Program-made: the position numbers and the translations under genes
The notes under the pieces: model-generated
Databases searched by the model: none
Told to the model about the DNA's origin: nothing
The model's input: only the letters and a program-made list of their open reading frames with translations
Part shown: piece after piece, positions 1 through 64,000 of the stretch
How positions within the stretch are numbered: the stretch's first letter is position 1
Layout of the letters: every line of letters begins with the position of its first letter
Assembly (NCBI GenBank): GCA_947573135.1
Contig: CANPDU010000016.1
Location: 1-64,000 of the forward strand
Direction of reading: 5' to 3'
DNA length: 64,000 bases
From: an uncultured Bacteroidales bacterium
GTDB taxonomy: Bacteria; Bacteroidota; Bacteroidia; Bacteroidales; Muribaculaceae

Positions 1-47
1 CCCCGAGATTACAAATCACGTGCTCTGGCCAACTGAGCTAAAGAGGC
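1..47 (-). tRNA. tRNA-Thr (anticodon TGT), cut by the window edge
   Basis: The reverse strand from 47 reads as the acceptor 5' side, a D-arm containing AGCTCAGTTGG and an anticodon loop with TGT in the context GATTTGTAATC. That decodes ACA (Thr). The variable loop, T-arm and acceptor 3' side lie outside the window. A strong promoter box sits about 55 bases upstream (102-109). Anticodon and arms are read directly; the rest is inferred from standard tRNA structure. Confidence 0.85.
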
Positions 48-101
48 ATCGTTTTCAATTTTCTTTTGCGTCAGGAAGCTGTTGTTTCCCTTTTGCGGTT
101 G

Positions 102-132
102 CAAAGTTACGCAAAGTTTTCATTTCTCCAAA
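102..132 (-). promoter_or_regulatory. Bacteroidetes-type promoter for tRNA-Thr
   Basis: On the minus strand a perfect -7 box TAACTTTG (109-102) is preceded, after exactly 19 nt, by the -33 box TTTG (132-129). This spacing is the canonical one for the primary Bacteroidetes sigma factor. Confidence 0.75.
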
Positions 133-212
133 ATATTTCTCAATAATTTTTCTCCGTTTTTTAGCGGAGAAGCTGAAATAAAATTGTATTCAGCGTTTTG
201 CAGAAAGTGAGA

Positions 213-242
213 CGCCGCATAATCCATTCGGATTGTGCGGCG
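213..242 (-). terminator. Hairpin downstream of gdhA
   Basis: A 13-bp stem (213-225 with 230-242, one mismatch) with a 4-nt loop lies 29 bases past the gdhA stop codon. The U-tract after it is weak on the minus strand, so termination efficiency is uncertain. Confidence 0.6.
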
Positions 243-270
243 CCCTTATTGTACGGGTGTGTTTTCGCGA

Positions 271-1614
271 TCAGACTATACCTTGCATCATCATTGCGCG
301 TGCCACTTTGAGGAATGCAGCGGTGTTGGCGCCTTTAACATAATTGATGTAGCCGTCGGGCTGAGTGCCGTGTTCGACGCACTGGGCATGTATATCAGCC
401 ATTATGTTACGCAGCTTTGTGTCGACTTCTTCAGCCGTCCAGCTTTGCTTCTGAGAGTTTTGTGCCATTTCAAGACCCGAGACAGACACGCCTCCGGCAT
501 TTGCTGCTTTTCCGGGCGCGTAGAGTATTTTTGCGTCCTGCATTACTTTGATTGCTTCGGGTGTGGAAGGCATATTAGCGCCTTCGCTTACGGCGAAGCA
601 TCCGTTGGCAATTAGAGCGCGGGCGTCGTCGCCGTCGAGCTCGTTCTGTGTAGCAGAAGGCATTGCGATATCACATTTGACGTGCTTCCATGGCCGTTCG
701 TGAGCTAAATAGACGCATTTGTCGGGGTGTTTGGCAGCGAATTCGCTGATACGGCCGCGATAGAGAGTCTTCAGTTCGAATATCTCGTCGAAATCTGTTT
801 TGCTCAGCCCTTCGGCTGCGACTATCGAGCCGTCGCTGTCGCTGAACGATACTACTTTTGCACCGAGTGAGAGAAGTTTTTCTGCTGTATACAGTGCGAC
901 ATTGCCCGATCCTGATATCGCCACTTTTTTATCTTTGATATCGATGCCGCGTGTGGCGAGCATATTGAGCAGGAAGTAGACGTTTCCGTAGCCTGTCGCT
1001 TCGGGGCGCATGAGCGACCCTCCGAAATCAAGGCCTTTACCGGTAAACGTGCCGGTGAATTCGCGGGTCATTTTTTTGTACCAGCCGTACATATAACCGA
1101 CTTCGCGGGCTCCGACGCCTATATCTCCGGCCGGCACATCCGTGTCGGGGCCGATATGTCGGTAAAGTTCGGTCACGAAAGCCTGACAGAAGCGCATCAC
1201 TTCCATGTCGCTCTTGCCGCGCGGCGAGAAGTCGCTGCCGCCTTTGGCGCCGCCCATGGCGAGCGTGGTGAGCGAGTTTTTGAATGTCTGTTCGAACGCA
1301 AGAAATTTGAGAATTGAAAGATTGACCGAAGAGTGAAAGCGGATGCCGCCTTTATACGGGCCTATGGCATTGTTGTGCTGGATGCGGTAGCCCATGTTGT
1401 TTCTTACTTTGCCGTGGTCGTCGACCCATGACACGCGGAATGTATAGATGCGGTCAGGTATACATAATCTTTCTAAGAGATTATAGCGCTCGAATGTCGG
1501 GCATGCGTCATAGACATCGGCGATAGAGGTGACGACTTCTTCCACTGCCTGCAGATACTCCGGTTCATGGGGAAAACGACTTTTTAAGTCTTCGATAAAT
1601 CCTTTAACGTTCAT
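271..1614 (-). CDS. gdhA: NADP-specific glutamate dehydrogenase
   Basis: Catalyses the reversible reductive amination of 2-oxoglutarate to glutamate in the cytoplasm, a main ammonium assimilation route. The 447-residue length is that of hexameric bacterial GDH. The substrate-binding segment PYKGGIRF (residues 86-93) and MGGAKGG (120-126, with the catalytic Lys124) are intact, and the Rossmann loop GSGNVA is at 235-240. The KGG/GSDF signature matches the NADP-type enzymes. It is monocistronic on the minus strand, with a promoter at 1698-1729 and a hairpin after it. Its strand and position next to tRNA-Thr give no functional link. The start at 1614 gives the full family N-terminus. Confidence 0.95.
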   Translation of the reverse strand: MNVKGFIEDLKSRFPHEPEYLQAVEEVVTSIADVYDACPTFERYNLLERLCIPDRIYTFRVSWVDDHGKVRNNMGYRIQHNNAIGPYKGGIRFHSSVNLSILKFLAFEQTFKNSLTTLAMGGAKGGSDFSPRGKSDMEVMRFCQAFVTELYRHIGPDTDVPAGDIGVGAREVGYMYGWYKKMTREFTGTFTGKGLDFGGSLMRPEATGYGNVYFLLNMLATRGIDIKDKKVAISGSGNVALYTAEKLLSLGAKVVSFSDSDGSIVAAEGLSKTDFDEIFELKTLYRGRISEFAAKHPDKCVYLAHERPWKHVKCDIAMPSATQNELDGDDARALIANGCFAVSEGANMPSTPEAIKVMQDAKILYAPGKAANAGGVSVSGLEMAQNSQKQSWTAEEVDTKLRNIMADIHAQCVEHGTQPDGYINYVKGANTAAFLKVARAMMMQGIV

Positions 1615-1697
1615 TTTTTACTGGATTGGCCTTGTTGAATAATTAGTTTGTGACGTCTGCTTTTGTCATTTTGACGTCATTTTGATTTGTTTTGACG

Positions 1698-1729
1698 CAA
1701 AATTATATATTTTGCATCTATCTGACAAA
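1698..1729 (-). promoter_or_regulatory. Promoter of gdhA
   Basis: On the minus strand, -7 box TAATTTTG (1705-1698) with a TTTG -33 box (1729-1726) 20 nt upstream. It predicts a 5' UTR of about 75 nt. Confidence 0.6.
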
Positions 1730-1781
1730 TTTTGTCACAATAATTGTGAATTATTTAACAAAAACTCAATCCGATGTCCGG

Positions 1782-2507
1782 TCATGGCTTTAAAATAAGT
1801 TCGATATGACCGATTTTAATGTCTGCTGAAAAAATTAGAGGCAGTTTTGATGACTTGTCGATCTGAACAGTCACGGGATAGTTGCTCATGACACCGTGAT
1901 AACTGTAATTGAACATGAGTTTATGAGTTTCCTGTTCGTTTAAACTGTCGTCTCCGAGATAATCTATCTGGAGTTGCTGCACGTCTCCGTCAGGGAGATT
2001 CACTGCGATATCGATCTTTTGACCAGGGGTGAGCGCAGAGTAGTCAAGTTGCTGAAAATAGTAAAACAGTGCCAGCATATCCGTGGAGATTGTTACAGCT
2101 TCCATCGTTCCGCTGCTCGCATTGAGATTGCCTTCTCCATTGATGTTTTTATATTTGGCCGGATCTGAAAAGTCAATCTGCGGGTGACGTGCGTTAGGTT
2201 TGGTATACCACCCGTTCTCATATGTGACATTTTCACGGCTTAGGCCCGGACCTTCGACCATCGTTGCGATAAGAGTGTCGCTGATTGCGTAGACACGGTG
2301 TCCGATAGGGATACTTTTGCCGTTGAAAGTACCGGTGAACCTGTCGCCGTCGAGATCGAAAGTGATTAAGGCATTGCCGGCCGATATATTGATGAAGCCG
2401 TAATGATAGGAGGCTTCGTAGCATAGAGTTTTATTTTGCAGAGCGATCTGAGCGTAAAGGCCGCACGCGAGTGACAGCGCTATAACCGTAAATAACAGGC
2501 GTTTCAT
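1782..2507 (-). CDS. DUF3108 domain-containing exported protein
   Basis: A 241-residue protein with an N-terminal signal peptide (basic start, hydrophobic core, AlaGln cleavage region near residue 20). After it come alternating short beta strands typical of the DUF3108 family, which is periplasmic or outer-membrane associated and of unknown function. The family is recalled from pattern (early CYEASYHYG segment, late LIFSADIKIG segment), not from a search. It stands alone between gdhA and the tpx terminator. No catalytic motif is visible. No function is claimed beyond an exported, beta-rich envelope protein. Confidence 0.7.
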   Translation of the reverse strand: MKRLLFTVIALSLACGLYAQIALQNKTLCYEASYHYGFINISAGNALITFDLDGDRFTGTFNGKSIPIGHRVYAISDTLIATMVEGPGLSRENVTYENGWYTKPNARHPQIDFSDPAKYKNINGEGNLNASSGTMEAVTISTDMLALFYYFQQLDYSALTPGQKIDIAVNLPDGDVQQLQIDYLGDDSLNEQETHKLMFNYSYHGVMSNYPVTVQIDKSSKLPLIFSADIKIGHIELILKP

Positions 2508-2573
2508 ACTTTTGTGATTGTTATGTGATATAATGAATAACCGTTTATATGCTTTAATGTTTCTGTTTAATTG

Positions 2574-2613
2574 AAAACCGCGGAAATGACGTGACTGTCA
2601 TTCCCGCGGTTTT
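2574..2613 (-). terminator. Strong terminator hairpin downstream of tpx
   Basis: A near-perfect inverted repeat: AAAACCGCGG pairs with CCGCGGTTTT and the stem continues inward through AATGAC/GTCATT around a 6-nt loop. Flanking A and T runs make it work in either direction; tpx ends 37 bases upstream on the minus strand. Confidence 0.85.
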
Positions 2614-2649
2614 ATCTGACGGTTATGAGGGATAGGTGCGTGTGTCGGT

Positions 2650-3156
2650 TCAATCGTTTTTCAGAACGTAGATCGCTCCGTCATAGTCCGGCTCGTGGGT
2701 AATCTCTTCTACGAGATCCGAATATATGATGTTGCCGTTTTCGTCGATTATAAAAACCGCTCTTGCAAGCAGTCCGGCAAGAGGACCGTCAACCATTGTC
2801 AGTCCGTAATCCTTGCCGAAATCTGGCGAGCGGAAAGCCGAAGCGGCCACAACTCCGTCAATGCCTTCGGCCGTACAGAAGCGCGATATCGCGAACGGCA
2901 GATCCATCGACACGCATACTACGGCTGTATTCTTGAACATGGACGCCTCTTTGTTAAAGCGGCGCACAGAAGCGGCGCACACAGGGGTGTCGAGGCTTGG
3001 AAAGACATTGAGCACAATGCGTTTGCCTGCAAAACTTTTTTCGGATATTTCGTTCAGATCCTTGTCCACAAGTTTGAACTGCGGAGCTTTTTCTCCGGCC
3101 ACAGGTACATTGCCGTAGGTTTTGACTGCCATACCTTTAAAGAATATTGTTTCCAT
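2650..3156 (-). CDS. tpx: Thiol peroxidase (atypical 2-Cys peroxiredoxin)
   Basis: Reduces hydrogen and lipid peroxides using thioredoxin. The 168-residue length equals the family norm. The peroxidatic Cys60 lies in the motif FPSLDTPVC and the resolving Cys94 in SRFCTAEG, the same spacing as the characterised E. coli enzyme (Cys61/Cys95). The start at 3156 gives the usual family N-terminus (ETIFFKG). It is followed by a strong hairpin terminator. The next gene upstream is an exported thioredoxin-fold protein 35 bases away on the same strand, so co-transcription is possible; no clear promoter box is seen directly in front of tpx. Confidence 0.93.
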   Translation of the reverse strand: METIFFKGMAVKTYGNVPVAGEKAPQFKLVDKDLNEISEKSFAGKRIVLNVFPSLDTPVCAASVRRFNKEASMFKNTAVVCVSMDLPFAISRFCTAEGIDGVVAASAFRSPDFGKDYGLTMVDGPLAGLLARAVFIIDENGNIIYSDLVEEITHEPDYDGAIYVLKND

Positions 3157-3191
3157 ATCTATGACTTTGATTATTATTATTAAACAAGCTC

Positions 3192-4394
3192 TTAATGTCC
3201 GGCAGCTAATGCCGTCTTCTGTATAACAAAGTCATCTATGTCATTGTTGAAGCCTATCATTAAATCTTTGACTGTGGCATTGCGGTCACAGATCAGGATG
3301 ACAGGCATCGAGCTTATTCCGCAGTCGCGTGCGAGACCGCGCGCGCTCATAAGCAAATGCTCCCCGGGGCGTATTCCTCCGGTGAGACTCTCGATAGTCT
3401 CTATTTTATTGTTGACGAAAGCCAGAATCAGATCGGCCTGCATAGGGAGGGCATCGACGGCTTCGCGCAATTTTTTTATTGTGTTTGCAGTCGAACCGAC
3501 CTCAGCGTCAAGGACCGCTATTATTGTCGGAACGGCAAATCCGCCGCCTTTGTCGTGTGCATAGCGTTCGCCTGTTGTGGTTGGAGCCGTGAACGACGGC
3601 AGTCTCCGGCCGGGCATGTTTTCAAGTCGAAAGGAACTTTCGCGGTATTTTTCAAAAATTTCAGGATATAGGCTCATCAATGCCTCCTCTGATCTGGCGA
3701 CTGAAATATCACCTGATTTATTGTCATCATACACAGCGGTGATAAGCTGTTCGCTGATCTGACCGGGGTTGCTGATAAATTCGATTCTTTTGGGGTTAAG
3801 ACTTTCTTTGTCAAATATGTATAGGAATTCCAGCGCTTCTATGCCGCGGAAACTCCTTGTGCCGTCAATTGCTATAACATGCTCGCGCGAAATAACAGTG
3901 TCCTGATGGACTGTGTATTCATATGTCGTGTCGCTCTGCATTGACTTCAGCGTCCGGCCGACAAATTGGGGCAGCAGATCGCAGAATTGTGCCTGATTTT
4001 GGACTCCGACATTCGTTTTACCTCCCGGACTGAATGGTATTGCGTCCCATTCGGCGTGGTATTCCTGAAGCCGTTGGTCGCGGTAGCGGTAATGATGACC
4101 GGGAAAATATGATGAGAAGCCTTCCGAACGGTTGCCGTCTTTTTCAAGCGACCATTCGATCAGATAGTCGGCCATGCCGAGAGTATCGTTGTCGGCAGCT
4201 GCGTCTGAGGCGATCCTGATGTTATACACTACCGGAAATTCTGATGTCGGTAGCAATACCTCATAGTTCACGGCTGACTTATAGCCACTTTCGTTGGTCA
4301 GACTTGCGGCCAGATCTTCAATTGTGAGTTTTTTGGCGGACGGTGTGCCAACACACAGACACACCGCCGCAGCAAATGTGATGAATGTTTTCAT
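3192..4394 (-). CDS. Exported thioredoxin-fold protein without a CXXC motif
   Basis: A 400-residue protein with a signal peptide (about residues 1-20). The central region is of unknown family. The C-terminal third resembles a thioredoxin/TlpA fold: a strand-helix pattern and a cis-Pro type segment SSMPVILICDRN near residue 360. The place where the CXXC redox pair should sit reads AEVGSTANT instead, so it probably does not do disulphide chemistry. It follows the GLPGLI/barrel genes on the same strand (74-base gap) and may belong to that envelope unit. Family assignment is by fold pattern only; the N-terminal part is unrecognised. Confidence 0.55.
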   Translation of the reverse strand: MKTFITFAAAVCLCVGTPSAKKLTIEDLAASLTNESGYKSAVNYEVLLPTSEFPVVYNIRIASDAAADNDTLGMADYLIEWSLEKDGNRSEGFSSYFPGHHYRYRDQRLQEYHAEWDAIPFSPGGKTNVGVQNQAQFCDLLPQFVGRTLKSMQSDTTYEYTVHQDTVISREHVIAIDGTRSFRGIEALEFLYIFDKESLNPKRIEFISNPGQISEQLITAVYDDNKSGDISVARSEEALMSLYPEIFEKYRESSFRLENMPGRRLPSFTAPTTTGERYAHDKGGGFAVPTIIAVLDAEVGSTANTIKKLREAVDALPMQADLILAFVNNKIETIESLTGGIRPGEHLLMSARGLARDCGISSMPVILICDRNATVKDLMIGFNNDIDDFVIQKTALAAGH

Positions 4395-4468
4395 ATTATT
4401 ATAATGTGTGTTTTTGCCAAAATGTTTTATCTCCCCGAAAATTTTTTCAATATCCGTCGGCTGATTTG

Positions 4469-5302
4469 TCAGTGATAGTCGGTTTCAATGAGGTCGACTA
4501 CCGACGCCGGAGCGAATGTTATGCCGGTCGCATCGCTTCCGTCTTCATTTTTTACGATGGTCACTCCTTCTCCGCCGAATTGGGCGTTTATCTTTCCAAG
4601 CGGATTGTCAAGGAATGCGCGTTTTGCCTTCAAAAAGCTCTTGCGGTCTGTCTTCTCGTATTGGTCTGTCAGATACACCGTGCCGACAGGTTTTGTTGTC
4701 AGCTGTATTCCCGTTGCTGAGAAACTGTATTTCCCGTCTTCACACGATGCCTCCAGTATAAGACCCGGCAGCCCTCCGAGTTTCCACGGACCGTTGGAAA
4801 CCGGAATCTCCGGTGAGAACCACGCAGTCCATTTTCTGCCGTGAAAATCGATTGTTGCTTTGACGCATTCATATCCTAAGATAGTTTTAGCAGAGTCTGA
4901 AATCTCCCATGCCCATTCTTCGGGTGTTTCATCGTAATATAATTTGTCGAGGCCGGCGGTATCATAACAGCGTATGTTGTTATTAGATTTAACTACATAG
5001 TAGCTGCCGTCTTTGCGAGGCAATTCGTCCATCTTGCCGCCGAGATATGCGCTGCGTGTCATTTCTTGCAACTTCGCGGTGCCTTCTGGCGTCGAATTCA
5101 GAGAATCTATATACTCGGTTTTAGGAGAGAAAAATTTTGACTCCGCATTGTTAGCGAGCAGAATGTACTGATTTTTTACATCTGCTTTGCCATTCTTGAA
5201 ATTCGGAGAAATTGACGTGTAGCTGACCTCGATGTCAGCAGTCTGAGCCATTGTAGCTGTCGCCACAATGCACGCGATGAATAATGTGATTAGTTTGTTC
5301 AT
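4469..5302 (-). CDS. GLPGLI family exported protein (downstream copy)
   Basis: A 277-residue protein with a signal peptide ending near Ala-Gln (residues 19-20). It carries the hallmark sequence GLPGLILEA, preceded by an aromatic segment WTAWFSPEIP and followed by beta-strand repeats. The GLPGLI family is Bacteroidetes-specific and of unknown function, often encoded beside outer-membrane receptors. Its ATG overlaps the stop codon of the barrel gene by 4 bases (ATGA), so translation is coupled. It shares with the other copy (7881-8750) the segment S-K-(F/Y)-(F/Y), the -YxDSL-STP-G- block and the C-terminal residues ETDYH, which suggests a duplication within the operon. Confidence 0.85.
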   Translation of the reverse strand: MNKLITLFIACIVATATMAQTADIEVSYTSISPNFKNGKADVKNQYILLANNAESKFFSPKTEYIDSLNSTPEGTAKLQEMTRSAYLGGKMDELPRKDGSYYVVKSNNNIRCYDTAGLDKLYYDETPEEWAWEISDSAKTILGYECVKATIDFHGRKWTAWFSPEIPVSNGPWKLGGLPGLILEASCEDGKYSFSATGIQLTTKPVGTVYLTDQYEKTDRKSFLKAKRAFLDNPLGKINAQFGGEGVTIVKNEDGSDATGITFAPASVVDLIETDYH

Positions 5303-7878
5303 TTTCTTAGAGATATTGAGATTAGCAGCTCGCGTCCGCGGAGCCGGCGCTGACTCTCGAATGAATTAAGTTGACTGTAGGTAGTGTAATTGTAGGTGCG
5401 CTGATTGAAGATATTGCTCAATGATGCAGACAGCTCCAGTCGCTTGTTGAGCTTGTAGATTAACTTTGTATCGAGCAGAAACACATTTTTAAATCGATCG
5501 GCGGTGATCTCGTTGCGGTAGTGTTCACCGCTTATGTGCCATTCCCATTTCTTATGGGGCATGATGTTGAGCAGCAATTCATTTTCCATATTGCTGAGCC
5601 AGGATGCATTGGTGCTGTTCATGGCGAGTCGGCTTGACGTCCGTTCGAAACGGTAGTCAAAACTGAGCCAGCGCAACGGCGCGCCGTTGATTTTGGCTCC
5701 CGCCGACCAGGATGTGCCGACTGAATTGACAGCACTGTTTTCTGAGATAAGATGTGACTCTTGGCGGCTGAACGAGCCGTTTACGTTAGCGCTTCCTCGC
5801 ATAAAATCAAGAGTTTTACCGATATTTCCGCTTGCCATAAGCATCTGTCCGTCACTTTTCGCCGATGTGTAGGAGTAGACCACATAGTCGCCGTAAAGCT
5901 GCTGTGCCAGCGTATAGGGATTGTGGCTCCACGACTGCATTACGAAAGCGTTGGCAAACAGTCCGCGCCGGGTATGCTTGTAAGAAATGTTGGCTGATGC
6001 GCTCTGTGAAGTCGAATTGTAGAAGTCATCGACACCACGACGAAAAGAGCGATAGTTTGTCATCACATACCCGGGTTGTATGAGACTCAGATCCATAGGA
6101 GATCTGCCCGAACTGCCTCTAACGCCTATCGAGATGCGGCTGTTGGGTTTCCAGTTCATGCTCAGCGATGGCGAGAAATATACCTCATTGCGGATTGCAA
6201 GAGCCTTGTCGAAGGTATAGTGCGTGAAGCTGATAGGAGCATTGAGCGTAAAATTCATACGTTTAACCCAATACTCAAGTTTCGGAGTGGCATATACCGT
6301 GAAATAGTTAGTGCTCAGTATATTCGCTGTCTCTCCCGGTATTTCTTCAGGCATATCGGGCAATTCTGTATTGAGGGTACGGAAATATCCCTTGACCCCT
6401 CCTTCAAGACTGATCGTGATACCCTTGATGGAAAAGGCATAAGCTGCGCTTTCGTTGGTATGGAATGCATGATCTTTTACCATCTGACGCATAAAATTGT
6501 CATCCATAGAGACAGAAAGCGTCTGCGGCAGTGACTCCCATTTGTTTTTGCTTATGAAAGTTACGAGGTGCTTACCGCTGAAGCGCTTGATAAGCTTGAA
6601 ATCGTTGCCTGCATAATAGTCCGGGAGCGATGCTGTTTGGTTGTTGCGTAATGAACCTGTGACGCCGAGATGCACATCATCCCAGTCTATGTTCGTTTTA
6701 AGGGTGTTATTGATAAACGCTGTCTTTTGGTTCAGCTCATATATAAATTTCCCTGACAACGAGTGTGAACGGTCGGCTCCGTCGCTGTTTTCGGTGACGA
6801 CCCGATTGCCGTCATTAAGAAAGTAGGTTGTTACATTGGATGCCTCGGCGGTGATACGGTTGAATGAATAGTCAATCTGCGCCTTGACTTCGCCCTGACT
6901 CAGTTTCCACAGTGCGTTTGTCGAAACAAGAGCCGAGCGGTTGAACAACGTGCGTTTCCGGCTCAAATTCGGCACAACTGGCAGCGACACCCCGACATAT
7001 CGGCTGAGGGTGGTCCCTCGTCGGGAGGCAAAGAAATCTGTTGCCTGTGACGAGAGGTCTTCGCCGGTATTGTTTGTTTTGAATGTCGTTATATTTTGAA
7101 AATTGGGCATTACAGCCATGGCGAACAGCTCTCCGTCCCATACCGCGCCTTCGGGCTGCCACGAGTAGCCGCCTCCGGCATCGCCGTGAAAACTCCACGT
7201 GGCTTTTGCCTTGTTTTTGAGTTTAAGGTTGATTGCCGCCTTGTCGGAGAAGGATATGCCCGACAGCACCTGCATCGGCTGATGGTTCTCCATGACCTCG
7301 ACAGCGCCTACATCCTCGTGGCTTATGCCGTTGGTGGCTATGCCGTATTTTCCGCCGAGCAGGTCGGAGCCTTCGATATAGAATTTGTTGATGTCTTCGC
7401 CCTGATACTGTATCTTGCCTGAACTTTCAACATTTATGCCGGGCATCCGTTTTAAGACATCGCCGATCGAACGGTCCTGCTGCTGGGCAAAGCTGCCGAC
7501 ATTATAGCTGATGGTATCGCCCTGCTCTCTTATGCGGTCGGCTTTGACGGTTACCTCTTTAAGCAAAGTTGCGCCGGGCTCAAGTGCAATTGTGACAGGA
7601 AATGAAATGCTGTCAAGTCCGACACTCTGTTTTTTGAAACTCATCATAGTCACATCTAATGAGCATCCCGACACCGACGGCATTGCTATCTGAAAACTGC
7701 CGTCTGTTTTGGTTGAGGTAAATTTCCTGATCTTGCCGTCTGGTCCTTTTATTATAACAGATGCGCCTGCCAGCGGCTCGTCGCTCTGCGTGTCAACGAC
7801 CGTGCCGGTTACATTTATCTGCGCCGAAGCGCCGACTGCGGTCAGCATGCACACCAGATATACTATAATGCGGTTCAT
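5299..7878 (-). CDS. Outer-membrane plug/beta-barrel protein with CarboxypepD-like domain
   Basis: An 859-residue exported protein: signal peptide (1-19); a carboxypeptidase-regulatory-like beta-sandwich (about 20-110, starting INVTGTVVD); a TonB-type plug (about 110-230, with DVLKRMPGINV and the VEVMENHQP segment); then an outer-membrane barrel ending in a C-terminal strand with the final residues SISLRK. It is shorter than a classical SusC, and no SusD partner is nearby. Instead it is flanked by two GLPGLI proteins, 2 bases downstream of one and overlapping the other by 4 bases. Probably an outer-membrane import or assembly protein; substrate unknown. Confidence 0.8.
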   Translation of the reverse strand: MNRIIVYLVCMLTAVGASAQINVTGTVVDTQSDEPLAGASVIIKGPDGKIRKFTSTKTDGSFQIAMPSVSGCSLDVTMMSFKKQSVGLDSISFPVTIALEPGATLLKEVTVKADRIREQGDTISYNVGSFAQQQDRSIGDVLKRMPGINVESSGKIQYQGEDINKFYIEGSDLLGGKYGIATNGISHEDVGAVEVMENHQPMQVLSGISFSDKAAINLKLKNKAKATWSFHGDAGGGYSWQPEGAVWDGELFAMAVMPNFQNITTFKTNNTGEDLSSQATDFFASRRGTTLSRYVGVSLPVVPNLSRKRTLFNRSALVSTNALWKLSQGEVKAQIDYSFNRITAEASNVTTYFLNDGNRVVTENSDGADRSHSLSGKFIYELNQKTAFINNTLKTNIDWDDVHLGVTGSLRNNQTASLPDYYAGNDFKLIKRFSGKHLVTFISKNKWESLPQTLSVSMDDNFMRQMVKDHAFHTNESAAYAFSIKGITISLEGGVKGYFRTLNTELPDMPEEIPGETANILSTNYFTVYATPKLEYWVKRMNFTLNAPISFTHYTFDKALAIRNEVYFSPSLSMNWKPNSRISIGVRGSSGRSPMDLSLIQPGYVMTNYRSFRRGVDDFYNSTSQSASANISYKHTRRGLFANAFVMQSWSHNPYTLAQQLYGDYVVYSYTSAKSDGQMLMASGNIGKTLDFMRGSANVNGSFSRQESHLISENSAVNSVGTSWSAGAKINGAPLRWLSFDYRFERTSSRLAMNSTNASWLSNMENELLLNIMPHKKWEWHISGEHYRNEITADRFKNVFLLDTKLIYKLNKRLELSASLSNIFNQRTYNYTTYSQLNSFESQRRLRGRELLISISLRK

Positions 7879-7880
7879 AG

Positions 7881-8750
7881 TCAGTGATAGTCTGTCTCGA
7901 GAAAATCGATGTTCTGAGTATTTTCTTTTCGTGGTTTCGGTGTCGCCAAATCAATTTTGCTCCCGTCAGGCGTTTCCATTATCATGGCTCTTGAGTATGC
8001 GTCAGCACCCCTGCGATAGGCTGCATATGCCTTTAGCATGTCGATCCGCTTCATTTTATCATATTGTTTTGGCTGATATATCGGATACATTTTTTGATTG
8101 CTGTTTTCTATACCCGTTGCGGTGAAGTTATGCTGTGAGGTGTCATCAGCGGCTTCGAGAATCAGACCGGGAAGTCCGCAGAGTTTCCACGGACCGTCCT
8201 GTAACGGTATTTCGGGCGAGAACCATGCTGTCCAGTGCCGTCCGTGATAGTCCGTTTGTGCCATCACACATTCATATCCTAAAATGTTCTTCGTCGAATC
8301 ATTTATCTGCCAGGCAATTTCAGAGAACGGTTCGCTGTATCGGCCTCTTTCCATCAGTCCGTAAGCATCGTAAACGGTTGTTTCTTTATCTCGGTGCGAT
8401 TTGAAAACATAAATATATCCTTTGCGTCGAGGTATTGCGGAGTCATCGCCGGTCTTCAGATATTGGTCGATCCCGATTGTCATCAGTTGATCGCTCAGCT
8501 TTCTGCCTTGTGGAGTAGAATCGAGCGAATCAAGATATTCGTTGTTCCGGTTATAGTATTTCGAACAGTCTGAGTTTGCCAGCAGGATATATTCATAGTC
8601 ATGTGTCAGCACACTTCCGTCATTGCGCAGGTCAAGATGATGATAGAGATAGCTGACTTTCAGTTCGGCTGTAGGTTCGTTTTTTTTCGCATCCATTGAA
8701 ATTACGAGGCAGAGCGCCAGTGATGTGATGATAAATTTGATTGCCTTCAT
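7881..8750 (-). CDS. GLPGLI family exported protein (upstream copy)
   Basis: A 289-residue protein with a signal peptide (about 1-21), the block YLDSLDSTPQG, the aromatic segment WTAWFSPEIP and the motif GLPGLILEA. Like the downstream paralogue it ends in ETDYH. It is the first gene of the unit GLPGLI-barrel-GLPGLI, only 2 bases before the barrel start. A perfect TAnnTTTG box is found upstream on the minus strand (8778-8771). The intergenic region is shared with the divergent Crp/Fnr gene, so the regulator may act on both. Function unknown. Confidence 0.85.
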   Translation of the reverse strand: MKAIKFIITSLALCLVISMDAKKNEPTAELKVSYLYHHLDLRNDGSVLTHDYEYILLANSDCSKYYNRNNEYLDSLDSTPQGRKLSDQLMTIGIDQYLKTGDDSAIPRRKGYIYVFKSHRDKETTVYDAYGLMERGRYSEPFSEIAWQINDSTKNILGYECVMAQTDYHGRHWTAWFSPEIPLQDGPWKLCGLPGLILEAADDTSQHNFTATGIENSNQKMYPIYQPKQYDKMKRIDMLKAYAAYRRGADAYSRAMIMETPDGSKIDLATPKPRKENTQNIDFLETDYH

Positions 8751-8770
8751 ATCTTTTTCATTTAAGACAC

Positions 8771-8778
8771 CAAAATTA
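8771..8778 (-). promoter_or_regulatory. -7 promoter box for the GLPGLI/barrel operon
   Basis: The minus strand reads TAATTTTG, a perfect TAnnTTTG box, about 20 bases before the start codon at 8750. No TTTG -33 box lies at the ideal distance (the nearest is 26 nt away), so activation by a regulator is possible. Confidence 0.55.
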
Positions 8779-8851
8779 TTGTTTTGTTACAATATATGTC
8801 TCGACAAATGTTGCTTTTTGAGTAGATAACCGGCTGAATTAAATATTTTTA

Positions 8852-8860
8852 GGGGGGGGG
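8852..8860. repeat. G9 homopolymer in divergent intergenic region
   Basis: Nine consecutive G residues lie between the divergent GLPGLI and Crp/Fnr genes, 14 bases before the 29-bp palindrome. Tracts like this are prone to slippage and may vary in length; they are also prone to sequencing error. Confidence 0.7.
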
Positions 8861-8874
8861 TAACAGATATTAAC

Positions 8875-8903
8875 ATATTATCATTCCGACGGAATGATAA
8901 TAT
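8875..8903. promoter_or_regulatory. 29-bp perfect palindrome, candidate operator
   Basis: ATATTATCATTCC and its exact reverse complement flank the 3-base centre GAC. It ends 14 bases before a TAACTTCG box (8918-8925, one mismatch to TAnnTTTG) and 48 bases before the start codon at 8952. The position suits autoregulation by the encoded Crp/Fnr protein or control of the divergent operon. It differs from the classical TTGAT-N4-ATCAA FNR site. Confidence 0.65.
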
Positions 8904-8951
8904 TTGTCGCAATGTTGTAACTTCGCGGTAAATAATGATTTGTCATTCAGG

Positions 8952-9512
8952 ATGCCCACTCAGTTTAATTCATATATTGATAATATTGACACTGATTTCT
9001 GGCGTGATCTATGTGTCAGTCAGGGAGTGCTGCGCCATTATGATAAGGGCGACGAGTTTATCACCGCCGGGGCTGTAGGACGATATATCGGTTATGTCGA
9101 ATCCGGATCTTTAAAGTATGTGTGCTATTCTTCCGACGGCGAATCTCATGTCATCGGACTGGAATTTGCCGGCCATTTTGTCTGCGATTTCCCGTTTTCA
9201 ATTTACGGTATGAAGTCGCGGTCGTCTATTATTGCGACAACGCCTTGCGACATATACTGTATTCCCTCTGCATGGATTGCAGAGCAGATGAAGCGCGATG
9301 ACAGACTGAAAGAGATTGTGGCGGCTTCGACCCGCGAAGTCTTTGCTACCGTTTATGACCGGCTTGTCGACCTCTATACTAAATCACCGCAGGAGCGTTA
9401 TGACGAACTCATCAGCACCGATAAAAATCTGTTTGCGCTTTTTTCGCTGAAAGATATTGCATCCGTGCTCAATATAACCCCGACTCATTTCAGCCGCCTG
9501 CGCAAAAAATAG
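8952..9512 (+). CDS. Crp/Fnr family transcriptional regulator
   Basis: A cyclic-nucleotide-binding-like beta-roll (about residues 15-115, with GDEFITAGAVGRYIGYVESG), a long dimer helix, and a short C-terminal helix-turn-helix (FSLKDIASVLNITPTHFSRLRKK). No cysteine cluster for an Fe-S centre is seen. The ORF can be extended to a TTG at 8904, but this would start inside the palindrome and upstream of the promoter box, so the ATG at 8952 is chosen (186 residues). The HTH ends right after the recognition helix, without the usual wing, as in many short Bacteroidetes members. The ligand is unknown. The divergent GLPGLI operon is the most likely target besides itself. Confidence 0.88.
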   Translation: MPTQFNSYIDNIDTDFWRDLCVSQGVLRHYDKGDEFITAGAVGRYIGYVESGSLKYVCYSSDGESHVIGLEFAGHFVCDFPFSIYGMKSRSSIIATTPCDIYCIPSAWIAEQMKRDDRLKEIVAASTREVFATVYDRLVDLYTKSPQERYDELISTDKNLFALFSLKDIASVLNITPTHFSRLRKK

Positions 9513-9515
9513 GTT

Positions 9516-10553
9516 TTAAAATTTCAGGTCGGAGAAATGCTTCTTGCCGCGGAGATAGTAGGCGGTGAGGATGTTGATCTTCGTGTCGTTGCGTGCTGCG
9601 AGGAGATTTAGTTTAGGGTGAGTGGTGTATGTTTTCCGCATCTTTGCGAAATCACGGTGGGCTTTTACTATAGCCGAAGCAAACTTAAATTTAAGCGACA
9701 CGAGATATTTCGCCCAGGCGATCGTGTCGAGAAGGCGACGGATAAAAAGTTTCCGGTTGCGCACATTGTCCGGCAGATTTTTATGAAGCATCAGCAAATT
9801 GTTGCGGAAGTTGAGATATGTTTTTCTCGGATTGCTGTCGGGCAGGGATCCCCCTCCTAGATGAAACACAAAAGCGTCGGGCACGGCCATAATGCGGTAG
9901 CCGGTCAGAAGTATCCGCCAGCAGAGGTCTATTTCCTCCATATGTGCGAAGAATGCCGTGTCCAGCCCTCCGACCTTGCGGTAGAGTTCTGTCCTGATCA
10001 TGAGACACGCGCCGCTCGCCCAAAAAATATCCATCTCGCTGTCATACTGGCCTTCGTCCGTCTCACATGTGCTGAAAATACGGCCGCGGCAGTAGGGGTA
10101 GCCGTTGCGGTCGAGGAAGCCGCCCGCAGCTCCCGCATATTCAAACTTGTCTGTTGAGTTGAAGCTGAGTATTTTGGGCTGACATGCTCCGACATCGGGG
10201 TGGGCTTCCATAAAACGGTAAAGCGTGTCGATCCATCCCGCGCCGGTGGCGACATCCGAATTCAGCAGAACCGTGTAACGGTAGTCCGCGAGATCAATTG
10301 CCTTGTTGTAACCGCCGGCGAAACCGTAGTTATTATCGAACAACATACATTCGACTTCGGGAAAATCCTTCTCCAGCAATGCGCGCGAGCCGTCGGTGCT
10401 TCCGTTGTCGGCGACGATGACGCGCGCGATTTCAGGATTGGTGGTGGCAATGACTTCAGGCAAAAATTCGCGGAGCAATTTCTCACCGTTCCAGTTGAGT
10501 ATTATCACTGCTACCTGTGGTCCTCGGCTGTTATTTGTGTCGTGGTTGTTCAT
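9516..10553 (-). CDS. Glycosyltransferase family 2
   Basis: A 345-residue GT-A fold enzyme that probably transfers a sugar from a nucleotide donor (rhamnosyl- or amino-sugar-transferase-like) onto a cell-surface glycan. N-terminal VIILNWNGEKLL, then ADNGSTDGS, the metal-site region VLLNSDV and a later acceptor segment AHMEEIDLCWR are typical of GT2 enzymes. The frame is open to 10646, but the ATG at 10553 gives the usual N-terminus; it overlaps the acyltransferase by 23 bases. It is the last gene of the run starting at typA. With rfbA and the cupin/aminotransferase genes upstream, it may use the dTDP-amino sugar made there. Confidence 0.85.
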   Translation of the reverse strand: MNNHDTNNSRGPQVAVIILNWNGEKLLREFLPEVIATTNPEIARVIVADNGSTDGSRALLEKDFPEVECMLFDNNYGFAGGYNKAIDLADYRYTVLLNSDVATGAGWIDTLYRFMEAHPDVGACQPKILSFNSTDKFEYAGAAGGFLDRNGYPYCRGRIFSTCETDEGQYDSEMDIFWASGACLMIRTELYRKVGGLDTAFFAHMEEIDLCWRILLTGYRIMAVPDAFVFHLGGGSLPDSNPRKTYLNFRNNLLMLHKNLPDNVRNRKLFIRRLLDTIAWAKYLVSLKFKFASAIVKAHRDFAKMRKTYTTHPKLNLLAARNDTKINILTAYYLRGKKHFSDLKF

Positions 10554-11454
10554 TATCTTCAAATGTGACCGGATTTTTCCAGCGTTTGTGTGTCCAGAGC
10601 CATAGCGATGGGTCGCGGCGGATTGAGGTCTGAAGCATATCGACATATTGATCCGTCACGCTGAACACTTCGCGTTTCGCTATGTCGGAGCTTATATCCC
10701 GTGTGACTATATGGTAATGGCCGCGTTTCGGTTTGTACATGTCCCAGTACACGACCCCCATGTTGAGTTTGCGCGCAAGCGTCTCGGTGCCGGTTATAAA
10801 GGCTGTGGGATGATTGAGGAATTCAACAACATGGATGAGGTCGCCGTGGCTTGGATGCTGGTCGCTCATGAAACCTACCACGGCCGGCAGTCCCGTGGCG
10901 CGGCATTCGCGGATTATGTCGCGGAAGACCGTATTTTTGGGGTAGGAATGCGATTTGAACCGGCTGCGCAGTTTTAGCATTAGGGCGTCGGTCCACTTGT
11001 CGCGCAACGGGCGGTAAACCTGACCGAAAATAATTCCTTCGTCAGGGCGCAGCCGTGTGTGGAGTGTCACAGACGGAGCCCACTCCCAGTTGCCGCAGTG
11101 TGAAAAGTAGACTGCCACGCTGCGGCCATCGGCAGTATACCGGTCGATGATATCGACATTGTCGAAAGTCATGCGTGCGGCCATCTGCCGGTCGCTGATA
11201 TGCAGCAGTTTTATAGTCTCGAATATGTAGTCGGCGAAATTACGGTAGAATTTACGCTCTATAGTCCGTAATTCGTGAGCGCTTTTGTCCTGGAAACTTT
11301 CTGAAAGATTCTTGGAGACTACTTTACGGCGATACCTTATAATATAGAATAGGAGGAAAAACGTCACGTCGGCCAGTCTGTATAGCAGCCAGAACGGCAT
11401 CAGTGCGCAGCCGTAAAGCAGTGCGTAAAATATTCCGTGGACGAGGCGTCTCAT
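10531..11454 (-). CDS. Lipid A biosynthesis acyltransferase (LpxL/HtrB family)
   Basis: A 307-residue inner-membrane enzyme that adds a secondary acyl chain to lipid A. A hydrophobic N-terminal anchor (about residues 5-38) is followed by the catalytic HX4E motif in SHCGNWEW (His119, Glu124). The central SDQHPSHG block is typical of the family. It overlaps mtaB by 4 bases and the GT2 start by 23, so translation is coupled in this run. Acyl specificity cannot be read from sequence. Confidence 0.85.
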   Translation of the reverse strand: MRRLVHGIFYALLYGCALMPFWLLYRLADVTFFLLFYIIRYRRKVVSKNLSESFQDKSAHELRTIERKFYRNFADYIFETIKLLHISDRQMAARMTFDNVDIIDRYTADGRSVAVYFSHCGNWEWAPSVTLHTRLRPDEGIIFGQVYRPLRDKWTDALMLKLRSRFKSHSYPKNTVFRDIIRECRATGLPAVVGFMSDQHPSHGDLIHVVEFLNHPTAFITGTETLARKLNMGVVYWDMYKPKRGHYHIVTRDISSDIAKREVFSVTDQYVDMLQTSIRRDPSLWLWTHKRWKNPVTFEDNEQPRHK

Positions 11455-12785
11455 ATCTTCAGTGTCGCTTTTATGCTTTCCCGTTCGGCAATCGGTTCGC
11501 CGAGCTTTACCATGGCTATTGTATTGTCAAGCGTCTTTGCTTTTGCAGCATCTATACCTTCGATCTCCACTTTCAGATAATTGTCGGTAAAACCGCTCAG
11601 GGGATGTCCGGCACGCGGATGTTCGAGAAGCACAGGACGGACTGTGCCGGTGAAACGGCGTGTGAAATCGTCGAGCTTGCGCTCGCTGACAGCCAGCATC
11701 TGGCGTGTGCGGCGATGCTTTTCTTCCTGACTGACGATATGGTCTATTTCGAGTGCGCGGGTACCCGGGCGTTCAGAGTAGGTGAATACATGGAGACGCG
11801 AGATGTCGAGGCCTTCGATGAAGGCTTTTGACTCAGCGAAACATTCATCGGTCTCTCCGCGTGCTCCGACAATAAGGTCGACACCGATAAATGCGTCGGG
11901 GATGATATGTCTGATCTTCTCTATTTTACCGGCGAATGTCGCAGTGTCATAGTGGCGGCGCATCAGTTTCAGCACTTCGTCCGATCCGCTCTGGAGCGGA
12001 ATATGGAAGTGAGGCATAAATCTGCGTGATCCGGCGACAAATTCTATGATCTCGTCAGTAAGCAGATTTGGCTCTATCGACGAGATACGGTAACGTTCGA
12101 TGCCGTCGACTTTGTCGAGCTCTCTGATAAGATCGAGAAAGTTGTCGTCGCGTCCTTTGCCGAAATCACCGATGTTGACGCCGGTGATCACGATTTCTTT
12201 TCCGCCGTCGGCAGCTACTTCACGCGCCTGGCTGACGATCATGTCGATTGATCCTGAACGCGAACGTCCGCGGGCTTTGGGGATAGTGCAGTAGGTGCAC
12301 CAGTAGTCGCAGCCGTCCTGAACTTTGAGAAAATAACGTGTCCGGTCGCCGCGTGAGCATGACGGCATGAACGAACGTATGTCGCGTACATCTCCCACGA
12401 GGCTGAGGGGCTGATGATCGGCTGACCATTTTTCAACGAAATCGCAGAGCTCGAGTTTGCGGTCGATGCCGGCGACAATCTGTACGCCCGGCAGTGACGC
12501 TACTTCATCGCTCTTTAGCTGTGCATAGCAGCCGGTCACAATGATTGCGGCGTCAGGGAAACGACGGTTGAGCGAACGTATGGCCTGACGGCATTTTTTG
12601 TCAGCAAGATCAGTGACCGAACATGAGTTGATCACGATGAAATCGGGCGTTTCGCCCGGGGTTATGCGCCTTACTCCTTTTTCGGCAAACATACGGGCGA
12701 CAGTCGATGTCTCGGCAAAGTTGAGCTTGCAGCCGAATGTATGAAAAAGTGCGGTGCGATTATCAAATGTTGTCTTGTCGATCAT
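11451..12785 (-). CDS. mtaB: tRNA t6A37 methylthiotransferase MtaB
   Basis: A radical-SAM methylthiotransferase that converts t6A37 to ms2t6A37 in ANN-decoding tRNAs. The N-terminal domain has three cluster cysteines (Cys19, Cys55, Cys86). The radical SAM motif is Cys159, Cys163 and Cys166 in [16 protein letters not shown], and a TRAM-like region is at the C-terminus. The start FHTFGCKLN distinguishes MtaB from MiaB and RimO. The 444-residue length is normal. It overlaps the aminotransferase by 4 bases and the acyltransferase by 4 bases. Position in the run looks opportunistic rather than functional. Confidence 0.93.
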
Positions 12786-13912
12786 TGTTCGCCGGGATTA
12801 TAGTGGTTGATAATATCGGCTATTTTGCCGGCATCGCTTTCGGATGTGCAGCGGCTTATCGGCAGACAGACAACTGTCCGTGCGATTTCGCGCGCAACGG
12901 GACACTCCGGATTGTATTTGTCGGCATAGCAGGGCTGGTCAAACGGTGCGGTGGGATACAGAACATCTGTCATTACTCCGTTGTCTGACATATATTGGCG
13001 GAATTTGTCGCGCTGTTCCGTGCGCAGAACATACTGATGCCAGACCATGCTGTTGTTGTCGGTGAACATCGGTTTGACTACGGTCGGATTTGTTATTTTA
13101 CTGTCGTAAACTGCCGCGATACGGCGTCGCGAAGAGCTTTCTTCGTCAACGTGAGGCAGCTTGACGCGAAGCACTGCGGCCTGAATCGGATCGAGACGAC
13201 TGTTGAGCCCGATATATATATTATGGTATCTACGGTCCGAGCCGTAGTTGGCGATCGCTCTGACAGCGCTTGCAAGCTCCGGATCCGAGGTCGTAACCGC
13301 TCCGGCATCGCCGAGTGCCCCTATATTTTTAGTAGGGTAGAAACTGAATGCCGCAGCGTCACCGAGTGAGCCGGTTATGCGAGTTCCGTCGGCAGTAGTG
13401 GCTCCGATGGCTTGGGCGTTGTCTTCGATTATTTTCAGATTATATTTATTCGCGAATGCCTGCAGCGCATCGTCAAAACATGTGCGGCCATAGAGATGGA
13501 CGGTCATTACGCCGCGTGTCTTTGGAGTCAGATATTCGTCCAGCCTTGATGTGTCAAGATTCATCGTCTTTGGATCTGGTTCGGCGAAAACGGGTGTAAG
13601 ACCATTGTCCGAGACGGCGAGTACCGATGCGATATATGTGTTAGCCGGCACAATTATCTCGTCGCCGGGCTTCATGGCGCCGGATTCGATATATGCACGC
13701 AGGATCAGGCGCAGCGCATCGAGTCCGTTGGCGACGCCGACGCAATATTTTGCACCGCAGAGATCGGCGAGTTCCGCTTCAAACGATTCCACTTCCGGAC
13801 CTCCTATATAGCGGCCGCTCGCAGTAACCCGCAGCAGCGCTTCGTCGATTTTTTTGGCAAATGGACTGTTGACTGTTTTAAGATCAAGAAATGTATATCG
13901 TTTGTCTGTCAT
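12782..13912 (-). CDS. DegT/DnrJ/EryC1 sugar aminotransferase (FdtB/QdtB-like)
   Basis: A 376-residue PLP enzyme that transfers an amino group to a keto-sugar nucleotide. The Schiff-base lysine is Lys195 in [12 protein letters not shown]. Asp164 in EDNAQ contacts the PLP ring. The N-terminal FLDLKTVN is typical for dTDP-3-keto-6-deoxyhexose transaminases. With rfbA and two FdtA/QdtA-like cupins directly upstream (4-base overlap), the likely product is dTDP-3-amino-3,6-dideoxy-hexose (Fuc3N or Qui3N). The exact epimer cannot be deduced. No N-acetyltransferase (FdtC/QdtC) and no RmlB dehydratase lie in this run. Confidence 0.88.
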
Positions 13913-14346
13913 TCTTTTTCAGCGGTAAGTTTTTTGAATTCGGAGTACTCGCGTACATAATCGTCTTCGGCATATTTTTCCGAGGCGAGCACCAGACAGA
14001 TCGATCCTGATGAAAAATTGTCGAGTGTACGCCATATACCGGCAGGCAACAGCAGCCCCTTAGCCGGATTGTTTAGGCTTATGCGCTTTACATTATGTCC
14101 GTCATCGACCACGACATCAAATGATCCGGCAAGCGCGACAACCAGCTCGATTGTTTCGAGATGTGAGTGTCCGCCGCGTTCGGCTCCTGCCGGAAGATCA
14201 TAGAGATAGTAGACGCGTCTGACACAGAAAGGCGCTACGGCGAGATTTTCCATTACAGTCAGACGTCCGTTTGAGTGTCCTATGGTCTTGAGGTCAATGA
14301 AGCGGCAATCGTTGATGTCGGAATGCCTGTGGCTATAAGAGTTCAT
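13909..14346 (-). CDS. FdtA/QdtA-type cupin ketoisomerase (copy 1)
   Basis: A small cupin, probably an isomerase moving the keto group from C4 to C3 on a dTDP-6-deoxy-4-keto sugar. It has the family start FIDLKTIG, the turn [19 protein letters not shown] with two histidines in the expected active-site positions, and the end [19 protein letters not shown]. The frame is open to 14391, but the ATG at 14346 gives the family-like N-terminus (145 residues). It overlaps the aminotransferase by 4 bases and the second cupin by 14, so all three are translationally coupled. Confidence 0.85.
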
Positions 14347-14761
14347 CGGCAAGACTGGATTTGAATAGTTCGTAATCGCGTATATAGTCATCCTCGTCGA
14401 AAAGTTTCGAGGCTATGGTCAGGCATGTTGTTCCCGTGACGAAATCGGTTATCGACCGCCAGGTCATAGGCGGCAGGTATAATCCGGTATTGCTGTGGTT
14501 AAGGGTATATGATTTAACAGCGCCGTCGCCTTTGTCGACAGTGACAGTGCATTGTCCGCTTGTGGCTATGATGACTTCGGCGCAGGTACGGAGAGCGCGC
14601 CCGTGACGTTCGCGCCATGACGGAATATCGTATGTCCAGTATACGCGTTCGATCTCGAATGGAAGAATTTTACCGCCTTCAGCAAACGACAGATTACCTC
14701 TCGGATCTGTTATCCTGGGAAACTCTATGATGCACGGTTCAAAAAACTTTTCCATCGGCAA
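14333..14761 (-). CDS. FdtA/QdtA-type cupin, divergent (copy 2)
   Basis: A 142-residue paralogue of the neighbouring cupin. It keeps [16 protein letters not shown], the strand pattern and the end [17 protein letters not shown] with [10 protein letters not shown] (copy 1: [10 protein letters not shown]). However, the GGHSH pair is replaced by RHGRALRT, leaving one of the two active-site histidines. It may be a second isomerase with another specificity or a non-catalytic partner of copy 1. It overlaps rfbA by 23 bases. A second possible ATG two codons downstream would make it 140 residues. Confidence 0.8.
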
Positions 14762-15620
14762 GTCTGATTAAATACTGTCCATAATCTGTCTGTTGCAATC
14801 TTTCTCCCAGTCGCCTGAGTTCCTGAGCTGAGATAAATCCGCGCCTGAATGCGACTTCTTCGGGAGCGCTTATGACGATTCCCTGACGACGTTCGATTGC
14901 CTCTACAAAATTAGAGGCATCGATAAGAGAATCCACTGTGCCCGTGTCAAGCCAAGCAAATCCTCTGCCAAAACACTTTACGCGCAGCTTGTTACGCCGC
15001 AGATACTCTTCGTTGACAGATGTTATCTCATATTCGCCTCTGGCCGACGGCTTGATGGCGGCCGCTATGTCGACTACATTGTTAGGATAAAAATATATGC
15101 CGACAACAGCTTTGTCGCTGCGAGGCTCTGACGGCTTTTCTTCAATGGCGACCGGCAAACCGCCATCATCGAGAGTCACGACTCCGAAACGTCTCGGATC
15201 CGTGACCGGATAGCCGAAGATTGTAGCCAGCCCCTTGTCGGCGTTGTTGACAGCGTCAAGCATCATGCCGGTGAAGCCCTGCCCGTAAAAGATGTTGTCC
15301 CCGAGAATCAGACACACCGGATCATCTCCGATAAACTCACGCCCGATCACAAAAGCCTGAGCCAGGCCGTCGGGCTGCGGCTGCACTGCGTATGAAAATC
15401 TTACGCCCCATTTGCTGCCGTCGCCGAGCAGCCTTTCAATCTGCGGCAGATCGACCGGCGTGGATATTATGAGTATATCTCTGATGCCGGCAAGCATGAG
15501 TGTCGACACCGGATAATAGATCATCGGCTTGTCGTAGACGGGTACGAGCTGCTTTGACAGTGCCAGTGTTATAGGGTAGAGCCGTGTGCCGGATCCTCCG
15601 GCTAAAACTATGCCTTTCAT
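14739..15620 (-). CDS. rfbA: Glucose-1-phosphate thymidylyltransferase
   Basis: Makes dTDP-glucose from dTTP and glucose-1-phosphate, the entry step to dTDP-deoxysugars. The nucleotide-binding loop [10 protein letters not shown] is at residues 7-16, with [24 protein letters not shown] following. The segment [10 protein letters not shown] and the C-terminal GFAWLDTGT are intact; 293 residues is normal. It sits 19 bases downstream of cdaA and begins the sugar part of the run. rfbB (RmlB), rfbC and rfbD are absent here, so the 4-keto intermediate must come from an rfbB located elsewhere. Confidence 0.95.
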
Positions 15621-15639
15621 CTTCGGTCTGTAATTAAAG

Positions 15640-16413
15640 TTATTGAGGAGTAAGAACTGACAGACGGTGCTCGAGTTCGGTCGAAGTCAGTCGTGTCGAC
15701 AGGCGTCCGCGATGAGCCATGGATATGTTGCCTGTTTCTTCCGACACAACGATCGCTACGGCGTCTGTCGCCTGAGCGATGCCGAGTGCCGAGCGGTGAC
15801 GCAGACCGAGCGACCGCGGCACGTCGCTGTCATGGCTGACCGGAAGGATACATCCCGCGGCGGCGATTCTGTCACCGGCAACGATCATGGCGCCGTCGTG
15901 GAGCGGAGAATTCTTGAAAAATATATTTTCTATCAGACGGCTGTTGATCTTTGCGTCGATCATGTCGCCTGTTTTTTCATAATTGTCGAGCGGTATTGAC
16001 TGTTCGATCACTATCAGTGCGCCGGTCTTGCTCTTTGCCATTGACATGCAGGCATAAACTATAGGCATGATCCACTTGCGTGAATCCGCGTCGAGTTCGG
16101 CTTTGTGATGATGGAGTATCTTGTTGAGAAAACGCCAGCGCCTGTGGGAACCGAGTTCGACAAGAAAGCGTTTGATCTGGTCGACAAACAGTATGACAAG
16201 GATCAGAAGACCGATACTCATGAATTTGTCGAGTATCGTGCCGATCAGCCTCATGTTGAAGATCTCCGATGCGAGAGCCCAGACGACAATAAACGCCATT
16301 ATACCGTAGAAGATATTTATAGTGCCTGACTCCTTCATCAGTCTGTAGATGTAGAAGAGCAGCAGCGCGACTATGAAAATGTCGATTATGTCTTTTATTC
16401 CGAACGAAAACAT
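15640..16413 (-). CDS. cdaA: Diadenylate cyclase CdaA (c-di-AMP synthase)
   Basis: A 257-residue membrane enzyme that condenses two ATP into c-di-AMP. Three N-terminal membrane segments (about residues 8-25, 33-52, 58-78) are followed by a DisA_N domain with the motifs DGA (173-175) and RHR (205-207). The start at 16413 gives the usual short lead into the first helix. It lies between folP (13-base gap) and rfbA (19-base gap), in the operon headed by typA. No CdaR-type regulator or GlmM gene accompanies it here, unlike in Firmicutes. Confidence 0.93.
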
Positions 16414-16426
16414 GGCTGAACCGGAC

Positions 16427-17269
16427 TTATGCCTCGTTGAGGCAGTTTATTATATCGATGGCTTCACGGGCGGCTCTGACATCATGGACACGAAGTATCG
16501 AAGCTCCGCGTTCAAGCGCGAGAGTGTTGATTACGGTTGTGGCGTTAAGCGCCTCGGCCGGGCTTATATCCAGCAGTCGGGTGACCATTGACTTTCTCGA
16601 CACACCTATCAGCAGCGGACGTCCGAAGCATTTGAACAAATCAAGCTCACGCAGCAGACTGTAGTTCTGATCGAGAGTCTTTGCGAATCCGAAACCGGGA
16701 TCGACAATGACGTCGCTGACGCCGAGAAGCGACAGCCGCTCAAGTTTCGGAGCAAGTTCGGCCATGACACCGGCGGTAACGCCGTCGGGATAATCAGTCA
16801 GGCTCTGCATGGTCGAGGGAGTCCCGCGCATATGCATCAGTATATATGGAACGCGGAGCTCAGCCACGGTTTCAAACATAGCCTCATCAAGATCGCCTCC
16901 CGATATGTCATTGATGATATCCGCTCCGAACTCGCTGATGCAGCGGCGTGCTACTTCAGCGCGGAATGTGTCGACCGATACGGGGATATCGGGAGCTATC
17001 TCCCTGACAATTCTGAGACCGGTCTCAAACCGTCTGATTTCTTCCTCGGCCGGGACATCCACGGCGCCGGGGCGCGATGAATAAGCCCCGATATCTATCA
17101 TGTCGGCACCCTCGGAAACTGCGGTCATGACATTTTTCGCAATAAGATCAGACGTGAAACTACGGCTGCCGGCGTAGAATGAATCAGGCGTCACATTGAT
17201 GATTGCCATGACCGCCGGACGGTCGAAAGTTACAAGTCTGCCTCTTATATTCAGCGAAAAAGGTTTCAT
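16427..17269 (-). CDS. folP: Dihydropteroate synthase
   Basis: Joins p-aminobenzoate to dihydropterin pyrophosphate in folate synthesis; the target of sulfonamides. It has MAIINVTPDSFYAGSRS, the segment GADMIDIGAYSSRPGA, and the later DPGFGFAKTLDQNY and LIGVSRKSM motifs. The length of 280 residues is normal. It lies 12 bases after typA and 13 before cdaA on the same strand, so it is read as part of one operon. Confidence 0.95.
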   Translation of the reverse strand: MKPFSLNIRGRLVTFDRPAVMAIINVTPDSFYAGSRSFTSDLIAKNVMTAVSEGADMIDIGAYSSRPGAVDVPAEEEIRRFETGLRIVREIAPDIPVSVDTFRAEVARRCISEFGADIINDISGGDLDEAMFETVAELRVPYILMHMRGTPSTMQSLTDYPDGVTAGVMAELAPKLERLSLLGVSDVIVDPGFGFAKTLDQNYSLLRELDLFKCFGRPLLIGVSRKSMVTRLLDISPAEALNATTVINTLALERGASILRVHDVRAAREAIDIINCLNEA

Positions 17270-17281
17270 GAGCCTGTCTGT

Positions 17282-19081
17282 TTAGCTTTTCCCTGCGCGT
17301 TTGCGTTCGAGTTCGTCAAGTATAATCTTACGCAATCGTAAGTGATGAGGTGTCACCTCTACATATTCGTCCTCTTTGATATATTCAAGCGCTTCTTCAA
17401 GACTGAAAACGACAGGCGGAACAATGCGCGCCTTGTCATCGGCACCCGACGCACGCATGTTGGTCAGCTTCTTTGACTTGGTAACGTTGACTACGATGTC
17501 ATTGTCTTTGGCGTTTTCACCGACAACCTGACCGGCATAGACCTCTTCCTGCGGGAATATGAAGAATCGTCCGCGATCCTGAAGCTTGTCGATGGCGTAG
17601 GCATAGGCTGTGCCGGCTTCAAGAGCGATGAGCGAGCCGTTGGTGCGGCGTTCGATATCTCCTTTCCACGGCTGATACTCGAGGAAACGGTGTGCCATAA
17701 TGGCCTCGCCGGCCGAAGCGGTGAGCACATTGTTACGAAGCCCGATTATGCCGCGTGAAGGGATCTGGAATTCCATATGCACCCGGTCGTTCTGAGCTGT
17801 CATAGTCAGCAGATCACCCTTGCGGCGTGTGACCATATCGATTATCTTCGAGGAATATTCCTCGGTAACGTTTATGGTGAGCAGTTCGACCGGCTCACAT
17901 TTTTTGCCGTCGATCTCCTTGATTATTACCTGAGGCTGTCCGACCTGAAGTTCGTAGCCTTCGCGGCGCATGGTCTCGATAAGGACCGAGAGATGAAGCA
18001 CACCTCGGCCATAGACTGTCCAGATATCCTCGTGAGGGGCTTTTTCGACTCTCAGTGCGAGGTTGCGGTCAAGTTCTTTCGTGAGTCGGTCACCTATATG
18101 ACGAGAAGTGACATACTTGCCGTCGCGTCCGAAGAAAGGACTGTCGTTGATCGTGAACGTCATCGACATTGTAGGCTCGTCGATGGCTATACGGGGCAGC
18201 GGCTCGGGGTTGTTGATGTCGGCTACTGTATCACCGATCTCAAAGCCCTCGATGCCTACGAGCGCGCATATATCTCCGCTGGAGACTTCCTTTACACGTT
18301 TGCGGCCCATGCCTTCAAATGTGTGAAGCTCTTTTATTTTCTGACGGGAGACTGTGCCGTCGCGGCGACAGAGCGCTATGTCCATGCCTTCGCGCAGGGT
18401 GCCCCGGTGGACACGCCCCACTGCGATACGGCCTACATAGTTTGAATAGTCGAGTGAGGTGATCAGCATCTGGGCGTCGCCTTCGAGCGACTTCGGAGCC
18501 GGAATGTATTCGATGATTGCGTCAAGCAGCGGCAGGATATTGTCTGTCGGTTTGCGCCAGTCGGTGCTCATCCAGCCTTCTTTGGCCGATCCGAAAATAG
18601 TCGGGAAATCAAGCTGCTCTTCGGTCGCGTCAAGGTTGAACATAAGATCGAACACCATTTCCTGAACCTCGTCGGGACGGCAGTTGGGTTTGTCGACCTT
18701 GTTTATGACCACGATAGGCTTCAGCCCGATCTGAATGGCTTTCTGAAGCACGAAGCGCGTCTGGGGCATCGGGCCTTCGAAAGCGTCGACGAGGAGAAGA
18801 CAGCCGTCGGCCATGTTGAGCACGCGCTCCACTTCGCCGCCAAAGTCGGCGTGTCCCGGGGTGTCGATGATGTTTATTTTGGTTCCCTTGTAATCGATGG
18901 AAACGTTTTTCGACAGAATTGTTATGCCGCGTTCACGCTCAAGATCGTTATTGTCAAGAATAAGTTCGCCGGCGTTCTGATTGTCTCTGAAAAGATGTCC
19001 GGCAAGGAGCATTTTGTCGACAACCGTTGTTTTGCCGTGGTCGACATGGGCTATAATAGCGATGTTTCTGATATTCTGCAT
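17282..19081 (-). CDS. typA: Translational GTPase TypA/BipA
   Basis: A ribosome-binding GTPase of the EF-G superfamily involved in 50S assembly and stress growth. The G1 motif AHVDHGKT is at about residues 11-18, followed by [14 protein letters not shown] and NKVDKP, and then the EF-G-like domains III and V and the TypA-specific C-terminus. The frame extends to a TTG at 19108, but the -7 promoter box lies there (19113-19106). The ATG at 19081 is therefore chosen, giving 599 residues. It heads the ten-gene run down to the GT2 gene. Confidence 0.95.
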
Positions 19082-19105
19082 TGATTGCTCTTTTTTGTCG
19101 AACGA

Positions 19106-19113
19106 CAAAGTTA
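19106..19113 (-). promoter_or_regulatory. Promoter box of the typA-folP-cdaA-sugar operon
   Basis: The minus strand reads TAACTTTG, a perfect -7 box, with the typA start 25 bases downstream. No TTTG -33 box is seen at the ideal distance. It is the only clear promoter box noticed for the whole run 9516-19081. Confidence 0.7.
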
Positions 19114-19151
19114 CGAATTTTTTGTGAATTAATGCCGAACTCCGGGGTTTT

Positions 19152-20360
19152 TCAGTGTCCGGCGGCTGATGCCGTTGACAAATTCAGCCAGGTGAGTTTC
19201 TTCCAGATATATTCCAGCGGTCCCTGGCGGTGAGACCTAAGCCAGCGACGGCTCCAGGCCAGTTGCACTGATACGATGCCGATTGCAATAGCGATGCACA
19301 TTGTCGCACCGGTTTTGTCATATAGTCCGGCTCCGAAGTTGTAGAAGAGTGCGACGCCGATGACAGACTGGGTGATATAATTTGTAAGGCTCATCCGTCC
19401 GTACGGTATCAGCAGTCGCTGTAGTTTGTAACCGTCCCTGCTGTAGAACCATAGACTAATGAATGCTGAAACAAGTATAGCGGTTGTCGCCACATTAAAA
19501 ATCCTTGCAAGCGCGACGTTATAGTATGTTATCACAGTCGGATTTTCAAGCATTGACGGAACGTAGGTTTTCAGACAGAAAAGCGGAATTGCGGCAGTCA
19601 GACTTATAAAAAATGACTTTAACCAGAATTTTTTTGATGAATCCGATATGGCAAAACGGTTCATGCGTCCCAGAAGCATTCCGGTTATGAAAAGTGCGGG
19701 CGTCAGGGAAATGCGGCCCGATTCTATCTGCCATAGATTGCTGTATAATATGCCGTCATGCAGATTGCTCCATAAAGTCTGGACTATATCGCCGTTGCGC
19801 CCGACTTTGTCGGCCGCTATAGCGAAGGGCATAAACAGCGAATCCGTGTCGACGTAATCCGGATTGAAAGATGCATGGATGATTTTGAGCCACGCTACCG
19901 GCTGCAGCATTAGTAGTACTGAGATAATTACAAGAGTGCGGTTGCTGCATGAGCTTGCCGGGATCAGGAAAAGACCGCAGAATGCATACAGCAGCAGAAT
20001 GTCGCCGTTGTAAAACAGAGAGTGTAATAACGCAAAACATGCAAGCAGTAGCATTCGCCATGCAAATCGCGCTCTGAAATCACAGCCTCGCCTGCGGGCG
20101 TTACGCATCTGAATAAAGAAACTGAAACCGAAAAGCAGAGAGAATGTCGCGTAGGCGTTTCCTCCGAGGATAAAGAATGTGCCGTCAAACACTGCGGCAT
20201 CAACTTTTTGCAGCCATACCGGCAGTCCGTCGGGGATACAAAATAAATTGTAATGTTCGAGGCAATGCAGTATAACTATTGCAAAAAGCGCCCATCCGCG
20301 CAGAGCGTCGACAGCAGCGAGGCGCGAACTGTCGGTGGCCTGAATTTTGGTTTTGTCCAT
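19152..20360 (-). CDS. DUF418 family integral membrane protein
   Basis: A 402-residue protein with about ten hydrophobic segments. It has the N-terminal signature RLAAVDALRGWALFAIVILH and a C-terminal DUF418 region PYGRMSLTNYITQSVIG with LAWSRRWLRSHRQGPLEYIWK. The family (YeiB-like, related to acyltransferase-3 membrane proteins) is poorly understood; transport or acyl transfer to surface sugars has been proposed for relatives. It is 35 bases downstream of the CotH gene and may be co-transcribed. No substrate can be inferred. Confidence 0.85.
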   Translation of the reverse strand: MDKTKIQATDSSRLAAVDALRGWALFAIVILHCLEHYNLFCIPDGLPVWLQKVDAAVFDGTFFILGGNAYATFSLLFGFSFFIQMRNARRRGCDFRARFAWRMLLLACFALLHSLFYNGDILLLYAFCGLFLIPASSCSNRTLVIISVLLMLQPVAWLKIIHASFNPDYVDTDSLFMPFAIAADKVGRNGDIVQTLWSNLHDGILYSNLWQIESGRISLTPALFITGMLLGRMNRFAISDSSKKFWLKSFFISLTAAIPLFCLKTYVPSMLENPTVITYYNVALARIFNVATTAILVSAFISLWFYSRDGYKLQRLLIPYGRMSLTNYITQSVIGVALFYNFGAGLYDKTGATMCIAIAIGIVSVQLAWSRRWLRSHRQGPLEYIWKKLTWLNLSTASAAGH

Positions 20361-20395
20361 ATTGGCAAGGTGATTGGATGATGAAATTGAATATA

Positions 20396-22189
20396 CTATC
20401 GGATTATGACTTTTGTGCTTCGTGAGCCTTGTCTGACTATGTAGAAACCCGGCGGGAGAGTGACAGCTGTGACAGAGTCAGCTACAGTGGCTCCGCTGAG
20501 AGTGTAAATGCTTACAGGCTTGCCTGATGAGCTGATTGTGTTGCCGGTCACTGTAAACAGCGAGTTCGTGTCGGTTGTGATATCGTCGAGACCGCTGTGT
20601 GTGCTGTTGAAACGGATTGTCGCAGCCCGGCCGGGATCTGTGACGGTAAAAATCGCCTGAGCGACATGGCCGTCGAAGTATATGTCGTGTGAACCGCCTC
20701 CGGCAACCATCGGTTGATCGCTGTCAGGCGACATTCTGATGTTATCGGTCTGTCCGCCCCAGTTTTGTCCGCCCCATGAGGCGTCGGCGACTTTGAACCG
20801 TTCTCTGACGTCGACGTCGCAAAGCTCGAAGATATTGTCGCGCTCAGTCGTGAGAAATTCATATTTTTCTGTTGCGTTCCAGTTTGAGTGCACGCCGCGC
20901 AGATAGATGCCGCCCGGCAGTCCGGGTACGGCCGGCAGATCATCGATGTCCCAGCGTGATCTCAGAAATCCTATCCTCGCTTTAAGATAGCCTTTGATTG
21001 TGGCAAGCCGCTCCATGACGTCGTCGGTGCCGTAGCCTTTGTCGCGCCAGCGGGCATGGTCGCATACGGCCGCATCGGCGATTGTTGCGGCGAAATTGTC
21101 GAGATAGTCAAACAGATCGTCGAGATCGTTGAGGACGAAGTCCCTGAAAACCTTTTTGTAGGCGTTCTGAAAGTCGGTGAATTTTACGATTTCGCCTACC
21201 CATGTCTGGCCCCATGTGGGATTCTCATAGATGAGTTCGCGGCGGTCTGTACGGCAGAATGTGCTCCCGAAGTCCCAGACCGGGCCCCAGATCCACTTTT
21301 TGTCGGCGCCGCGGTCGCGGTGGAGATAGCAGCTGCCGTGGAACGATTCGTGGCCGTCCATCAGTTCTTGCAGCACATAGAAGCGTGCCAGTGACTCAAT
21401 ATCGACCAGCTCCTGCCAGTCGCGGTTTTCGGGATCCTGCTGATAGAATGCCTTGTCGATCGCTGTGATCTGATCGCGCAGCCATGTTTCCTGTTCGCCG
21501 GTGATTGCCTCGGGGCTTTTGTGTGTGACACGAAGCACGGCGCCGTTGCTCTCGGTGAGCGTGATCTGTTCTGACGGATCTTCCTGATAGTTGTCGATCT
21601 CGCACAGCCAGCCGCCGGTGATGTCGGATGACGCGCCCGATTCTTCGGCTTCTTCTTCCTGATCGAAGATATTGACGCGGTCTTTGGCTACTTTGATGTT
21701 TTCGACGAGGAAATACAGCCCGACATAATCGCCGTTCAGCATCAGTTCGACCGGTTTCATGCCCGGAGTCCATGCGAGGCCGAGGCGCTGCGAGAGCCAG
21801 AAACCCATCGGCTCGCGCATGAAGCCCAGATCATCGTCGGCGTGAGCCAGCAGGACGAAATGCTTGCTCGCGTTGAAGCCCATCAGCTTGGTCTTTTTGG
21901 TTAGTTTCAGACGATAGGGCTTCTTGTCGAAGCCTGTCCACGTATAGTTGCCTCGTCCGCGTATCTGAGTCTCTCCGCTCATGTTCTCGACGCCTTCGCA
22001 TCCGTTGGCGCTGAGTGTGTAAGTCGCGCTGACATAGGGCTCGGTTTTGGCCGGTACGGCTGCTCTGTTTTCAGTCTCGATTGTAAGCAGGGGCAGTGTT
22101 CCTGAAGGGGTCGCTGCGCTAAGGGAAAGAGAGGCCGCCAACATTATTGAAATGCCAGCGGCCCGCATAACTTGAATAAGGTTTTTCAA
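20396..22189 (-). CDS. CotH kinase family exported protein
   Basis: A 597-residue protein with a signal peptide (about 1-25). The CotH protein-kinase-like fold (about 45-430) shows GRGNYTW, KKPYRLKLTKKTKLMG, the segment LLAHADDDLGFMRE and the metal-binding WDFGSTF. The C-terminal 130 residues form beta-rich regions ending in a roughly 70-residue tail of the form SIYTLSG-(x)-LPPGFYIV-KVIIR. That tail resembles a type A sorting domain of the type IX secretion system. The kinase substrate is unknown; the protein is probably surface-exposed. It is 27 bases downstream of the MFS gene. Confidence 0.85.
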   Translation of the reverse strand: MKNLIQVMRAAGISIMLAASLSLSAATPSGTLPLLTIETENRAAVPAKTEPYVSATYTLSANGCEGVENMSGETQIRGRGNYTWTGFDKKPYRLKLTKKTKLMGFNASKHFVLLAHADDDLGFMREPMGFWLSQRLGLAWTPGMKPVELMLNGDYVGLYFLVENIKVAKDRVNIFDQEEEAEESGASSDITGGWLCEIDNYQEDPSEQITLTESNGAVLRVTHKSPEAITGEQETWLRDQITAIDKAFYQQDPENRDWQELVDIESLARFYVLQELMDGHESFHGSCYLHRDRGADKKWIWGPVWDFGSTFCRTDRRELIYENPTWGQTWVGEIVKFTDFQNAYKKVFRDFVLNDLDDLFDYLDNFAATIADAAVCDHARWRDKGYGTDDVMERLATIKGYLKARIGFLRSRWDIDDLPAVPGLPGGIYLRGVHSNWNATEKYEFLTTERDNIFELCDVDVRERFKVADASWGGQNWGGQTDNIRMSPDSDQPMVAGGGSHDIYFDGHVAQAIFTVTDPGRAATIRFNSTHSGLDDITTDTNSLFTVTGNTISSSGKPVSIYTLSGATVADSVTAVTLPPGFYIVRQGSRSTKVIIR

Positions 22190-22216
22190 TATCTTAATGA
22201 ATTGCTAATTAATAGA

Positions 22217-23713
22217 TTATTCTTCGGCTGATTCTGCCTCGGCGCGTTCGGTCTGAACGTTAGCCTTGATGTTGGGCGCTTCGAGGCCGAAATGTCTCTT
22301 TTTGTCGAGCGCTTTCAGATAAAGAGCGAAGAAGAGAGCAAGAACGCCGAATCCTGCGAAGATTATCATCGGCACTGTGTAATCGTAATGAATGAAGAAA
22401 TCTTCTGGTGCCTCTGTGCCTGCCGCTTTCCATGCTTCAAGCTGGGCGAGCTGATTCTGGACTATGGGATTCCCGGCGTTGACGGAGTCAAGCACGTAGC
22501 CGATCAGCAGCGGGACAAGGCAGAGACCGATGTTCTGAACCCAGAATATGAGGCAGTATGCGCTTCCGAGTACTTTTTCCGGGATGATTTTGGGTACACT
22601 CGGCCAAAGAGCGGCCGGAACGAGTGCAAACGACACTCCGAGCACGACGATCGTTGTGTAGGCGATGACTTTGCTGTGGGTAGCCGGCAGCACGAAGGCG
22701 AAAACGAGGTGACATGCGATGAGGAGCAGAGCGCCGTAGATAAGCATTGTGGCGCCTTTGCCCTTGCGGTCGAGAAAGTTGCCGAGGAAAACGGTGATCA
22801 CGGCCGCTCCGATGGGAAACCAACGGAAGATATTAGACGCCTGCTGGGCGGAGATATCGCCGATGTTGCACTGAAGCATTTCGGCTCCGTAAGCCTGGAA
22901 GGGAAATATGGCCGAGTAGTAGAGTACACAGAGCAAGGCGACAATCCAGAATACCTGACTTGAGAATATTTTTGCGATATCCGAAGCCTTGAACTCGTCT
23001 TCGTCGCTTTTTTCGGCATCGTCGCTTTTGCCGGCCTGTCTGTCATAGCGGGTGTCGAGTACGCAGAACACGCAATAGCAGATAAGACCGATTGCGAGAA
23101 GCGCTGTGCAGAATGCCACGGGGGCGACAACGGTTCCCATTGACGCTGCGATCAGAGGCGAAATCGAAAATATCGCGAACACGCCAAGACGCGCGATCGC
23201 CATTTCAAGTCCCATGGCCAAAGCCATTTCCTTGCCTTTGAACCATTTTGCAATCGCTTTTGACACAGTCGTGCCGGCCATTTCGCATCCGCATCCGAAG
23301 ATCATGAAGCCGAAGGAAGCCATTTTGGCGCTTGCAGGCATGGATGTCCACCATGAGTTGAGCCACTGTTCGAGTGATGTGCCTGCAAACCAGTCGCTGA
23401 TGCCGTAGAGCTTGATCACTGCACCTGTGACCATAAGCGACGCTGACAAAACACCGGTGAAACGGATGCCGCTCTTGTCAAGAATGAAGCCCGCTATGAT
23501 CAGAAAGCCGCATACGTTGAGGATATATTCCGATGAACGGTATGTGCCGTAGGCGGTTGAATTCCATCCGAGCTGAGGTTCGAGAAGGCTCTTAAGCGGA
23601 GCCATGACGTCGACGAACATGTAGGCGAAGAACATCATCGATGCAATTAGGATCAGAGCGGTCCATCTTGCCCACGCCTTGTCGGCAAGCGTTTGTTTGA
23701 TTGTTTCTTTCAT
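22217..23713 (-). CDS. MFS transporter (MFSD1-like)
   Basis: A 498-residue carrier with about 12 hydrophobic helices. The motif KWFKGKEMALAMGLEMAIARLG resembles the segment found in the MFSD1-type branch, where eukaryotic members carry dipeptides; the substrate here is unknown. There is a charged cytoplasmic loop in the middle (RQAGKSDDAEKSDEDEF) and a hydrophilic Glu-rich tail. The frame runs to 23776, but the promoter box (23783-23776) overlaps that start, so the ATG at 23713 is used. It is divergent from parC. Confidence 0.85.
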   Translation of the reverse strand: MKETIKQTLADKAWARWTALILIASMMFFAYMFVDVMAPLKSLLEPQLGWNSTAYGTYRSSEYILNVCGFLIIAGFILDKSGIRFTGVLSASLMVTGAVIKLYGISDWFAGTSLEQWLNSWWTSMPASAKMASFGFMIFGCGCEMAGTTVSKAIAKWFKGKEMALAMGLEMAIARLGVFAIFSISPLIAASMGTVVAPVAFCTALLAIGLICYCVFCVLDTRYDRQAGKSDDAEKSDEDEFKASDIAKIFSSQVFWIVALLCVLYYSAIFPFQAYGAEMLQCNIGDISAQQASNIFRWFPIGAAVITVFLGNFLDRKGKGATMLIYGALLLIACHLVFAFVLPATHSKVIAYTTIVVLGVSFALVPAALWPSVPKIIPEKVLGSAYCLIFWVQNIGLCLVPLLIGYVLDSVNAGNPIVQNQLAQLEAWKAAGTEAPEDFFIHYDYTVPMIIFAGFGVLALFFALYLKALDKKRHFGLEAPNIKANVQTERAEAESAEE

Positions 23714-23775
23714 TTGCTTATGTGAATAAATTGATTGATTTCCGTGAATAATGACAGCCTTGGTCATATAATGCA

Positions 23776-23783
23776 CAAAATTA
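23776..23783 (-). promoter_or_regulatory. -7 box for the MFS gene
   Basis: The minus strand reads TAATTTTG. It predicts a 5' UTR of about 55 nt to the ATG at 23713 and supports rejecting the longer start at 23776. Confidence 0.55.
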
Positions 23784-23815
23784 ATGTAAAAATGTAATAT
23801 TTGGAAATTAAATCG

Positions 23816-23823
23816 TAACTTTG
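23816..23823 (+). promoter_or_regulatory. -7 box for parC
   Basis: A perfect TAACTTTG box ends 23 bases before the ATG at 23847. The apparent earlier GTG start at 23823 overlaps the box itself and cannot be used by this transcript. Confidence 0.7.
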
Positions 23824-23846
23824 TGGGTAAAGCAAGCTTTAGACCA

Positions 23847-26549
23847 ATGAGCGACGATATAAATTACGAGAGCACCGACGAGGAATTCGACGATTTTGCA
23901 GCCGGGCAGCAGCCGGCAGAGGGTAAAGACAGCCAGAAACCATACACCGCTTCGGGCGATGTGATTAAGCATCAGCTGCGCGGCATGTATCAGAGCTGGT
24001 TTCTCGAGTATGCCTCCTATGTCATACTTGAGCGTGCCGTGCCGCATATCGACGACGGCCTCAAACCCGTGCAGCGGCGTATCCTTCACTCGATGAAGAC
24101 TCTCGACGACGGACGTTTCAACAAGGTTGCCAACATCGTAGGCAACACTATGCAGTATCACCCCCACGGCGACGCTTCGATCAACGATGCCCTCGTACAG
24201 CTCGGTCAGAAAGATCTGCTTGTAGAGACTCAGGGAAACTGGGGAAACATCCTTACGGGTGCTTCAGCGGCCGCCGGACGTTATATCGAGGCCCGTCTGT
24301 CGTCGTTCGCTCTTGAAACTTTATACAATCCTAAAGTCACCGAATGGACTCTGAGTTATGACGGCCGTAAGCAGGAGCCGGTCACTTTGCCGGCTAAATT
24401 TCCGCTTCTGCTTGCGCAGGGGGCAGAGGGTATTGCCGTCGGCCTGTCATCGAAAATATTGCCGCATAATTTCAATGAAATCATAGACGCTGCGGTGAGT
24501 TATCTCCGTAATGAGGATTTTGAACTATACCCCGATTTTGTTACCGGAGGCATGATCGATGTCACGCGCTATAACGACGGGCGCCGCGGCGGCGTGGTCA
24601 AAGTCAGAGCTAAAATAGACAAGATAGATAACCGCACGTTGGCCGTGACCGAGATACCGTTCGGAAAAACCACCGGCATAATAATCGACTCGATCCTGAA
24701 AGCTTTTGAGAAAGGAAAGATCAAGATCAGAAAGGTTGATGATAATACGGCCGAGAACGCCAATATACTCGTCTATCTCCAGCCCGGCACATCAAGCGAC
24801 AAGGCTATCGACGCGCTCTATGCCTTCACTGACTGTGAGGTGAGCATTTCGCCTAACTGTTGCGTGATTTCCGACCGCAAACCGCATTTCCTCGGTGTCA
24901 GCGACGTGCTGAAACACAGCGTCGACACCACGAAGCATATTCTCGAGACGGAGCTGAAACTTCGTCTTGACGAACTCGCCGAGCAGATGTTTTTTGCTTC
25001 GCTTGAAAAGATATTTATCGAAGAGCGCATCTACAAGGACAAAGCTTATGAGCAGGCCGCCGACATTGAGGCAGCGATCGATCATATCGCTTCGCGTCTC
25101 GAACCGTTCGCCGACCGTCTGTTCCGCGAAGTGACGCGCGACGACATCCTGCGTCTCGTCGAGATAAAGATGAAGCGCATATTCCGTTTCAGCGCCAAAG
25201 ATGCTGATGATCAAATCGCAAAACTTTCAGCCGACATTGATGAGACAAAAAAGAATCTCGAAGGTATAATCGACTATACTATCGCATGGTATCAGCGTCT
25301 CAAAGAAAAGTATGGCGCCAACTATCCGCGTCGCACTGTCATACGGGGTTTCGACAACATTCAGGCAGCTACTGTAGCCGAGGCTAATGAGAAGCTTTAT
25401 ATCAACCGTGAGGAAGGCTTTATCGGGACCGCTCTCAAAAAGGATGATAACGTCGAGTTTGTCTGCAACTGTTCGTCGATCGACGATGTCATTATTTTCT
25501 ACAAAGACGGACGATATAAGGTCGTCAAGGTACAGGAAAAACTTTTTGTAGACAAAAATGTCCTATATGTCAATGTGTTCAAGCGCAATGACGATCGCAC
25601 GATCTATAATGTGATCTATCGCCACGGCGGAACCGACGGCATATATTATATGAAGCGTTTTGCAGTGACCGGTGTTACGCGCGACAAAGAGTATAATGTC
25701 ACGCAGGGTCTGCCCGGATCGAGAATCATGTGGTTCTCGGCCAATCCCAACGGCGAGGCTGAGGTCGTGAAGGTGACGCTGAAACCGAAACTGAGACTTA
25801 AGACGCTTCAGTTTGACGTCGACTTTGCCAAGCTCGCGATCAAGGGCAAACAGTCGCAGGGCAATCTTGTCACCAAAAACGAGGTACACCGTTTCTCGCT
25901 TAAAGAGCGTGGAGCTTCGACTCTCGGCGGCCGCGAGGTGTGGTTCGACCGTGATGTGCTCAGACTCAATTACGACGGCCGCGGTGAATTTCTCGGCGAA
26001 TTCCAGGGCGATGATCTTGTGCTTGTCGTGCTCGACAACGGCGAATATTACACCACAAGCTATGATGCGAGCAACCATTACCCCGACAATATACTTATCA
26101 TTGAAAAATTCAGGTCTAAGCATGTCTGGACAGCCATTCTCAATGATGCTGATCAGGGCTATCCTTATCTGAAACGTTTTGCGTTCGAGCCGTCGCTGAA
26201 ACGTCAGCGCTATCTTGGCGAAAACGAGAGCTCGACGCTGATCGCGTTGAGCGATAAGCCCGGTGCGATGTTTAAAGTGACGTTTGGCGCGCCTGATGAT
26301 TTCCGCGAGCCTATGGTTGTCGACGCAGAGGAATTTATAGCTGTGAAATCATTCAAGGCAAAGGGCAAGCGTCTGACGATGTTTGCGGTCGCGTCTGTCG
26401 AGGAACTCGAGCCGAAAGCGGTTGCTGAGCCTGAAGAACCGGAAGGCTTGGAGCCTGATGCCGGTTTCGTCGAGGATGAGGAGGTCGACGCCGACCGTTC
26501 TGACGACGAAGTCCGCGATGAAATTAACGGTCAGCAACGAATTTTCTGA
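23847..26549 (+). CDS. parC: DNA topoisomerase IV subunit A
   Basis: Breaks and rejoins DNA to decatenate chromosomes, as a heterotetramer with ParE. The acidic N-terminus (DEEFDD) precedes the winged-helix core: DGLKPVQRRILHSM, HPHGDAS, and the catalytic Tyr146 in AAAGRYIEARLS. A long coiled-coil and tower follow, then a divergent C-terminal domain with no clear GyrA box (QRRGGKG is absent), which favours ParC over GyrA. The 900-residue size fits Bacteroidetes ParC. The C-terminal 50 residues are very acidic. parE is not adjacent. The DUF3316 gene follows 3 bases later. Confidence 0.9.
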   Translation: MSDDINYESTDEEFDDFAAGQQPAEGKDSQKPYTASGDVIKHQLRGMYQSWFLEYASYVILERAVPHIDDGLKPVQRRILHSMKTLDDGRFNKVANIVGNTMQYHPHGDASINDALVQLGQKDLLVETQGNWGNILTGASAAAGRYIEARLSSFALETLYNPKVTEWTLSYDGRKQEPVTLPAKFPLLLAQGAEGIAVGLSSKILPHNFNEIIDAAVSYLRNEDFELYPDFVTGGMIDVTRYNDGRRGGVVKVRAKIDKIDNRTLAVTEIPFGKTTGIIIDSILKAFEKGKIKIRKVDDNTAENANILVYLQPGTSSDKAIDALYAFTDCEVSISPNCCVISDRKPHFLGVSDVLKHSVDTTKHILETELKLRLDELAEQMFFASLEKIFIEERIYKDKAYEQAADIEAAIDHIASRLEPFADRLFREVTRDDILRLVEIKMKRIFRFSAKDADDQIAKLSADIDETKKNLEGIIDYTIAWYQRLKEKYGANYPRRTVIRGFDNIQAATVAEANEKLYINREEGFIGTALKKDDNVEFVCNCSSIDDVIIFYKDGRYKVVKVQEKLFVDKNVLYVNVFKRNDDRTIYNVIYRHGGTDGIYYMKRFAVTGVTRDKEYNVTQGLPGSRIMWFSANPNGEAEVVKVTLKPKLRLKTLQFDVDFAKLAIKGKQSQGNLVTKNEVHRFSLKERGASTLGGREVWFDRDVLRLNYDGRGEFLGEFQGDDLVLVVLDNGEYYTTSYDASNHYPDNILIIEKFRSKHVWTAILNDADQGYPYLKRFAFEPSLKRQRYLGENESSTLIALSDKPGAMFKVTFGAPDDFREPMVVDAEEFIAVKSFKAKGKRLTMFAVASVEELEPKAVAEPEEPEGLEPDAGFVEDEEVDADRSDDEVRDEINGQQRIF

Positions 26550-26552
26550 GCC

Positions 26553-27401
26553 ATGCGTCTTTTTATCGTCATCATATGCCTTATAATGAATGTGGCGCTG
26601 TGGGCTTCGGAAGATGACAAAACGTTGCGCCCGGTGGCTGCTGCCTATACGCTCGAAGTGGGATCGTCACATCTTAGCGACACATACCTGACTCCCCTGA
26701 AATACGGCGGTCAGAGCTTTGCTTTGGGTTACGAGCGTATGCAGGCAATGCGTTTCTCTCCCGAGCGCTGGGTGATGCAGCTTACAGGCCGGCTCGAACT
26801 GAACAGGGCATTGAATCCTGCCCATAACGCCACAATGTGGGACCTCGGGCTGGAACTGCAGTGGGGCATGATGCGCCGCTGGTCAGTCGACGGAGTCAGC
26901 GGTCTGCAGCTTTATGCCGGTGGTGCCACTACTCTTGACGTCGGCGCGTTATATCTGTCGCGCAACGGCAACAATCCCGTGTCGGCCAAGGCAGCCTGGA
27001 CTGTCGGTCTCACCGGAGCCGCTGTTTATAATTTCAAGATCTCACGGCTCCCTGTATGCCTTCGCTATCAGCCGGTGCTGCCAGTGACCGGAGCGTTTTT
27101 CTCACCTGACTATGGCGAGCTGTACTATGAAATATATTTAGGTAACCGCGACAATCTGGCTCATGCCGCGTGGTTCGGCAATTACTTCCGGCTGAACAAC
27201 CTGCTGACCGCCGATCTGCGGCTCGGATCGACAAATCTCCGGCTGGGTTACAGGGGCGACATTCTCTCCACGAAAGAGAACAATATCGTGACCAGACGCA
27301 TTACTCATACATTAATAATAGGTGTCAGCGGCGAATGGCTGTCATTGCCGCGCAGCGGCCGTATTTCATCCAATGCAAAAATAATTTCGTCAGTGTATTG
27401 A
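26553..27401 (+). CDS. DUF3316 domain exported protein
   Basis: A 282-residue protein with a signal peptide (about 1-19, ending LWAS). A beta-rich body contains SHLSDTYLTPLKYGG, YERMQAMRFSPERW and a late NNLLTADLRLGSTNLRLGYRG segment. This pattern resembles DUF3316, probably an outer-membrane or periplasmic beta-barrel-like protein of unknown function (assignment from recall). It begins 3 bases after parC and is followed after 2 bases by a lipoprotein protease gene, so the three are likely co-transcribed. Confidence 0.7.
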   Translation: MRLFIVIICLIMNVALWASEDDKTLRPVAAAYTLEVGSSHLSDTYLTPLKYGGQSFALGYERMQAMRFSPERWVMQLTGRLELNRALNPAHNATMWDLGLELQWGMMRRWSVDGVSGLQLYAGGATTLDVGALYLSRNGNNPVSAKAAWTVGLTGAAVYNFKISRLPVCLRYQPVLPVTGAFFSPDYGELYYEIYLGNRDNLAHAAWFGNYFRLNNLLTADLRLGSTNLRLGYRGDILSTKENNIVTRRITHTLIIGVSGEWLSLPRSGRISSNAKIISSVY

Positions 27402-27403
27402 TT

Positions 27404-28432
27404 ATGAAAAGGTCGGTTATATATAGTGTATTGGCGTCGGCATTGATGTTTGTGCTGCCTTCCTGTCATGAGATAGAAGAGTGGGATCAGGACATCGAGG
27501 GTAACTTTAACGCACTGTGGAAAGTCGTTGACGAACATTACTGTTTTTTCGATGAAAAAGGTGTTGACTGGAACGAAGTGTATTCCCGTTATCATGCACG
27601 CCTGAGCAGCGACATGCGCGGACTCGAGTTTTTCAACCTGTGCGCGCAGATGCTCGACGAACTGCAGGACGGTCATGTCAATCTGTCATCATCATTCAAG
27701 ACTTCTTATTATCGCAAATGGTGGAGCGATTATCCTCAGAACTATGACGAGCGTCTTGTCGAGCAGTATTATCTCAGGTTTGATTATTCGACGGTCGGAG
27801 GCATCGATTACGCCGTATTGCGCGACAATGTCGGTTATATACGCTACCCGTCGTTTTCATATCCTGTCGGTCATTCGGCCATGGATGCGATACTCTCTCA
27901 GTTCGCCTTGTGCAAGGGTATTATTATAGATATAAGAAACAACGGCGGCGGAGATATGACTAATGTCGAGGTCATAACGTCCCATTTTATCAACCGCCGC
28001 ATTCTTGCAGGGTCGATCAGTCACAAGACCGGTCCCGGCCACAATGATTTTTCAGAACCTTATCCCTATTATTTTGATCCGGTAGGAGAGGAGAGGGTGA
28101 GGTGGATCAAGCCCGTTGTCGTGCTTGTCAACCGCAGCACCTTCAGCGCTGCCAATAATTTTGTGTCGGTGATGCAGTATCTGCCAAATGTCAGGATTGT
28201 CGGCGCGACCACAGGCGGCGGCAGCGGCATGCCGTTCTCGTCCGAGATACCGTGTGGATGGGGAGTCAGAATGTCGGCCTGTCCTGTCTATGACGCGCAG
28301 GGCAAGACTACTGAAAAAGGCATAGATCCGTCGGAAAATTGCGCTGTCGATCTTGATCCCGTGCTGGCGCTGTCGGGCATCGACACTATGCTTGACTTCG
28401 CAGTAGGCAAAATTCTGTCAGATGATTTTTAA
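27404..28432 (+). CDS. S41 family lipoprotein peptidase
   Basis: A 342-residue protein. A lipobox LPSC places the lipidated Cys at residue 21, so it is anchored in the periplasm or on the outer surface. The tail-specific-protease-like core has DELQDGHVNL, the DIRNNGGGD turn, and the segment NRSTFSAANNF with the presumed nucleophile serine. GATTGGGSGMPFSSEIP follows. No PDZ domain is obvious between the N-terminal helical part and the core. The frame runs upstream to 27170 inside the DUF3316 gene, but the lipoprotein signal fixes the start at 27404. Confidence 0.88.
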   Translation: MKRSVIYSVLASALMFVLPSCHEIEEWDQDIEGNFNALWKVVDEHYCFFDEKGVDWNEVYSRYHARLSSDMRGLEFFNLCAQMLDELQDGHVNLSSSFKTSYYRKWWSDYPQNYDERLVEQYYLRFDYSTVGGIDYAVLRDNVGYIRYPSFSYPVGHSAMDAILSQFALCKGIIIDIRNNGGGDMTNVEVITSHFINRRILAGSISHKTGPGHNDFSEPYPYYFDPVGEERVRWIKPVVVLVNRSTFSAANNFVSVMQYLPNVRIVGATTGGGSGMPFSSEIPCGWGVRMSACPVYDAQGKTTEKGIDPSENCAVDLDPVLALSGIDTMLDFAVGKILSDDF

Positions 28433-28440
28433 ACAGGCTT

Positions 28441-29175
28441 TTAGATCTTGTCGTTAAGGAGTCTGCCTTCGAGCGCTGCAAAGTCATTGCGGGCGTTTTT
28501 GGTCAGAAGATATTCGTCGATCTGATCGGCGTGGCGGAAATTGTGGAGATCCGAGCCTATAAAATCGACAAGGCCTTTGTCGATGAGATATTCGGCCACT
28601 TCGCGCTGTTCTTTTCCATATGATCCTGCAAGACTGAGAAGATTGACCTGGAATTTTGCACCGGCTTCATGGAGACGGTGATAGCGGTCGCGGTTTTTGA
28701 AATAGTAGCTGTAACGCTCGGGATGAGCCAGAACCGGCGTGAGCCCTTTGACCTGCAGTTCGAAGATGGTATTGTCGATAAACCACGCTTCGGAGACAAA
28801 CGGATTTTCGATCATTATATAGTTACCGGGCATTGTCATGACATTGCCTGACTCGAACGCGGCCTGGGAGAATTCGTCGAGACGGTACTCGGCGTGATGG
28901 GACAGGCTGATGTAATTGCTTTTTTCTTTGAGGGCAGTCTGCAACGCCAGCATAGCCTTGTCGAGTGTCTCCGGTGTATTCTCGAAAGTGCCTTTTGTGA
29001 CGTGCGGGCTGGCTATGATTTTGGTTATGCCCCAGTTCTGCATCCGTTCGATGAGCCGGACTGATGTCGCCACATCGGGCGAGCCGTCGTCGACGCCGGG
29101 GATGACATGGCAGTGGATGTCGGTCGAAAACGGCAGCCGTACCGGCGTTTTTGTCTTGTTGAAAAAATTGAACAT
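28441..29175 (-). CDS. CpsB/CapC-type tyrosine phosphatase (PHP superfamily)
   Basis: A 244-residue metal-dependent protein-tyrosine phosphatase, the kind that dephosphorylates capsule-synthesis BY-kinases. The metal ligands His21 and His23 lie in TDIHCHVIPGVDDG; later LAHPERY and GSDLHNF supply further PHP ligands. The ORF extends to 29229, but the -7 box at 29205-29198 lies inside that extension, so the ATG at 29175 is chosen. It is convergent with the S41 gene (8-base gap). No BY-kinase is present nearby. Confidence 0.9.
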   Translation of the reverse strand: MFNFFNKTKTPVRLPFSTDIHCHVIPGVDDGSPDVATSVRLIERMQNWGITKIIASPHVTKGTFENTPETLDKAMLALQTALKEKSNYISLSHHAEYRLDEFSQAAFESGNVMTMPGNYIMIENPFVSEAWFIDNTIFELQVKGLTPVLAHPERYSYYFKNRDRYHRLHEAGAKFQVNLLSLAGSYGKEQREVAEYLIDKGLVDFIGSDLHNFRHADQIDEYLLTKNARNDFAALEGRLLNDKI

Positions 29176-29197
29176 GATCAGCTTGATTTTTCTTTTA

Positions 29198-29205
29198 CAA
29201 AAGTA
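29198..29205 (-). promoter_or_regulatory. -7 box for the CpsB-type phosphatase
   Basis: The minus strand reads TACTTTTG, a perfect TAnnTTTG box 22 bases before the start codon at 29175. Confidence 0.6.
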
Positions 29206-29301
29206 ATGAAATGCCGGGTGAGATCTCATGTCATAACCTTAAAATTTTCTAATGGGGCTAAAGAATGAAGAAATATTTCCTTAATAGAGGTGAAAAATTC
29301 G

Positions 29302-29309
29302 TAACTTTG
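29302..29309 (+). promoter_or_regulatory. -7 box for the biotin-dependent carboxyltransferase gene
   Basis: A perfect TAACTTTG box. It predicts a long 5' UTR of about 105 nt that contains the hairpin at 29349-29391. Confidence 0.7.
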
Positions 29310-29348
29310 CGGCGTGTTAAAATTTTTCATAAGTTCTTTTAATATAGT

Positions 29349-29391
29349 CTTGTCTGTGAGCCGTTAGGGCTGTTTGTCCTGCTCAGACAAG
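29349..29391 (+). promoter_or_regulatory. Stable hairpin in the 5' leader of the carboxyltransferase mRNA
   Basis: CTTGTCTGTGAGC (29349-29361) pairs with GCTCAGACAAG (29381-29391) with a 2-nt bulge. An inner stem AGGGC/GTCCT closes a TGTTT loop. The hairpin is not followed by a long T run, so it is unlikely to be a terminator. It may stabilise the message or control translation. Confidence 0.5.
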
Positions 29392-29422
29392 GCAGTTTTG
29401 GAGATTAATACAGAAAAGTCAA

Positions 29423-31282
29423 ATGGAAAAAAAGAAACTGAAAATTCGCGATCTTACGCTTCGTGACGGTCAGCAGTCATTGTTCGCAACCCGTCTGAGC
29501 CAAAGCGAGATCGATAAGCTGCTCCCTTATTATGAAAATGCAGGCTTCTATATCATGGAAGTATGGGGCGGTGCTATCCCCGACTCGGTGATGCGTTATC
29601 TCGACCAGTCACCCTGGGACCGTCTCCGCGCATGTTCGAAAGCCATGAAGGGAAAATCGCTCCTGTCTGCTCTTTCGCGCGGTCGTAATCTCTTCGGTTA
29701 TGTGCCTTATCCCGATTATGTGCTCGAAGGTTTCTATAAGGAAGCGATAGCCAACGGCCTCAACGTAATGCGTATTTTCGACGCTTTGAACGATATTGAT
29801 AACGTTAAGGAATCGATCCGTCTGATCAACGAACTCGGCGGCATCGCCGACGGCGCTGTATGCTACACCGTCGATCCCAAGACCGAACCCGAAAAGATCG
29901 GTTTCTTCGGTCGTCTCTTCGGCAAGGAAGCAGCCGAGCCCGAGAAGATATTCACCGACGAATATTTTGTCGACAAGGCAAAGCAGATGGAGGCTCTCGG
30001 AGCAAAGATCATAACGTTGAAAGATATGGCCGGTCTGGTCAATCCTCTCCGTGCTGCTTCGATCATTTCAAAACTGAAAGCCAACGTCAAGGTTCCCGTC
30101 GATTTCCATACTCACTGTACTCCCGGCTACGGCCTCGCATCGAGCGTGATGGCGATCATCAACGGAGTCGATATCCTCGACACCAACATCTGGTGGTTCG
30201 GTGGCGGCTCGGCGGCTCCGGCCATCGAGCTTGTTTATCTCTTCGCTCAGAAACTCGGTGTCGAGATCGATGTCGACATGAAGGCTGTAGGCGAAATACG
30301 CAAACATCTGCTTGATGCACGTCTTTCGCTCAAGGAATTCGACCTCGGCAAACTGCCGCGTGAATTCGATCCGCTGACTGACAGTCTTCCTGCAGAGGTC
30401 GAGGCTCAGCTCAACCGTGCGGTTACCGCTGCAAAGGCTTCAGACGAAGCTACGCTCCTCGACGCTTGCCACGCTATCGAACAGTATTTCGGTTTCCCGA
30501 AACCCAATGAGCTCGTCAAGGAAGCTGAGGTTCCCGGCGGCATGTACTCCAACATGGTCGCTCAGCTCAAGGCTCTCCACGCCGAAGATCTTCTCGACGA
30601 TGCAATGCGTCTGATCCCGATGGTTCGCCGTGATGCAGGTCTTGTGCCTCTCGTAACGCCTACAAGCCAGATTGTCGGCAGTCAGGCTGTGTCTGTCGCT
30701 CTTGACCGCCGTAAAGGCAACCCCGACTATACGACAAAGTCCAATCAGTTCATCTCTCTTGTCAAGGGCGAGTATGGTCACACTCCCGTTGCAATCGACC
30801 CCGCGTTCCGCGAGAAGATTACCGGAAGTCCCGTTGAAAAACCTTATGACACATCTTCATATAAGAAACCCGAAAATCCTGTCGTTCCCGAGCTCGGCGG
30901 TGTCAAACTCGCATCCAACCGCGAGGAAGAGCTGCTGCTCGAACTTCTGCCAAGCGTGGCAAACGGTTTCCTCCGTCGCCGCCGCACTGAAGAATTCGAA
31001 GCAAAGCAGGCCGAGACCGCCAAGAAGGAGGCCGAAGCCGCTCCCGCAGTTCCTCAGGAACCCATTACCGGCGAGACTCTCGTCGCACCTATGGGCGGAC
31101 GCATCATTGAGATCAATGTCAAGCCCGGTGACAAAGTGAAGAAGGGTGATGTTCTTCTTGTCTATGAGGCAATGAAGATGGAGAATGACGTCACTGCAGA
31201 AAAAGACGAGACAATTAAACGTATTTTCGTAGACGTTGATCAGGTTGTCGGCACAGACGCCGTGCTCATCGAATTCGAATAA
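29423..31282 (+). CDS. Biotinylated carboxyltransferase subunit (OadA / PycB-like)
   Basis: A 619-residue protein with an HMGL-like TIM-barrel carboxyltransferase domain (about 5-270, starting IRDLTLRDGQQS with metal-site DFHTHCTPGYG), the conserved PYC_OADA domain (about 290-500), a Lys/Glu/Ala-rich linker (530-550) and a C-terminal biotinyl domain. The biotin attachment site is Lys585 in YEAMKMEND. It moves carboxyl groups between oxaloacetate and pyruvate. Whether it works with a membrane decarboxylase (OadB/G) or a biotin carboxylase (PycA) cannot be told; none is adjacent. Codon use is strongly biased, suggesting high expression. Confidence 0.9.
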   Translation: MEKKKLKIRDLTLRDGQQSLFATRLSQSEIDKLLPYYENAGFYIMEVWGGAIPDSVMRYLDQSPWDRLRACSKAMKGKSLLSALSRGRNLFGYVPYPDYVLEGFYKEAIANGLNVMRIFDALNDIDNVKESIRLINELGGIADGAVCYTVDPKTEPEKIGFFGRLFGKEAAEPEKIFTDEYFVDKAKQMEALGAKIITLKDMAGLVNPLRAASIISKLKANVKVPVDFHTHCTPGYGLASSVMAIINGVDILDTNIWWFGGGSAAPAIELVYLFAQKLGVEIDVDMKAVGEIRKHLLDARLSLKEFDLGKLPREFDPLTDSLPAEVEAQLNRAVTAAKASDEATLLDACHAIEQYFGFPKPNELVKEAEVPGGMYSNMVAQLKALHAEDLLDDAMRLIPMVRRDAGLVPLVTPTSQIVGSQAVSVALDRRKGNPDYTTKSNQFISLVKGEYGHTPVAIDPAFREKITGSPVEKPYDTSSYKKPENPVVPELGGVKLASNREEELLLELLPSVANGFLRRRRTEEFEAKQAETAKKEAEAAPAVPQEPITGETLVAPMGGRIIEINVKPGDKVKKGDVLLVYEAMKMENDVTAEKDETIKRIFVDVDQVVGTDAVLIEFE

Positions 31283-31302
31283 TTCAGTCAGACTTAATAA
31301 TG

Positions 31303-31333
31303 ACGGCCGGCGTCAATGACTGATGCCGGCCGT
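31303..31333. terminator. Bidirectional terminator between convergent genes
   Basis: A 13-bp stem of ACGGCCGGCGTCA with TGATGCCGGCCGT (one wobble pair) and a 5-nt loop lies between the carboxyltransferase stop codon and the end of the BlaR1-like gene. Confidence 0.75.
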
Positions 31334-31364
31334 TTCTGGTATGAAAAAGTCTGTTTCTGATTGT

Positions 31365-32636
31365 TTATTGAAGCTTGAATGAGACAGGCAGCATGTAGGT
31401 TGCCTCGATGGCTTTGCCGTCATTGTCGGTTGCCGGTTTGAAGCGGGTGCCTTTCTCGCCGAGATTTCTGATTGCGCTGACAGCTTCATTGTCGAGCGAG
31501 GGGTGAATGCCCCTGACGACACGCGGATTCTTTATTTCCCCGTCCGTGCCGATGGTGATTTCGATGATTACCCGGCCGCTGACACTGTCGGTTATCGCAT
31601 CGTCAGGATAATGGATGTTTTCAGCGAGCAACTGATAGAACTTTTCGATGCCGCCCTCAAATTCGGGGATGTTCGCATCCTCGATGTTGCGGCTTTCGGT
31701 TTGCGACCATGTCAGAGTAGTGTCGGCGACGGGTTCGGCACTCTTGTCTGCGGCGTTGCTGACGCAGGAGACATTTGTTACACACAAGGCCGCTGCCATT
31801 ATCGGCAGCAAGGCCAGAGCCCGCAGGCGTGCGGGACTCTTTGTCTGATTTTTCATCATCATAGTTATACGTTTTTTTAGTGAACTGTGATTCAGACTGT
31901 CGGCGAAGGCGTGGAATCTTGAGCCGGCAGTCTTTTTTATTAATAATAACTGATATTCTATCGGTTCGTTGCAGCTGCCGACTGTGTCGCGGTCTGCTTC
32001 ATATTCATGCAGGTTTATGAGTTCGCGCAGCATTATCCATGAGCAGGGATTGTACCAGTTGATGACGGCCATTATGTTGGCGGCGAGCAGGTCGAGCCAG
32101 TGTCTGCGCTTACAGTGGGCGGCTTCGTGCGCGAGCATGAGGCGCAGTTCTTTTTCACTGTCGCCGAGCATATTTTTCGGTATGAATATTCTCCCGCCCC
32201 AGCTGAACGGAGAGAGCCTGTTGTGATTGTGGATCAGCACGTCCGTACCCATGATCGTGGCTCTGTGTGACGTCAGACTGAGATAAACGATGAAGATGAT
32301 GTTTGTGACCGCCCATATGGCTGTAATCACCAGTCCGGCTGCGTAGACCGTTGCCAGGATGTCTGTGAGGGAGGTAGAACCGGGCTGCGGCTGATAATTT
32401 GCTGTTAGTGTCACTTCAAACTCAGGCAGCGGTATTCCGGCCATGCTGATCGCATGAGTCACTCCCCCGAATTGTGTCATCAGCGGAACCAATCCGGAAA
32501 ACAGCAGTATTGTCAGCAGTATGCGCCGGTTGAATGCGAACAGCGTTGTGCGCCGCAGCGTGAGATAGTAGACTCCGTAGAGCAGCGCCATGATTGTGCC
32601 GCAGGCGGCCGAGTATGTGAGTAGGGCGGTTAACAT
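31365..32636 (-). CDS. BlaR1-like M56 metallopeptidase with TonB-type C-terminus
   Basis: A 423-residue membrane protein. Several N-terminal hydrophobic helices (about 1-25, 38-55, 95-120) surround an M56 peptidase domain with the zinc motif HEAAH (170-174) and a downstream NLHEYEAD glutamate. A further hydrophobic segment (about residue 275) is followed by a periplasmic domain of the TonB C-terminal fold (about 330-423, VIIEITIGTDGEI). It has no penicillin-binding sensor domain, so the signal is probably not a beta-lactam. It is paired with the BlaI repressor gene 6 bases upstream, which it likely cleaves on induction. Confidence 0.88.
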   Translation of the reverse strand: MLTALLTYSAACGTIMALLYGVYYLTLRRTTLFAFNRRILLTILLFSGLVPLMTQFGGVTHAISMAGIPLPEFEVTLTANYQPQPGSTSLTDILATVYAAGLVITAIWAVTNIIFIVYLSLTSHRATIMGTDVLIHNHNRLSPFSWGGRIFIPKNMLGDSEKELRLMLAHEAAHCKRRHWLDLLAANIMAVINWYNPCSWIMLRELINLHEYEADRDTVGSCNEPIEYQLLLIKKTAGSRFHAFADSLNHSSLKKRITMMMKNQTKSPARLRALALLPIMAAALCVTNVSCVSNAADKSAEPVADTTLTWSQTESRNIEDANIPEFEGGIEKFYQLLAENIHYPDDAITDSVSGRVIIEITIGTDGEIKNPRVVRGIHPSLDNEAVSAIRNLGEKGTRFKPATDNDGKAIEATYMLPVSFKLQ

Positions 32637-32642
32637 CTCTGT

Positions 32643-33011
32643 CTATTGATCTTTACGCTGTTTGATTACCATTTCAACAAGTTCTCTGATCTCGTCGTCG
32701 CTTAACTTCTCGTTGTTGAAGAGCGCCGATACGGAAGCCTTGATTGAGGATCCGAAATAGCGGTCAACGACTTCGCGCAGGGTGGAGTGGCTGTAGGCTT
32801 CGCGCGTTACGGCTGCCTCGTAACGGTATGTTCCGCCGAATTTTTCGTGTCTGACATAACCTTTGCCTTCAAGCAGCCGCACGAATGTCGACACGGTGTT
32901 GAAGTGGGGTTTGGGTTCGGGCATGCGTTCGATTATCTCTCTTACAAACAGCGGACCGTTGTCCCAGAGGATTTCCATTAGTTCTTCTTCGCGTTCGGTA
33001 AGTTTTTTCAT
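32643..33011 (-). CDS. BlaI/MecI/CopY family repressor
   Basis: A 122-residue winged-helix repressor (LTEREEELMEILWDNGP, then FNTVSTFVRLLEGKGYVRHEKFGGTYRYEAAV) with a C-terminal dimerisation helix region. It should bind the two dyads at 33041-33079 and be inactivated by proteolysis by the adjacent M56 sensor protease. The gene order regulator then protease, 6 bases apart, is the usual one in Bacteroidetes. The target genes besides its own operon are not visible. Confidence 0.92.
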   Translation of the reverse strand: MKKLTEREEELMEILWDNGPLFVREIIERMPEPKPHFNTVSTFVRLLEGKGYVRHEKFGGTYRYEAAVTREAYSHSTLREVVDRYFGSSIKASVSALFNNEKLSDDEIRELVEMVIKQRKDQ

Positions 33012-33033
33012 AATGATGAATTAAAATACACCG

Positions 33034-33041
33034 CAAAGTAA
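33034..33041 (-). promoter_or_regulatory. -7 box of the BlaI/BlaR1-like operon
   Basis: The minus strand reads TTACTTTG (one mismatch to TAnnTTTG) 22 bases before the start codon. It touches the first operator dyad, consistent with repression by occlusion. Confidence 0.5.
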
Positions 33042-33079
33042 AACTAAAATTCTTAGTTTCGCAACTAAATTGTTTAGTT
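33041..33079. promoter_or_regulatory. Tandem operators, probably for the BlaI-type repressor
   Basis: Two dyads: AAACTAA-N5-TTAGTTT (33041-33059) and AACTAAA-N3-TTTAGTT (33063-33079). Their centres (33050 and 33071) are 21 bp apart, two helical turns, so two dimers would sit on one DNA face. Both overlap the region where RNA polymerase must bind upstream of the -7 box. Confidence 0.7.
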
Positions 33080-33242
33080 TAATATTCGTTAACATGAAAT
33101 GAAACGCCTTCAATTGTTAAAAATTACGCCTGAGTAAAATTTTTATTTTCGTAATTGTTTGATGGATAAGATTTTTAATTGTCAAAATAGACTAAATAGA
33201 ACATTTGTCCTATTTTGCTAAAAATCTGATTGTGTTGCTTTG

Positions 33243-33250
33243 TAACTTTG
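33243..33250 (+). promoter_or_regulatory. -7 box for the RecA-like gene
   Basis: A perfect TAACTTTG box 51 bases before the ATG at 33302. It lies inside the longer ORF that begins at 33230 and so supports the shorter start. Confidence 0.65.
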
Positions 33251-33301
33251 CCGATGGAAATAATTCAATTGTCAATTATTAAAAATCAATATTACAAAGT
33301 C

Positions 33302-34018
33302 ATGGAACATAAATTCATCTCATCGAAAAATTTTTTCAGCTCAGTAAAGAAAGCTGTCAGTCTCTACAAAAACATCTGGCGTGAATGCACGACCGCTCTT
33401 ATTCACGGTCCCCGGACTGCCGATAAATCGGAGAAAGCCCTCGATATCGCTCTTGACGTAGCTCGCAGCGGCCGCGAAGTGCTGTATGTCAATGCCGAAG
33501 ACCGTCTCGGTCGTAATTGCCGACACAGCGAGAGCCATGAAAATCTATACGTTTTCACACCCGAATACGAGTCGATAGACGATACCGCCGACTATGCCGA
33601 TCTCGTTTTCGAGGCTATAGAGCAGGCTGTCAGAACGACTCAGATACGCACATTCGTCATCGATTCAATCAGTCGCATCGCCGCTCTGTCGTTCGGTCGC
33701 AACGCGTCGGTAGCCTATATAATGAAACGCATCGTCGCTCTTCAGGTCAAGTGCAAATTGTCGGTTCTCGTCGTGGCCGACGACTCGACTAAGTCAGTCA
33801 ACAACGCACTGCTCGCTTTGGCAGCGACAGAAATCATCTTATCAGAGAGCTCTGAACCCTCGGAGCACTCCGAGTTCTCAGAGATCTCAGAGATCTCCGA
33901 GCCCGACGCTCCCGCCGAGATCTCAGACTACAGCATCCCCATCCCGGTGATGACACGTCAGCAGCGCCGGGCAATGGAGCGTCGGGCGGCCAAAGAGGCC
34001 CGGCGCAACAAGCGCTAA
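33302..34018 (+). CDS. RecA/RadA-like P-loop protein with Ser/Glu-rich linker
   Basis: A 238-residue protein of no recognised family. The core looks like a RecA-type fold: a Walker-A-like loop IHGPRTADKS (the usual GK pair is DK), a strand VLYVNAED, a Walker B strand IRTFVIDS followed by ISRI, and a fourth strand LSVLVVADDST. About 25 residues of S-E-x repeats (near 180-205, DNA repeats of TCAGAGATC type) link to a strongly basic C-terminal tail (RRAMERRAAKEARRNKR) that could bind nucleic acid or ribosomes. It is convergent with rpmE. ATP binding is uncertain because of the altered loop. Confidence 0.5.
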   Translation: MEHKFISSKNFFSSVKKAVSLYKNIWRECTTALIHGPRTADKSEKALDIALDVARSGREVLYVNAEDRLGRNCRHSESHENLYVFTPEYESIDDTADYADLVFEAIEQAVRTTQIRTFVIDSISRIAALSFGRNASVAYIMKRIVALQVKCKLSVLVVADDSTKSVNNALLALAATEIILSESSEPSEHSEFSEISEISEPDAPAEISDYSIPIPVMTRQQRRAMERRAAKEARRNKR

Positions 34019-34032
34019 TCAGGGCAAACAAA

Positions 34033-34064
34033 AAAGCGAAACCCTTTGTCAAAGATTTCGCTTT
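34033..34064 (-). terminator. Terminator downstream of rpmE
   Basis: AAAGCGAAA pairs with TTTCGCTTT around an inner CTTTG/CAAAG stem. On the minus strand it is followed by a run of T residues (TTTTTTG), a typical intrinsic terminator. Confidence 0.75.
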
Positions 34065-34086
34065 CAGTGCTTTCGCAAGTAAGTTC

Positions 34087-34341
34087 TTACTTCTTGTTGC
34101 GGTTGCCGTAACGGCTCATGAACTTATCGACGCGGCCTGCGGTGTCGACGAGTTTCTGCTTACCGGTGAAGAAGGGGTGAGAGGAGCTGGTGATTTCAAG
34201 CTTCACTAACGGATAGGTAGTGCCGTCGATTTCGATAGTCTCTTTGGTTGCGATAGTCGAGCGAGTGATAAACACTTCTTCATTCGACATATCTTTGAAT
34301 GCTACTTCACGATAAGTGGAAGGATGAATGTCTTTTTTCAT
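34087..34341 (-). CDS. rpmE: 50S ribosomal protein L31 type B
   Basis: An 84-residue ribosomal protein. It begins [15 protein letters not shown] and has [21 protein letters not shown] near the middle, as in the zinc-free (C-minus, type B) L31. The cysteine pair of the zinc form is absent. Own promoter (34416-34446) and terminator (34033-34064) make it monocistronic. Confidence 0.95.
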
Positions 34342-34415
34342 TTTATTATGCTATTTTTTTTTGTTGATCAACTTGTATTTTCCTGCTGGTAAGGCTGGGA
34401 AACTGTAATGGCTTG

Positions 34416-34446
34416 CAAATTTAGGCATTATTCTTTACGTGGCAAA
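34416..34446 (-). promoter_or_regulatory. Promoter of rpmE
   Basis: The minus strand has TAAATTTG (34423-34416) and a TTTG -33 box (34446-34443) exactly 19 nt upstream, a textbook Bacteroidetes promoter with a 5' UTR of about 68 nt. Confidence 0.75.
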
Positions 34447-34463
34447 ACTTTCCGGGTAAAAAC

Positions 34464-34494
34464 TTTGGTTTTTGGCCTTTATAATTTAATTTTG
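34464..34494 (+). promoter_or_regulatory. Promoter of proC-ssb
   Basis: TTTG (34464-34467), a 19-nt spacer and TAATTTTG (34487-34494), 20 bases before the proC ATG. It interleaves with the divergent rpmE promoter. Confidence 0.75.
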
Positions 34495-34514
34495 CATCAG
34501 GTAAAGGTTTAGAA

Positions 34515-35300
34515 ATGAAAAATATCTCGATTATAGGAGCCGGAAATATGGGAACGGCTTTGGCTGTAGGTTTTTCCACAGCCGGATACGCTGTCAGGAT
34601 ATCAAACAGGACGGCTGCCAAGCTCGGACGTCTGTCCGCGGTAGCCGGAATATCGACCACCGTGTCCAATCTGGAAGTTGTAGACGATGCTGATCTGCTG
34701 ATACTTGCTGTTCAGCCCCGGGCACTCGCCGCGGTGCTGGACGAGATCGGGCCGAGAATCAACTATAACCGCACGATTGTTGCATCTCTGCTGCCCGACG
34801 AGTCGATTTCTGATCTGGAAGAGAGGCTGAAGCCTTATAACAAGGCTCCGATGGTCGCGCGCGTGATGCCCAACACAGCCGTGTCGGTCGGAGAGAGCAT
34901 GACGTTTATATGTCTCAACGATTATTCCGAGGCTTTTTCCGCCGAACTTACCGAAGTCTTTGCCGCAGTAGGTAAGGTCGAGATCGTGAAGGAGGCTATG
35001 TTTGCTTCGGCAATGCTGCTGTGTTCGTGCGGACTGGCATACGCGTTGCGTTATATCAGGGCGGCCTCTCAGGGAGGTGTCAGTCTGGGTTTTGAAGCTG
35101 ATGCTGCAGCCCGATATGTCTGTCAGACTCTCCGAGGTGCGGCTGAAATGCTCGAGCGCTATAATCTGCACCCCGAGATTGCGCTCGATACGGTCACAAC
35201 ACCCGGCGGAATCACGATAAAAGGGCTGATAGCTATGGAAAAAGCCGGCTTTACGACGGCGGTTATCGAAGGTCTCAAATTACCGCGGACTGAGGCATGA
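34515..35300 (+). CDS. proC: Pyrroline-5-carboxylate reductase
   Basis: Last step of proline synthesis: reduction of pyrroline-5-carboxylate with NAD(P)H. The Rossmann loop IGAGNMGTAL is at residues 6-15. PNTAVSVGES and the C-terminal TVTTPGGITIKGL correspond to the family signature (usually TSPGGTT). 261 residues is normal. It overlaps the ssb-like gene by 4 bases. Confidence 0.92.
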   Translation: MKNISIIGAGNMGTALAVGFSTAGYAVRISNRTAAKLGRLSAVAGISTTVSNLEVVDDADLLILAVQPRALAAVLDEIGPRINYNRTIVASLLPDESISDLEERLKPYNKAPMVARVMPNTAVSVGESMTFICLNDYSEAFSAELTEVFAAVGKVEIVKEAMFASAMLLCSCGLAYALRYIRAASQGGVSLGFEADAAARYVCQTLRGAAEMLERYNLHPEIALDTVTTPGGITIKGLIAMEKAGFTTAVIEGLKLPRTEA

Positions 35301-35623
35301 ACAAGGTTATATTACTGGGCAACGTAGGGGCGGATCCGCAGTTGCGTTATGTGGAGCGCCGTCCTGTAGCTTCTTTCTCGCTCGCCACAAACGAGCCCGC
35401 GAGACGCACCGAAAGCGGTGCGGAGATATCCGAGAGAACCGAATGGCACAATATTGTCATGACTGATGCCGCGGCTGAATTTGCTGAGAAATATATTAGA
35501 AAAGGCACCCGTATGCTGATCGAAGGAACGTTGAGAACACGTTTCTGGGAAGACCGCACGGCCATCAAACGCTCTGTGACAGAAATCTACGTTCTGTCTT
35601 TCGAATTGCTCGGCCGGCAGTAG
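35297..35623 (+). CDS. ssb: Short single-stranded DNA-binding protein
   Basis: A 108-residue OB-fold protein (NKVILLGNVGADPQLRY, FSLATNEP, TEWHNIVM, LIEGTLRTR) matching the SSB core. It stops right after the OB fold and has no Gly-rich linker or acidic C-terminal tip, so it lacks the usual partner-binding tail. It may be an auxiliary SSB rather than the essential one. Translation is coupled to proC through ATGA. Confidence 0.85.
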   Translation: MNKVILLGNVGADPQLRYVERRPVASFSLATNEPARRTESGAEISERTEWHNIVMTDAAAEFAEKYIRKGTRMLIEGTLRTRFWEDRTAIKRSVTEIYVLSFELLGRQ

Positions 35624-35699
35624 CCGGTTCTGTTCCGTAACTTATTTTTTGTCAAAAATCAAATAATTTCTCTGATTAAAGATAAAAAGTGATCATATT

Positions 35700-35731
35700 C
35701 TTGTGAGATTGAAAAGTAATTTGTAGCTTTG
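35700..35731 (+). promoter_or_regulatory. Promoter of the aromatic amino acid operon
   Basis: A TAGCTTTG -7 box (35724-35731) with a CTTG -33-like box 20 nt upstream (35700-35703). Transcription would start near 35738, just before the leader peptide. Confidence 0.65.
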
Positions 35732-35751
35732 CGGAGAATAAGACAAACATT

Positions 35752-35823
35752 ATGACACGATTTTACGGATATTACTATTCCTTTTATTTCTATTACCAGA
35801 ATAGGAACGGGATTATCGCGTGA
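35752..35823 (+). CDS. Phe/Tyr-rich leader peptide (attenuator peptide)
   Basis: A 23-codon ORF with ATG at 35752 and TGA at 35821. Ten of its 23 residues are aromatic: Phe at 4, 11, 13 and Tyr at 5, 7, 8, 9, 12, 14, 15 (core FYGYYYSFYFYY). It precedes a terminator/antiterminator pair and the genes for Phe and Tyr synthesis. By analogy with pheL-type leaders, ribosome stalling at these codons when Phe-tRNA or Tyr-tRNA is scarce should let transcription continue. Its stop codon lies 7 bases past the antiterminator arm, as the mechanism needs. Confidence 0.88.
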   Translation: MTRFYGYYYSFYFYYQNRNGIIA

Positions 35824-35872
35824 TCAGTCAGACTTAATTTGAATCAAAAACAACCAAGCATAAATCCCGTTC
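35805..35872 (+). promoter_or_regulatory. Antiterminator pairing of the Phe/Tyr attenuator
   Basis: GAACGGGATT (35805-35814, inside the end of the leader ORF) is an exact 10-bp complement of AATCCCGTTC (35863-35872). The latter contains the start of the left arm of the terminator, so the two structures exclude each other. A ribosome at the leader stop codon would cover 35805-35814 and favour termination. Confidence 0.8.
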
Positions 35873-35904
35873 ATCACGCAAATGATGACGGGTTTTTCTT
35901 TTTT
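35866..35904 (+). terminator. Attenuator terminator upstream of pheA
   Basis: CCCGT(T)CATCA pairs with TGATGACGGG (35883-35892) with a single bulged T, followed by the T-rich run TTTTTCTTTTTT. It lies between the leader peptide and the pheA start. Confidence 0.88.
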
Positions 35905-35914
35905 AGTAACAGCA

Positions 35915-36772
35915 ATGTCAGAAAGATTGAAAGTAACGATACAGGGTGTGGCCGGGTGTTTCCATGATGCCGCCGCCAGGGAGTATTTCTCTGATCGGGA
36001 GATAGATACTGTGCCGTTTGACACGTTCCACGATATGTTTGACGCTCTTGAGGGCGATGCGTCGCTTGTAGGCATTGTGGCGATCGAGAATACCATAGCA
36101 GGCAGCCTGCTGCAAAATCATGAAATGCTCCGTCAGAGCAAGCTCCGGATAATCGGCGAACAGAAAAAGCGCATCTCGCATGTTCTCGCCGCGCTGCCCG
36201 GACAGACCGTCGACGAACTGACTGAAGTCAATTCTCACCCTATGGCGCTGATGCAGTGTGAGCAGTATCTCCGCCGGCACCCCAACCTTAAGATGATCGA
36301 GCATTTTGACACAGCGGGAAGCGCCAAGGAGATTGCCGAACATAAACTTATGGGTCATGCCGCCGTCTGCGGCGATTACGCCGCCCGGCTTTACGGCCTT
36401 GAGATACTCGAGAGCGGCATAGAGACCAACCGCCGCAACTTCACCCGTTTTCTCATCGTCGCCAATCCGCTGCTCGCGGCCGAGATAGGACCGTCGGAAA
36501 CCGAAGTCGACAAAGCTTCGATCGTCTTTACTCTCCCTCACACAGGCGGTGCCCTGTCAAAGGTTCTGACAATACTTTCATTCTATGACATGAACCTCTC
36601 CAAGATACAGTCGATGCCTATCATCGGCCGGGAGTGGGAATACCGCTTTTATGTCGACCTGACCTTCTCAAGCATTGTGCGCTATCATCAGGCCATAGAT
36701 GCGGTCAGACCGCTGACTAATGAACTGATGACACTGGGCGAATATGTTGAATTCAAGACTCATAAACAATAG
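35915..36772 (+). CDS. pheA: Prephenate dehydratase
   Basis: Converts prephenate to phenylpyruvate. It has IQGVAGCFHDAAAREYF at the start, a central block IENTIAGSLLQNHEML, RNFTRFLIVA at the end of the catalytic part, and a C-terminal ACT domain (about 200-280, SIVFTLPHTGGALSKVL) for Phe feedback. The frame is open from 35882, but that ATG lies inside the terminator stem, so the ATG at 35915 is used (285 residues). No chorismate mutase domain is fused here; that activity sits on the DAHP synthase two genes downstream. Confidence 0.92.
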   Translation: MSERLKVTIQGVAGCFHDAAAREYFSDREIDTVPFDTFHDMFDALEGDASLVGIVAIENTIAGSLLQNHEMLRQSKLRIIGEQKKRISHVLAALPGQTVDELTEVNSHPMALMQCEQYLRRHPNLKMIEHFDTAGSAKEIAEHKLMGHAAVCGDYAARLYGLEILESGIETNRRNFTRFLIVANPLLAAEIGPSETEVDKASIVFTLPHTGGALSKVLTILSFYDMNLSKIQSMPIIGREWEYRFYVDLTFSSIVRYHQAIDAVRPLTNELMTLGEYVEFKTHKQ

Positions 36773-36781
36773 ACAAATCAA

Positions 36782-37966
36782 ATGGATCAGACACGACAGA
36801 TTGTTCCGGCCGAACGCGTGGGAGCGATCAAAGAATATTACTTCTCCCGCAAATTAAGGGAACTCGCAAAGCTTAACGCCGAGGGTGCCGACATCATTTC
36901 GCTCGGCATCGGAGGCCCCGACCGGGCGCCGGCAGGCGATGTCATTGCGACGATGCAGACTGAGGTGGCCAAAGAAGGCAACCACAGCTATCAGTCCCAC
37001 AACGGACTGCCCGAACTGCGGAAGGCCTTTGCCGGCTGGTATGCGCGCAAATACGGCGTAGAGCTCAACCCTGACAATGAGATACAGCCCCTCATCGGTT
37101 CCAAAGAGGGCATACTGCATCTGTCGCTGACCTTCCTCAATCCCGGCGACGGTGTTCTGGTGCCCGATCCCGGCTATCCGACCTACAGTTCGGTCAGCCG
37201 TCTCGTCGGTGCCGAGATCTACACTTATGACCTGACCGAAGAAGGAGGCTGGCTGCCGGATTTCGAAGCAATCGAGAAACTGCCGCTCGACAGGATAAAA
37301 CTGATGTGGGTCAACTATCCCCATATGCCGACCGGACGTCAGGCCACAAGAGAGACGTTCGAGCGGCTGATAGATTTCGGCCGCCGTCACGGCATCGTCA
37401 TAGCTCACGACAATCCTTACAGTTTCATACTGAACCGTGAGCCGCAGAGCATCCTCCAGGTTCCCGGGGCAAAGGACGTCGCAATCGAGATGAATTCGCT
37501 GAGCAAAAGCCATAATATGGCCGGCTGGCGCGTTGCGATGGCGGCTTCCAATCCTACGTTCATATCATGGCTGCTGAAGGTGAAGAGCAACATCGACTCC
37601 GGGCAGTTCAAGCCCGTGATGCTTGCTGCGGCCAAGGCTCTCGAAGCCGGTGATGACTGGTATGATGAGCTTTACGACGTCTACGCCGAGCGCCGCAAGA
37701 TTGCCGAAGATATAATGAACGAGCTCGGATGCAGTTTCGATCCGGCCCAGAGAGGTATGTTCCTGTGGGGGCGCATCCCGGATAACGCGCCTTCGGGCGA
37801 ATGGCTCGCCGACGAACTGTTCTATAAGGCTAAGGTGTTTATAACGCCGGGCTTTATCTTCGGCCGCAACGGCGACCGGTATATCCGTATCTCCTTGTGT
37901 GCCAAACCCGAAAAACTGCGTGAGGCGCTTGAACGCATCCGCCGCTATAATTTGAATAATAAGTAA
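36782..37966 (+). CDS. Class I/II aminotransferase, likely aromatic
   Basis: A 394-residue PLP enzyme of fold type I. It has GIGGPDRAPAG, the segment PDPGYPTYSSVSRL, WVNYPHMPTGRQA and the PLP lysine in NSLSKSHNMAGWR. By its place between pheA and the DAHP synthase/tyrA genes it probably transaminates phenylpyruvate and 4-hydroxyphenylpyruvate to Phe and Tyr; the family also contains LL-DAP and Ala/Asp aminotransferases. It begins 9 bases after pheA. Confidence 0.85.
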   Translation: MDQTRQIVPAERVGAIKEYYFSRKLRELAKLNAEGADIISLGIGGPDRAPAGDVIATMQTEVAKEGNHSYQSHNGLPELRKAFAGWYARKYGVELNPDNEIQPLIGSKEGILHLSLTFLNPGDGVLVPDPGYPTYSSVSRLVGAEIYTYDLTEEGGWLPDFEAIEKLPLDRIKLMWVNYPHMPTGRQATRETFERLIDFGRRHGIVIAHDNPYSFILNREPQSILQVPGAKDVAIEMNSLSKSHNMAGWRVAMAASNPTFISWLLKVKSNIDSGQFKPVMLAAAKALEAGDDWYDELYDVYAERRKIAEDIMNELGCSFDPAQRGMFLWGRIPDNAPSGEWLADELFYKAKVFITPGFIFGRNGDRYIRISLCAKPEKLREALERIRRYNLNNK

Positions 37967-37974
37967 ATTAAGAT

Positions 37975-39057
37975 ATGCAAGATTTAAAACCATTGTTTCC
38001 GACGATCGATTCGTCGAAACCCATTATAATAGCCGGTCCGTGCAGCGCCGAGACCGAGGATCAGGTGATGACAACCGCACGTGAACTGGCGGCCAACGGC
38101 ATCAAAGTTTTCAGAGCCGGTATTTGGAAACCGCGCACCCATCCCGGAGGTTTCGAAGGCGTCGGTGCCGAGGGCCTCGGATGGCTCGCTCGTGTAAAAA
38201 AAGAGACCGGCATGATCGTGTCGACCGAGGTTGCCAACCGTCAGCATGTCGAGCAGGCTCTCGAAGCCGGCATAGACATGCTGTGGATAGGCGCGCGCAC
38301 ATCGGCCAATCCTTTCGCAATGCAGGAGATCGCCGATGCTCTGGCGGAGGCTTCGACCGATGTGCCGGTGCTGGTCAAAAACCCCGTCAATCCCGACCTT
38401 GAACTTTGGATCGGAGCCATGCAGCGCATCTATAACGCCGGCATCCGCCGCATCGGTGCCATTCACCGCGGCTTCAGCGCTTACGGCAAGCATCTTTATC
38501 GCAATCTGCCCCAGTGGCATATCCCTATCGAGTTGCGCCGCCGTTTCCCCGAGCTGCCGGTGTTCTGTGACCCGAGCCATATTGGCGGTAAGCGCGAACT
38601 GATCGCCTCGATATCGCAGCAGGCTCTCGACATGAGCTTCAGCGGCTTGATCATCGAGAGTCACTGCGACCCCGACTGCGCATGGAGCGACAAGGCGCAG
38701 CAGATCACACCCGATGTGCTCAATTTTATACTTCACACTCTCGTGCTCCGCGACAAGACGACTTCGACCGAGAGCCTCGCGCTTCTACGCCAGCAGATCG
38801 ACCGCATCGACGACGAACTGCTCGAACTGCTCGACAAACGTATGCGTGTCGCCTGTGAGATCGGTCAGTACAAGAAGGAGCATTCGATGCCCGTGATTCA
38901 GGCCGGACGCTACAACGATCTTATGGAGCGTCGCGTGCGGTCGGCTGAAGAGATGGGCATGTCGCCCGATTTTATGCGCACGGTTCTTGCCGCCATCCAT
39001 GAAGAGTCAGTGCGCAAACAGATTGAAATTGTCAACGGTCATCCCCTCGGAAAATGA
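37975..39057 (+). CDS. Bifunctional DAHP synthase / chorismate mutase
   Basis: A 360-residue fusion. The N-terminal DAHP synthase of type I-beta (about 1-260) has IIAGPCSAETEDQV, RAGIWKPRTHPGGFEG, VLVKNPVNPD and FCDPSHIGGKR. The C-terminal AroQ-type chorismate mutase (about 270-355) has LRQQIDRIDDELLELLDKRM and the basic residues of the active site. It thus makes the first committed aromatic intermediate and also commits chorismate to Phe/Tyr. It begins 8 bases after the aminotransferase and overlaps tyrA by 4 bases. Confidence 0.93.
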   Translation: MQDLKPLFPTIDSSKPIIIAGPCSAETEDQVMTTARELAANGIKVFRAGIWKPRTHPGGFEGVGAEGLGWLARVKKETGMIVSTEVANRQHVEQALEAGIDMLWIGARTSANPFAMQEIADALAEASTDVPVLVKNPVNPDLELWIGAMQRIYNAGIRRIGAIHRGFSAYGKHLYRNLPQWHIPIELRRRFPELPVFCDPSHIGGKRELIASISQQALDMSFSGLIIESHCDPDCAWSDKAQQITPDVLNFILHTLVLRDKTTSTESLALLRQQIDRIDDELLELLDKRMRVACEIGQYKKEHSMPVIQAGRYNDLMERRVRSAEEMGMSPDFMRTVLAAIHEESVRKQIEIVNGHPLGK

Positions 39058-39827
39058 AAATACTGATATTAGGAGCCGGTAAGATGGGCTCATTCTTCTG
39101 CGATCTGCTGTCGTTTGACCATGAGGTCGCTGTCTACGATCCCGATCCTCAGCGCCTGCGCTTCACATTCAACTGCCGCCGCTTCTCGTCGCTCGACGAA
39201 GTCGACGAATTTGCTCCTCAGCTCGTCATCAATGCTTCGACAGTCAAATATACGATTGACGCTTTCACAGCCGTGCTGCCGCATCTGCCGGCGCAGTGCA
39301 TACTCAGCGACATCGCTTCGGTCAAGACCGGTCTGCCCGAATTTTATGAGTCGTGCGGACATCCCTTTGTGTCGACTCACCCTATGTTCGGCCCGACGTT
39401 CGCGTCGCTGAGCAATCTTTCAAACGAGAACGCTATCATCATCACCGAGGGCGACTATCTCGGCAAAGTGTTTTTCCGCGATCTCTACAACCGGCTCCAT
39501 CTCCATATCGAAGAATACTCGTTCGCCGAGCATGACCTGACGATCGCCTACTCGCTGTCGATACCGTTCGCCTCGACGCTCGTCTTCGCCTCGACCATGA
39601 AGCACCAGGATGCCCCCGGCACGACTTTCAAGCGCCATATGGCGATCGCCAACGGTCTGATGAGCGAGGACGATTATCTGCTCAGCGAGATACTGTTTAA
39701 CCCCAACACGTCGGCTCAGCTTCAGCAGATCAGCGATAAACTCGCCGAACTCAAAGAAATAGTAAACGCACGCGACAGCGGCCGTATGAAGGCCTATCTC
39801 GATCGCGTGCGTGAAAATCTGAGGTAA
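39054..39827 (+). CDS. tyrA: Prephenate dehydrogenase
   Basis: Oxidises prephenate to 4-hydroxyphenylpyruvate with NAD(P). The Rossmann loop ILGAGKMGSFF is at residues 4-14. STHPMFGPTF contains the active-site His-Pro-Met-Phe-Gly-Pro motif of the family. It has 257 residues, with no fused chorismate mutase or ACT domain. It is translationally coupled to the DAHPS-CM gene by ATGA, and is the last gene of the attenuated operon. Confidence 0.92.
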   Translation: MKILILGAGKMGSFFCDLLSFDHEVAVYDPDPQRLRFTFNCRRFSSLDEVDEFAPQLVINASTVKYTIDAFTAVLPHLPAQCILSDIASVKTGLPEFYESCGHPFVSTHPMFGPTFASLSNLSNENAIIITEGDYLGKVFFRDLYNRLHLHIEEYSFAEHDLTIAYSLSIPFASTLVFASTMKHQDAPGTTFKRHMAIANGLMSEDDYLLSEILFNPNTSAQLQQISDKLAELKEIVNARDSGRMKAYLDRVRENLR

Positions 39828-39831
39828 TCAG

Positions 39832-40137
39832 TTATTTATTGCATCCGCAGTCGCTGCAGCCGAGCTGAGCTTTCACGGTCTGCTTGAATGCTTCGAACTG
39901 AGGGGCGAAGTCCTTGAATATCTGAGCGTCGGGGTTCTTCTTCATGACGTGATGCATAAAGCGCATCGCAAGAACGAATTCCTTGGCGTGTTTGTCTTTG
40001 ACAAACCATCCGGCCTGACGTGCTTTCTCGGCCATGTCGCCGAGATCATGATGGCCTCCGAAGTTAAAGTTCATGACTTCGCCCATCTTGCCGTCTTTGG
40101 CTTCGATGACATTTACATAATACGATTTCTTATCCAT
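39832..40137 (-). CDS. Small protein, probably DUF3861, with Cys-rich C-terminus
   Basis: A 101-residue acidic/basic helical protein. The segment FGGHHDLGDMAEKARQAG and the later EFVLAMRFMHHVMKKNP resemble the DUF3861 family (recall only). It ends in CSDCGC (CxxCxC), not expected for that family, which may bind a metal. It is convergent with tyrA (4-base gap between stop codons). Function unknown. Confidence 0.65.
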   Translation of the reverse strand: MDKKSYYVNVIEAKDGKMGEVMNFNFGGHHDLGDMAEKARQAGWFVKDKHAKEFVLAMRFMHHVMKKNPDAQIFKDFAPQFEAFKQTVKAQLGCSDCGCNK

Positions 40138-40310
40138 AATAGTATGTTTTAATTAGTTAGTATCATCAGCGTGAAACTCTTTCGCGCTTTCGTGAGCAAA
40201 ACGCCGCTGCCCGCCTAAAAGTTGAAGAAAAGAACTCTAAACAAAAACAACAAAACTTAATCGATCCTCCCTAACTCCCTGATTTCCCTGCTGTAAAACA
40301 TATGAAATAA

Positions 40311-40343
40311 TTTGCAGGCGGCGCCGAAGATTTACTACCTTTG
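40311..40343 (+). promoter_or_regulatory. Promoter of the Rhs operon
   Basis: TTTG (40311-40314), a 21-nt spacer and the perfect -7 box TACCTTTG (40336-40343). It precedes the secreted protein gene at 40374, which runs into the Rhs gene. Confidence 0.7.
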
Positions 40344-40373
40344 CGAAAACTAACAATCTAATCAGCTATCGCC

Positions 40374-41417
40374 ATGAATCGCCACAGAACAGCATTATGT
40401 ATGTTCGCTTTTTCTTTTTTAATCGCCTTGCCGGCGATGACGAGGGAAATTGCGATGCCAATTGAGTTATCTCCTCTCAAAGGGGACATTCTGCAGGCGC
40501 GGACATGGGATTTTTCGCAGCAATGGATGTCTGACGACAAAGCGCGGACTCTGATATCTGTTTATGGCGATTCTTTAATGGCCGAGACAATCGGAGGACG
40601 TCGGTACTGGTACGGCATAAGCGGTGATTCAATATTGTATCTAGGTGAAGAGGACCGTCTTACGACAATCACAGCAAGTAACCCGGTATATGTTGCGTCT
40701 TTGCCTTTACGATCCGGCGCCGGAAACGGCGGATATAAGTTTGATGCGTCGGGCACCGGCGGCGGCAAACGTTTTGCAATCAAAGAGAACGGCACACTTG
40801 AATTTATGAGTGCTCCGTGCGTCGGGACACTCATAATGACACCGGGGGATACGATCCGTAATGTGACTGTAACGCGGGAGCGCCGGTACACAGCCGCGAC
40901 ATTCCCCGATGACAGTGTTGCAGCTGAAACATATTTAACTACAGAAACTTATCGGTGGTACGACAGTGACGGAGCCTCATCGCTGCTTCCGCTTGCCGTT
41001 CAGAGATCGGTTTATGCTTCGGGAACTATTGCAGCCGATACTGCTCCGCTTTCGTCTTCGGCATATCTTCCCGACAGAGGAGCATGTGACAGAAGCGAAA
41101 AATCAGGCGATGAGCCATTCGATCATAATTCTGTTGATCCTGAAGCTGTCAGCGGCGCCCTTGACGGAGCGGATCTCAAATATGACGGCAGAAACGTGAC
41201 TGTCAGTATAGAAATGCCTGTTTCCGGGCTTAATATTTCTCTTGACATCATGGATGCCGCCGGTCGCCTTTATCTTCACAAGTCAGCAGAATCAAGCGGG
41301 TCAGCCGATGAAATTTCGCTTGATTGCTCATCATTGCGCTCCGGACAGTATATCGCGGCCATTGGGGTGGCGGGCTTTCCGGTTCAACCTAAAAAAGAAA
41401 TTATTATAATCCGCTGA
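40374..41417 (+). CDS. Exported protein with sorting-domain-like C-terminus, upstream of Rhs
   Basis: A 347-residue protein with a signal peptide (about 1-22, ending PAMTRE). The mid region has no recognised family. The last 75 residues have the pattern ISLDIMDAAGRLYLHK-(x)-LRSGQYIAAI-KKEIIIIR, resembling a type A sorting domain of type IX secretion. It starts the transcription unit that continues 2 bases later into the Rhs gene, so it may help export or display the Rhs protein, or have a related surface role. That link is inferred from gene order only. Confidence 0.6.
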   Translation: MNRHRTALCMFAFSFLIALPAMTREIAMPIELSPLKGDILQARTWDFSQQWMSDDKARTLISVYGDSLMAETIGGRRYWYGISGDSILYLGEEDRLTTITASNPVYVASLPLRSGAGNGGYKFDASGTGGGKRFAIKENGTLEFMSAPCVGTLIMTPGDTIRNVTVTRERRYTAATFPDDSVAAETYLTTETYRWYDSDGASSLLPLAVQRSVYASGTIAADTAPLSSSAYLPDRGACDRSEKSGDEPFDHNSVDPEAVSGALDGADLKYDGRNVTVSIEMPVSGLNISLDIMDAAGRLYLHKSAESSGSADEISLDCSSLRSGQYIAAIGVAGFPVQPKKEIIIIR

Positions 41418-41419
41418 CT

Positions 41420-44400
41420 ATGAAAAACTACAATATAATATCGCTGTTGCTCGCATTTGTGCTGTCTGTGCTGTCGGCGCAGGCGCAAGGTTCGTCAGGG
41501 CTGATGATATCGCCGCAGACCAACGAGATCATTCCGCCGACCCCGTCGAGCGCGCAGCAGATCCGCTATCAGAGTCCCCAGCCGGCACTGGCCACTGGCG
41601 CTGTCAACCTCTCGATACCGCTCTATACGATCGATGTCGAAGGGCTGCAAATACCGTTCACCCTCAATTATCACACCTCGGGCATCAAGCCGCTCGATGA
41701 TCCATTCCCATGCGGCTATGGATGGAGCCTGCAACCGGCATTAAGAATAGTACGAACTGTCAGAGGACGTCCTGACGAGCATTTTGATTATTGGGGAGAT
41801 AAGATTTCCCATATGGATTTAAGAGGAGATGCTCATGTCGGCTATGCTTGCATGGTTGCAGAACTGCAGCATCTAGGATCTTCTATTTCCGAAAGATACG
41901 ATCCTGAAAAGGATATATTTACCATTTCGCTTCCTTCGGGGACTTATACACGTGTGATGAAAAAGGAAGACAATGGAACGATCTCTTTTTTGGGGGGAGA
42001 ATGTGATAATGAGATAATTGTTACCTCATCCGGAACATTAGAAAATATTACAGTGACGGATGCCCAAGGCATAGTTTATCATTTTGGTGGTAATTTCGTA
42101 GAAATTCCCGAGCATGGGCCATTTGATGTAAAATTTTTTACAACTTCTTGGGGAATAAGAGAAATCGTATTGCCTTCAGGTCGTACAATCGATTTCGGCT
42201 GGTTGTATTTCTTTCATCCGGAAAAGAAAATATACGGCGGAGATTCCTACAACGATATGTTCAAAAATCTAAACAGACCTCTTCAATACGAGGATATTCG
42301 GTCTGATGCTATGTACGGACTCCCGAACAATCCGCGAGGCTCTTATCAAAAGCGGATGCATCTTTCCTCCGTCAATTTTCCCGGCGGAATTGTCGCATTT
42401 AACTATCAGGACACAACATTATCGTCATTTACAGTAATTGCAAAAAACGATACAGTGCACAAGATAGAGTTCTGCTTCGACAAAACAGAAAATAAGTTTC
42501 TGAAAGAGATACAAATCAGAGGAGAAGGAAAATACACTTTTGAGTATGACCCTCAGCGTTTCGATGGATCAAGGCTGTGGCATAGGCAGGATTGGTGGGG
42601 GTTCTATAATGGTAAGGAGCCTAAGCGTTTCCCAGGTGAGATCTGCCTAACTCCCTATCTTGAGCTTAATATAAATTCATTTTCAGGTAGCCCGACTACA
42701 ACAGACTGGATCGGTCATGCAGACCGGACCCCGGACGAAAATGCAATGAAAGCCGGAATACTTACTAAAGTCACGTATCCAACGGGAGGATCCAGCTGTT
42801 TTGAATATGAATCCCACCGGTTCCCTAAGATGAGGATTGATTCTGAGGGTAAAATTTCGGAAACAACTGATCCATGGCTGGAAATGGGCGGTGGTCTGAG
42901 AGTAATATCTGTTGCCACACTTTCTGAAAATAATGATACATTACAGTATAACACTTTCAGATATGATTCTGTAGTAGTAACTTCCGTACCTTCGGCTTCA
43001 ACATTCGTATCCAGCTGTTATGGCGTCGGATTAACTTCGTCAAACGGTGTAGTTTTGCCATTCGAATACCGGCATACGTTCGTTAGTCATGCATCTGATT
43101 ATATGATAAATCATATTGGAGAAACTGACATATGGTATTCAAAAGTAACAGAATTTTACCGAGAGGGAAAAATTGAATATAATTTCAATTGCATCAACCC
43201 ACCGAGCGAGGAAAAACGAGAATGTGGCACTTTATATCCCATTTCTTTGAATAATGTTTTTTCCAAGGGACCGATGCTTACAAAAAAGACAGTATTCAGA
43301 GAATGTAGTTCTGGTTACACACCGGTCGAGACTGTAAATTATTGTTATGAAAAAACGGGTTGGGACGCAATAGACAATTCTCATATCAGCCGTGTATTGT
43401 TACAAGGAGCGGAATATCTGTCATCTTCCCCTGACTTTACGGATGGTGAGAAATTCCAATACGCGGATTTAGTTGACAAGCCTAATAATAAAAGGTATAA
43501 ATACATCTCCATAGTCGTGCCCGACCACTTGATAAATGGGTCTACGCCATATCGCATTTCTTGCTATCCGCTCAACTTAATATCCGAGCGGCTGAAGTCG
43601 AAGACGGTGACGCGGCATCTCGAGAACGGCGATTTCTCGCAGACAGAAACTTATGAATACAAACCGGGCACCTCGATCATAACCTCGGTCGTGACCACGG
43701 TTCCCGGCGACAGCCGCGGAGAACGCATAGACCTCACCTATCCCTCGGCCTCGGGCACATCCGTCGAACGGTCGATGGTCAGCGACAATATCGTTTCCGT
43801 TCCGATACAGACACGCCGCACGTTCGGCGACGCCGTCACTACCGTCCGTCACCAGATGAAGCATTACGGCAACCGCGTCTACCGTCCGGAGAAAACATGG
43901 CTCAGACGCGGCGCAGCTACGGAATGGCTCGCCGGCGAATACGACTACGACAGTTTCGGCAACATACGCCAGTACCGCGGCGAGGACAGCGTCGTGACAA
44001 CATATCTGTGGGGCTACGGCGGCCTTTATCCCGTCTACCGCATCGACGGCGTCAGGTATGCACAGGCGGCAGCATACAGTTCCTCGCCCAATTTCACCAA
44101 CGGTTCAGCCGAGCTGGTAACACCGGCTCTGCCGGCCGGATGGCATGTGACCAAGGTATTGTGGAAACCTCTTGTCGGCATGGCGTCGCTGCGTCGCCCC
44201 GACGGGCTGACGACGACCTACGGCTACGACTCGGCCGGGCGCCTGATCAGGACGGCGATCGACGGCCACGGTCCGGTCGAGGGCTACAGCTATCACGTGC
44301 AGGATGACGGCCATAACTATATGACATCGGGCGTGTTCAAGTCGGCGACGGGTACCTCGGCGTCCATACGCGAAATAATCAATTACGACGGCCTCGGCCG

Positions 44401-47400
44401 CGAGTCGTCGCGACTGACCGTCGCTCCGAACCCGAATGAGGCTTTCGTGTCAGATTTCGGAGGCGGTATCTCAGCCGCGCGCTTTACACCGCCCCTGACC
44501 ATAAAGGACGGCGGCTATTATGCCGCTCTGACGCAGTACGACGCCATGGACAGGCCTTACCGCTCGTGGTCGCCCGTCCATGTCAACGGCAGACACCCTT
44601 CGGCGTCTGAGATCTCGACTGCCGCCCGCAGTCTTTACGGCACATCATACGCATATTCGACCACCTACTACGAAGCGTCGCCCCTTGCCGTCACCGCCGG
44701 ATCGCGTAAAGCCGGCAAGGAATGGCACGACGCCGACCGCCGGGTGACCGTGCGGCGTCTCGTCAACACCGTATCGGGCAATTATTCTTGCTACAACTAT
44801 AAGCCCTACAGCGCCACTCAGGTCCGTGGCGCGACAAACTATCCGGCCGGCACTCTGACCGTCGAGGAGATCACCGACGAGGAAGGCCACGTGACGATGA
44901 CCTTCACCGACCGCCGGGGTCTGACGGTCATGACACGCGAAGGCTGCGCCGGCGACTGGAACGACACACGCTATGTCTACAACGACTTCGGCGATCTGAC
45001 AAACGTGATACAGCCGCTTCAGACCTCGCGTACTGTTCCTGTTAAAGCGACGTTCAGCTATGAGTATGACGCCCGCGGCAGATGCGTGTCAAAGTCGCTG
45101 CCCGGCGGAGAGCCGACGCTCTGCCGCTACGACATCGGCGGGCGCCTTTTCGCTGAGCAGGACGGCAATCTGCGCGCTCAAGGCCGCTGGCTGTTCCATT
45201 TCTATGACCGACTGGGCCGCGAAGTGGTTCAGTCTCTGGCTTCAGCGACAGAGCAGACTGTCGGGAACATGCAGACGCTGTATATGACGGCAGCGCCGTC
45301 ATCGCGGCCGGTCACCGATGCCACCGGAGGTTACATCATTATCGGCGCGCCGACGAATTTCAACCTCACCGAACTCGCCGAAGCCCGTTATTATGACGAC
45401 TACGCGTCTGTGTCTTCCGTCGAGAGCGGATGGGCGTCATACACACCCCCGGCAGGCTTCCCGACGCCGCGGACAGATGCAAAAGGGCTGCTGACGGCCG
45501 TTCTCGCCGAAAAGCGGCTGACCGTCACCCACTACGATAACCTCGGCCGCGAGGTGCGCGTGGCCCGCGGATCATATATCGATTTCCCCGAAAACTGCCG
45601 TTTCACGCGCTACGACTACGAGGGCAAGCCCGTCGAGGAACGTTTTGTGACCGAATACGGCCTGTCGGCGCCCGAGCAGCGCATCACCCGGCGCTATTAC
45701 TCGTCGGGCCATCTCCGTGATGTCACGGTGAGACAGGGAGCCGACACGGCGCGCTTTGAGTACACCTACGACGATGCCGGCCGCATATCCGAAACACTGC
45801 TTTCAGGGCGTATCACGCGGACATTCGGCTATAACGCCAACGGATGGCTCACCTCGTCGTCGGCTACGGTCGTGCGGTCAGGACTGCCGCCGGTGATACA
45901 GCTCGGCGAGACGGGCGGCGCGCAGCGCGCCTCATCGCTGACACCGACCTACACGGCGACCATTTTCAACGAGAAGCTCCACTACGCCGAAAGCGGCAGC
46001 GGCAGCACGGCGCGCTACGACGGCAAGATATCGGGGCGCACACGCGACGGCCGCCACACCGCTTACAGCTACGACAGCCACGGCCGGCTGTCGGCCTCGA
46101 CATCAGGAAGCTCGGGACCCATAAGCCTTAAGGATGCGCCCGACTTCTCGACCGAATACACCTACGACCGCAACGCCAATATCAAAACTATGATGCGGCG
46201 CGGCATCGTCGACATCGTAGGCGGCAAGAACGTCTACGGGGTTCAGAGCGACCTGACGATGACCTACACCCTCAACCGGCTCACCAAAATGGAGGCCGAC
46301 AGCGAGGGCGCCGACTATGAGGGGCGCACCGGTGTGAGCGCCTCGGGCACCGTCACAGGCTTTACATACGACTCCAACGGCAACCTCACGGCCGATCCAT
46401 CGCGCGGCATACTTCAGATAAAATACAACCGCCTCAATCAGCCGACCGACGTCTACCTGACGGGCGGTCAGCGGCAGCATATCACCTATGACGGACTCGG
46501 CGGCAAGCTTTCGGTGGAGTACTCGCAGGTTCCCGAAGCCATGCTTACGTCGCCCGAGACCGTATATTCCGACAGCGAGTATAAGCTGCAGTCGCGGCGG
46601 TCGTATGTCGGGCCGCACGTGTTCCGCGACGGCAAGCTCGAATACTCGGCATTCGCCGGGGGCTACTTCGATCCTCAGGGCGGCACGATGTACTATCTGA
46701 CCGACTGGCAGGGCAACAATGCCGTCGTGGCCGACAACCGGGGCAACGTAGTTCAGGAGACGACCTATTATCCCTACGGCGAGCCGACGATAGAGCCGAC
46801 CGGTCAGCGCTATCTCTTCGGCGGCAAGGAACGCGAGCATGCCGGCGGCCGCAACGCCTATGACTTCGGCGCCCGCATCCTCACCCCCTACGGCTGTTGG
46901 TCGACCCCCGACCCGCTCGCAGAAAAATTCTATTCCATATCCCCATATTCCTACTGCGGCGGCGATCCGATTAACAGAGTGGATGAAGACGGAAAGGATA
47001 TTTACGAGTTTAACAGTAAAGGGGCATTAGTCAATATCATCAAAGAGCTGCGCTATGATCTGGTTAGTATAACCACGCCGTCAGGACGCATACAGGAATG
47101 TGTGTTTGAATATGGCACAATATATGGCATTAAAAAAATTGACTCTCAGAGAGCTCCCGAAAGCTATTACTTTAAAGTAAAAGGTGTTGAAAATAGCGAT
47201 GATATATACATGATGTTAGCGACCAATACCAGTTCTGAATGGGGTTTAGTCAGATCAGAAAATAAAATAACAGGAGCAATCGAAAATTATATCGGGACAT
47301 CACAATTAGAGGATGCAGAACTTACTGGAATACGTATTATGAAGAGAGTTATGAATCCTGAGACAGAAATTCTGAGAAGATGTATACACAGTCATCCTAA

Positions 47401-47611
47401 TAATTCTATGCCATCAGGATGTCCGGAAAGCAGGCGCCCCAATGAAGGAGACATTCCTACGGCAAGGGTGGTTCAAGAGCTATATCCATATTTCGACAAT
47501 TTCGAAGTGCTTAGAGTAAGATCCTTAAGAATCGATCGATATAACAAGGATTCTCATGTATACGATTTTGAAAATTACCCCAAAGAATATTTATCAGACG
47601 ATATAAGATGA
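41420..47611 (+). CDS. Full-length exported Rhs/YD-repeat protein with C-terminal JAB-like toxin domain
   Basis: A 2063-residue protein. It has a signal peptide (1-22, ending AQAQ), an N-terminal SpvB/Rhs-like beta domain, many YD-type repeats (about 770-1790, e.g. YDSAGRLIRT) and the Rhs core RYLFGGKEREHAGGRNAYD up to GGDPINRVDEDG (about residue 1795-1860). The tip (about 1860-2063) has the JAB/MPN metal motif HSHP with a downstream Ser and Asp (NEGDIPTAR), a predicted metallo-peptidase or isopeptidase. Base composition is mosaic: GC-rich repeats, but AT-rich at about 41725-43575 and in the tip. The next gene overlaps by 4 bases and is the candidate immunity gene. Confidence 0.9.
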   Translation: MKNYNIISLLLAFVLSVLSAQAQGSSGLMISPQTNEIIPPTPSSAQQIRYQSPQPALATGAVNLSIPLYTIDVEGLQIPFTLNYHTSGIKPLDDPFPCGYGWSLQPALRIVRTVRGRPDEHFDYWGDKISHMDLRGDAHVGYACMVAELQHLGSSISERYDPEKDIFTISLPSGTYTRVMKKEDNGTISFLGGECDNEIIVTSSGTLENITVTDAQGIVYHFGGNFVEIPEHGPFDVKFFTTSWGIREIVLPSGRTIDFGWLYFFHPEKKIYGGDSYNDMFKNLNRPLQYEDIRSDAMYGLPNNPRGSYQKRMHLSSVNFPGGIVAFNYQDTTLSSFTVIAKNDTVHKIEFCFDKTENKFLKEIQIRGEGKYTFEYDPQRFDGSRLWHRQDWWGFYNGKEPKRFPGEICLTPYLELNINSFSGSPTTTDWIGHADRTPDENAMKAGILTKVTYPTGGSSCFEYESHRFPKMRIDSEGKISETTDPWLEMGGGLRVISVATLSENNDTLQYNTFRYDSVVVTSVPSASTFVSSCYGVGLTSSNGVVLPFEYRHTFVSHASDYMINHIGETDIWYSKVTEFYREGKIEYNFNCINPPSEEKRECGTLYPISLNNVFSKGPMLTKKTVFRECSSGYTPVETVNYCYEKTGWDAIDNSHISRVLLQGAEYLSSSPDFTDGEKFQYADLVDKPNNKRYKYISIVVPDHLINGSTPYRISCYPLNLISERLKSKTVTRHLENGDFSQTETYEYKPGTSIITSVVTTVPGDSRGERIDLTYPSASGTSVERSMVSDNIVSVPIQTRRTFGDAVTTVRHQMKHYGNRVYRPEKTWLRRGAATEWLAGEYDYDSFGNIRQYRGEDSVVTTYLWGYGGLYPVYRIDGVRYAQAAAYSSSPNFTNGSAELVTPALPAGWHVTKVLWKPLVGMASLRRPDGLTTTYGYDSAGRLIRTAIDGHGPVEGYSYHVQDDGHNYMTSGVFKSATGTSASIREIINYDGLGRESSRLTVAPNPNEAFVSDFGGGISAARFTPPLTIKDGGYYAALTQYDAMDRPYRSWSPVHVNGRHPSASEISTAARSLYGTSYAYSTTYYEASPLAVTAGSRKAGKEWHDADRRVTVRRLVNTVSGNYSCYNYKPYSATQVRGATNYPAGTLTVEEITDEEGHVTMTFTDRRGLTVMTREGCAGDWNDTRYVYNDFGDLTNVIQPLQTSRTVPVKATFSYEYDARGRCVSKSLPGGEPTLCRYDIGGRLFAEQDGNLRAQGRWLFHFYDRLGREVVQSLASATEQTVGNMQTLYMTAAPSSRPVTDATGGYIIIGAPTNFNLTELAEARYYDDYASVSSVESGWASYTPPAGFPTPRTDAKGLLTAVLAEKRLTVTHYDNLGREVRVARGSYIDFPENCRFTRYDYEGKPVEERFVTEYGLSAPEQRITRRYYSSGHLRDVTVRQGADTARFEYTYDDAGRISETLLSGRITRTFGYNANGWLTSSSATVVRSGLPPVIQLGETGGAQRASSLTPTYTATIFNEKLHYAESGSGSTARYDGKISGRTRDGRHTAYSYDSHGRLSASTSGSSGPISLKDAPDFSTEYTYDRNANIKTMMRRGIVDIVGGKNVYGVQSDLTMTYTLNRLTKMEADSEGADYEGRTGVSASGTVTGFTYDSNGNLTADPSRGILQIKYNRLNQPTDVYLTGGQRQHITYDGLGGKLSVEYSQVPEAMLTSPETVYSDSEYKLQSRRSYVGPHVFRDGKLEYSAFAGGYFDPQGGTMYYLTDWQGNNAVVADNRGNVVQETTYYPYGEPTIEPTGQRYLFGGKEREHAGGRNAYDFGARILTPYGCWSTPDPLAEKFYSISPYSYCGGDPINRVDEDGKDIYEFNSKGALVNIIKELRYDLVSITTPSGRIQECVFEYGTIYGIKKIDSQRAPESYYFKVKGVENSDDIYMMLATNTSSEWGLVRSENKITGAIENYIGTSQLEDAELTGIRIMKRVMNPETEILRRCIHSHPNNSMPSGCPESRRPNEGDIPTARVVQELYPYFDNFEVLRVRSLRIDRYNKDSHVYDFENYPKEYLSDDIR
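46802..46993 (+). repeat. Rhs core direct repeat, type A, copy 1
   Basis: About 190 bases encoding GQRYLFGGKEREHAGG through GGDPINRVDEDG. It is nearly identical to 48466-48657 (offset 1664) and in the same relative reading frame in both genes. Crossing over would fuse the metzincin-like tip to the full-length Rhs body. Confidence 0.85.
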
Positions 47612-48171
47612 AACAAATTTTTATAATTACAGTATGGTCAATTGCCGTTGCGTGTGTTATTCCGTCAAAAGCTTCCGAGCCTGACGTCAGGATCCAAATT
47701 ATGGCAGATCTAACGGACTCGATCAAGATAGCCGACCGGCCTGATATTGCAAAGCCATACATTGATGATGATATATATTTAAGAGATACGACATATAATC
47801 TTAATCTGCCGTTGGTTATCATAAAAAATAAAAAACTGAAGGATAAGCTGTCGAATTTTATAATGAACGATAAAATGGATTTTAGACATACTCAATATTT
47901 ATATTTAGAACAAGAAACGTCCTACTCGAGAAAAGACAAAGGAAAAGTATACTCTTTATGGGAATTAGCGCCTAATAGTAATTGTTCATTAAATATCGGC
48001 AAATATTCAGTCGGATATTGTCAAATTGATTCGATATTTGTTATAATCGATGAATCAGCCAAATCAAAGGTAAAGATGGTCAAAGGCTATAATAAAGACT
48101 TTAGTATAAAAGTATGTATTTATAAACCCCCATATTTTACCGAACCAAGAATGATTCATACAGATAAATAG
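47608..48171 (+). CDS. Candidate immunity protein for the first Rhs tip (exported)
   Basis: A 187-residue protein with a signal peptide (about 1-22, KASEP after it), no recognised family. It overlaps the Rhs stop codon by 4 bases and shares the low GC of the tip, the usual arrangement of an immunity gene in polymorphic toxin loci. The signal peptide would place it in the periplasm, where an imported JAB-type peptidase would first be met. The role is inferred from position. Confidence 0.55.
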   Translation: MKQIFIITVWSIAVACVIPSKASEPDVRIQIMADLTDSIKIADRPDIAKPYIDDDIYLRDTTYNLNLPLVIIKNKKLKDKLSNFIMNDKMDFRHTQYLYLEQETSYSRKDKGKVYSLWELAPNSNCSLNIGKYSVGYCQIDSIFVIIDESAKSKVKMVKGYNKDFSIKVCIYKPPYFTEPRMIHTDK

Positions 48172-48285
48172 ATTTCTGATCTATCATTATTTTTGACTGC
48201 GATAGACCGTATCGCGTTAGATGATACTATATGTTAAAACAGCTGAAATATGAATCGATGGCAAATATTGAATTCTTAATTTATT

Positions 48286-48302
48286 AGTTTACTGTGTAAA
48301 CT
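48286..48302. promoter_or_regulatory. 17-bp perfect palindrome upstream of orphan Rhs module 1
   Basis: AGTTTAC-TGT-GTAAACT, ending 16 bases before the ATG at 48319. It could be an operator or a short mRNA hairpin near the start codon. Confidence 0.4.
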
Positions 48303-48318
48303 GAATATATATTTACAA

Positions 48319-49269
48319 ATGATTTTGAACGCATTTCGTATCATATCGGTTGCATTGTGTGCTTTATTGTCAGTGCTGACAATGAGCGGCAATATTGCGC
48401 TGCGGGGTAACTGCTTCTATGCGGACGCACGGGTCGTGCGTCCCTACCTTGTGGATGATCTTGTGGGTCAGCGCTATCTCTTCGGCGGAAAGGAACGCGA
48501 GCATGCCGGCGGACGAAACGCCTACGACTTCGGCGCCCGCATCCTCACCCCCTACGGCAGCTGGTCGGCTCCCGACCCGCTCGCCCGGAAATTCTATCCG
48601 CTCTCCCCATACTCCTACTGCGGCGGCGACCCGATTAACAGAGTTGATCAAGATGGGAAAAAATGGATCGTCACAGAAGAAGTTACTTCTGATGGCCAAA
48701 GTATACGTTTATGTATTACCGGAGTAGTAATCAATGCAAGTTCATCAGCCATTGATTTATCCGAATTAGCGATAAAAATAATTGAACAATTACAGGACGT
48801 TTATACTTTTACTTCAGACGATTTAAATGTAACAATGACAGCGGAGATTAGAGTTGCTAAATCAGCGGATGATATATCTCCTGACGATCATATTTTTGCG
48901 GTCGTAGATCAAGATAAGCTAAAAACGAATAGTCTTGCTCGTACATTTTATAATGGGAATGAAATTGAAGTAGGAACAATTGTTGCGAATCAGACATTGA
49001 CTGATGAAAATACGCGAACCATCTCGCATGAGGTTGGACATTCGGGTGGATTACATGATACAAATTTGGATAAGAATACATTACCAATAAAGTATAATGA
49101 TATCAATTTGATGACTCAGATAGCTGCACTCCAAAATAAAGAGGAAAAAAATTCAGCTATTTTTCTCGAACCGATTCAAATAAATCAGATTGTGAACAAT
49201 TACAAGACTGGGAAATTAAATAAATTTAGATCGAACCGTTTTAAATATAGTTATTCATTATATCGTTAA
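48319..49269 (+). CDS. Orphan Rhs module 1: signal peptide, core fragment, metzincin-like tip
   Basis: A 316-residue protein. A signal-peptide-like start (1-26), about 22 residues encoded by a palindromic element, then a type A Rhs core fragment (about 49-113) and a protease tip. The tip has the zinc motif HEVGHSGGLHD (HExxHxxGxxH) and, 20 residues on, a Met-turn-like NLMTQ, both hallmarks of metzincin metalloproteases. It lacks the long repeat body. It may be secreted by itself or serve as a recombination donor for the Rhs gene upstream. The lipoprotein gene that follows is the immunity candidate. Confidence 0.8.
   Translation: MILNAFRIISVALCALLSVLTMSGNIALRGNCFYADARVVRPYLVDDLVGQRYLFGGKEREHAGGRNAYDFGARILTPYGSWSAPDPLARKFYPLSPYSYCGGDPINRVDQDGKKWIVTEEVTSDGQSIRLCITGVVINASSSAIDLSELAIKIIEQLQDVYTFTSDDLNVTMTAEIRVAKSADDISPDDHIFAVVDQDKLKTNSLARTFYNGNEIEVGTIVANQTLTDENTRTISHEVGHSGGLHDTNLDKNTLPIKYNDINLMTQIAALQNKEEKNSAIFLEPIQINQIVNNYKTGKLNKFRSNRFKYSYSLYR
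48423..48443. repeat. REP-like palindrome inside orphan Rhs module 1
   Basis: GGACGCACG-GGT-CGTGCGTCC, perfect 9-bp arms. It lies in frame between the signal peptide and the Rhs core and encodes ADARVVRPY. Similar GGACGCACG palindromes are, from recall, dispersed in Bacteroidetes genomes; no second copy was noticed in this window. Confidence 0.6.
48466..48657 (+). repeat. Rhs core direct repeat, type A, copy 2
   Basis: Partner of 46802-46993. It encodes GQRYLFGGKEREHAGG through GGDPINRVDQDG. Homology starts abruptly at the Gly-Gln codons and ends at the DG codons, the usual toxin-tip boundary. Confidence 0.85.
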
Positions 49270-49282
49270 AAAATAAAATTTA

Positions 49283-49843
49283 ATGAGGATATATATTATC
49301 ATTCCCATTTTGTTTTTTCTGACATCGTGCTCATCCAGTCGTAAAAACGATACTCCTGAAAGGGAGATTAATGACATACACGAGCGAGGAACTTGGGTCA
49401 GCATTAAAGATGCTAATGGCGAGAACGGCTACTGCCTTTTTGAAGACAGAGTATTCGGACTGGATATAGGGATACGCGATACTGCTGAATTATACTATTG
49501 GATAAAAGAATTACAGCCATTAACTCCCATTTCCGGAGCTGACGCTGAAACTTTTGAGATTTGTATTAACGCTGATTATGAGCCATATGCCAGAGACAGG
49601 CATAAAGTTTATTACCATGACCTTGGGGTGACAGAATTCTTTGATGGAGAGGAGATAGGGGGAGAGATATATCGTGGAGATTTTTCCATAAATGGCGCTG
49701 ATCCCCAAACTTTTAAATATATAGGATCTGGTTATGCCGTTGATAAATACAATATGTATTATGAAGGGCAGAAAACACTATGGAATGAAACTATGATTAA
49801 GCTGTTAAATTGTAAGCCAACGGCAATACAAACGGCTCCTTAA
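49283..49843 (+). CDS. Lipoprotein with DKNYY-like repeats, candidate immunity protein
   Basis: A 186-residue protein whose lipobox LTSC places the lipidated Cys at about residue 16. Segments YARDRHKVYYHD and YAVDKYNMYYEG match the repeat style of the DKNYY family (from recall). It follows orphan module 1 by 13 bases. Lipidation suggests membrane-anchored protection in the periplasm against the protease tip; unproven. Confidence 0.55.
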   Translation: MRIYIIIPILFFLTSCSSSRKNDTPEREINDIHERGTWVSIKDANGENGYCLFEDRVFGLDIGIRDTAELYYWIKELQPLTPISGADAETFEICINADYEPYARDRHKVYYHDLGVTEFFDGEEIGGEIYRGDFSINGADPQTFKYIGSGYAVDKYNMYYEGQKTLWNETMIKLLNCKPTAIQTAP

Positions 49844-49879
49844 CATATCAAAGTAAAAGTCAATCTAATTTTATACAAA

Positions 49880-50293
49880 ATGAGAAAATTACTATTTTAT
49901 ATAGCAGCAGTTTTGTTTATCGCCTGTTCTTCAACACGCGATATCAGCAACAATAATGTCAATAAGGAAATCGCTTCGCAGTTCAAGATTAAGAAGATTA
50001 AATGGTTTAGAAATCAATTCATTATATATGCAACACGCAATGATTCCACCTTCAAAATTGTTAGCAATATAAAACATACATCTGTTTCAGATAGTGATGA
50101 AATTAGAGTCGGTAAATATTACAGTTTAGACTTGGAAAAATATTATCCTCGAGATTCTCTGTTTGGGATGAGTGTGATGCCAAATTTAGGGATAAAATAT
50201 GTTAACTATATAGAAGTAGAAGAAAAATGCCACTATTCGCTTTATTACGCAAAGAACATGAACGGGTTATATATCGAAAACAGCACGGAATGA
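49880..50293 (+). CDS. Small lipoprotein of unknown family
   Basis: A 137-residue protein with a lipobox IACS (lipidated Cys about residue 16). It is lysine- and tyrosine-rich, with no recognised domain. It lies between the DKNYY-like lipoprotein and orphan module 2 and could be a second immunity protein or the remaining immunity gene of a lost tip. The low GC matches the other tip/immunity genes. Confidence 0.5.
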   Translation: MRKLLFYIAAVLFIACSSTRDISNNNVNKEIASQFKIKKIKWFRNQFIIYATRNDSTFKIVSNIKHTSVSDSDEIRVGKYYSLDLEKYYPRDSLFGMSVMPNLGIKYVNYIEVEEKCHYSLYYAKNMNGLYIENSTE

Positions 50294-50295
50294 TT

Positions 50296-50303
50296 TATCT
50301 TTG
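50296..50303 (+). promoter_or_regulatory. -7 box before orphan Rhs module 2
   Basis: A perfect TATCTTTG box. The next ATG (50313) is only 10 bases away, so a transcript from here would be leaderless or nearly so. Confidence 0.4.
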
Positions 50304-50312
50304 CAATTGGTT

Positions 50313-51515
50313 ATGAAATACTTTCGCGGCACATCGGTTGTTTATGCTGGCTTGTTGACTGGACGCGCAGCGAGCGGTAGTGTGACGCGCGATGACAACC
50401 GCGGCATAAGCTCGATAGAATATAATGCGCTTGGGCTGCCGTCACGGATATCTGTAGGCTCAGGCTCTTCGATAGAATATATCTACAGCGCCGACGGAAC
50501 TAAACTCGGGAGCCGATATACCGAAGGGCGCGCCGCAAGCTATGCCTTAGAGGCAAAACAACAGGAACAGTCGGCGCAGCCTTACGCCTATATTTCTGAA
50601 GATTACGACTACATAGGCTGCTATGAATTCCGTAACCGCAACCTCTTTCGCGTCAACACGCCCTACGGCTACTATCTTGCCGGGGAGTTCACGCCGTATA
50701 TGCGCGACTATCAGGGTAACAACCGCAACGAAGCAGGCTATTACGCCTATGGACTGCCGACATCAGACAGCGATGTCAAATCATACGATCCCTACCTTTA
50801 CGGCGACAAAATGCTGTACACCCTCAAGGGCCTCAACATCTACGACTTACTTGCACGGACTTACGCCCCCGACATAGCGCGCTTCATGCAGCCCGACCCC
50901 AAAGCCGGCGACTACCACTGGCTTTCACCCTACGCCTACTGCGGCGGCGACCCGATAAACTTTGTAGATCCGGACGGACAAGTCCTATATACTACATACA
51001 ATGGCGTTAATTATTCATGGGAATATAGGAACGGGAAATGGGGCTTTTATAATTCCAGTGGAAATCTTTTTGACGGAGATGATTCGTTTATTACAAATCT
51101 GGCTTCAAGTCTTGAAACTCTTTTGTCGGGAGAAACAGGGAAATCATTAGTTACAGAATTAGTCAATTCTAAAAAGTTTATTAAACTAAAGGACGGAAGT
51201 AAACTGAAAGGGGATATAAAAACAGGAGCCAATGACGATCTGACTAACATCTATATGAATTATAATGATCCTGTTGGAGCAATGACAACAGAAGGTATGG
51301 ACTTCAATTCAACCATGAACCTTGCCCATGAATTGGCTCATGTTCAATTAGGCAAAAAATATGATGAACAATGGGACTTAACTGCTGACGGTTCTGAAAT
51401 TAGTTTAGGTCAAGTAGATAAGTCTGAGTTATATGCAACTCACGTTGAAAATAAAATCAGAGCAGAGCAAAATGCTCCTCTCAGAACCTATTATGGATAT
51501 GATAAAAAAAGATGA
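50313..51515 (+). CDS. Orphan Rhs module 2: type B core with M91-like metalloprotease tip
   Basis: A 400-residue fragment without signal peptide. Residues about 22-215 are a type B Rhs core (DYIGCYEFRNRNLFRV, LARTYAPDIARFMQPDP, GGDPINFVDPDG). The tip has NLAHELAHVQLG (HExxH) and a later glutamate in ATHVENKIRAEQNAPLRTYYG, resembling peptidase family M91 effectors. An ORF extension to TTG at 50301 is possible. It overlaps a 40-codon ORF by ATGA. Without signal peptide or body it may be silent and act as a donor cassette. Confidence 0.75.
   Translation: MKYFRGTSVVYAGLLTGRAASGSVTRDDNRGISSIEYNALGLPSRISVGSGSSIEYIYSADGTKLGSRYTEGRAASYALEAKQQEQSAQPYAYISEDYDYIGCYEFRNRNLFRVNTPYGYYLAGEFTPYMRDYQGNNRNEAGYYAYGLPTSDSDVKSYDPYLYGDKMLYTLKGLNIYDLLARTYAPDIARFMQPDPKAGDYHWLSPYAYCGGDPINFVDPDGQVLYTTYNGVNYSWEYRNGKWGFYNSSGNLFDGDDSFITNLASSLETLLSGETGKSLVTELVNSKKFIKLKDGSKLKGDIKTGANDDLTNIYMNYNDPVGAMTTEGMDFNSTMNLAHELAHVQLGKKYDEQWDLTADGSEISLGQVDKSELYATHVENKIRAEQNAPLRTYYGYDKKR
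50381..50903 (+). repeat. Rhs core direct repeat, type B, copy 1
   Basis: About 520 bases almost identical to 52363-52885 (offset 1982), both read in the same frame. The core encoded is different from type A, so orphans 2 and 3 derive from another Rhs parent. Confidence 0.88.
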
Positions 51516-51634
51516 TACCGACAGGAAGAATAATAGATCAGTCAGGAAAATCAAGTTTATACTATGATGAAAACGAAAATTTGATATTTCCCCTGAACAA
51601 ACATTCATTTACCCCTTATATATATTTGCCATGA
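51512..51634 (+). CDS. 40-residue ORF coupled on both sides by ATGA overlaps
   Basis: ATG at 51512 overlaps the stop codon of orphan module 2, and its own TGA (51632-51634) overlaps the ATG of the next gene at 51631. The product starts MIPTGRIIDQSG, is rich in Asn/Tyr, has no cysteine and no signal peptide, and ends YIYLP. Both overlaps are the 4-base kind that signals translational coupling, so it is unlikely to be chance. It may be a tiny immunity protein, an adaptor, or the trace of a reading-frame change. Not recognised. Confidence 0.5.
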   Translation: MIPTGRIIDQSGKSSLYYDENENLIFPLNKHSFTPYIYLP

Positions 51635-52263
51635 GATATTTAATTATTATTGTAACAGCTACTATGATATTGAGTACCTACGCGTTCAGCACGGCTAAAG
51701 AGAACATTCATCTGCCCGACAGCTGTGTATATTACGCTCCTGTTTATGATGCAGATTCATTCAAAAATTTCGACAAGAAGAGAGAGAAACTGGAACAGTG
51801 GACAATAGAGGGGACTACTCATGTACTTTCCGTACTTGATTCATTTAAACTCTTGAACCACGCGTCTGATACCATTGTCGAAGCGTTTTTTGAGCCGTTC
51901 AACTGCCAGCCTTTTTCGTTTCTGAAGACGAGTAAAGGCACTGTTCTCGAATGCTATTCAAGATGCGAACCATCTTCGTATACATTTTCACCCGGTCCAG
52001 TAGACTTTGAATTTTGTTTTGTTAAGAATCCGGTGGAACGTTTTGGCCCCGGGGTTATCGATCACCCTGATTCCGTCCTGCTGTCGATAATATATCGATG
52101 GGATCTTGATACCGTAGCCGATTTCTTCAGATATGGCATGGCCAAGAGATTTTCTTTAAATGCTTTCAGATATATATTGCACGATAATGCGGTGGTTGAT
52201 ATTCAGCGATTTATGGGGTTGAATCAACTATACGGCCGAATCGTTGTGAATTGTCCCTGGTAG
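51631..52263 (+). CDS. Exported protein, candidate immunity for the M91-like tip
   Basis: A 210-residue protein with a signal peptide (about 1-21), five cysteines including FNCQPF and LECYSRCEPS, no recognised family. It follows the M91-like orphan through the 40-codon ORF, all overlapping by 4 bases. Its location and export signal fit an immunity protein; no direct evidence. Confidence 0.5.
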   Translation: MRYLIIIVTATMILSTYAFSTAKENIHLPDSCVYYAPVYDADSFKNFDKKREKLEQWTIEGTTHVLSVLDSFKLLNHASDTIVEAFFEPFNCQPFSFLKTSKGTVLECYSRCEPSSYTFSPGPVDFEFCFVKNPVERFGPGVIDHPDSVLLSIIYRWDLDTVADFFRYGMAKRFSLNAFRYILHDNAVVDIQRFMGLNQLYGRIVVNCPW

Positions 52264-52288
52264 CAATGTGGAATACTCTGAATGAGAT

Positions 52289-53584
52289 ATGATATTCCGA
52301 TACCGCAACTTCATATACGACGGAGCTGACAACCGTGAATACGCCTACGATTCCAACGGCAATGTGACGCGCGATGACAACCGCGGCATAAGCTCGATAG
52401 AATATAATGCGCTCGGGCTGCCGTCACGGATATCTGTCGGTTCAGGCTCTTCAATAGAATATATCTACAGCGCCGACGGAATTAAACTCGGAAGCCGATA
52501 TACCGAAGGGCGCGCCGCAAGCTATGCCTTACAGGCAGAACAAACGGAACAGTCGGCGCAGCCTTACGCCTACATCTCTGAAGATTACGACTACATAGGC
52601 TGCTATGAATTCCGTAACCGCAACCTCTTTCGCGTCAACACGCCCTACGGCTACTATCTTGCCGGGGAGTTCACGCCGTATATGCGCGACTATCAGGGTA
52701 ACAACCGCAACGAAGCAGGCTATTACGCCTATGGACTGCCGGCATCCGACAGCGACGTCAAATCATACGATCCCTACCTCTATGGCGACAAAATGCTGTA
52801 CACCCTCAAAGGCCTCAACATCTACGACTTCCTTGCCCGAACCTATGCCCCCGACATAGCGCGTTTCATGCAACCCGATCCGTTAGCAACAGAAAACCAC
52901 GGTGTATCACCATACATTTATTGTCTCAGCGATCCGATTAATTTCATCGATCCTACGGGTGAAAAGGTCTATTATGTCGATATGACAGGAAGATTAATTT
53001 CTTCGGAAGAAGCCGGGACGTACAATTCTTTAAACATGAAAGAGGTTGAGGCTCAATACGAGGGTCTTGACGTAGTCCTAATCATCGATAAAGACGGCAA
53101 AATTATAAACCAATCCGAGACTTTCGAAGAAGGGACAATCAATGGAACCCTGAGTTTTCCTACCGATTTACCGTTTTGTGGAGACTTCAAATCCATCTTC
53201 ACGCTTTTTACCGTAAATGGCGACGACAATGCAAAATCAATCTTTCAATTTTTGTCAGATAATATTACGGCAACTTCCGGTATTGAATTCGGATTGAATC
53301 TTATGGGGGAATCTGCAGACGGATCTGTAAATGATATTTTTACGGGACATACCGTAGCAAAGTTAGCTCATGTTGATAAGCTATGGCTATTTCGTTATTT
53401 AATGGGAGAAATATTTAGGGAATTTGATCATTCTCACAAAGAGAGTTCTAAGCCGAGCCCAGCAGATAAAAAGTTTGCCAGGGTGGTTTCTAATCAATTA
53501 TTTTTTAAACAGGATTATATTCCTTTATTTAATATTTATATGTCAGCGACAGGACAATATAGATCATATAATGGATTTCAATAA
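52289..53584 (+). CDS. Orphan Rhs module 3: type B core with JAB-like tip
   Basis: A 431-residue fragment without signal peptide. It starts in a YD repeat (NREYAYDSNGNVTRDD) and continues through a type B core to LSDPINFIDPTG (about residue 230). The tip has FDHSHKESSKPSPADKKFA. The HxH and S-x-x-D of the JAB/JAMM motif are recognisable, though the spacing is one residue shorter than canonical (HxH-x6-S-x2-D). It is more complete upstream than orphan 2. The exported protein gene following after 29 bases is its immunity candidate. Confidence 0.7.
   Translation: MIFRYRNFIYDGADNREYAYDSNGNVTRDDNRGISSIEYNALGLPSRISVGSGSSIEYIYSADGIKLGSRYTEGRAASYALQAEQTEQSAQPYAYISEDYDYIGCYEFRNRNLFRVNTPYGYYLAGEFTPYMRDYQGNNRNEAGYYAYGLPASDSDVKSYDPYLYGDKMLYTLKGLNIYDFLARTYAPDIARFMQPDPLATENHGVSPYIYCLSDPINFIDPTGEKVYYVDMTGRLISSEEAGTYNSLNMKEVEAQYEGLDVVLIIDKDGKIINQSETFEEGTINGTLSFPTDLPFCGDFKSIFTLFTVNGDDNAKSIFQFLSDNITATSGIEFGLNLMGESADGSVNDIFTGHTVAKLAHVDKLWLFRYLMGEIFREFDHSHKESSKPSPADKKFARVVSNQLFFKQDYIPLFNIYMSATGQYRSYNGFQ
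52363..52885 (+). repeat. Rhs core direct repeat, type B, copy 2
   Basis: Partner of 50381-50903. Identity is high until the QPDP codons and then lost, which marks the beginning of the variable tip region. Confidence 0.88.
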
Positions 53585-53613
53585 TTTTTATAACCAATTT
53601 AAACTATATTGAA

Positions 53614-54327
53614 ATGCTGAATGCTGTTTTTATTTTTCTTTCGTTCTATATTATGAATGTTGGAAACGCGACGAGTGAACCGGTAAAAATGGTGAATTTA
53701 GAATATGTTATGTCCAAAGCAGAAACTATGTTTAATGTGCAATATGGTTGCCGGCAAATGCAGCTGATGGACTCTATAACGGATTATATTTATAAGACAT
53801 CGGAATGCTTTCCCAAAGACAATCTTATTAAGCAGATAACCCAACGGCCTCTGACTATAACTGTTCATAAATTGAATAGAAGGGATTACACTTACGAAGA
53901 GACTTTCTTGGGCAAAAAATGTCAGTTCTATTCTAACGGTTCCTACTATATCCGCATCAGTTTTGGAGAGTATATGGTGACAAATTTGTATGGTTTTAAG
54001 TACAATGGCCTTAATTTTGTATCGCCATGTTTTCTACAGGGTTTTTATACAACGATTAATGATTTAGTGTTAACTGGAATAACACATCTCCCCGACGATA
54101 TCGACGAAACAGGGCTTTTTTATGACTGGAGATTTGTAGTACGTGACGGGAATATAAGCACGGCATATTGCTGCTCCTTAGAAAGTTTTAAGACTTTCGA
54201 TATAAAGAAAAGGTATGAAATCGGAGGCGCAAGCTTTTTCAGACTGCTTCCACAACCGGCAAGAGAAAAAGAAGAATACGAACCGGACGATTGGATTATG
54301 GATGCGGATTTTTTAGTTCAGCAGTGA
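53614..54327 (+). CDS. Exported protein, candidate immunity for the third orphan tip
   Basis: A 237-residue protein with a signal peptide-like start (hydrophobic 4-19), AT-rich coding, six cysteines, no recognised family. It follows orphan module 3 on the same strand and ends the accessory region. By analogy with the neighbouring pairs it may protect against the JAB-like tip. Confidence 0.45.
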   Translation: MLNAVFIFLSFYIMNVGNATSEPVKMVNLEYVMSKAETMFNVQYGCRQMQLMDSITDYIYKTSECFPKDNLIKQITQRPLTITVHKLNRRDYTYEETFLGKKCQFYSNGSYYIRISFGEYMVTNLYGFKYNGLNFVSPCFLQGFYTTINDLVLTGITHLPDDIDETGLFYDWRFVVRDGNISTAYCCSLESFKTFDIKKRYEIGGASFFRLLPQPAREKEEYEPDDWIMDADFLVQQ

Positions 54328-54424
54328 TTGTCCTTTGTGAGCTTAGCGGGCTTTGTGCGGGTCGGGGGGATGCGGAAATGGAATGAATGACTTTGGGCTT
54401 GTTGCAAAAACGGATAAAAAGTTG

Positions 54425-54432
54425 TAGATTTG
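54425..54432 (+). promoter_or_regulatory. -7 box of the gal operon
   Basis: TAGATTTG, with a TTG trimer (54402-54404) 20 nt upstream. It predicts a 5' UTR of about 67 nt before galK. Confidence 0.6.
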
Positions 54433-54505
54433 TGGAGCCATAAATGTTTGGTGATAACTCTGAATAAACTAAAATCATTAACATAAAAAATTCTGCTCTA
54501 CTATC

Positions 54506-55642
54506 ATGGAAATGGAAGACAAGATCAAAAGCGAATTTCAGAAGCGTTTTGGCTCTGAGGGTAATATCTATGCGTCGGCCGGCCGTATCAATCTTATCGG
54601 CGAACATACCGACTACAACGGCGGTTTCGTGTTCCCCGGTGCGATCGACAAGTGTATCATGGCTGAAATCAAGCCTAACGGCACTGACACGGTGAGAGTA
54701 TTCTCGATCGACGTTGACGATTACGCAGAGTTCGGACTGAAAGAAGCCGACGCTCCCGAGCAGCAGTGGGCGTGCTATATATTCGGCGTATGCCGCGAGA
54801 TAATCAAACGTGACGGCAAGGTCAAGGGCTTTGACGCAGTGTTCTCGGGCAATGTGCCTCTGGGCGCGGGTCTGTCGTCATCGGCGGCTCTCGAAAGTGT
54901 GTTTGCTTTTGCTCTCAATGATCTGTTCAACGACAACACCATCGACAAATTCGAACTGGCCCGCATCGGACAGTCGACCGAGCATAACTATTGCGGCGTG
55001 AAATGCGGCATCATGGATCAGTTTGCATCTGTCTTCGGCAAGAAAGACCATCTGATGCGTCTCGACTGCCGGTCGATGGAATTCGAATATTTCCCGTTCA
55101 ACCCGCAGGGCTACCGTCTGGTGCTGGTTGACTCTGTCGTCAAGCACGAGCTCGTCGGTTCGCCTTACAACCGCCGCCGCGAGTCATGCGAGCGTGTCGC
55201 CGCACGTCTGGGACTTCAGACGCTCCGCGATGCCACGATGGAAGATCTCGACTCGATCAAGAGCGACATAAGCGCCGAGGACTATATGCGCGCCCGCTTT
55301 GTGATCGGCGAGAAGCAGCGTGTGCTCGACGTGTGCGACGCTCTGGTCAAAGGAGATTATGAGACCGTAGGCGCCAGAATGTATGAGACACACGAAGGTC
55401 TGTCGAAAGACTATGAAGTGAGCTGCGAGGAACTTGATTTCCTCAACGACGTTGCCAAAGAGTGCGGCGTGACTGGCTCGCGCATTATGGGCGGCGGCTT
55501 CGGCGGCTGCACTATCAATCTTGTGAAGGACGATCTCTATGACGGCTTTATCAAGACGGTGACAAAGAAATTCGAAGAGCGTTACGGCCATGCTCCAAAG
55601 ATCTACGATGTTGTGATCTCTGACGGAGCACACAAATGCTGA
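54506..55642 (+). CDS. galK: Galactokinase
   Basis: Phosphorylates galactose with ATP, the first step of the Leloir pathway. A GHMP kinase with the galactose signature GRINLIGEHTDYNGG (about residues 24-38), the phosphate loop PLGAGLSSSAALES, and a C-terminal GSRIMGGGFGGCT. Length 378 is normal. It overlaps the galM ORF by 7 bases. No galT is adjacent, but a nucleotidyltransferase of another family closes the operon. Confidence 0.95.
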   Translation: MEMEDKIKSEFQKRFGSEGNIYASAGRINLIGEHTDYNGGFVFPGAIDKCIMAEIKPNGTDTVRVFSIDVDDYAEFGLKEADAPEQQWACYIFGVCREIIKRDGKVKGFDAVFSGNVPLGAGLSSSAALESVFAFALNDLFNDNTIDKFELARIGQSTEHNYCGVKCGIMDQFASVFGKKDHLMRLDCRSMEFEYFPFNPQGYRLVLVDSVVKHELVGSPYNRRRESCERVAARLGLQTLRDATMEDLDSIKSDISAEDYMRARFVIGEKQRVLDVCDALVKGDYETVGARMYETHEGLSKDYEVSCEELDFLNDVAKECGVTGSRIMGGGFGGCTINLVKDDLYDGFIKTVTKKFEERYGHAPKIYDVVISDGAHKC

Positions 55643-56709
55643 GGACGATGAACAACAGAAAAACCGTTATCGAGCGCATCGACTCGCCCGAGGGGCAGAT
55701 TGTCGTGATCACGATGACCAACCGCAAGGGTGCGTCAGTCACGCTGACCAATATCGGGGCCGGCATCGTGAGCGTCGTCGTCCCCGACCGTAACGGCGAG
55801 CTTGCCGATGTGGTGATCGGATATGACGACGTAAGGGACTATTTCGGTGACGGACCGTGCGCGGGCAAAGTGCCGGGACGCTACGCCAACCGTATCGCCA
55901 AAGGTCATTTCACCCTCGACGGAGTGACCTACAGTCTGGCGATCAACAACGGACCGAACGCCCTGCACGGCGGACCGACAGGCTTTCAGAATCGTCTGTG
56001 GGACGTCGGCCTTGCCGGAGATGACGCCGTGCGCTTCACGCGCCTGAGTCCTGACGGCGAGGAGTCATACCCCGGCAATATGACAGTCGTTGCAATGTAC
56101 CGCTGGACCGATGACAACCGTCTTGAACTCACTCTCGAGGCTCAGACCGATAAACCGACGGTTGTGAATCTCACCAATCACACTTATTTCAATCTGTCGG
56201 GTCACGACTCAGGGTCGGCGCTCGATCAGGAGCTGCGGCTGTATGCGTCGCGCTATCTGCCGACTGACGAGACACTGATACCGACCGGCGAACTGTGCGC
56301 CGTGACCGGTACCCCGATGGATTTCACGAAGCCTCACCGTCTCGGACGCGATATCGAAGCCGACTTCCCGGCGCTGAAATATGGCAAAGGTTATGACAAC
56401 TGCTGGGCCGTCGACGCCTATACCCCGGGCGAGATAAGGCCGGTAGCCGAACTGTTTGATCCGGCATCGGGCCGCGCCCTCGTCGTAGAGTCCGATCAGC
56501 CGGGTGTGCAGGTCTATACAGGCAACTGGCTCGCCGGGAGTCCGAAGGGCAAAGGCGGCTATGACTATGTCGATTATGACGCTGTCGCCATCGAGTGTCA
56601 GGATTTTCCCGACGCTCCCAATCAGCCCGGCTTCCCGTCGACGCGACTGGATCCGGCCGATGTGTACAGACGTCACATTATATTCAATTTCAAAACAAAG
56701 GCTAAATGA
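55636..56709 (+). CDS. galM: Aldose 1-epimerase (galactose mutarotase)
   Basis: Interconverts alpha- and beta-galactose so that galK receives the alpha form. Signature pieces: NGPNALHGGPTGFQNR with an active-site His, NLTNHTYFNLSGH with the second His, and a late ECQDFPDAPNQP containing the catalytic glutamate. 357 residues. Two starts are possible: ATG at 55636 overlapping the galK stop codon, or ATG at 55648, which has a GAGG just before it and may be the real one. Confidence 0.93.
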   Translation: MLRTMNNRKTVIERIDSPEGQIVVITMTNRKGASVTLTNIGAGIVSVVVPDRNGELADVVIGYDDVRDYFGDGPCAGKVPGRYANRIAKGHFTLDGVTYSLAINNGPNALHGGPTGFQNRLWDVGLAGDDAVRFTRLSPDGEESYPGNMTVVAMYRWTDDNRLELTLEAQTDKPTVVNLTNHTYFNLSGHDSGSALDQELRLYASRYLPTDETLIPTGELCAVTGTPMDFTKPHRLGRDIEADFPALKYGKGYDNCWAVDAYTPGEIRPVAELFDPASGRALVVESDQPGVQVYTGNWLAGSPKGKGGYDYVDYDAVAIECQDFPDAPNQPGFPSTRLDPADVYRRHIIFNFKTKAK

Positions 56710-57605
56710 AACCTACACTCTTGGTTCTTGCTGCCGGAATGGGCAGCCGTTACGGAGGTCTGAAACAACTTGACGGTCTGGGACCTCACGGCGAAACTAT
56801 AATGGATTATTCGATCTACGACGCTCTGCGGGCAGGATTCGGCAAAGTTGTCTTCGTGATCAGAAAAGACATAGAAAAGGAATTCCGCGAGAAGATCCTG
56901 TCGAAATATGAAGGTCATATACCCGTCGAAGTGGTCTTTCAAGCTCTCGATGATCTCCCTGAAGGATTTACATGTCCCGAAGGCAGAACAAAACCCTGGG
57001 GAACCAATCATGCTGTGATGATGGCGGCCGGAGCGATAAAGGAGCCGTTTGCAGTGATCAACGCCGACGACTTTTACGGCCGCGATGCCTTTGAGGTCGT
57101 AGCGCGTCAGCTGTCGGAGATACGGCCGGGCGAATATTCGCTAGTCGGCTTCCGTGTCGGCAACACCATGAGTCCCAACGGATCGGTGGCCCGCGGAGTC
57201 TGTGCGACCGACGCGGCCGGAATGCTTACCGATGTGGCCGAGCGCAAGGATATCAGATATGACGAAGCCGGCAATATCGTCTGCACGGGCGACGACGGTC
57301 AGCTTCAGGTGCTCGCGCCAGAGACTCCGGTGTCGATGAATCTCTGGGGGCTGATGCCTGATTATTTCGATCTGTCACGACGCGAATTTGCCCGCTATCT
57401 CGAGAAGAATATCGATAATCCTAAGGCAGAAATGACTATTCCCGACTGTATGGACGGGCTGATCAAGTCGGGAGAGGCATCGGTGAAGGTGCTCGACACG
57501 ACTTCGCGATGGTTCGGCGTCACCTATGCCGGCGACCGTCCCGGAGTGGTCGAAAAATTTGCCGAACTCCACCGTCAGGGAGCCTATCCTTCGAAAATGT
57601 TCTGA
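56706..57605 (+). CDS. NTP_transferase family nucleotidyltransferase
   Basis: A 299-residue enzyme with the sugar-1-phosphate nucleotidyltransferase start LVLAAGMGSRYGGLKQLDG, and a metal-site NADDFYGRDAF. It is likely to charge a hexose-1-phosphate with a nucleotide. In an operon with galK and galM (4-base overlap), a role in turning galactose-1-phosphate into UDP-galactose in place of GalT is attractive but unproven. The tail overlaps the end of gluQ (convergent) by 22 bases. Confidence 0.8.
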   Translation: MKPTLLVLAAGMGSRYGGLKQLDGLGPHGETIMDYSIYDALRAGFGKVVFVIRKDIEKEFREKILSKYEGHIPVEVVFQALDDLPEGFTCPEGRTKPWGTNHAVMMAAGAIKEPFAVINADDFYGRDAFEVVARQLSEIRPGEYSLVGFRVGNTMSPNGSVARGVCATDAAGMLTDVAERKDIRYDEAGNIVCTGDDGQLQVLAPETPVSMNLWGLMPDYFDLSRREFARYLEKNIDNPKAEMTIPDCMDGLIKSGEASVKVLDTTSRWFGVTYAGDRPGVVEKFAELHRQGAYPSKMF

Positions 57606-58573
57606 TCGATGACGACGGAGTGCTGACGAGGTATGGCACTCCAGTCGAAAATCTCTATTAAAGATTTGGCCGAGCATGGTCCGCAATCATTTGTGATTCG
57701 GGCTATGCTCGCTAATTTTCCGATTATTTCTTCGGCGGTGAAGCGGCGCCGCAGTTCGGCCATGCTCATCGCCTCGTCGCGTTTTGACAGACGCTGACCG
57801 CGGCTGTTGCATATCAGCGGCAGATGATAATAAGCGGGCGCCGGATAGCCGAGCAGGCTGTAGATATAGAGTTGCTGAGCCGCAGACAGCAACAGATCGC
57901 ATCCGCGCACGACTTCGGTCACACCCATCAGAGCATCGTCGACAACTACGGCAAGCTGATAGGCCCATGCGCCGTCGGCGCGGCGTATCACGAAGTCGCC
58001 GCAATGGCGGTCGAGAGCCACGCACTGCCTGCCGAAGACACCGTCGGTAAACGTTATCTCATCGCCCGGAACGTAGAGCCTGACGGCGCCCACGGCGTTA
58101 GTGTCGGCGGCCGGAAACGGCGGGCGTTCGGCAGGCCGGCATGTGCCGCTGTATATGATTCTGCCGTCGGACTCATGGGGCGCCTGCGTCGCCATTATGT
58201 CGGCACGGGTGCACCGGCAGGGGTAGGTGATGCCGAGCGATCTGATCCGTTCGAGCGCTTCGGCATAAAAATCATCACGCTGGCTTTGCATGTATGGTGC
58301 GGCCGGCCCTTTGTTCTCTGTGCCTCCCTCGTCCCAGTCAAGTCCCAACCAGTCGAGATCGTCCTCGATCTGCCGGGCATATTCGGTTTTTGAGCGCTGA
58401 GGGTCGAGATCCTCGATGCGCAATATCCATTTGCCGCCAGACTTGCGGGCCGACAACCATGATATAAGAGCCGTGAAAATGTTGCCCAAATGCATTCTGC
58501 CGCTGGGCGATGGCGCAAAGCGTCCTGCCGGAACGTGCGTTTCGGCCGTTGTATCTATATGATGATCTGTCAT
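57584..58573 (-). CDS. gluQ: Glutamyl-Q tRNA(Asp) synthetase
   Basis: Attaches glutamate to queuosine-34 of tRNA-Asp. A class I synthetase core with FAPSPSGRMHLGN (HIGH-like) and QRLSKRDEA (KMSKS-like), cysteines in YPCRCTRAD and GTCRPA for zinc, and no anticodon-binding domain. This separates it from GltX. The ORF begins at 58603, but the -7 box at 58608-58601 overlaps that start, so the ATG at 58573 is used (329 residues). Confidence 0.9.
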   Translation of the reverse strand: MTDHHIDTTAETHVPAGRFAPSPSGRMHLGNIFTALISWLSARKSGGKWILRIEDLDPQRSKTEYARQIEDDLDWLGLDWDEGGTENKGPAAPYMQSQRDDFYAEALERIRSLGITYPCRCTRADIMATQAPHESDGRIIYSGTCRPAERPPFPAADTNAVGAVRLYVPGDEITFTDGVFGRQCVALDRHCGDFVIRRADGAWAYQLAVVVDDALMGVTEVVRGCDLLLSAAQQLYIYSLLGYPAPAYYHLPLICNSRGQRLSKRDEAMSMAELRRRFTAEEIIGKLASIARITNDCGPCSAKSLIEIFDWSAIPRQHSVVIDQNIFEG

Positions 58574-58600
58574 TGACAACCGAGGAATAATTTCACAATG

Positions 58601-58608
58601 CAAAGTTA
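58601..58608 (-). promoter_or_regulatory. -7 box of gluQ
   Basis: The minus strand reads TAACTTTG, 27 bases before the start at 58573. It is close to the Fic operator repeats (from 58632 on), so both genes may be affected by a bound regulator. Confidence 0.65.
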
Positions 58609-58631
58609 CGAATTTAAGGGTCGTATGATGA

Positions 58632-58693
58632 AAAATGTAGTAAGAAAAATGATAAAATGTAGTAAGAAAACGCTAATTTTGTAGTATGAAAAC
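58632..58693. promoter_or_regulatory. Three operator-like repeats of 22-bp period at the Fic start
   Basis: AAAATGTAGTAAGAAAA occurs exactly at 58632-58648 and 58654-58670. The related GTAGTATGAAAAC (58681-58693) matches 12 of 13 bases of GTAGTAAGAAAAC at the same 22-bp step and contains the Fic start codon. The period is close to two helical turns. The repeats flank the promoter box at 58674-58681. Confidence 0.7.
58674..58681 (+). promoter_or_regulatory. -7 box of the Fic gene
   Basis: A perfect TAATTTTG box whose end is 4 bases before the ATG at 58686. The transcript would be leaderless or start at the ATG. Confidence 0.55.
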
Positions 58694-59696
58694 TGCTTTA
58701 GAAGAATTAGTGGGAAGATATCGGGAGCTTGGCATAGACAGACAATTGGACTATGACAAGTTTTATCTGTATTCCATAATCACACATTCCACGGCGATTG
58801 AAGGCTCTACAATTACAGAGCTTGAAAACCAGATAATGTTTGATAACGGAATTGCCCTGAAAGGGAAAAGCCTTATCGAGCAGAATATGAACCTTGACCT
58901 GAAGGCTGCATACGATCGGGTGCTTGATTATGCACGCGATCATGCCGACATTACAGTCGACCGGTTGAAAGAATTATCGGCACTGACGATGAAAAACACC
59001 GGTTCGGAATATCATACGGCGTTGGGAGATTTCTCATCGGCAAACGGCGATATCCGTCTGTTGAACGTGACTGCCGGAGTAGGCGGACGGTCCTATATGG
59101 CATTCAATAAAGTGCCGCAGAAGCTGAAAGAATTTTGTGAGGCTCTGAATGCATCCCGGCGAATGACGGTGTCAATGTCGTTGCAGCAGCTTTATGAAAT
59201 GAGTTTTGACGCGCACTATAATCTTGTGACCATTCATCCGTGGGCCGATGGCAACGGACGAATGGCCCGGTTATTGATGAACTGGTTGCAATTTGAATAT
59301 GGACTTATCCCTTCGCGCATATTCAGTGATGATAAGGAGGAATACATAAAAGCTCTCGTTGCCACCCGAGAATACGGAGACCTGTCGATATTCCGCAGCT
59401 TCATGACTGAAACGATGGTGACGCATCTGTCGCGCGACATCGCCAGTTACGAAAAGTCAATCGGAGAAACTGAACCGATAATGTCGGCTTATCCCGCTTC
59501 AGCGGCATCCGGAAAAACACGCGATAGAGTAATTGAACTCCTCCGCCAGAATCCTAAACTCAGCTCGACTGCTCTCGCGGCAGAAATCGGCATATCAGCC
59601 AAAGGCATACAACGCCATCTTGCCAGCCTCAAAGCCGAAGGCATCATTCGTCGCATCGGGCCGAACAGAGGTGGTGAATGGCAAATTACCAGGTAG
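58686..59696 (+). CDS. Fic domain protein with intramolecular inhibitory motif and winged HTH
   Basis: A 336-residue probable AMP-transferase. N-terminal inhibitory helix motif [S/T]xxxE[G/N] as STAIEG (35-40), so it is a class II Fic protein. The active site is HPWADGNGRMAR (His184, Asp188, Arg192). The C-terminal winged helix (about 285-336, TALAAEIGISAKGIQRHLASLKAEG) could bind the repeats that overlap its own start. The target protein is unknown. The gene stands between gluQ and the Wzi-like gene, without a neighbouring antitoxin, in agreement with self-inhibition. Confidence 0.92.
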   Translation: MKTALEELVGRYRELGIDRQLDYDKFYLYSIITHSTAIEGSTITELENQIMFDNGIALKGKSLIEQNMNLDLKAAYDRVLDYARDHADITVDRLKELSALTMKNTGSEYHTALGDFSSANGDIRLLNVTAGVGGRSYMAFNKVPQKLKEFCEALNASRRMTVSMSLQQLYEMSFDAHYNLVTIHPWADGNGRMARLLMNWLQFEYGLIPSRIFSDDKEEYIKALVATREYGDLSIFRSFMTETMVTHLSRDIASYEKSIGETEPIMSAYPASAASGKTRDRVIELLRQNPKLSSTALAAEIGISAKGIQRHLASLKAEGIIRRIGPNRGGEWQITR

Positions 59697-59825
59697 ATTA
59701 ACTACAATTCATATGTCATAAGACAGAAAGATAATTAGGGCTTAAAGTGAAATTGGGCCGCGTTATTATGAGCAGAGATTAGGAGGTGAAATATCATCGA
59801 TTCATCGTCTCCGCAAATTTTTTTG

Positions 59826-59833
59826 TACCTTTA
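59826..59833 (+). promoter_or_regulatory. -7 box before the Wzi-like gene
   Basis: TACCTTTA (one mismatch to TAnnTTTG), 16 bases before the ATG at 59850. It is the best candidate start for the surface-polysaccharide genes that follow. Confidence 0.45.
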
Positions 59834-59849
59834 CAGCGTTATTTAATAT

Positions 59850-61394
59850 ATGAGAATACGATCAGTCATAAAACGGCTTATTGCAATGTCTGCGGCGCTG
59901 GGTTGCGTGGCAGGAATAAACGCTGCAGAGTTCTGTGACAGTGTGACTTACTCGGCCGCACTGCTGACAAATGCGTCGACAGGCCGCTTTGCGCCATATA
60001 TGATCGGATCGTGGAACGCTGACCGCACGACAATGAAAAATGCTGTTGAGGCAGATTTCAGTGTCGAAAGCCCGATGTCGCGCAAAGGTCGCTTCGGCTG
60101 GGGCTGGGGCGCCGAAGTGCTGACAGGCTATCAGGACATGGTCAGGTATGACCGCTATGATGCAGACAATGTTGAATGGACAACGTCGGCGATGAGGCCG
60201 TCGGCGGTATCTCTCAGGTCACTTTATGCCGAAGCGCATTACCGGAGCCTGTATATGCTTGTCGGAATGAAGAATTTCGAGTCAAAGATTGTCGACGGAC
60301 GTCTGTCGTCGGGCGATCTTATTCACAGCAACAATGCCAGGCCGATACCGGGTGTGACAGTCGGATTTATGGATTTTCAGAATATACCCTTTACCGACGG
60401 ATGGCTGCAGATAGACGGTCGGATAATGTATGGCAAGTTTTTTGATAACTCTTTCCGCCGCAAGCAATTCAACCATTATAATGATCTGATTGCTACTGAT
60501 ATTTATTATACATATAAGTACTGTTATTTCAGAACAAAGCCGACTGAGAGATTTTCGGCGATTTTCGGAATGCAGGCGGCCGGTCAGTTCGGAGGACATA
60601 CGGATGTCTATTACCGCGGTCAGTTGTGGCGCACGGAGACCCGTGGGTTCAGGCTGAAAGATGTCGTCAAGATGTTTTTCCCGACATTGGACAACGGCAA
60701 CGGTTACTATGAAGGAAACTCACTCGGGGCATGGTCGCTGAGAGCCCGTTATCGTTTTACGAACGATAATGAACTTGCCGTGTATTGGGAAAAACCGTTT
60801 GAGGACGGGTCGGGTATCGGTTGCCGCAATGGAGCCGACGGCCTCTATGGCGCGCAATTCTCATTTTCGAAAAACCGATGGCTGAAGAGTGTCGTTGTCG
60901 AGTATCTCGATTTCCGCAACCAAAGCGGCCCGTTGCATTTTGCCCCCGGCGACCATATCGATCCGTCGATCACCACCGAGGCTACCGGCGGCGACAATTA
61001 TTATAATAACGATACATACGGGCCCTATGTCAATTACGGCATGTCGATAGGATCTCCGATGCCGGTGGCTCCAATCTATAACATCAACGGTTATCCGCAG
61101 TTTATCAGCAACCGTATGCGCGGAGTGCATGCGACTGCAACAGGACAGATCTCTGATGAGCTGGCGTATAAGATCGCTGCAAGCTGGCAGAAAGGTTATG
61201 CCATGGGGCGTGTGCCCTTGCCTCATGCAAAGTCGGACGTGTCAGCTCTGGTTGAAATAGACTGGTGTGCTGACCGGATCATGAAAGGGTTGTCAGTGGA
61301 TTGCCGCGTTGCTTTCGATACCGGAGAACTGCGCGGAGATAATTTCGGAGCCGCACTCGCCGTGCGTTACACAGGCTCACTAACGTTTAAATGA
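59850..61394 (+). CDS. Capsule assembly Wzi family outer-membrane protein
   Basis: A 514-residue protein with a signal peptide (about 1-25, INAAEF) and a body rich in alternating beta strands typical of an 18-strand barrel. Segments YMIGSWNADR, LYAEAHYRSLYMLVGMKNFESK and GDHIDPSITTEATGGDNYYNN fit Wzi-like proteins in Bacteroidetes. Wzi helps attach or assemble capsule at the cell surface. It is followed closely by a lipoprotein and nonulosonic acid genes. Confidence 0.85.
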   Translation: MRIRSVIKRLIAMSAALGCVAGINAAEFCDSVTYSAALLTNASTGRFAPYMIGSWNADRTTMKNAVEADFSVESPMSRKGRFGWGWGAEVLTGYQDMVRYDRYDADNVEWTTSAMRPSAVSLRSLYAEAHYRSLYMLVGMKNFESKIVDGRLSSGDLIHSNNARPIPGVTVGFMDFQNIPFTDGWLQIDGRIMYGKFFDNSFRRKQFNHYNDLIATDIYYTYKYCYFRTKPTERFSAIFGMQAAGQFGGHTDVYYRGQLWRTETRGFRLKDVVKMFFPTLDNGNGYYEGNSLGAWSLRARYRFTNDNELAVYWEKPFEDGSGIGCRNGADGLYGAQFSFSKNRWLKSVVVEYLDFRNQSGPLHFAPGDHIDPSITTEATGGDNYYNNDTYGPYVNYGMSIGSPMPVAPIYNINGYPQFISNRMRGVHATATGQISDELAYKIAASWQKGYAMGRVPLPHAKSDVSALVEIDWCADRIMKGLSVDCRVAFDTGELRGDNFGAALAVRYTGSLTFK

Positions 61395-61404
61395 TCAGAT
61401 CTTT

Positions 61405-61857
61405 ATGGGACGACGGTTGTTGATGATAATCCTGCCACTGCTGCTATTCTGCTCCTGCCGCATGAATAACGGAGATATCGGTGACTTATTCGGATCGTGG
61501 CTTTTGTATTCTATGACAGTAGACGGGCAGACACCAGAAGATTTTGATGCCGAAGAGACCTTCTGGGAATTCCAGAATAATATCATCTCGATATCGCGTG
61601 TGGAATTTATGTATGACAAGGAAAGCCGCTGGGGCACCTGGAGTGAGGCCGACGGCAAACTTTTGCTTAACTATACTCATCATGAGCATGGGGTCAATCA
61701 GGGGACAGCGAAATATAGCGCTCCTGAATGGCTCGGCTTCCCTCCCAATCAGATTATACCGCTGACATTTGTCGAGCGAACATCCAACCGCATGTCGCTG
61801 ACCCGGACATCCGAAAACGGGGAGGTTTATGTCTATTCACTTCGTAAAATATGGTAA
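61405..61857 (+). CDS. Lipocalin-like lipoprotein
   Basis: A 150-residue protein with a lipobox FCSC (lipidated Cys about residue 18) and a small beta-barrel-like body: DLFGSWLLYSM, EFQNNIISIS, GTWSEADGKLLL. This is the strand pattern of lipocalin-like Bacteroidetes lipoproteins, ligand unknown. It begins 10 bases after the Wzi-like gene and ends 7 bases before legB. Confidence 0.65.
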   Translation: MGRRLLMIILPLLLFCSCRMNNGDIGDLFGSWLLYSMTVDGQTPEDFDAEETFWEFQNNIISISRVEFMYDKESRWGTWSEADGKLLLNYTHHEHGVNQGTAKYSAPEWLGFPPNQIIPLTFVERTSNRMSLTRTSENGEVYVYSLRKIW

Positions 61858-61864
61858 ATGCAAT

Positions 61865-62854
61865 ATGATTGATCAGGCTAAAACGATACTTGTGACAGGA
61901 GCCGACGGCTTTATCGGCTCTCATCTGACAGAAATGCTTCTGGGCCTCGGCTATAAGGTCAGGGCGCTGGCACAGTATAATTCGTTTAATTCGTGGGGAT
62001 GGCTCGAGGGCATAAAGCATCCCGGACTCGAAGTCGTCTGTGGCGATGTCAGAGATCCTGATTTCTGCCGTGAGATCACCGCAGGCTGCGGAACGGTGTT
62101 TCATCTGGCCGCGCTTATCGCGATACCATACAGTTATGTGGCTCCCGACAGCTATGTCGACACCAACATAAAGGGAACGATGAATATGTGTCAGGCCGCT
62201 CGTTTTGCCGGCGTCGACAGAATCGTAGTGACTTCGACCTCGGAGGTCTACGGCACGGCAATTGAAGTGCCGATACCTGAAACGCATCCCCGTCAGCCCC
62301 AGTCTCCTTATTCGGCAACGAAGATAGGTGCCGACGCGATCGCTGAAAGTTTCTATAACGCATTCGAGCTGCCGCTCGTTATAGCGCGTCCGTTTAACAC
62401 CTACGGTCCCCGCCAGAGTGCGCGGGCCATCATCCCGACGATTATCTGCCAGATTGCATCGGGAATGCGTACAATAAAAGTCGGAGATCTTACGCCGACA
62501 AGAGATTTCAACTACGTGACCGACACATGCCGCGGATTTATCGCGCTGGCACAGGCTGAAGGCATCGAGGGCAAAAATATAAATATCGCGTCGGGAACGG
62601 AAATTTCCATGGGTGACACGCTGCGAATGATCGCAGATATCATGGGCGGCGATGTCGAGTATGTTGTCGATCCCGAGCGGTTGCGTCCGGCCAAAAGCGA
62701 GGTGAGAAGACTCTGCGGCGACAATCGCCTGATTACGACACTCACTGACTGGCGTCCGCAAGTGACTTTGAGGGAAGGACTTGAGCGCACGGTCGAGTGG
62801 CTGAGCAAACCGGCTAATCTTGCACGTTATAAAGCGGAAATATATAATCGCTGA
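61865..62854 (+). CDS. NAD-dependent 4,6-dehydratase, LegB-like
   Basis: An extended short-chain dehydrogenase of 329 residues with the Rossmann loop TGADGFIGSHL (about 11-21), the NSFNSWGWL segment characteristic of LegB-type enzymes, the catalytic Thr/Tyr/Lys in TSTSEVYGT and PYSATKIGAD, and RPFNTYGPRQSARA. LegB dehydrates a nucleotide-activated GlcNAc at the start of legionaminic acid synthesis. The ORF runs up to 61829 within the lipoprotein gene, but the ATG at 61865 gives the family start. Confidence 0.85.
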   Translation: MIDQAKTILVTGADGFIGSHLTEMLLGLGYKVRALAQYNSFNSWGWLEGIKHPGLEVVCGDVRDPDFCREITAGCGTVFHLAALIAIPYSYVAPDSYVDTNIKGTMNMCQAARFAGVDRIVVTSTSEVYGTAIEVPIPETHPRQPQSPYSATKIGADAIAESFYNAFELPLVIARPFNTYGPRQSARAIIPTIICQIASGMRTIKVGDLTPTRDFNYVTDTCRGFIALAQAEGIEGKNINIASGTEISMGDTLRMIADIMGGDVEYVVDPERLRPAKSEVRRLCGDNRLITTLTDWRPQVTLREGLERTVEWLSKPANLARYKAEIYNR

Positions 62855-62860
62855 CCGAAG

Positions 62861-63844
62861 ATGAAGCGAAAAAATATCAATATATTATTTCTCGGCGGAG
62901 CCAAACGGGTGTCGATGGCTCGTATGTTCAAGGCAGCGGCACAAAAGCTCGGCTACAATGCAGCAATCTATAGCTACGAACTTGATAAATGTGTGCCTGT
63001 CGCCTGTGAGGCTACTGTAGTCGAAGGCTCGCGATGGAGTGATCGGGATGTGATCAGCCGTCTCGATGAAACAGTCGAAAACTATAAGATAGATATAATT
63101 GTGCCGTTTGTTGACGGTGCGGTCGGAGTGGCCGCATCTTATGCGGCAACCTTTCCGGGTAAAGTGTTTGTGCCGTCCGGGTCTGCCGAAGCGGCAGAGC
63201 TGATGTTTGACAAAGTTCGTGCGGCCGATGCACTTGAAAAGGCGTCCTTCCCGATACCGGCCACCTATCATCCCGGCGATCCGTGCATGAGACTTATCGC
63301 GAAGCCTCGTCACGGTTCGGCGTCAAAAGGCATAATAGAAATCAGCGGCATAGAGCGTCTTGACGACGTGATGCTCCATGCCGGCGACTATCTTGTGCAG
63401 GAACGTATCGACAACCGCGAGGAACTGACGGTCGACTGCTATGTGTCTGTCGCCGACGGACGTCAGCTTGTCATATCGCCACGGCGACGCAACGTCACTG
63501 TCGGAGGCGAAGTCTCGGATACGGAGACTGTTGTCTTTCCAGAGGCAGTCGAGCTGACGCGCAGAGTGCTCAGTCATTTTGATCTGCGCGGAGCCGTCAC
63601 AGTTCAGCTTATTCACGACCTTGACTGTCCCGGTCGTCTGCTGATCATGGAAGTGAATCCACGTCTGGGCGGCGGAGCAGTCTGCACGGTTGCGGCCGGA
63701 GCCGATATCCCGTCCCTGATCATTTCAGAGGCAATGGGTCTGGAGCTCGCCCCGGCTGAAGCACGTCCGGGTGTGCGCATATGCCGCTATATGCAGGAAG
63801 TGGTCTTCGTCGACGGTGTCTGTCAATCATCTAAAACAATCTGA
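62861..63844 (+). CDS. ATP-grasp ligase in the nonulosonic acid locus
   Basis: A 327-residue protein with an N-terminal nucleotide-binding-like segment INILFLGGAKRVSMAR and an ATP-grasp core: DKVRAADALEKASFPIP, LIAKPRHGSASKGI, YLVQERIDNREELTVD and the metal-site MEVNPRLGGGAV. This is similar to carbamoyl-phosphate-synthase-like ATP-grasp ligases that join a carboxylate to an amine. It lies between legB-like and legI-like genes (6 and 1 bases), so it may modify the sugar or its acyl group. Substrate unknown. Confidence 0.8.
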   Translation: MKRKNINILFLGGAKRVSMARMFKAAAQKLGYNAAIYSYELDKCVPVACEATVVEGSRWSDRDVISRLDETVENYKIDIIVPFVDGAVGVAASYAATFPGKVFVPSGSAEAAELMFDKVRAADALEKASFPIPATYHPGDPCMRLIAKPRHGSASKGIIEISGIERLDDVMLHAGDYLVQERIDNREELTVDCYVSVADGRQLVISPRRRNVTVGGEVSDTETVVFPEAVELTRRVLSHFDLRGAVTVQLIHDLDCPGRLLIMEVNPRLGGGAVCTVAAGADIPSLIISEAMGLELAPAEARPGVRICRYMQEVVFVDGVCQSSKTI

Positions 63845-63845
63845 T

Positions 63846-64000
63846 ATGTCTGTCAATCATACTATTATTATAGCCGAAGCCGGCGTGAACCATAATGGCG
63901 ATATTGATCTTGCTCGCAGGATGGTTGTGGCCGCAAAAAATGCCGGCGCCGATTATGTCAAGTTTCAGACCGCGATACCCGAGCTTGTCATTTCTACGAT
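63846..64000 (+). CDS. N-acetylneuraminate/legionaminate synthase (NeuB/LegI family), 5' part
   Basis: The first 51 codons are present; the window ends inside the gene. The start MSVNHTIIIAEAGVNHNGD and the segment AGADYVKFQT are the hallmark of NeuB-type synthases, which condense a 6-carbon sugar with phosphoenolpyruvate to a nine-carbon nonulosonic acid. With the LegB-like gene upstream, the legionaminic/pseudaminic branch is favoured over plain sialic acid. The catalytic C-terminus and SAF domain cannot be judged. Confidence 0.88.
   Translation, partial: MSVNHTIIIAEAGVNHNGDIDLARRMVVAAKNAGADYVKFQTAIPELVIST

Follow-up and report, generated by a model that had tools for sequence, protein, structure and literature searches.

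The window, the 64,000-nt stretch of DNA analyzed here, contains one full-length Rhs gene (positions 41420 to 47611) and three short Rhs-core ORFs that start at positions 48319, 50301, and 52289; all of the features described below lie on the forward strand. Gene A (40374 to 41417), which encodes a 347-aa protein with a signal peptide and a weak C-terminal domain resembling T9SS type A sorting domains, stops 2 nt short of the Rhs gene. The Rhs carrier (41420 to 46993) has a signal peptide and RHS repeats, and its core ends in DPINRVDEDG; no Pfam match was found in its first 660 aa. Tip 1 (46994 to 47611) is of the Toxin-JAB1 type, with E82, H132, H134, S141, and D153 in tip numbering, and its stop overlaps by 4 nt the start of i1 (47608 to 48171), a putative immunity gene to tip 1 whose product was called exported by a crude signal peptide and lipobox rule.

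Three cassettes follow. The T2 leader (48319 to 48663) joins its own signal-peptide-like start to the last part of an Rhs core, including a 194-nt repeat that is 89% identical to the core end of the carrier, and continues into tip 2 (48664 to 49269), which is metzincin-like. Behind tip 2 lie i2a (49283 to 49843), its putative immunity gene, encoding a DKNYY-family lipoprotein (PF13644; 46.2 bits), and a second small gene, i2b (49880 to 50293), whose product reads as a lipoprotein. The T3 (50301 to 50981) and T4 (52289 to 52960) core fragments represent a second core type, being 95% identical to each other over 300 nt, with T3 37% identical to the carrier core; no signal peptide was seen in either. 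They lead into tip 3 (50982 to 51515; Peptidase_M91-like, HELAH with a downstream Glu) and tip 4 (52961 to 53584; Toxin-JAB1, HSHK...PSPAD), respectively, which are followed by the putative immunity genes i3 (51631 to 52263) and i4 (53614 to 54327), both called exported by the same crude rule. The GC content falls from 51 to 56% in the cores to 33 to 37% in the tips. The core-tip-partner order and the additional core fragment-tip cassettes are those of an Rhs polymorphic toxin array with displaced tips.

The initial annotation had described four variable tips behind Rhs cores, and each of the four Rhs ORFs does carry a different tip past the core motif. Its family assignments also stood up to profile searches for three tips: tips 1 and 4 matched Toxin-JAB1 (PF15659) with 36 and 39.9 bits (cut-off, 21), and tip 3, with its HExxH motif, matched Peptidase_M91 (PF14891) with 45 bits (cut-off, 25). 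The JAMM residues of Toxin-JAB1 (E, HxH, S, and D) are present; in the cluster of 20 JAB1 tips among the matches listed, HxH and D are found in all 20, E in 19, and S in 15. All 14 tips of the M91 cluster among the matches listed have HExxH, and a downstream Glu is present at one candidate column in 9 tips and at another in 11; this cluster was formed by single linkage and includes at least one tip, L153, whose matches are to matrixin-like models and not to M91. Neither the JAB1 nor the M91 profile had a significant match in the PDB, the best match of the former being a RadC homolog at a nonsignificant E value of 0.35. AlphaFold2 models of the window's own sequences had a mean pLDDT of 38.5 for tip 2 alone and 41.0 for tips 4 and 1.

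The part that did not stand was the tip 2 motif, which is HExxHxxGxxD (HEVGHSGGLHD), not HExxHxxGxxH as had been written, although an N-x-M-T-Q Met-turn candidate (NLMTQ) is present. The best Pfam match of tip 2, Reprolysin_2, reached 15.7 bits against a cut-off of 27, and all other Pfam scores were likewise below their cut-offs. Two homologs, L269 and L270 (42% and 36% identity), have HExxHxxGxxHP and the same Met-turn candidate, with the third His where tip 2 has Asp, and both are followed by genes homologous to i2a (E values of 9e-17 and 1e-11). The best PDB matches of profile A4 were zincins, with motif-driven E values of 0.006 to 0.01. Since the Pfam scores are low and the third ligand is altered, yet the homologs have His and share the Met-turn candidate, it is likely but not established that tip 2 is a metzincin.

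A locus composed only of peptidase tips had been regarded as unusual. Among the matches listed, however, 60 of 138 Muribaculaceae Rhs tips belong to the same metallo classes, so that four of four such tips would be expected at one locus with a chance of about 3%, and we therefore rejected the idea that an all-peptidase set distinguishes this locus. The HExxH motif is present in 34 of these 138 listed tips versus a mean of 0.9 after shuffling; nucleases and CHAP and M23 domains are among the other Rhs tips of the family. The family set was derived from 150 listed matches and two from the same genome (152 rows), from which 14 with tips shorter than 80 aa were dropped; tips were delimited by profile coordinates, regular-expression extraction having given only 42 frames. 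For the order, 147 listed matches were entered, one from the same genome and two with an in-frame stop being left out; 90 of the 147 lay inside fetched stretches, and removal of short tips and rows from the same family left 84.

The genes behind the tips were more informative. Among the family matches listed, a signal peptide or lipobox was called in 52 of 55 genes that follow metallo tips, by a crude home-made rule combined with a rule-based choice of the next gene and its start; the same rule called 162 of 517 background ORFs exported. By class, again among the matches listed, exported partners were called for 19/19 tips of the JAB1 cluster, 4/4 JAB-like tips, 11/13 of the M91 cluster, and 18/19 other HExxH tips, versus 0/4 HNH tips, all four of which were confirmed as AHH or GHH. 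Elsewhere in the order the pattern is largely the same: 17 JAB1 or HExxH tips, 4 of which had no next gene, left 13 to be scored, and among these listed matches the partner was exported for 5/5 JAB1 and 8/8 HExxH tips, and for 0/1 AHH tips. Running against the pattern, four listed tips outside the family, classed by the HxH..D motif only, had two cytosolic partners and one membrane partner. In the window, all four scored genes behind tips carry export signals, i2b being outside the scored set. The suggestion of extracytoplasmic proteolysis was thus supported, partners having been called exported for 52 of 55 metallo tips of the family and for 13 of 13 JAB1 or HExxH tips elsewhere in the order among the matches listed.

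The converse comparison, by partner type, gave a similar picture; its Pfam tallies were made at E values of 0.01 or 1 instead of the curated cut-offs, listed at most 25 families, and covered tips beside exported and cytosolic genes, a further 33 tips lying beside membrane proteins. Among the matches listed, the 135 tips beside exported genes included 26 JAB1, 12 M91, and one Ntox23, and no AHH, GHH, URI, or ribonuclease match appeared among the 25 of 43 families listed. The 33 tips beside cytosolic genes included four AHH and one each of GHH, Ntox8, Ntox17, URI2, and ribonuclease, with one M91, one matrixin-like, and no JAB1 tip among the matches listed. Tips with exported partners also matched CHAP, M23, NlpC/P60, LysM, and lipase families and, weakly, a PLA2-like family (L091, below its cut-off); because of these CHAP, M23, NlpC, and lipase tips, the shared protein target that had been proposed is not implied.

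Pairing of tip and partner was specific. All 28 homologous partner pairs in the family, among the matches listed, lie beside the same tip cluster, and 2,000 shuffles reached at most 6. Among the partners in the window, i2a and i3 each have homologs adjacent to tips of the matching type, the i3 homolog adjoining an M91 tip on contig C21; no such homologs of i1 and i4 were found among the family matches listed, and neither gene matched Pfam at an E value of ≤0.01. At that threshold, no Pfam immunity family was matched by the 66 metallo-tip partner proteins scanned (68 eligible): one was a DKNYY protein, one had a weak beta-propeller match (E value of 0.0086), and 64 had no Pfam family.

A sister locus on contig C5 bears on the question of delivery. 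Its carrier has the same signal peptide as the carrier in the window and a core end that is 93% identical; however, its tip is an AHH nuclease and the partner gene lacks an export signal. A cytosolic-type partner behind an AHH tip on a carrier with the same signal indicates that the compartment of the partner goes with the tip, not with the carrier, and a delivery route serving only the envelope is not supported. Of the earlier interpretation, extracytoplasmic proteolysis is supported, whereas the peculiarity of the locus is not and the shared target is not implied.

Gene A scored 18.8 bits with PF18962, below the cut-off of 27. Of 40 ORFs upstream of Rhs carriers, 34 were long enough for a gene A search, which at an E value of ≤0.01 returned gene A itself and 15 others, 14 of the 16 being strong matches; a gene 50% identical to gene A precedes the Rhs gene of L009. 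At an E value of ≤1, 13 of 37 upstream ORFs matched TIGR04183 and 12 matched PF18962. The last approximately 80 positions of profile A3 matched many other large ORFs. An Rhs gene came next in 23 of 36 long A3 matches, not in 8, and the contig ended in 5; 14 of the 23 positives had built the profile, which leaves 9 of 17 as independent cases. Gene A was rejected as a strict Rhs partner on account of these 8 misses, 4 of which lie, by coordinates, ≤5 kb downstream of an Rhs tip. No sorting domain was seen in the carrier itself, and a PDB sequence search gave no match for the whole carrier and nothing significant for gene A. A signal-like start is present in 34 of 40 Rhs carriers among the matches listed. 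SprA, of the T9SS, was found in 144 of 149 genomes, this one included, and its presence therefore discriminates little. TssC (PF17541) was found in 4 of 149 genomes and VipB (PF05943) in none; T6SS delivery was rejected for this genome, which has no TssC match. Gene adjacency suggests that the carrier may be exported through the T9SS, gene A serving as its sorting partner.

We postulate, with somewhat better than even confidence and from sequence comparisons, that a Muribaculaceae-type bacterium here carries a polymorphic Rhs toxin array in which one Sec-exported carrier is accompanied by three stored tip-immunity cassettes. The stored cassettes would be swapped into the carrier through the conserved core end, and the tips would be toxic zinc peptidases that work in the envelope of competitors, each presumably neutralized by the exported lipoprotein or periplasmic protein encoded directly behind it.

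For the JAB1 tips, this proposal conflicts with the RadC-like nuclease action proposed for JAB toxins in the available text of Zhang et al. (2012, PMC3482391), under which the exported partner would guard the producer's envelope or do something else. RadC homologs are the clade behind that proposal, and one of them is the best, albeit nonsignificant, PDB match of the JAB1 profile. Recognized nuclease tips, however, have partners that lack an export signal (HNH, 0/4), as does the AHH tip on the sister carrier with the same signal peptide, whereas JAB1 partners were all called exported (19/19 and 5/5, among the matches listed), and we consider nuclease action unlikely. Because nearly all partners of metallo tips were called exported and those of HNH tips were not, Toxin-JAB1 is best read as a hydrolase that acts outside the cytoplasm. 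A rather less improbable variant is that the tips attack peptidoglycan or lipids besides proteins, with JAB1 cutting an isopeptide-type peptidoglycan bond and not a protein; the CHAP, M23, NlpC/P60, LysM, lipase, and weak PLA2-like matches of exported-partner tips favor this, as does tail protein K of phage lambda, in which a JAB domain is joined to an NlpC/P60 domain, but the M91 and metzincin relatives cleave proteins.

The M91 and metzincin families also include host-directed enzymes, and the nearest named relatives were assembled as MAGs from the rectum and caecum of deer, so that the tips could be aimed at host or dietary proteins, with the neighboring genes shielding the producer's envelope during export. 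Cognate pairs, spare-cassette arrays, and sharp GC breaks are nevertheless usual in interbacterial polymorphic toxins; the tip-specific pairs (28/28, among the matches listed), the stored cassettes, and the GC breaks seen here, together with the CHAP, M23, and nuclease tips that carriers or cassettes of this kind also bear, leave a host or dietary target with little probability. It is very unlikely that the array is largely inactive: T3 and T4 lack a signal peptide and may be silent stores, and tip 2 has Asp for His, but every ORF is open, the partners have been kept, and the carrier and tip 1 are intact. An envelope-acting array with exported immunity proteins remains our preferred reading.

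Rhs effectors of the T6SS that carry PAAR domains have an Rhs core with a polymorphic C-terminal tip, as does the carrier in the window; unlike them, this carrier has a signal peptide and no Pfam match in its first 660 aa, and the genome has no TssC match. The Bacteroidetes RHS proteins with Tox-JAB-1 and Imm65 are similar in bearing a JAB tip on an RHS carrier, and the available text of Zhang et al. (2012, PMC3482391) describes T2SS/Sec export, in Bacteroidetes only, and a signal peptide and lipobox for Imm65. That text proposes nuclease action, whereas the export rule found here spans M91 and other HExxH tips, and none of our 66 partners matched a Pfam immunity family. In Apibacter, Rhs genes lie beside genes with T9SS type A sorting domains, much as the carrier here adjoins gene A with its weak sorting-like domain, and association with the T9SS, not the T6SS, has been proposed (Steele and Moran 2021, PMC8125069); those Flavobacteria differ in having SpvB and TcdB N-terminal domains, where our carrier has no Pfam match, and the accessible part of that paper does not relate tip chemistry to the immunity compartment. 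The TANFOR toxins (Jana et al. 2020, PMC7073777), as far as the accessible part of that report describes them, share the signal peptide, T9SS cargo genes nearby (here the candidate gene A), and occurrence in Bacteroidetes, but have a TANFOR N-terminal domain, and their characterized toxin domain, BaCT, is a DNase.

In the openly licensed literature we found no extracytoplasmic isopeptidase or peptidoglycan hydrolase role for a JAB toxin and, judged by titles and the beginnings of abstracts, no paper that connects the chemistry of the tip with the compartment of the immunity protein in Bacteroidales Rhs systems; PMC10994853 does not mention Rhs. It is conceivable, although we hold this only tentatively, that Muribaculaceae and other Bacteroidales deploy Rhs proteins by the T9SS with sorting partners of the gene A family, armed mainly with envelope zinc hydrolases of which JAB1, as an extracytoplasmic isopeptidase or peptidoglycan hydrolase, would be the commonest. 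The compartment in which a toxin acts may be predictable, by sequence alone, from that of its partner gene, and whether the JAB1 toxins of Bacteroidetes are nucleases or peptidases now has a testable answer. The data point to a weapon that would work without a T6SS in this gut family, where TssC was matched in only 4 of 149 genomes, and the 64 of 66 partners without a Pfam family make up a reservoir of proteins that may inhibit envelope hydrolases.

The main finding of this analysis is a rule that links the metallo tips of Rhs proteins, the C-terminal domains that fall by cluster and motif into four classes (JAB1, JAB-like, M91 and other HExxH), to exported partner genes. The next gene behind each tip with a stop was chosen by a length and distance rule, and its export was called by a crude rule that considers a hydrophobic stretch close to the start, a lipobox and the absence of later membrane segments. 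Within the family Muribaculaceae, exported partners followed 19/19 JAB1-cluster, 4/4 JAB-like, 11/13 M91-cluster and 18/19 other HExxH tips, three metallo tips having no next gene; they also followed 9/9 HExxxH and 4/4 HExxE tips, and none of four HNH tips, which all exceed a Pfam cut-off (three AHH, one GHH). Background export calls were 11 of 41 for window ORFs and 162 of 517 for ORFs of the fetched loci. Of the three metallo exceptions, one is a tip nearly identical to the window's M91 tip, with a leaderless partner ORF; another has a partner whose called start, by reading, is possibly late; for the third, the nearest ORF lies 208 nt away and is 73 aa long. Unclassified family tips had 7 exported, 9 membrane, 10 cytosolic and 3 unscored partners.

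The order's other families contributed 84 tips, among the matches listed; where a next gene was present, partners were exported for 5/5 JAB1 and 8/8 HExxH tips, and for 0/1 AHH tip. Motif-only HxH..D tips there had one exported partner in four (two cytosolic, one membrane), and the remainder had 34 exported, 12 membrane and 13 cytosolic partners, with 3 lacking a next gene. In each of the 28 homologous partner pairs, both partners belonged to tips of one shared cluster, some pairs coming from closely related loci. This rule supports the envelope action that the initial annotation had proposed, and it makes testable the question of whether JAB1 toxins are nucleases or extracytoplasmic hydrolases. 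Cluster 2 (10 family tips) showed an Asn-Cys motif in the three sequences inspected, and 7 of its 8 scored partners were small membrane proteins; one member, L173:7612-8151, had no Pfam match. The cluster perhaps represents a cysteine enzyme whose immunity protein sits in the membrane.

Zhang et al. (PMC3482391) propose that toxin JAB domains are possibly nucleases like RadC, although they also list Imm65 with a signal peptide and lipobox. By Pfam, the 135 tips beside exported genes include 26 JAB1 and 12 M91 domains, and the 33 beside cytosolic genes include no JAB1; up to nine of the latter carry AHH, GHH, URI2, ribonuclease, Ntox8 or Ntox17, the last of which we take to be a nucleic-acid toxin. 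This survey of partner export favours an extracytoplasmic hydrolase over a nuclease as the predicted nature of Toxin-JAB1. The sister locus on contig C5 provides a control from the same genome: its carrier (full-length Rhs protein) has the same signal peptide as the window's and a core end 93% identical, yet it bears an AHH nuclease tip and a partner without an export signal. Beside it, a C5 orphan tip (L155:5308-6000) is a CHAP domain (30.9 bits; cut-off 26) with a lipoprotein-type partner. Thus, partner compartment tracks tip chemistry, and the delivery route is not limited to the envelope.

Nor is the all-peptidase set peculiar to this locus. An Rhs core match was found in 68 of 149 family genomes; among the matches listed, 152 match rows gave 138 tips no shorter than 80 aa. 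Pfam identified 20 Toxin-JAB1 and 14 M91 domains among them, and lower numbers of DUF4347, PLA2-like, AHH, matrixin-like, lipase, M23 and CHAP; the four metallo classes account for 60. HExxH occurred in 34 of the 138 tips, against 0.9 on average after shuffling, and in none of 124 partner genes. Four metallo tips in four draws have a chance near 3%; of 22 contigs with at least two tips, 4 were all-metallo, the window's being the only one with four tips. The metallopeptidase bias is a property of the lineage, not of the locus.

The initial annotation was right in outline on the tips themselves: tips 1 and 4 exceed the Pfam cut-off for Toxin-JAB1 and tip 3 that for Peptidase_M91. JAMM residues are conserved in 19 or 20 of 20 JAB1-cluster tips, except for the Ser (15/20); HExxH is present in 14/14 M91-cluster tips, at least one of which is matrixin-like. 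An M91 tip on contig C21 (L083:7744-8451) is 98% identical to tip 3 across the shared part but extends further, ends differently at the C terminus and has a partner ORF without a leader. Tip 2 required correction, since its motif reads HExxHxxGxxD, without the third histidine reported; as all its Pfam profile scores are under cut-off, it is a candidate metzincin. A search of 297 family genomes gave two further homologs, one of them in a long, 1974-aa Rhs frame; both read HExxHxxGxxHP, share a Met-turn candidate with tip 2 and are followed by a homolog of i2a, the DKNYY lipoprotein gene behind tip 2. A second small gene (49880-50293), between i2a and T3, encodes a lipoprotein by reading, had no Pfam match and is possibly a spare immunity gene.

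The locus (40374-54327) comprises gene A (40374..41417, forward strand; 347 aa), a 2063-aa carrier with tip 1 at its end, and three short core-tip ORFs (T2 to T4, with tips 2 to 4), each tip being followed by one or two small genes. Two core types are intermixed: the T2 core end matches the carrier at 89% identity across 194 nt; the cores of T3 and T4 match each other at 95% across 300 nt, and the carrier at 36 to 37% at the protein level. GC content switches at the core motif, from 51 to 56% in cores to 33 to 37% in tips. All these features are typical of a polymorphic toxin array with displaced cassettes.

Among the 40 carriers that reach 900 aa, 34 open with a hydrophobic signal-like stretch. 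Of 40 upstream ORFs collected, 34 were long enough for the gene A search, and 16 matched at E<=0.01 (gene A included; 14 strong), aligning over a common N-terminal domain and a C-terminal LPxGxYI...K pattern; a named Muribaculaceae locus (L009) has a gene 50% identical to gene A before its Rhs gene. TIGR04183 matched 13/37 upstream ORFs at E<=1, and RHS repeats occurred in 7/37, probably parts of split carriers. The link of gene A to Rhs is not a strict one: in an independent set, Rhs followed the gene A family in 9 of 17 cases. Diverged relatives at L252, L260, L263 and L265 lie downstream of Rhs tips, not upstream of a carrier. SprA was present in 144 of 149 family genomes, VipB in 0 and PF17541 (TssC of the T6SS) in 4, none of them the window's own genome. 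The association of Rhs with T9SS is known in kind, because Rhs genes adjacent to T9SS sorting-domain genes have been described in Apibacter (PMC8125069), and T9SS cargo near TANFOR toxins (PMC7073777); we add its apparent occurrence in Muribaculaceae, with a distinct gene A family. The T2 orphan has its own signal-peptide-like start (48319-48420), as do other orphans (e.g., G000 C6, G005 C21 and G116 C237), which raises the possibility that short core-tip proteins are exported by themselves.
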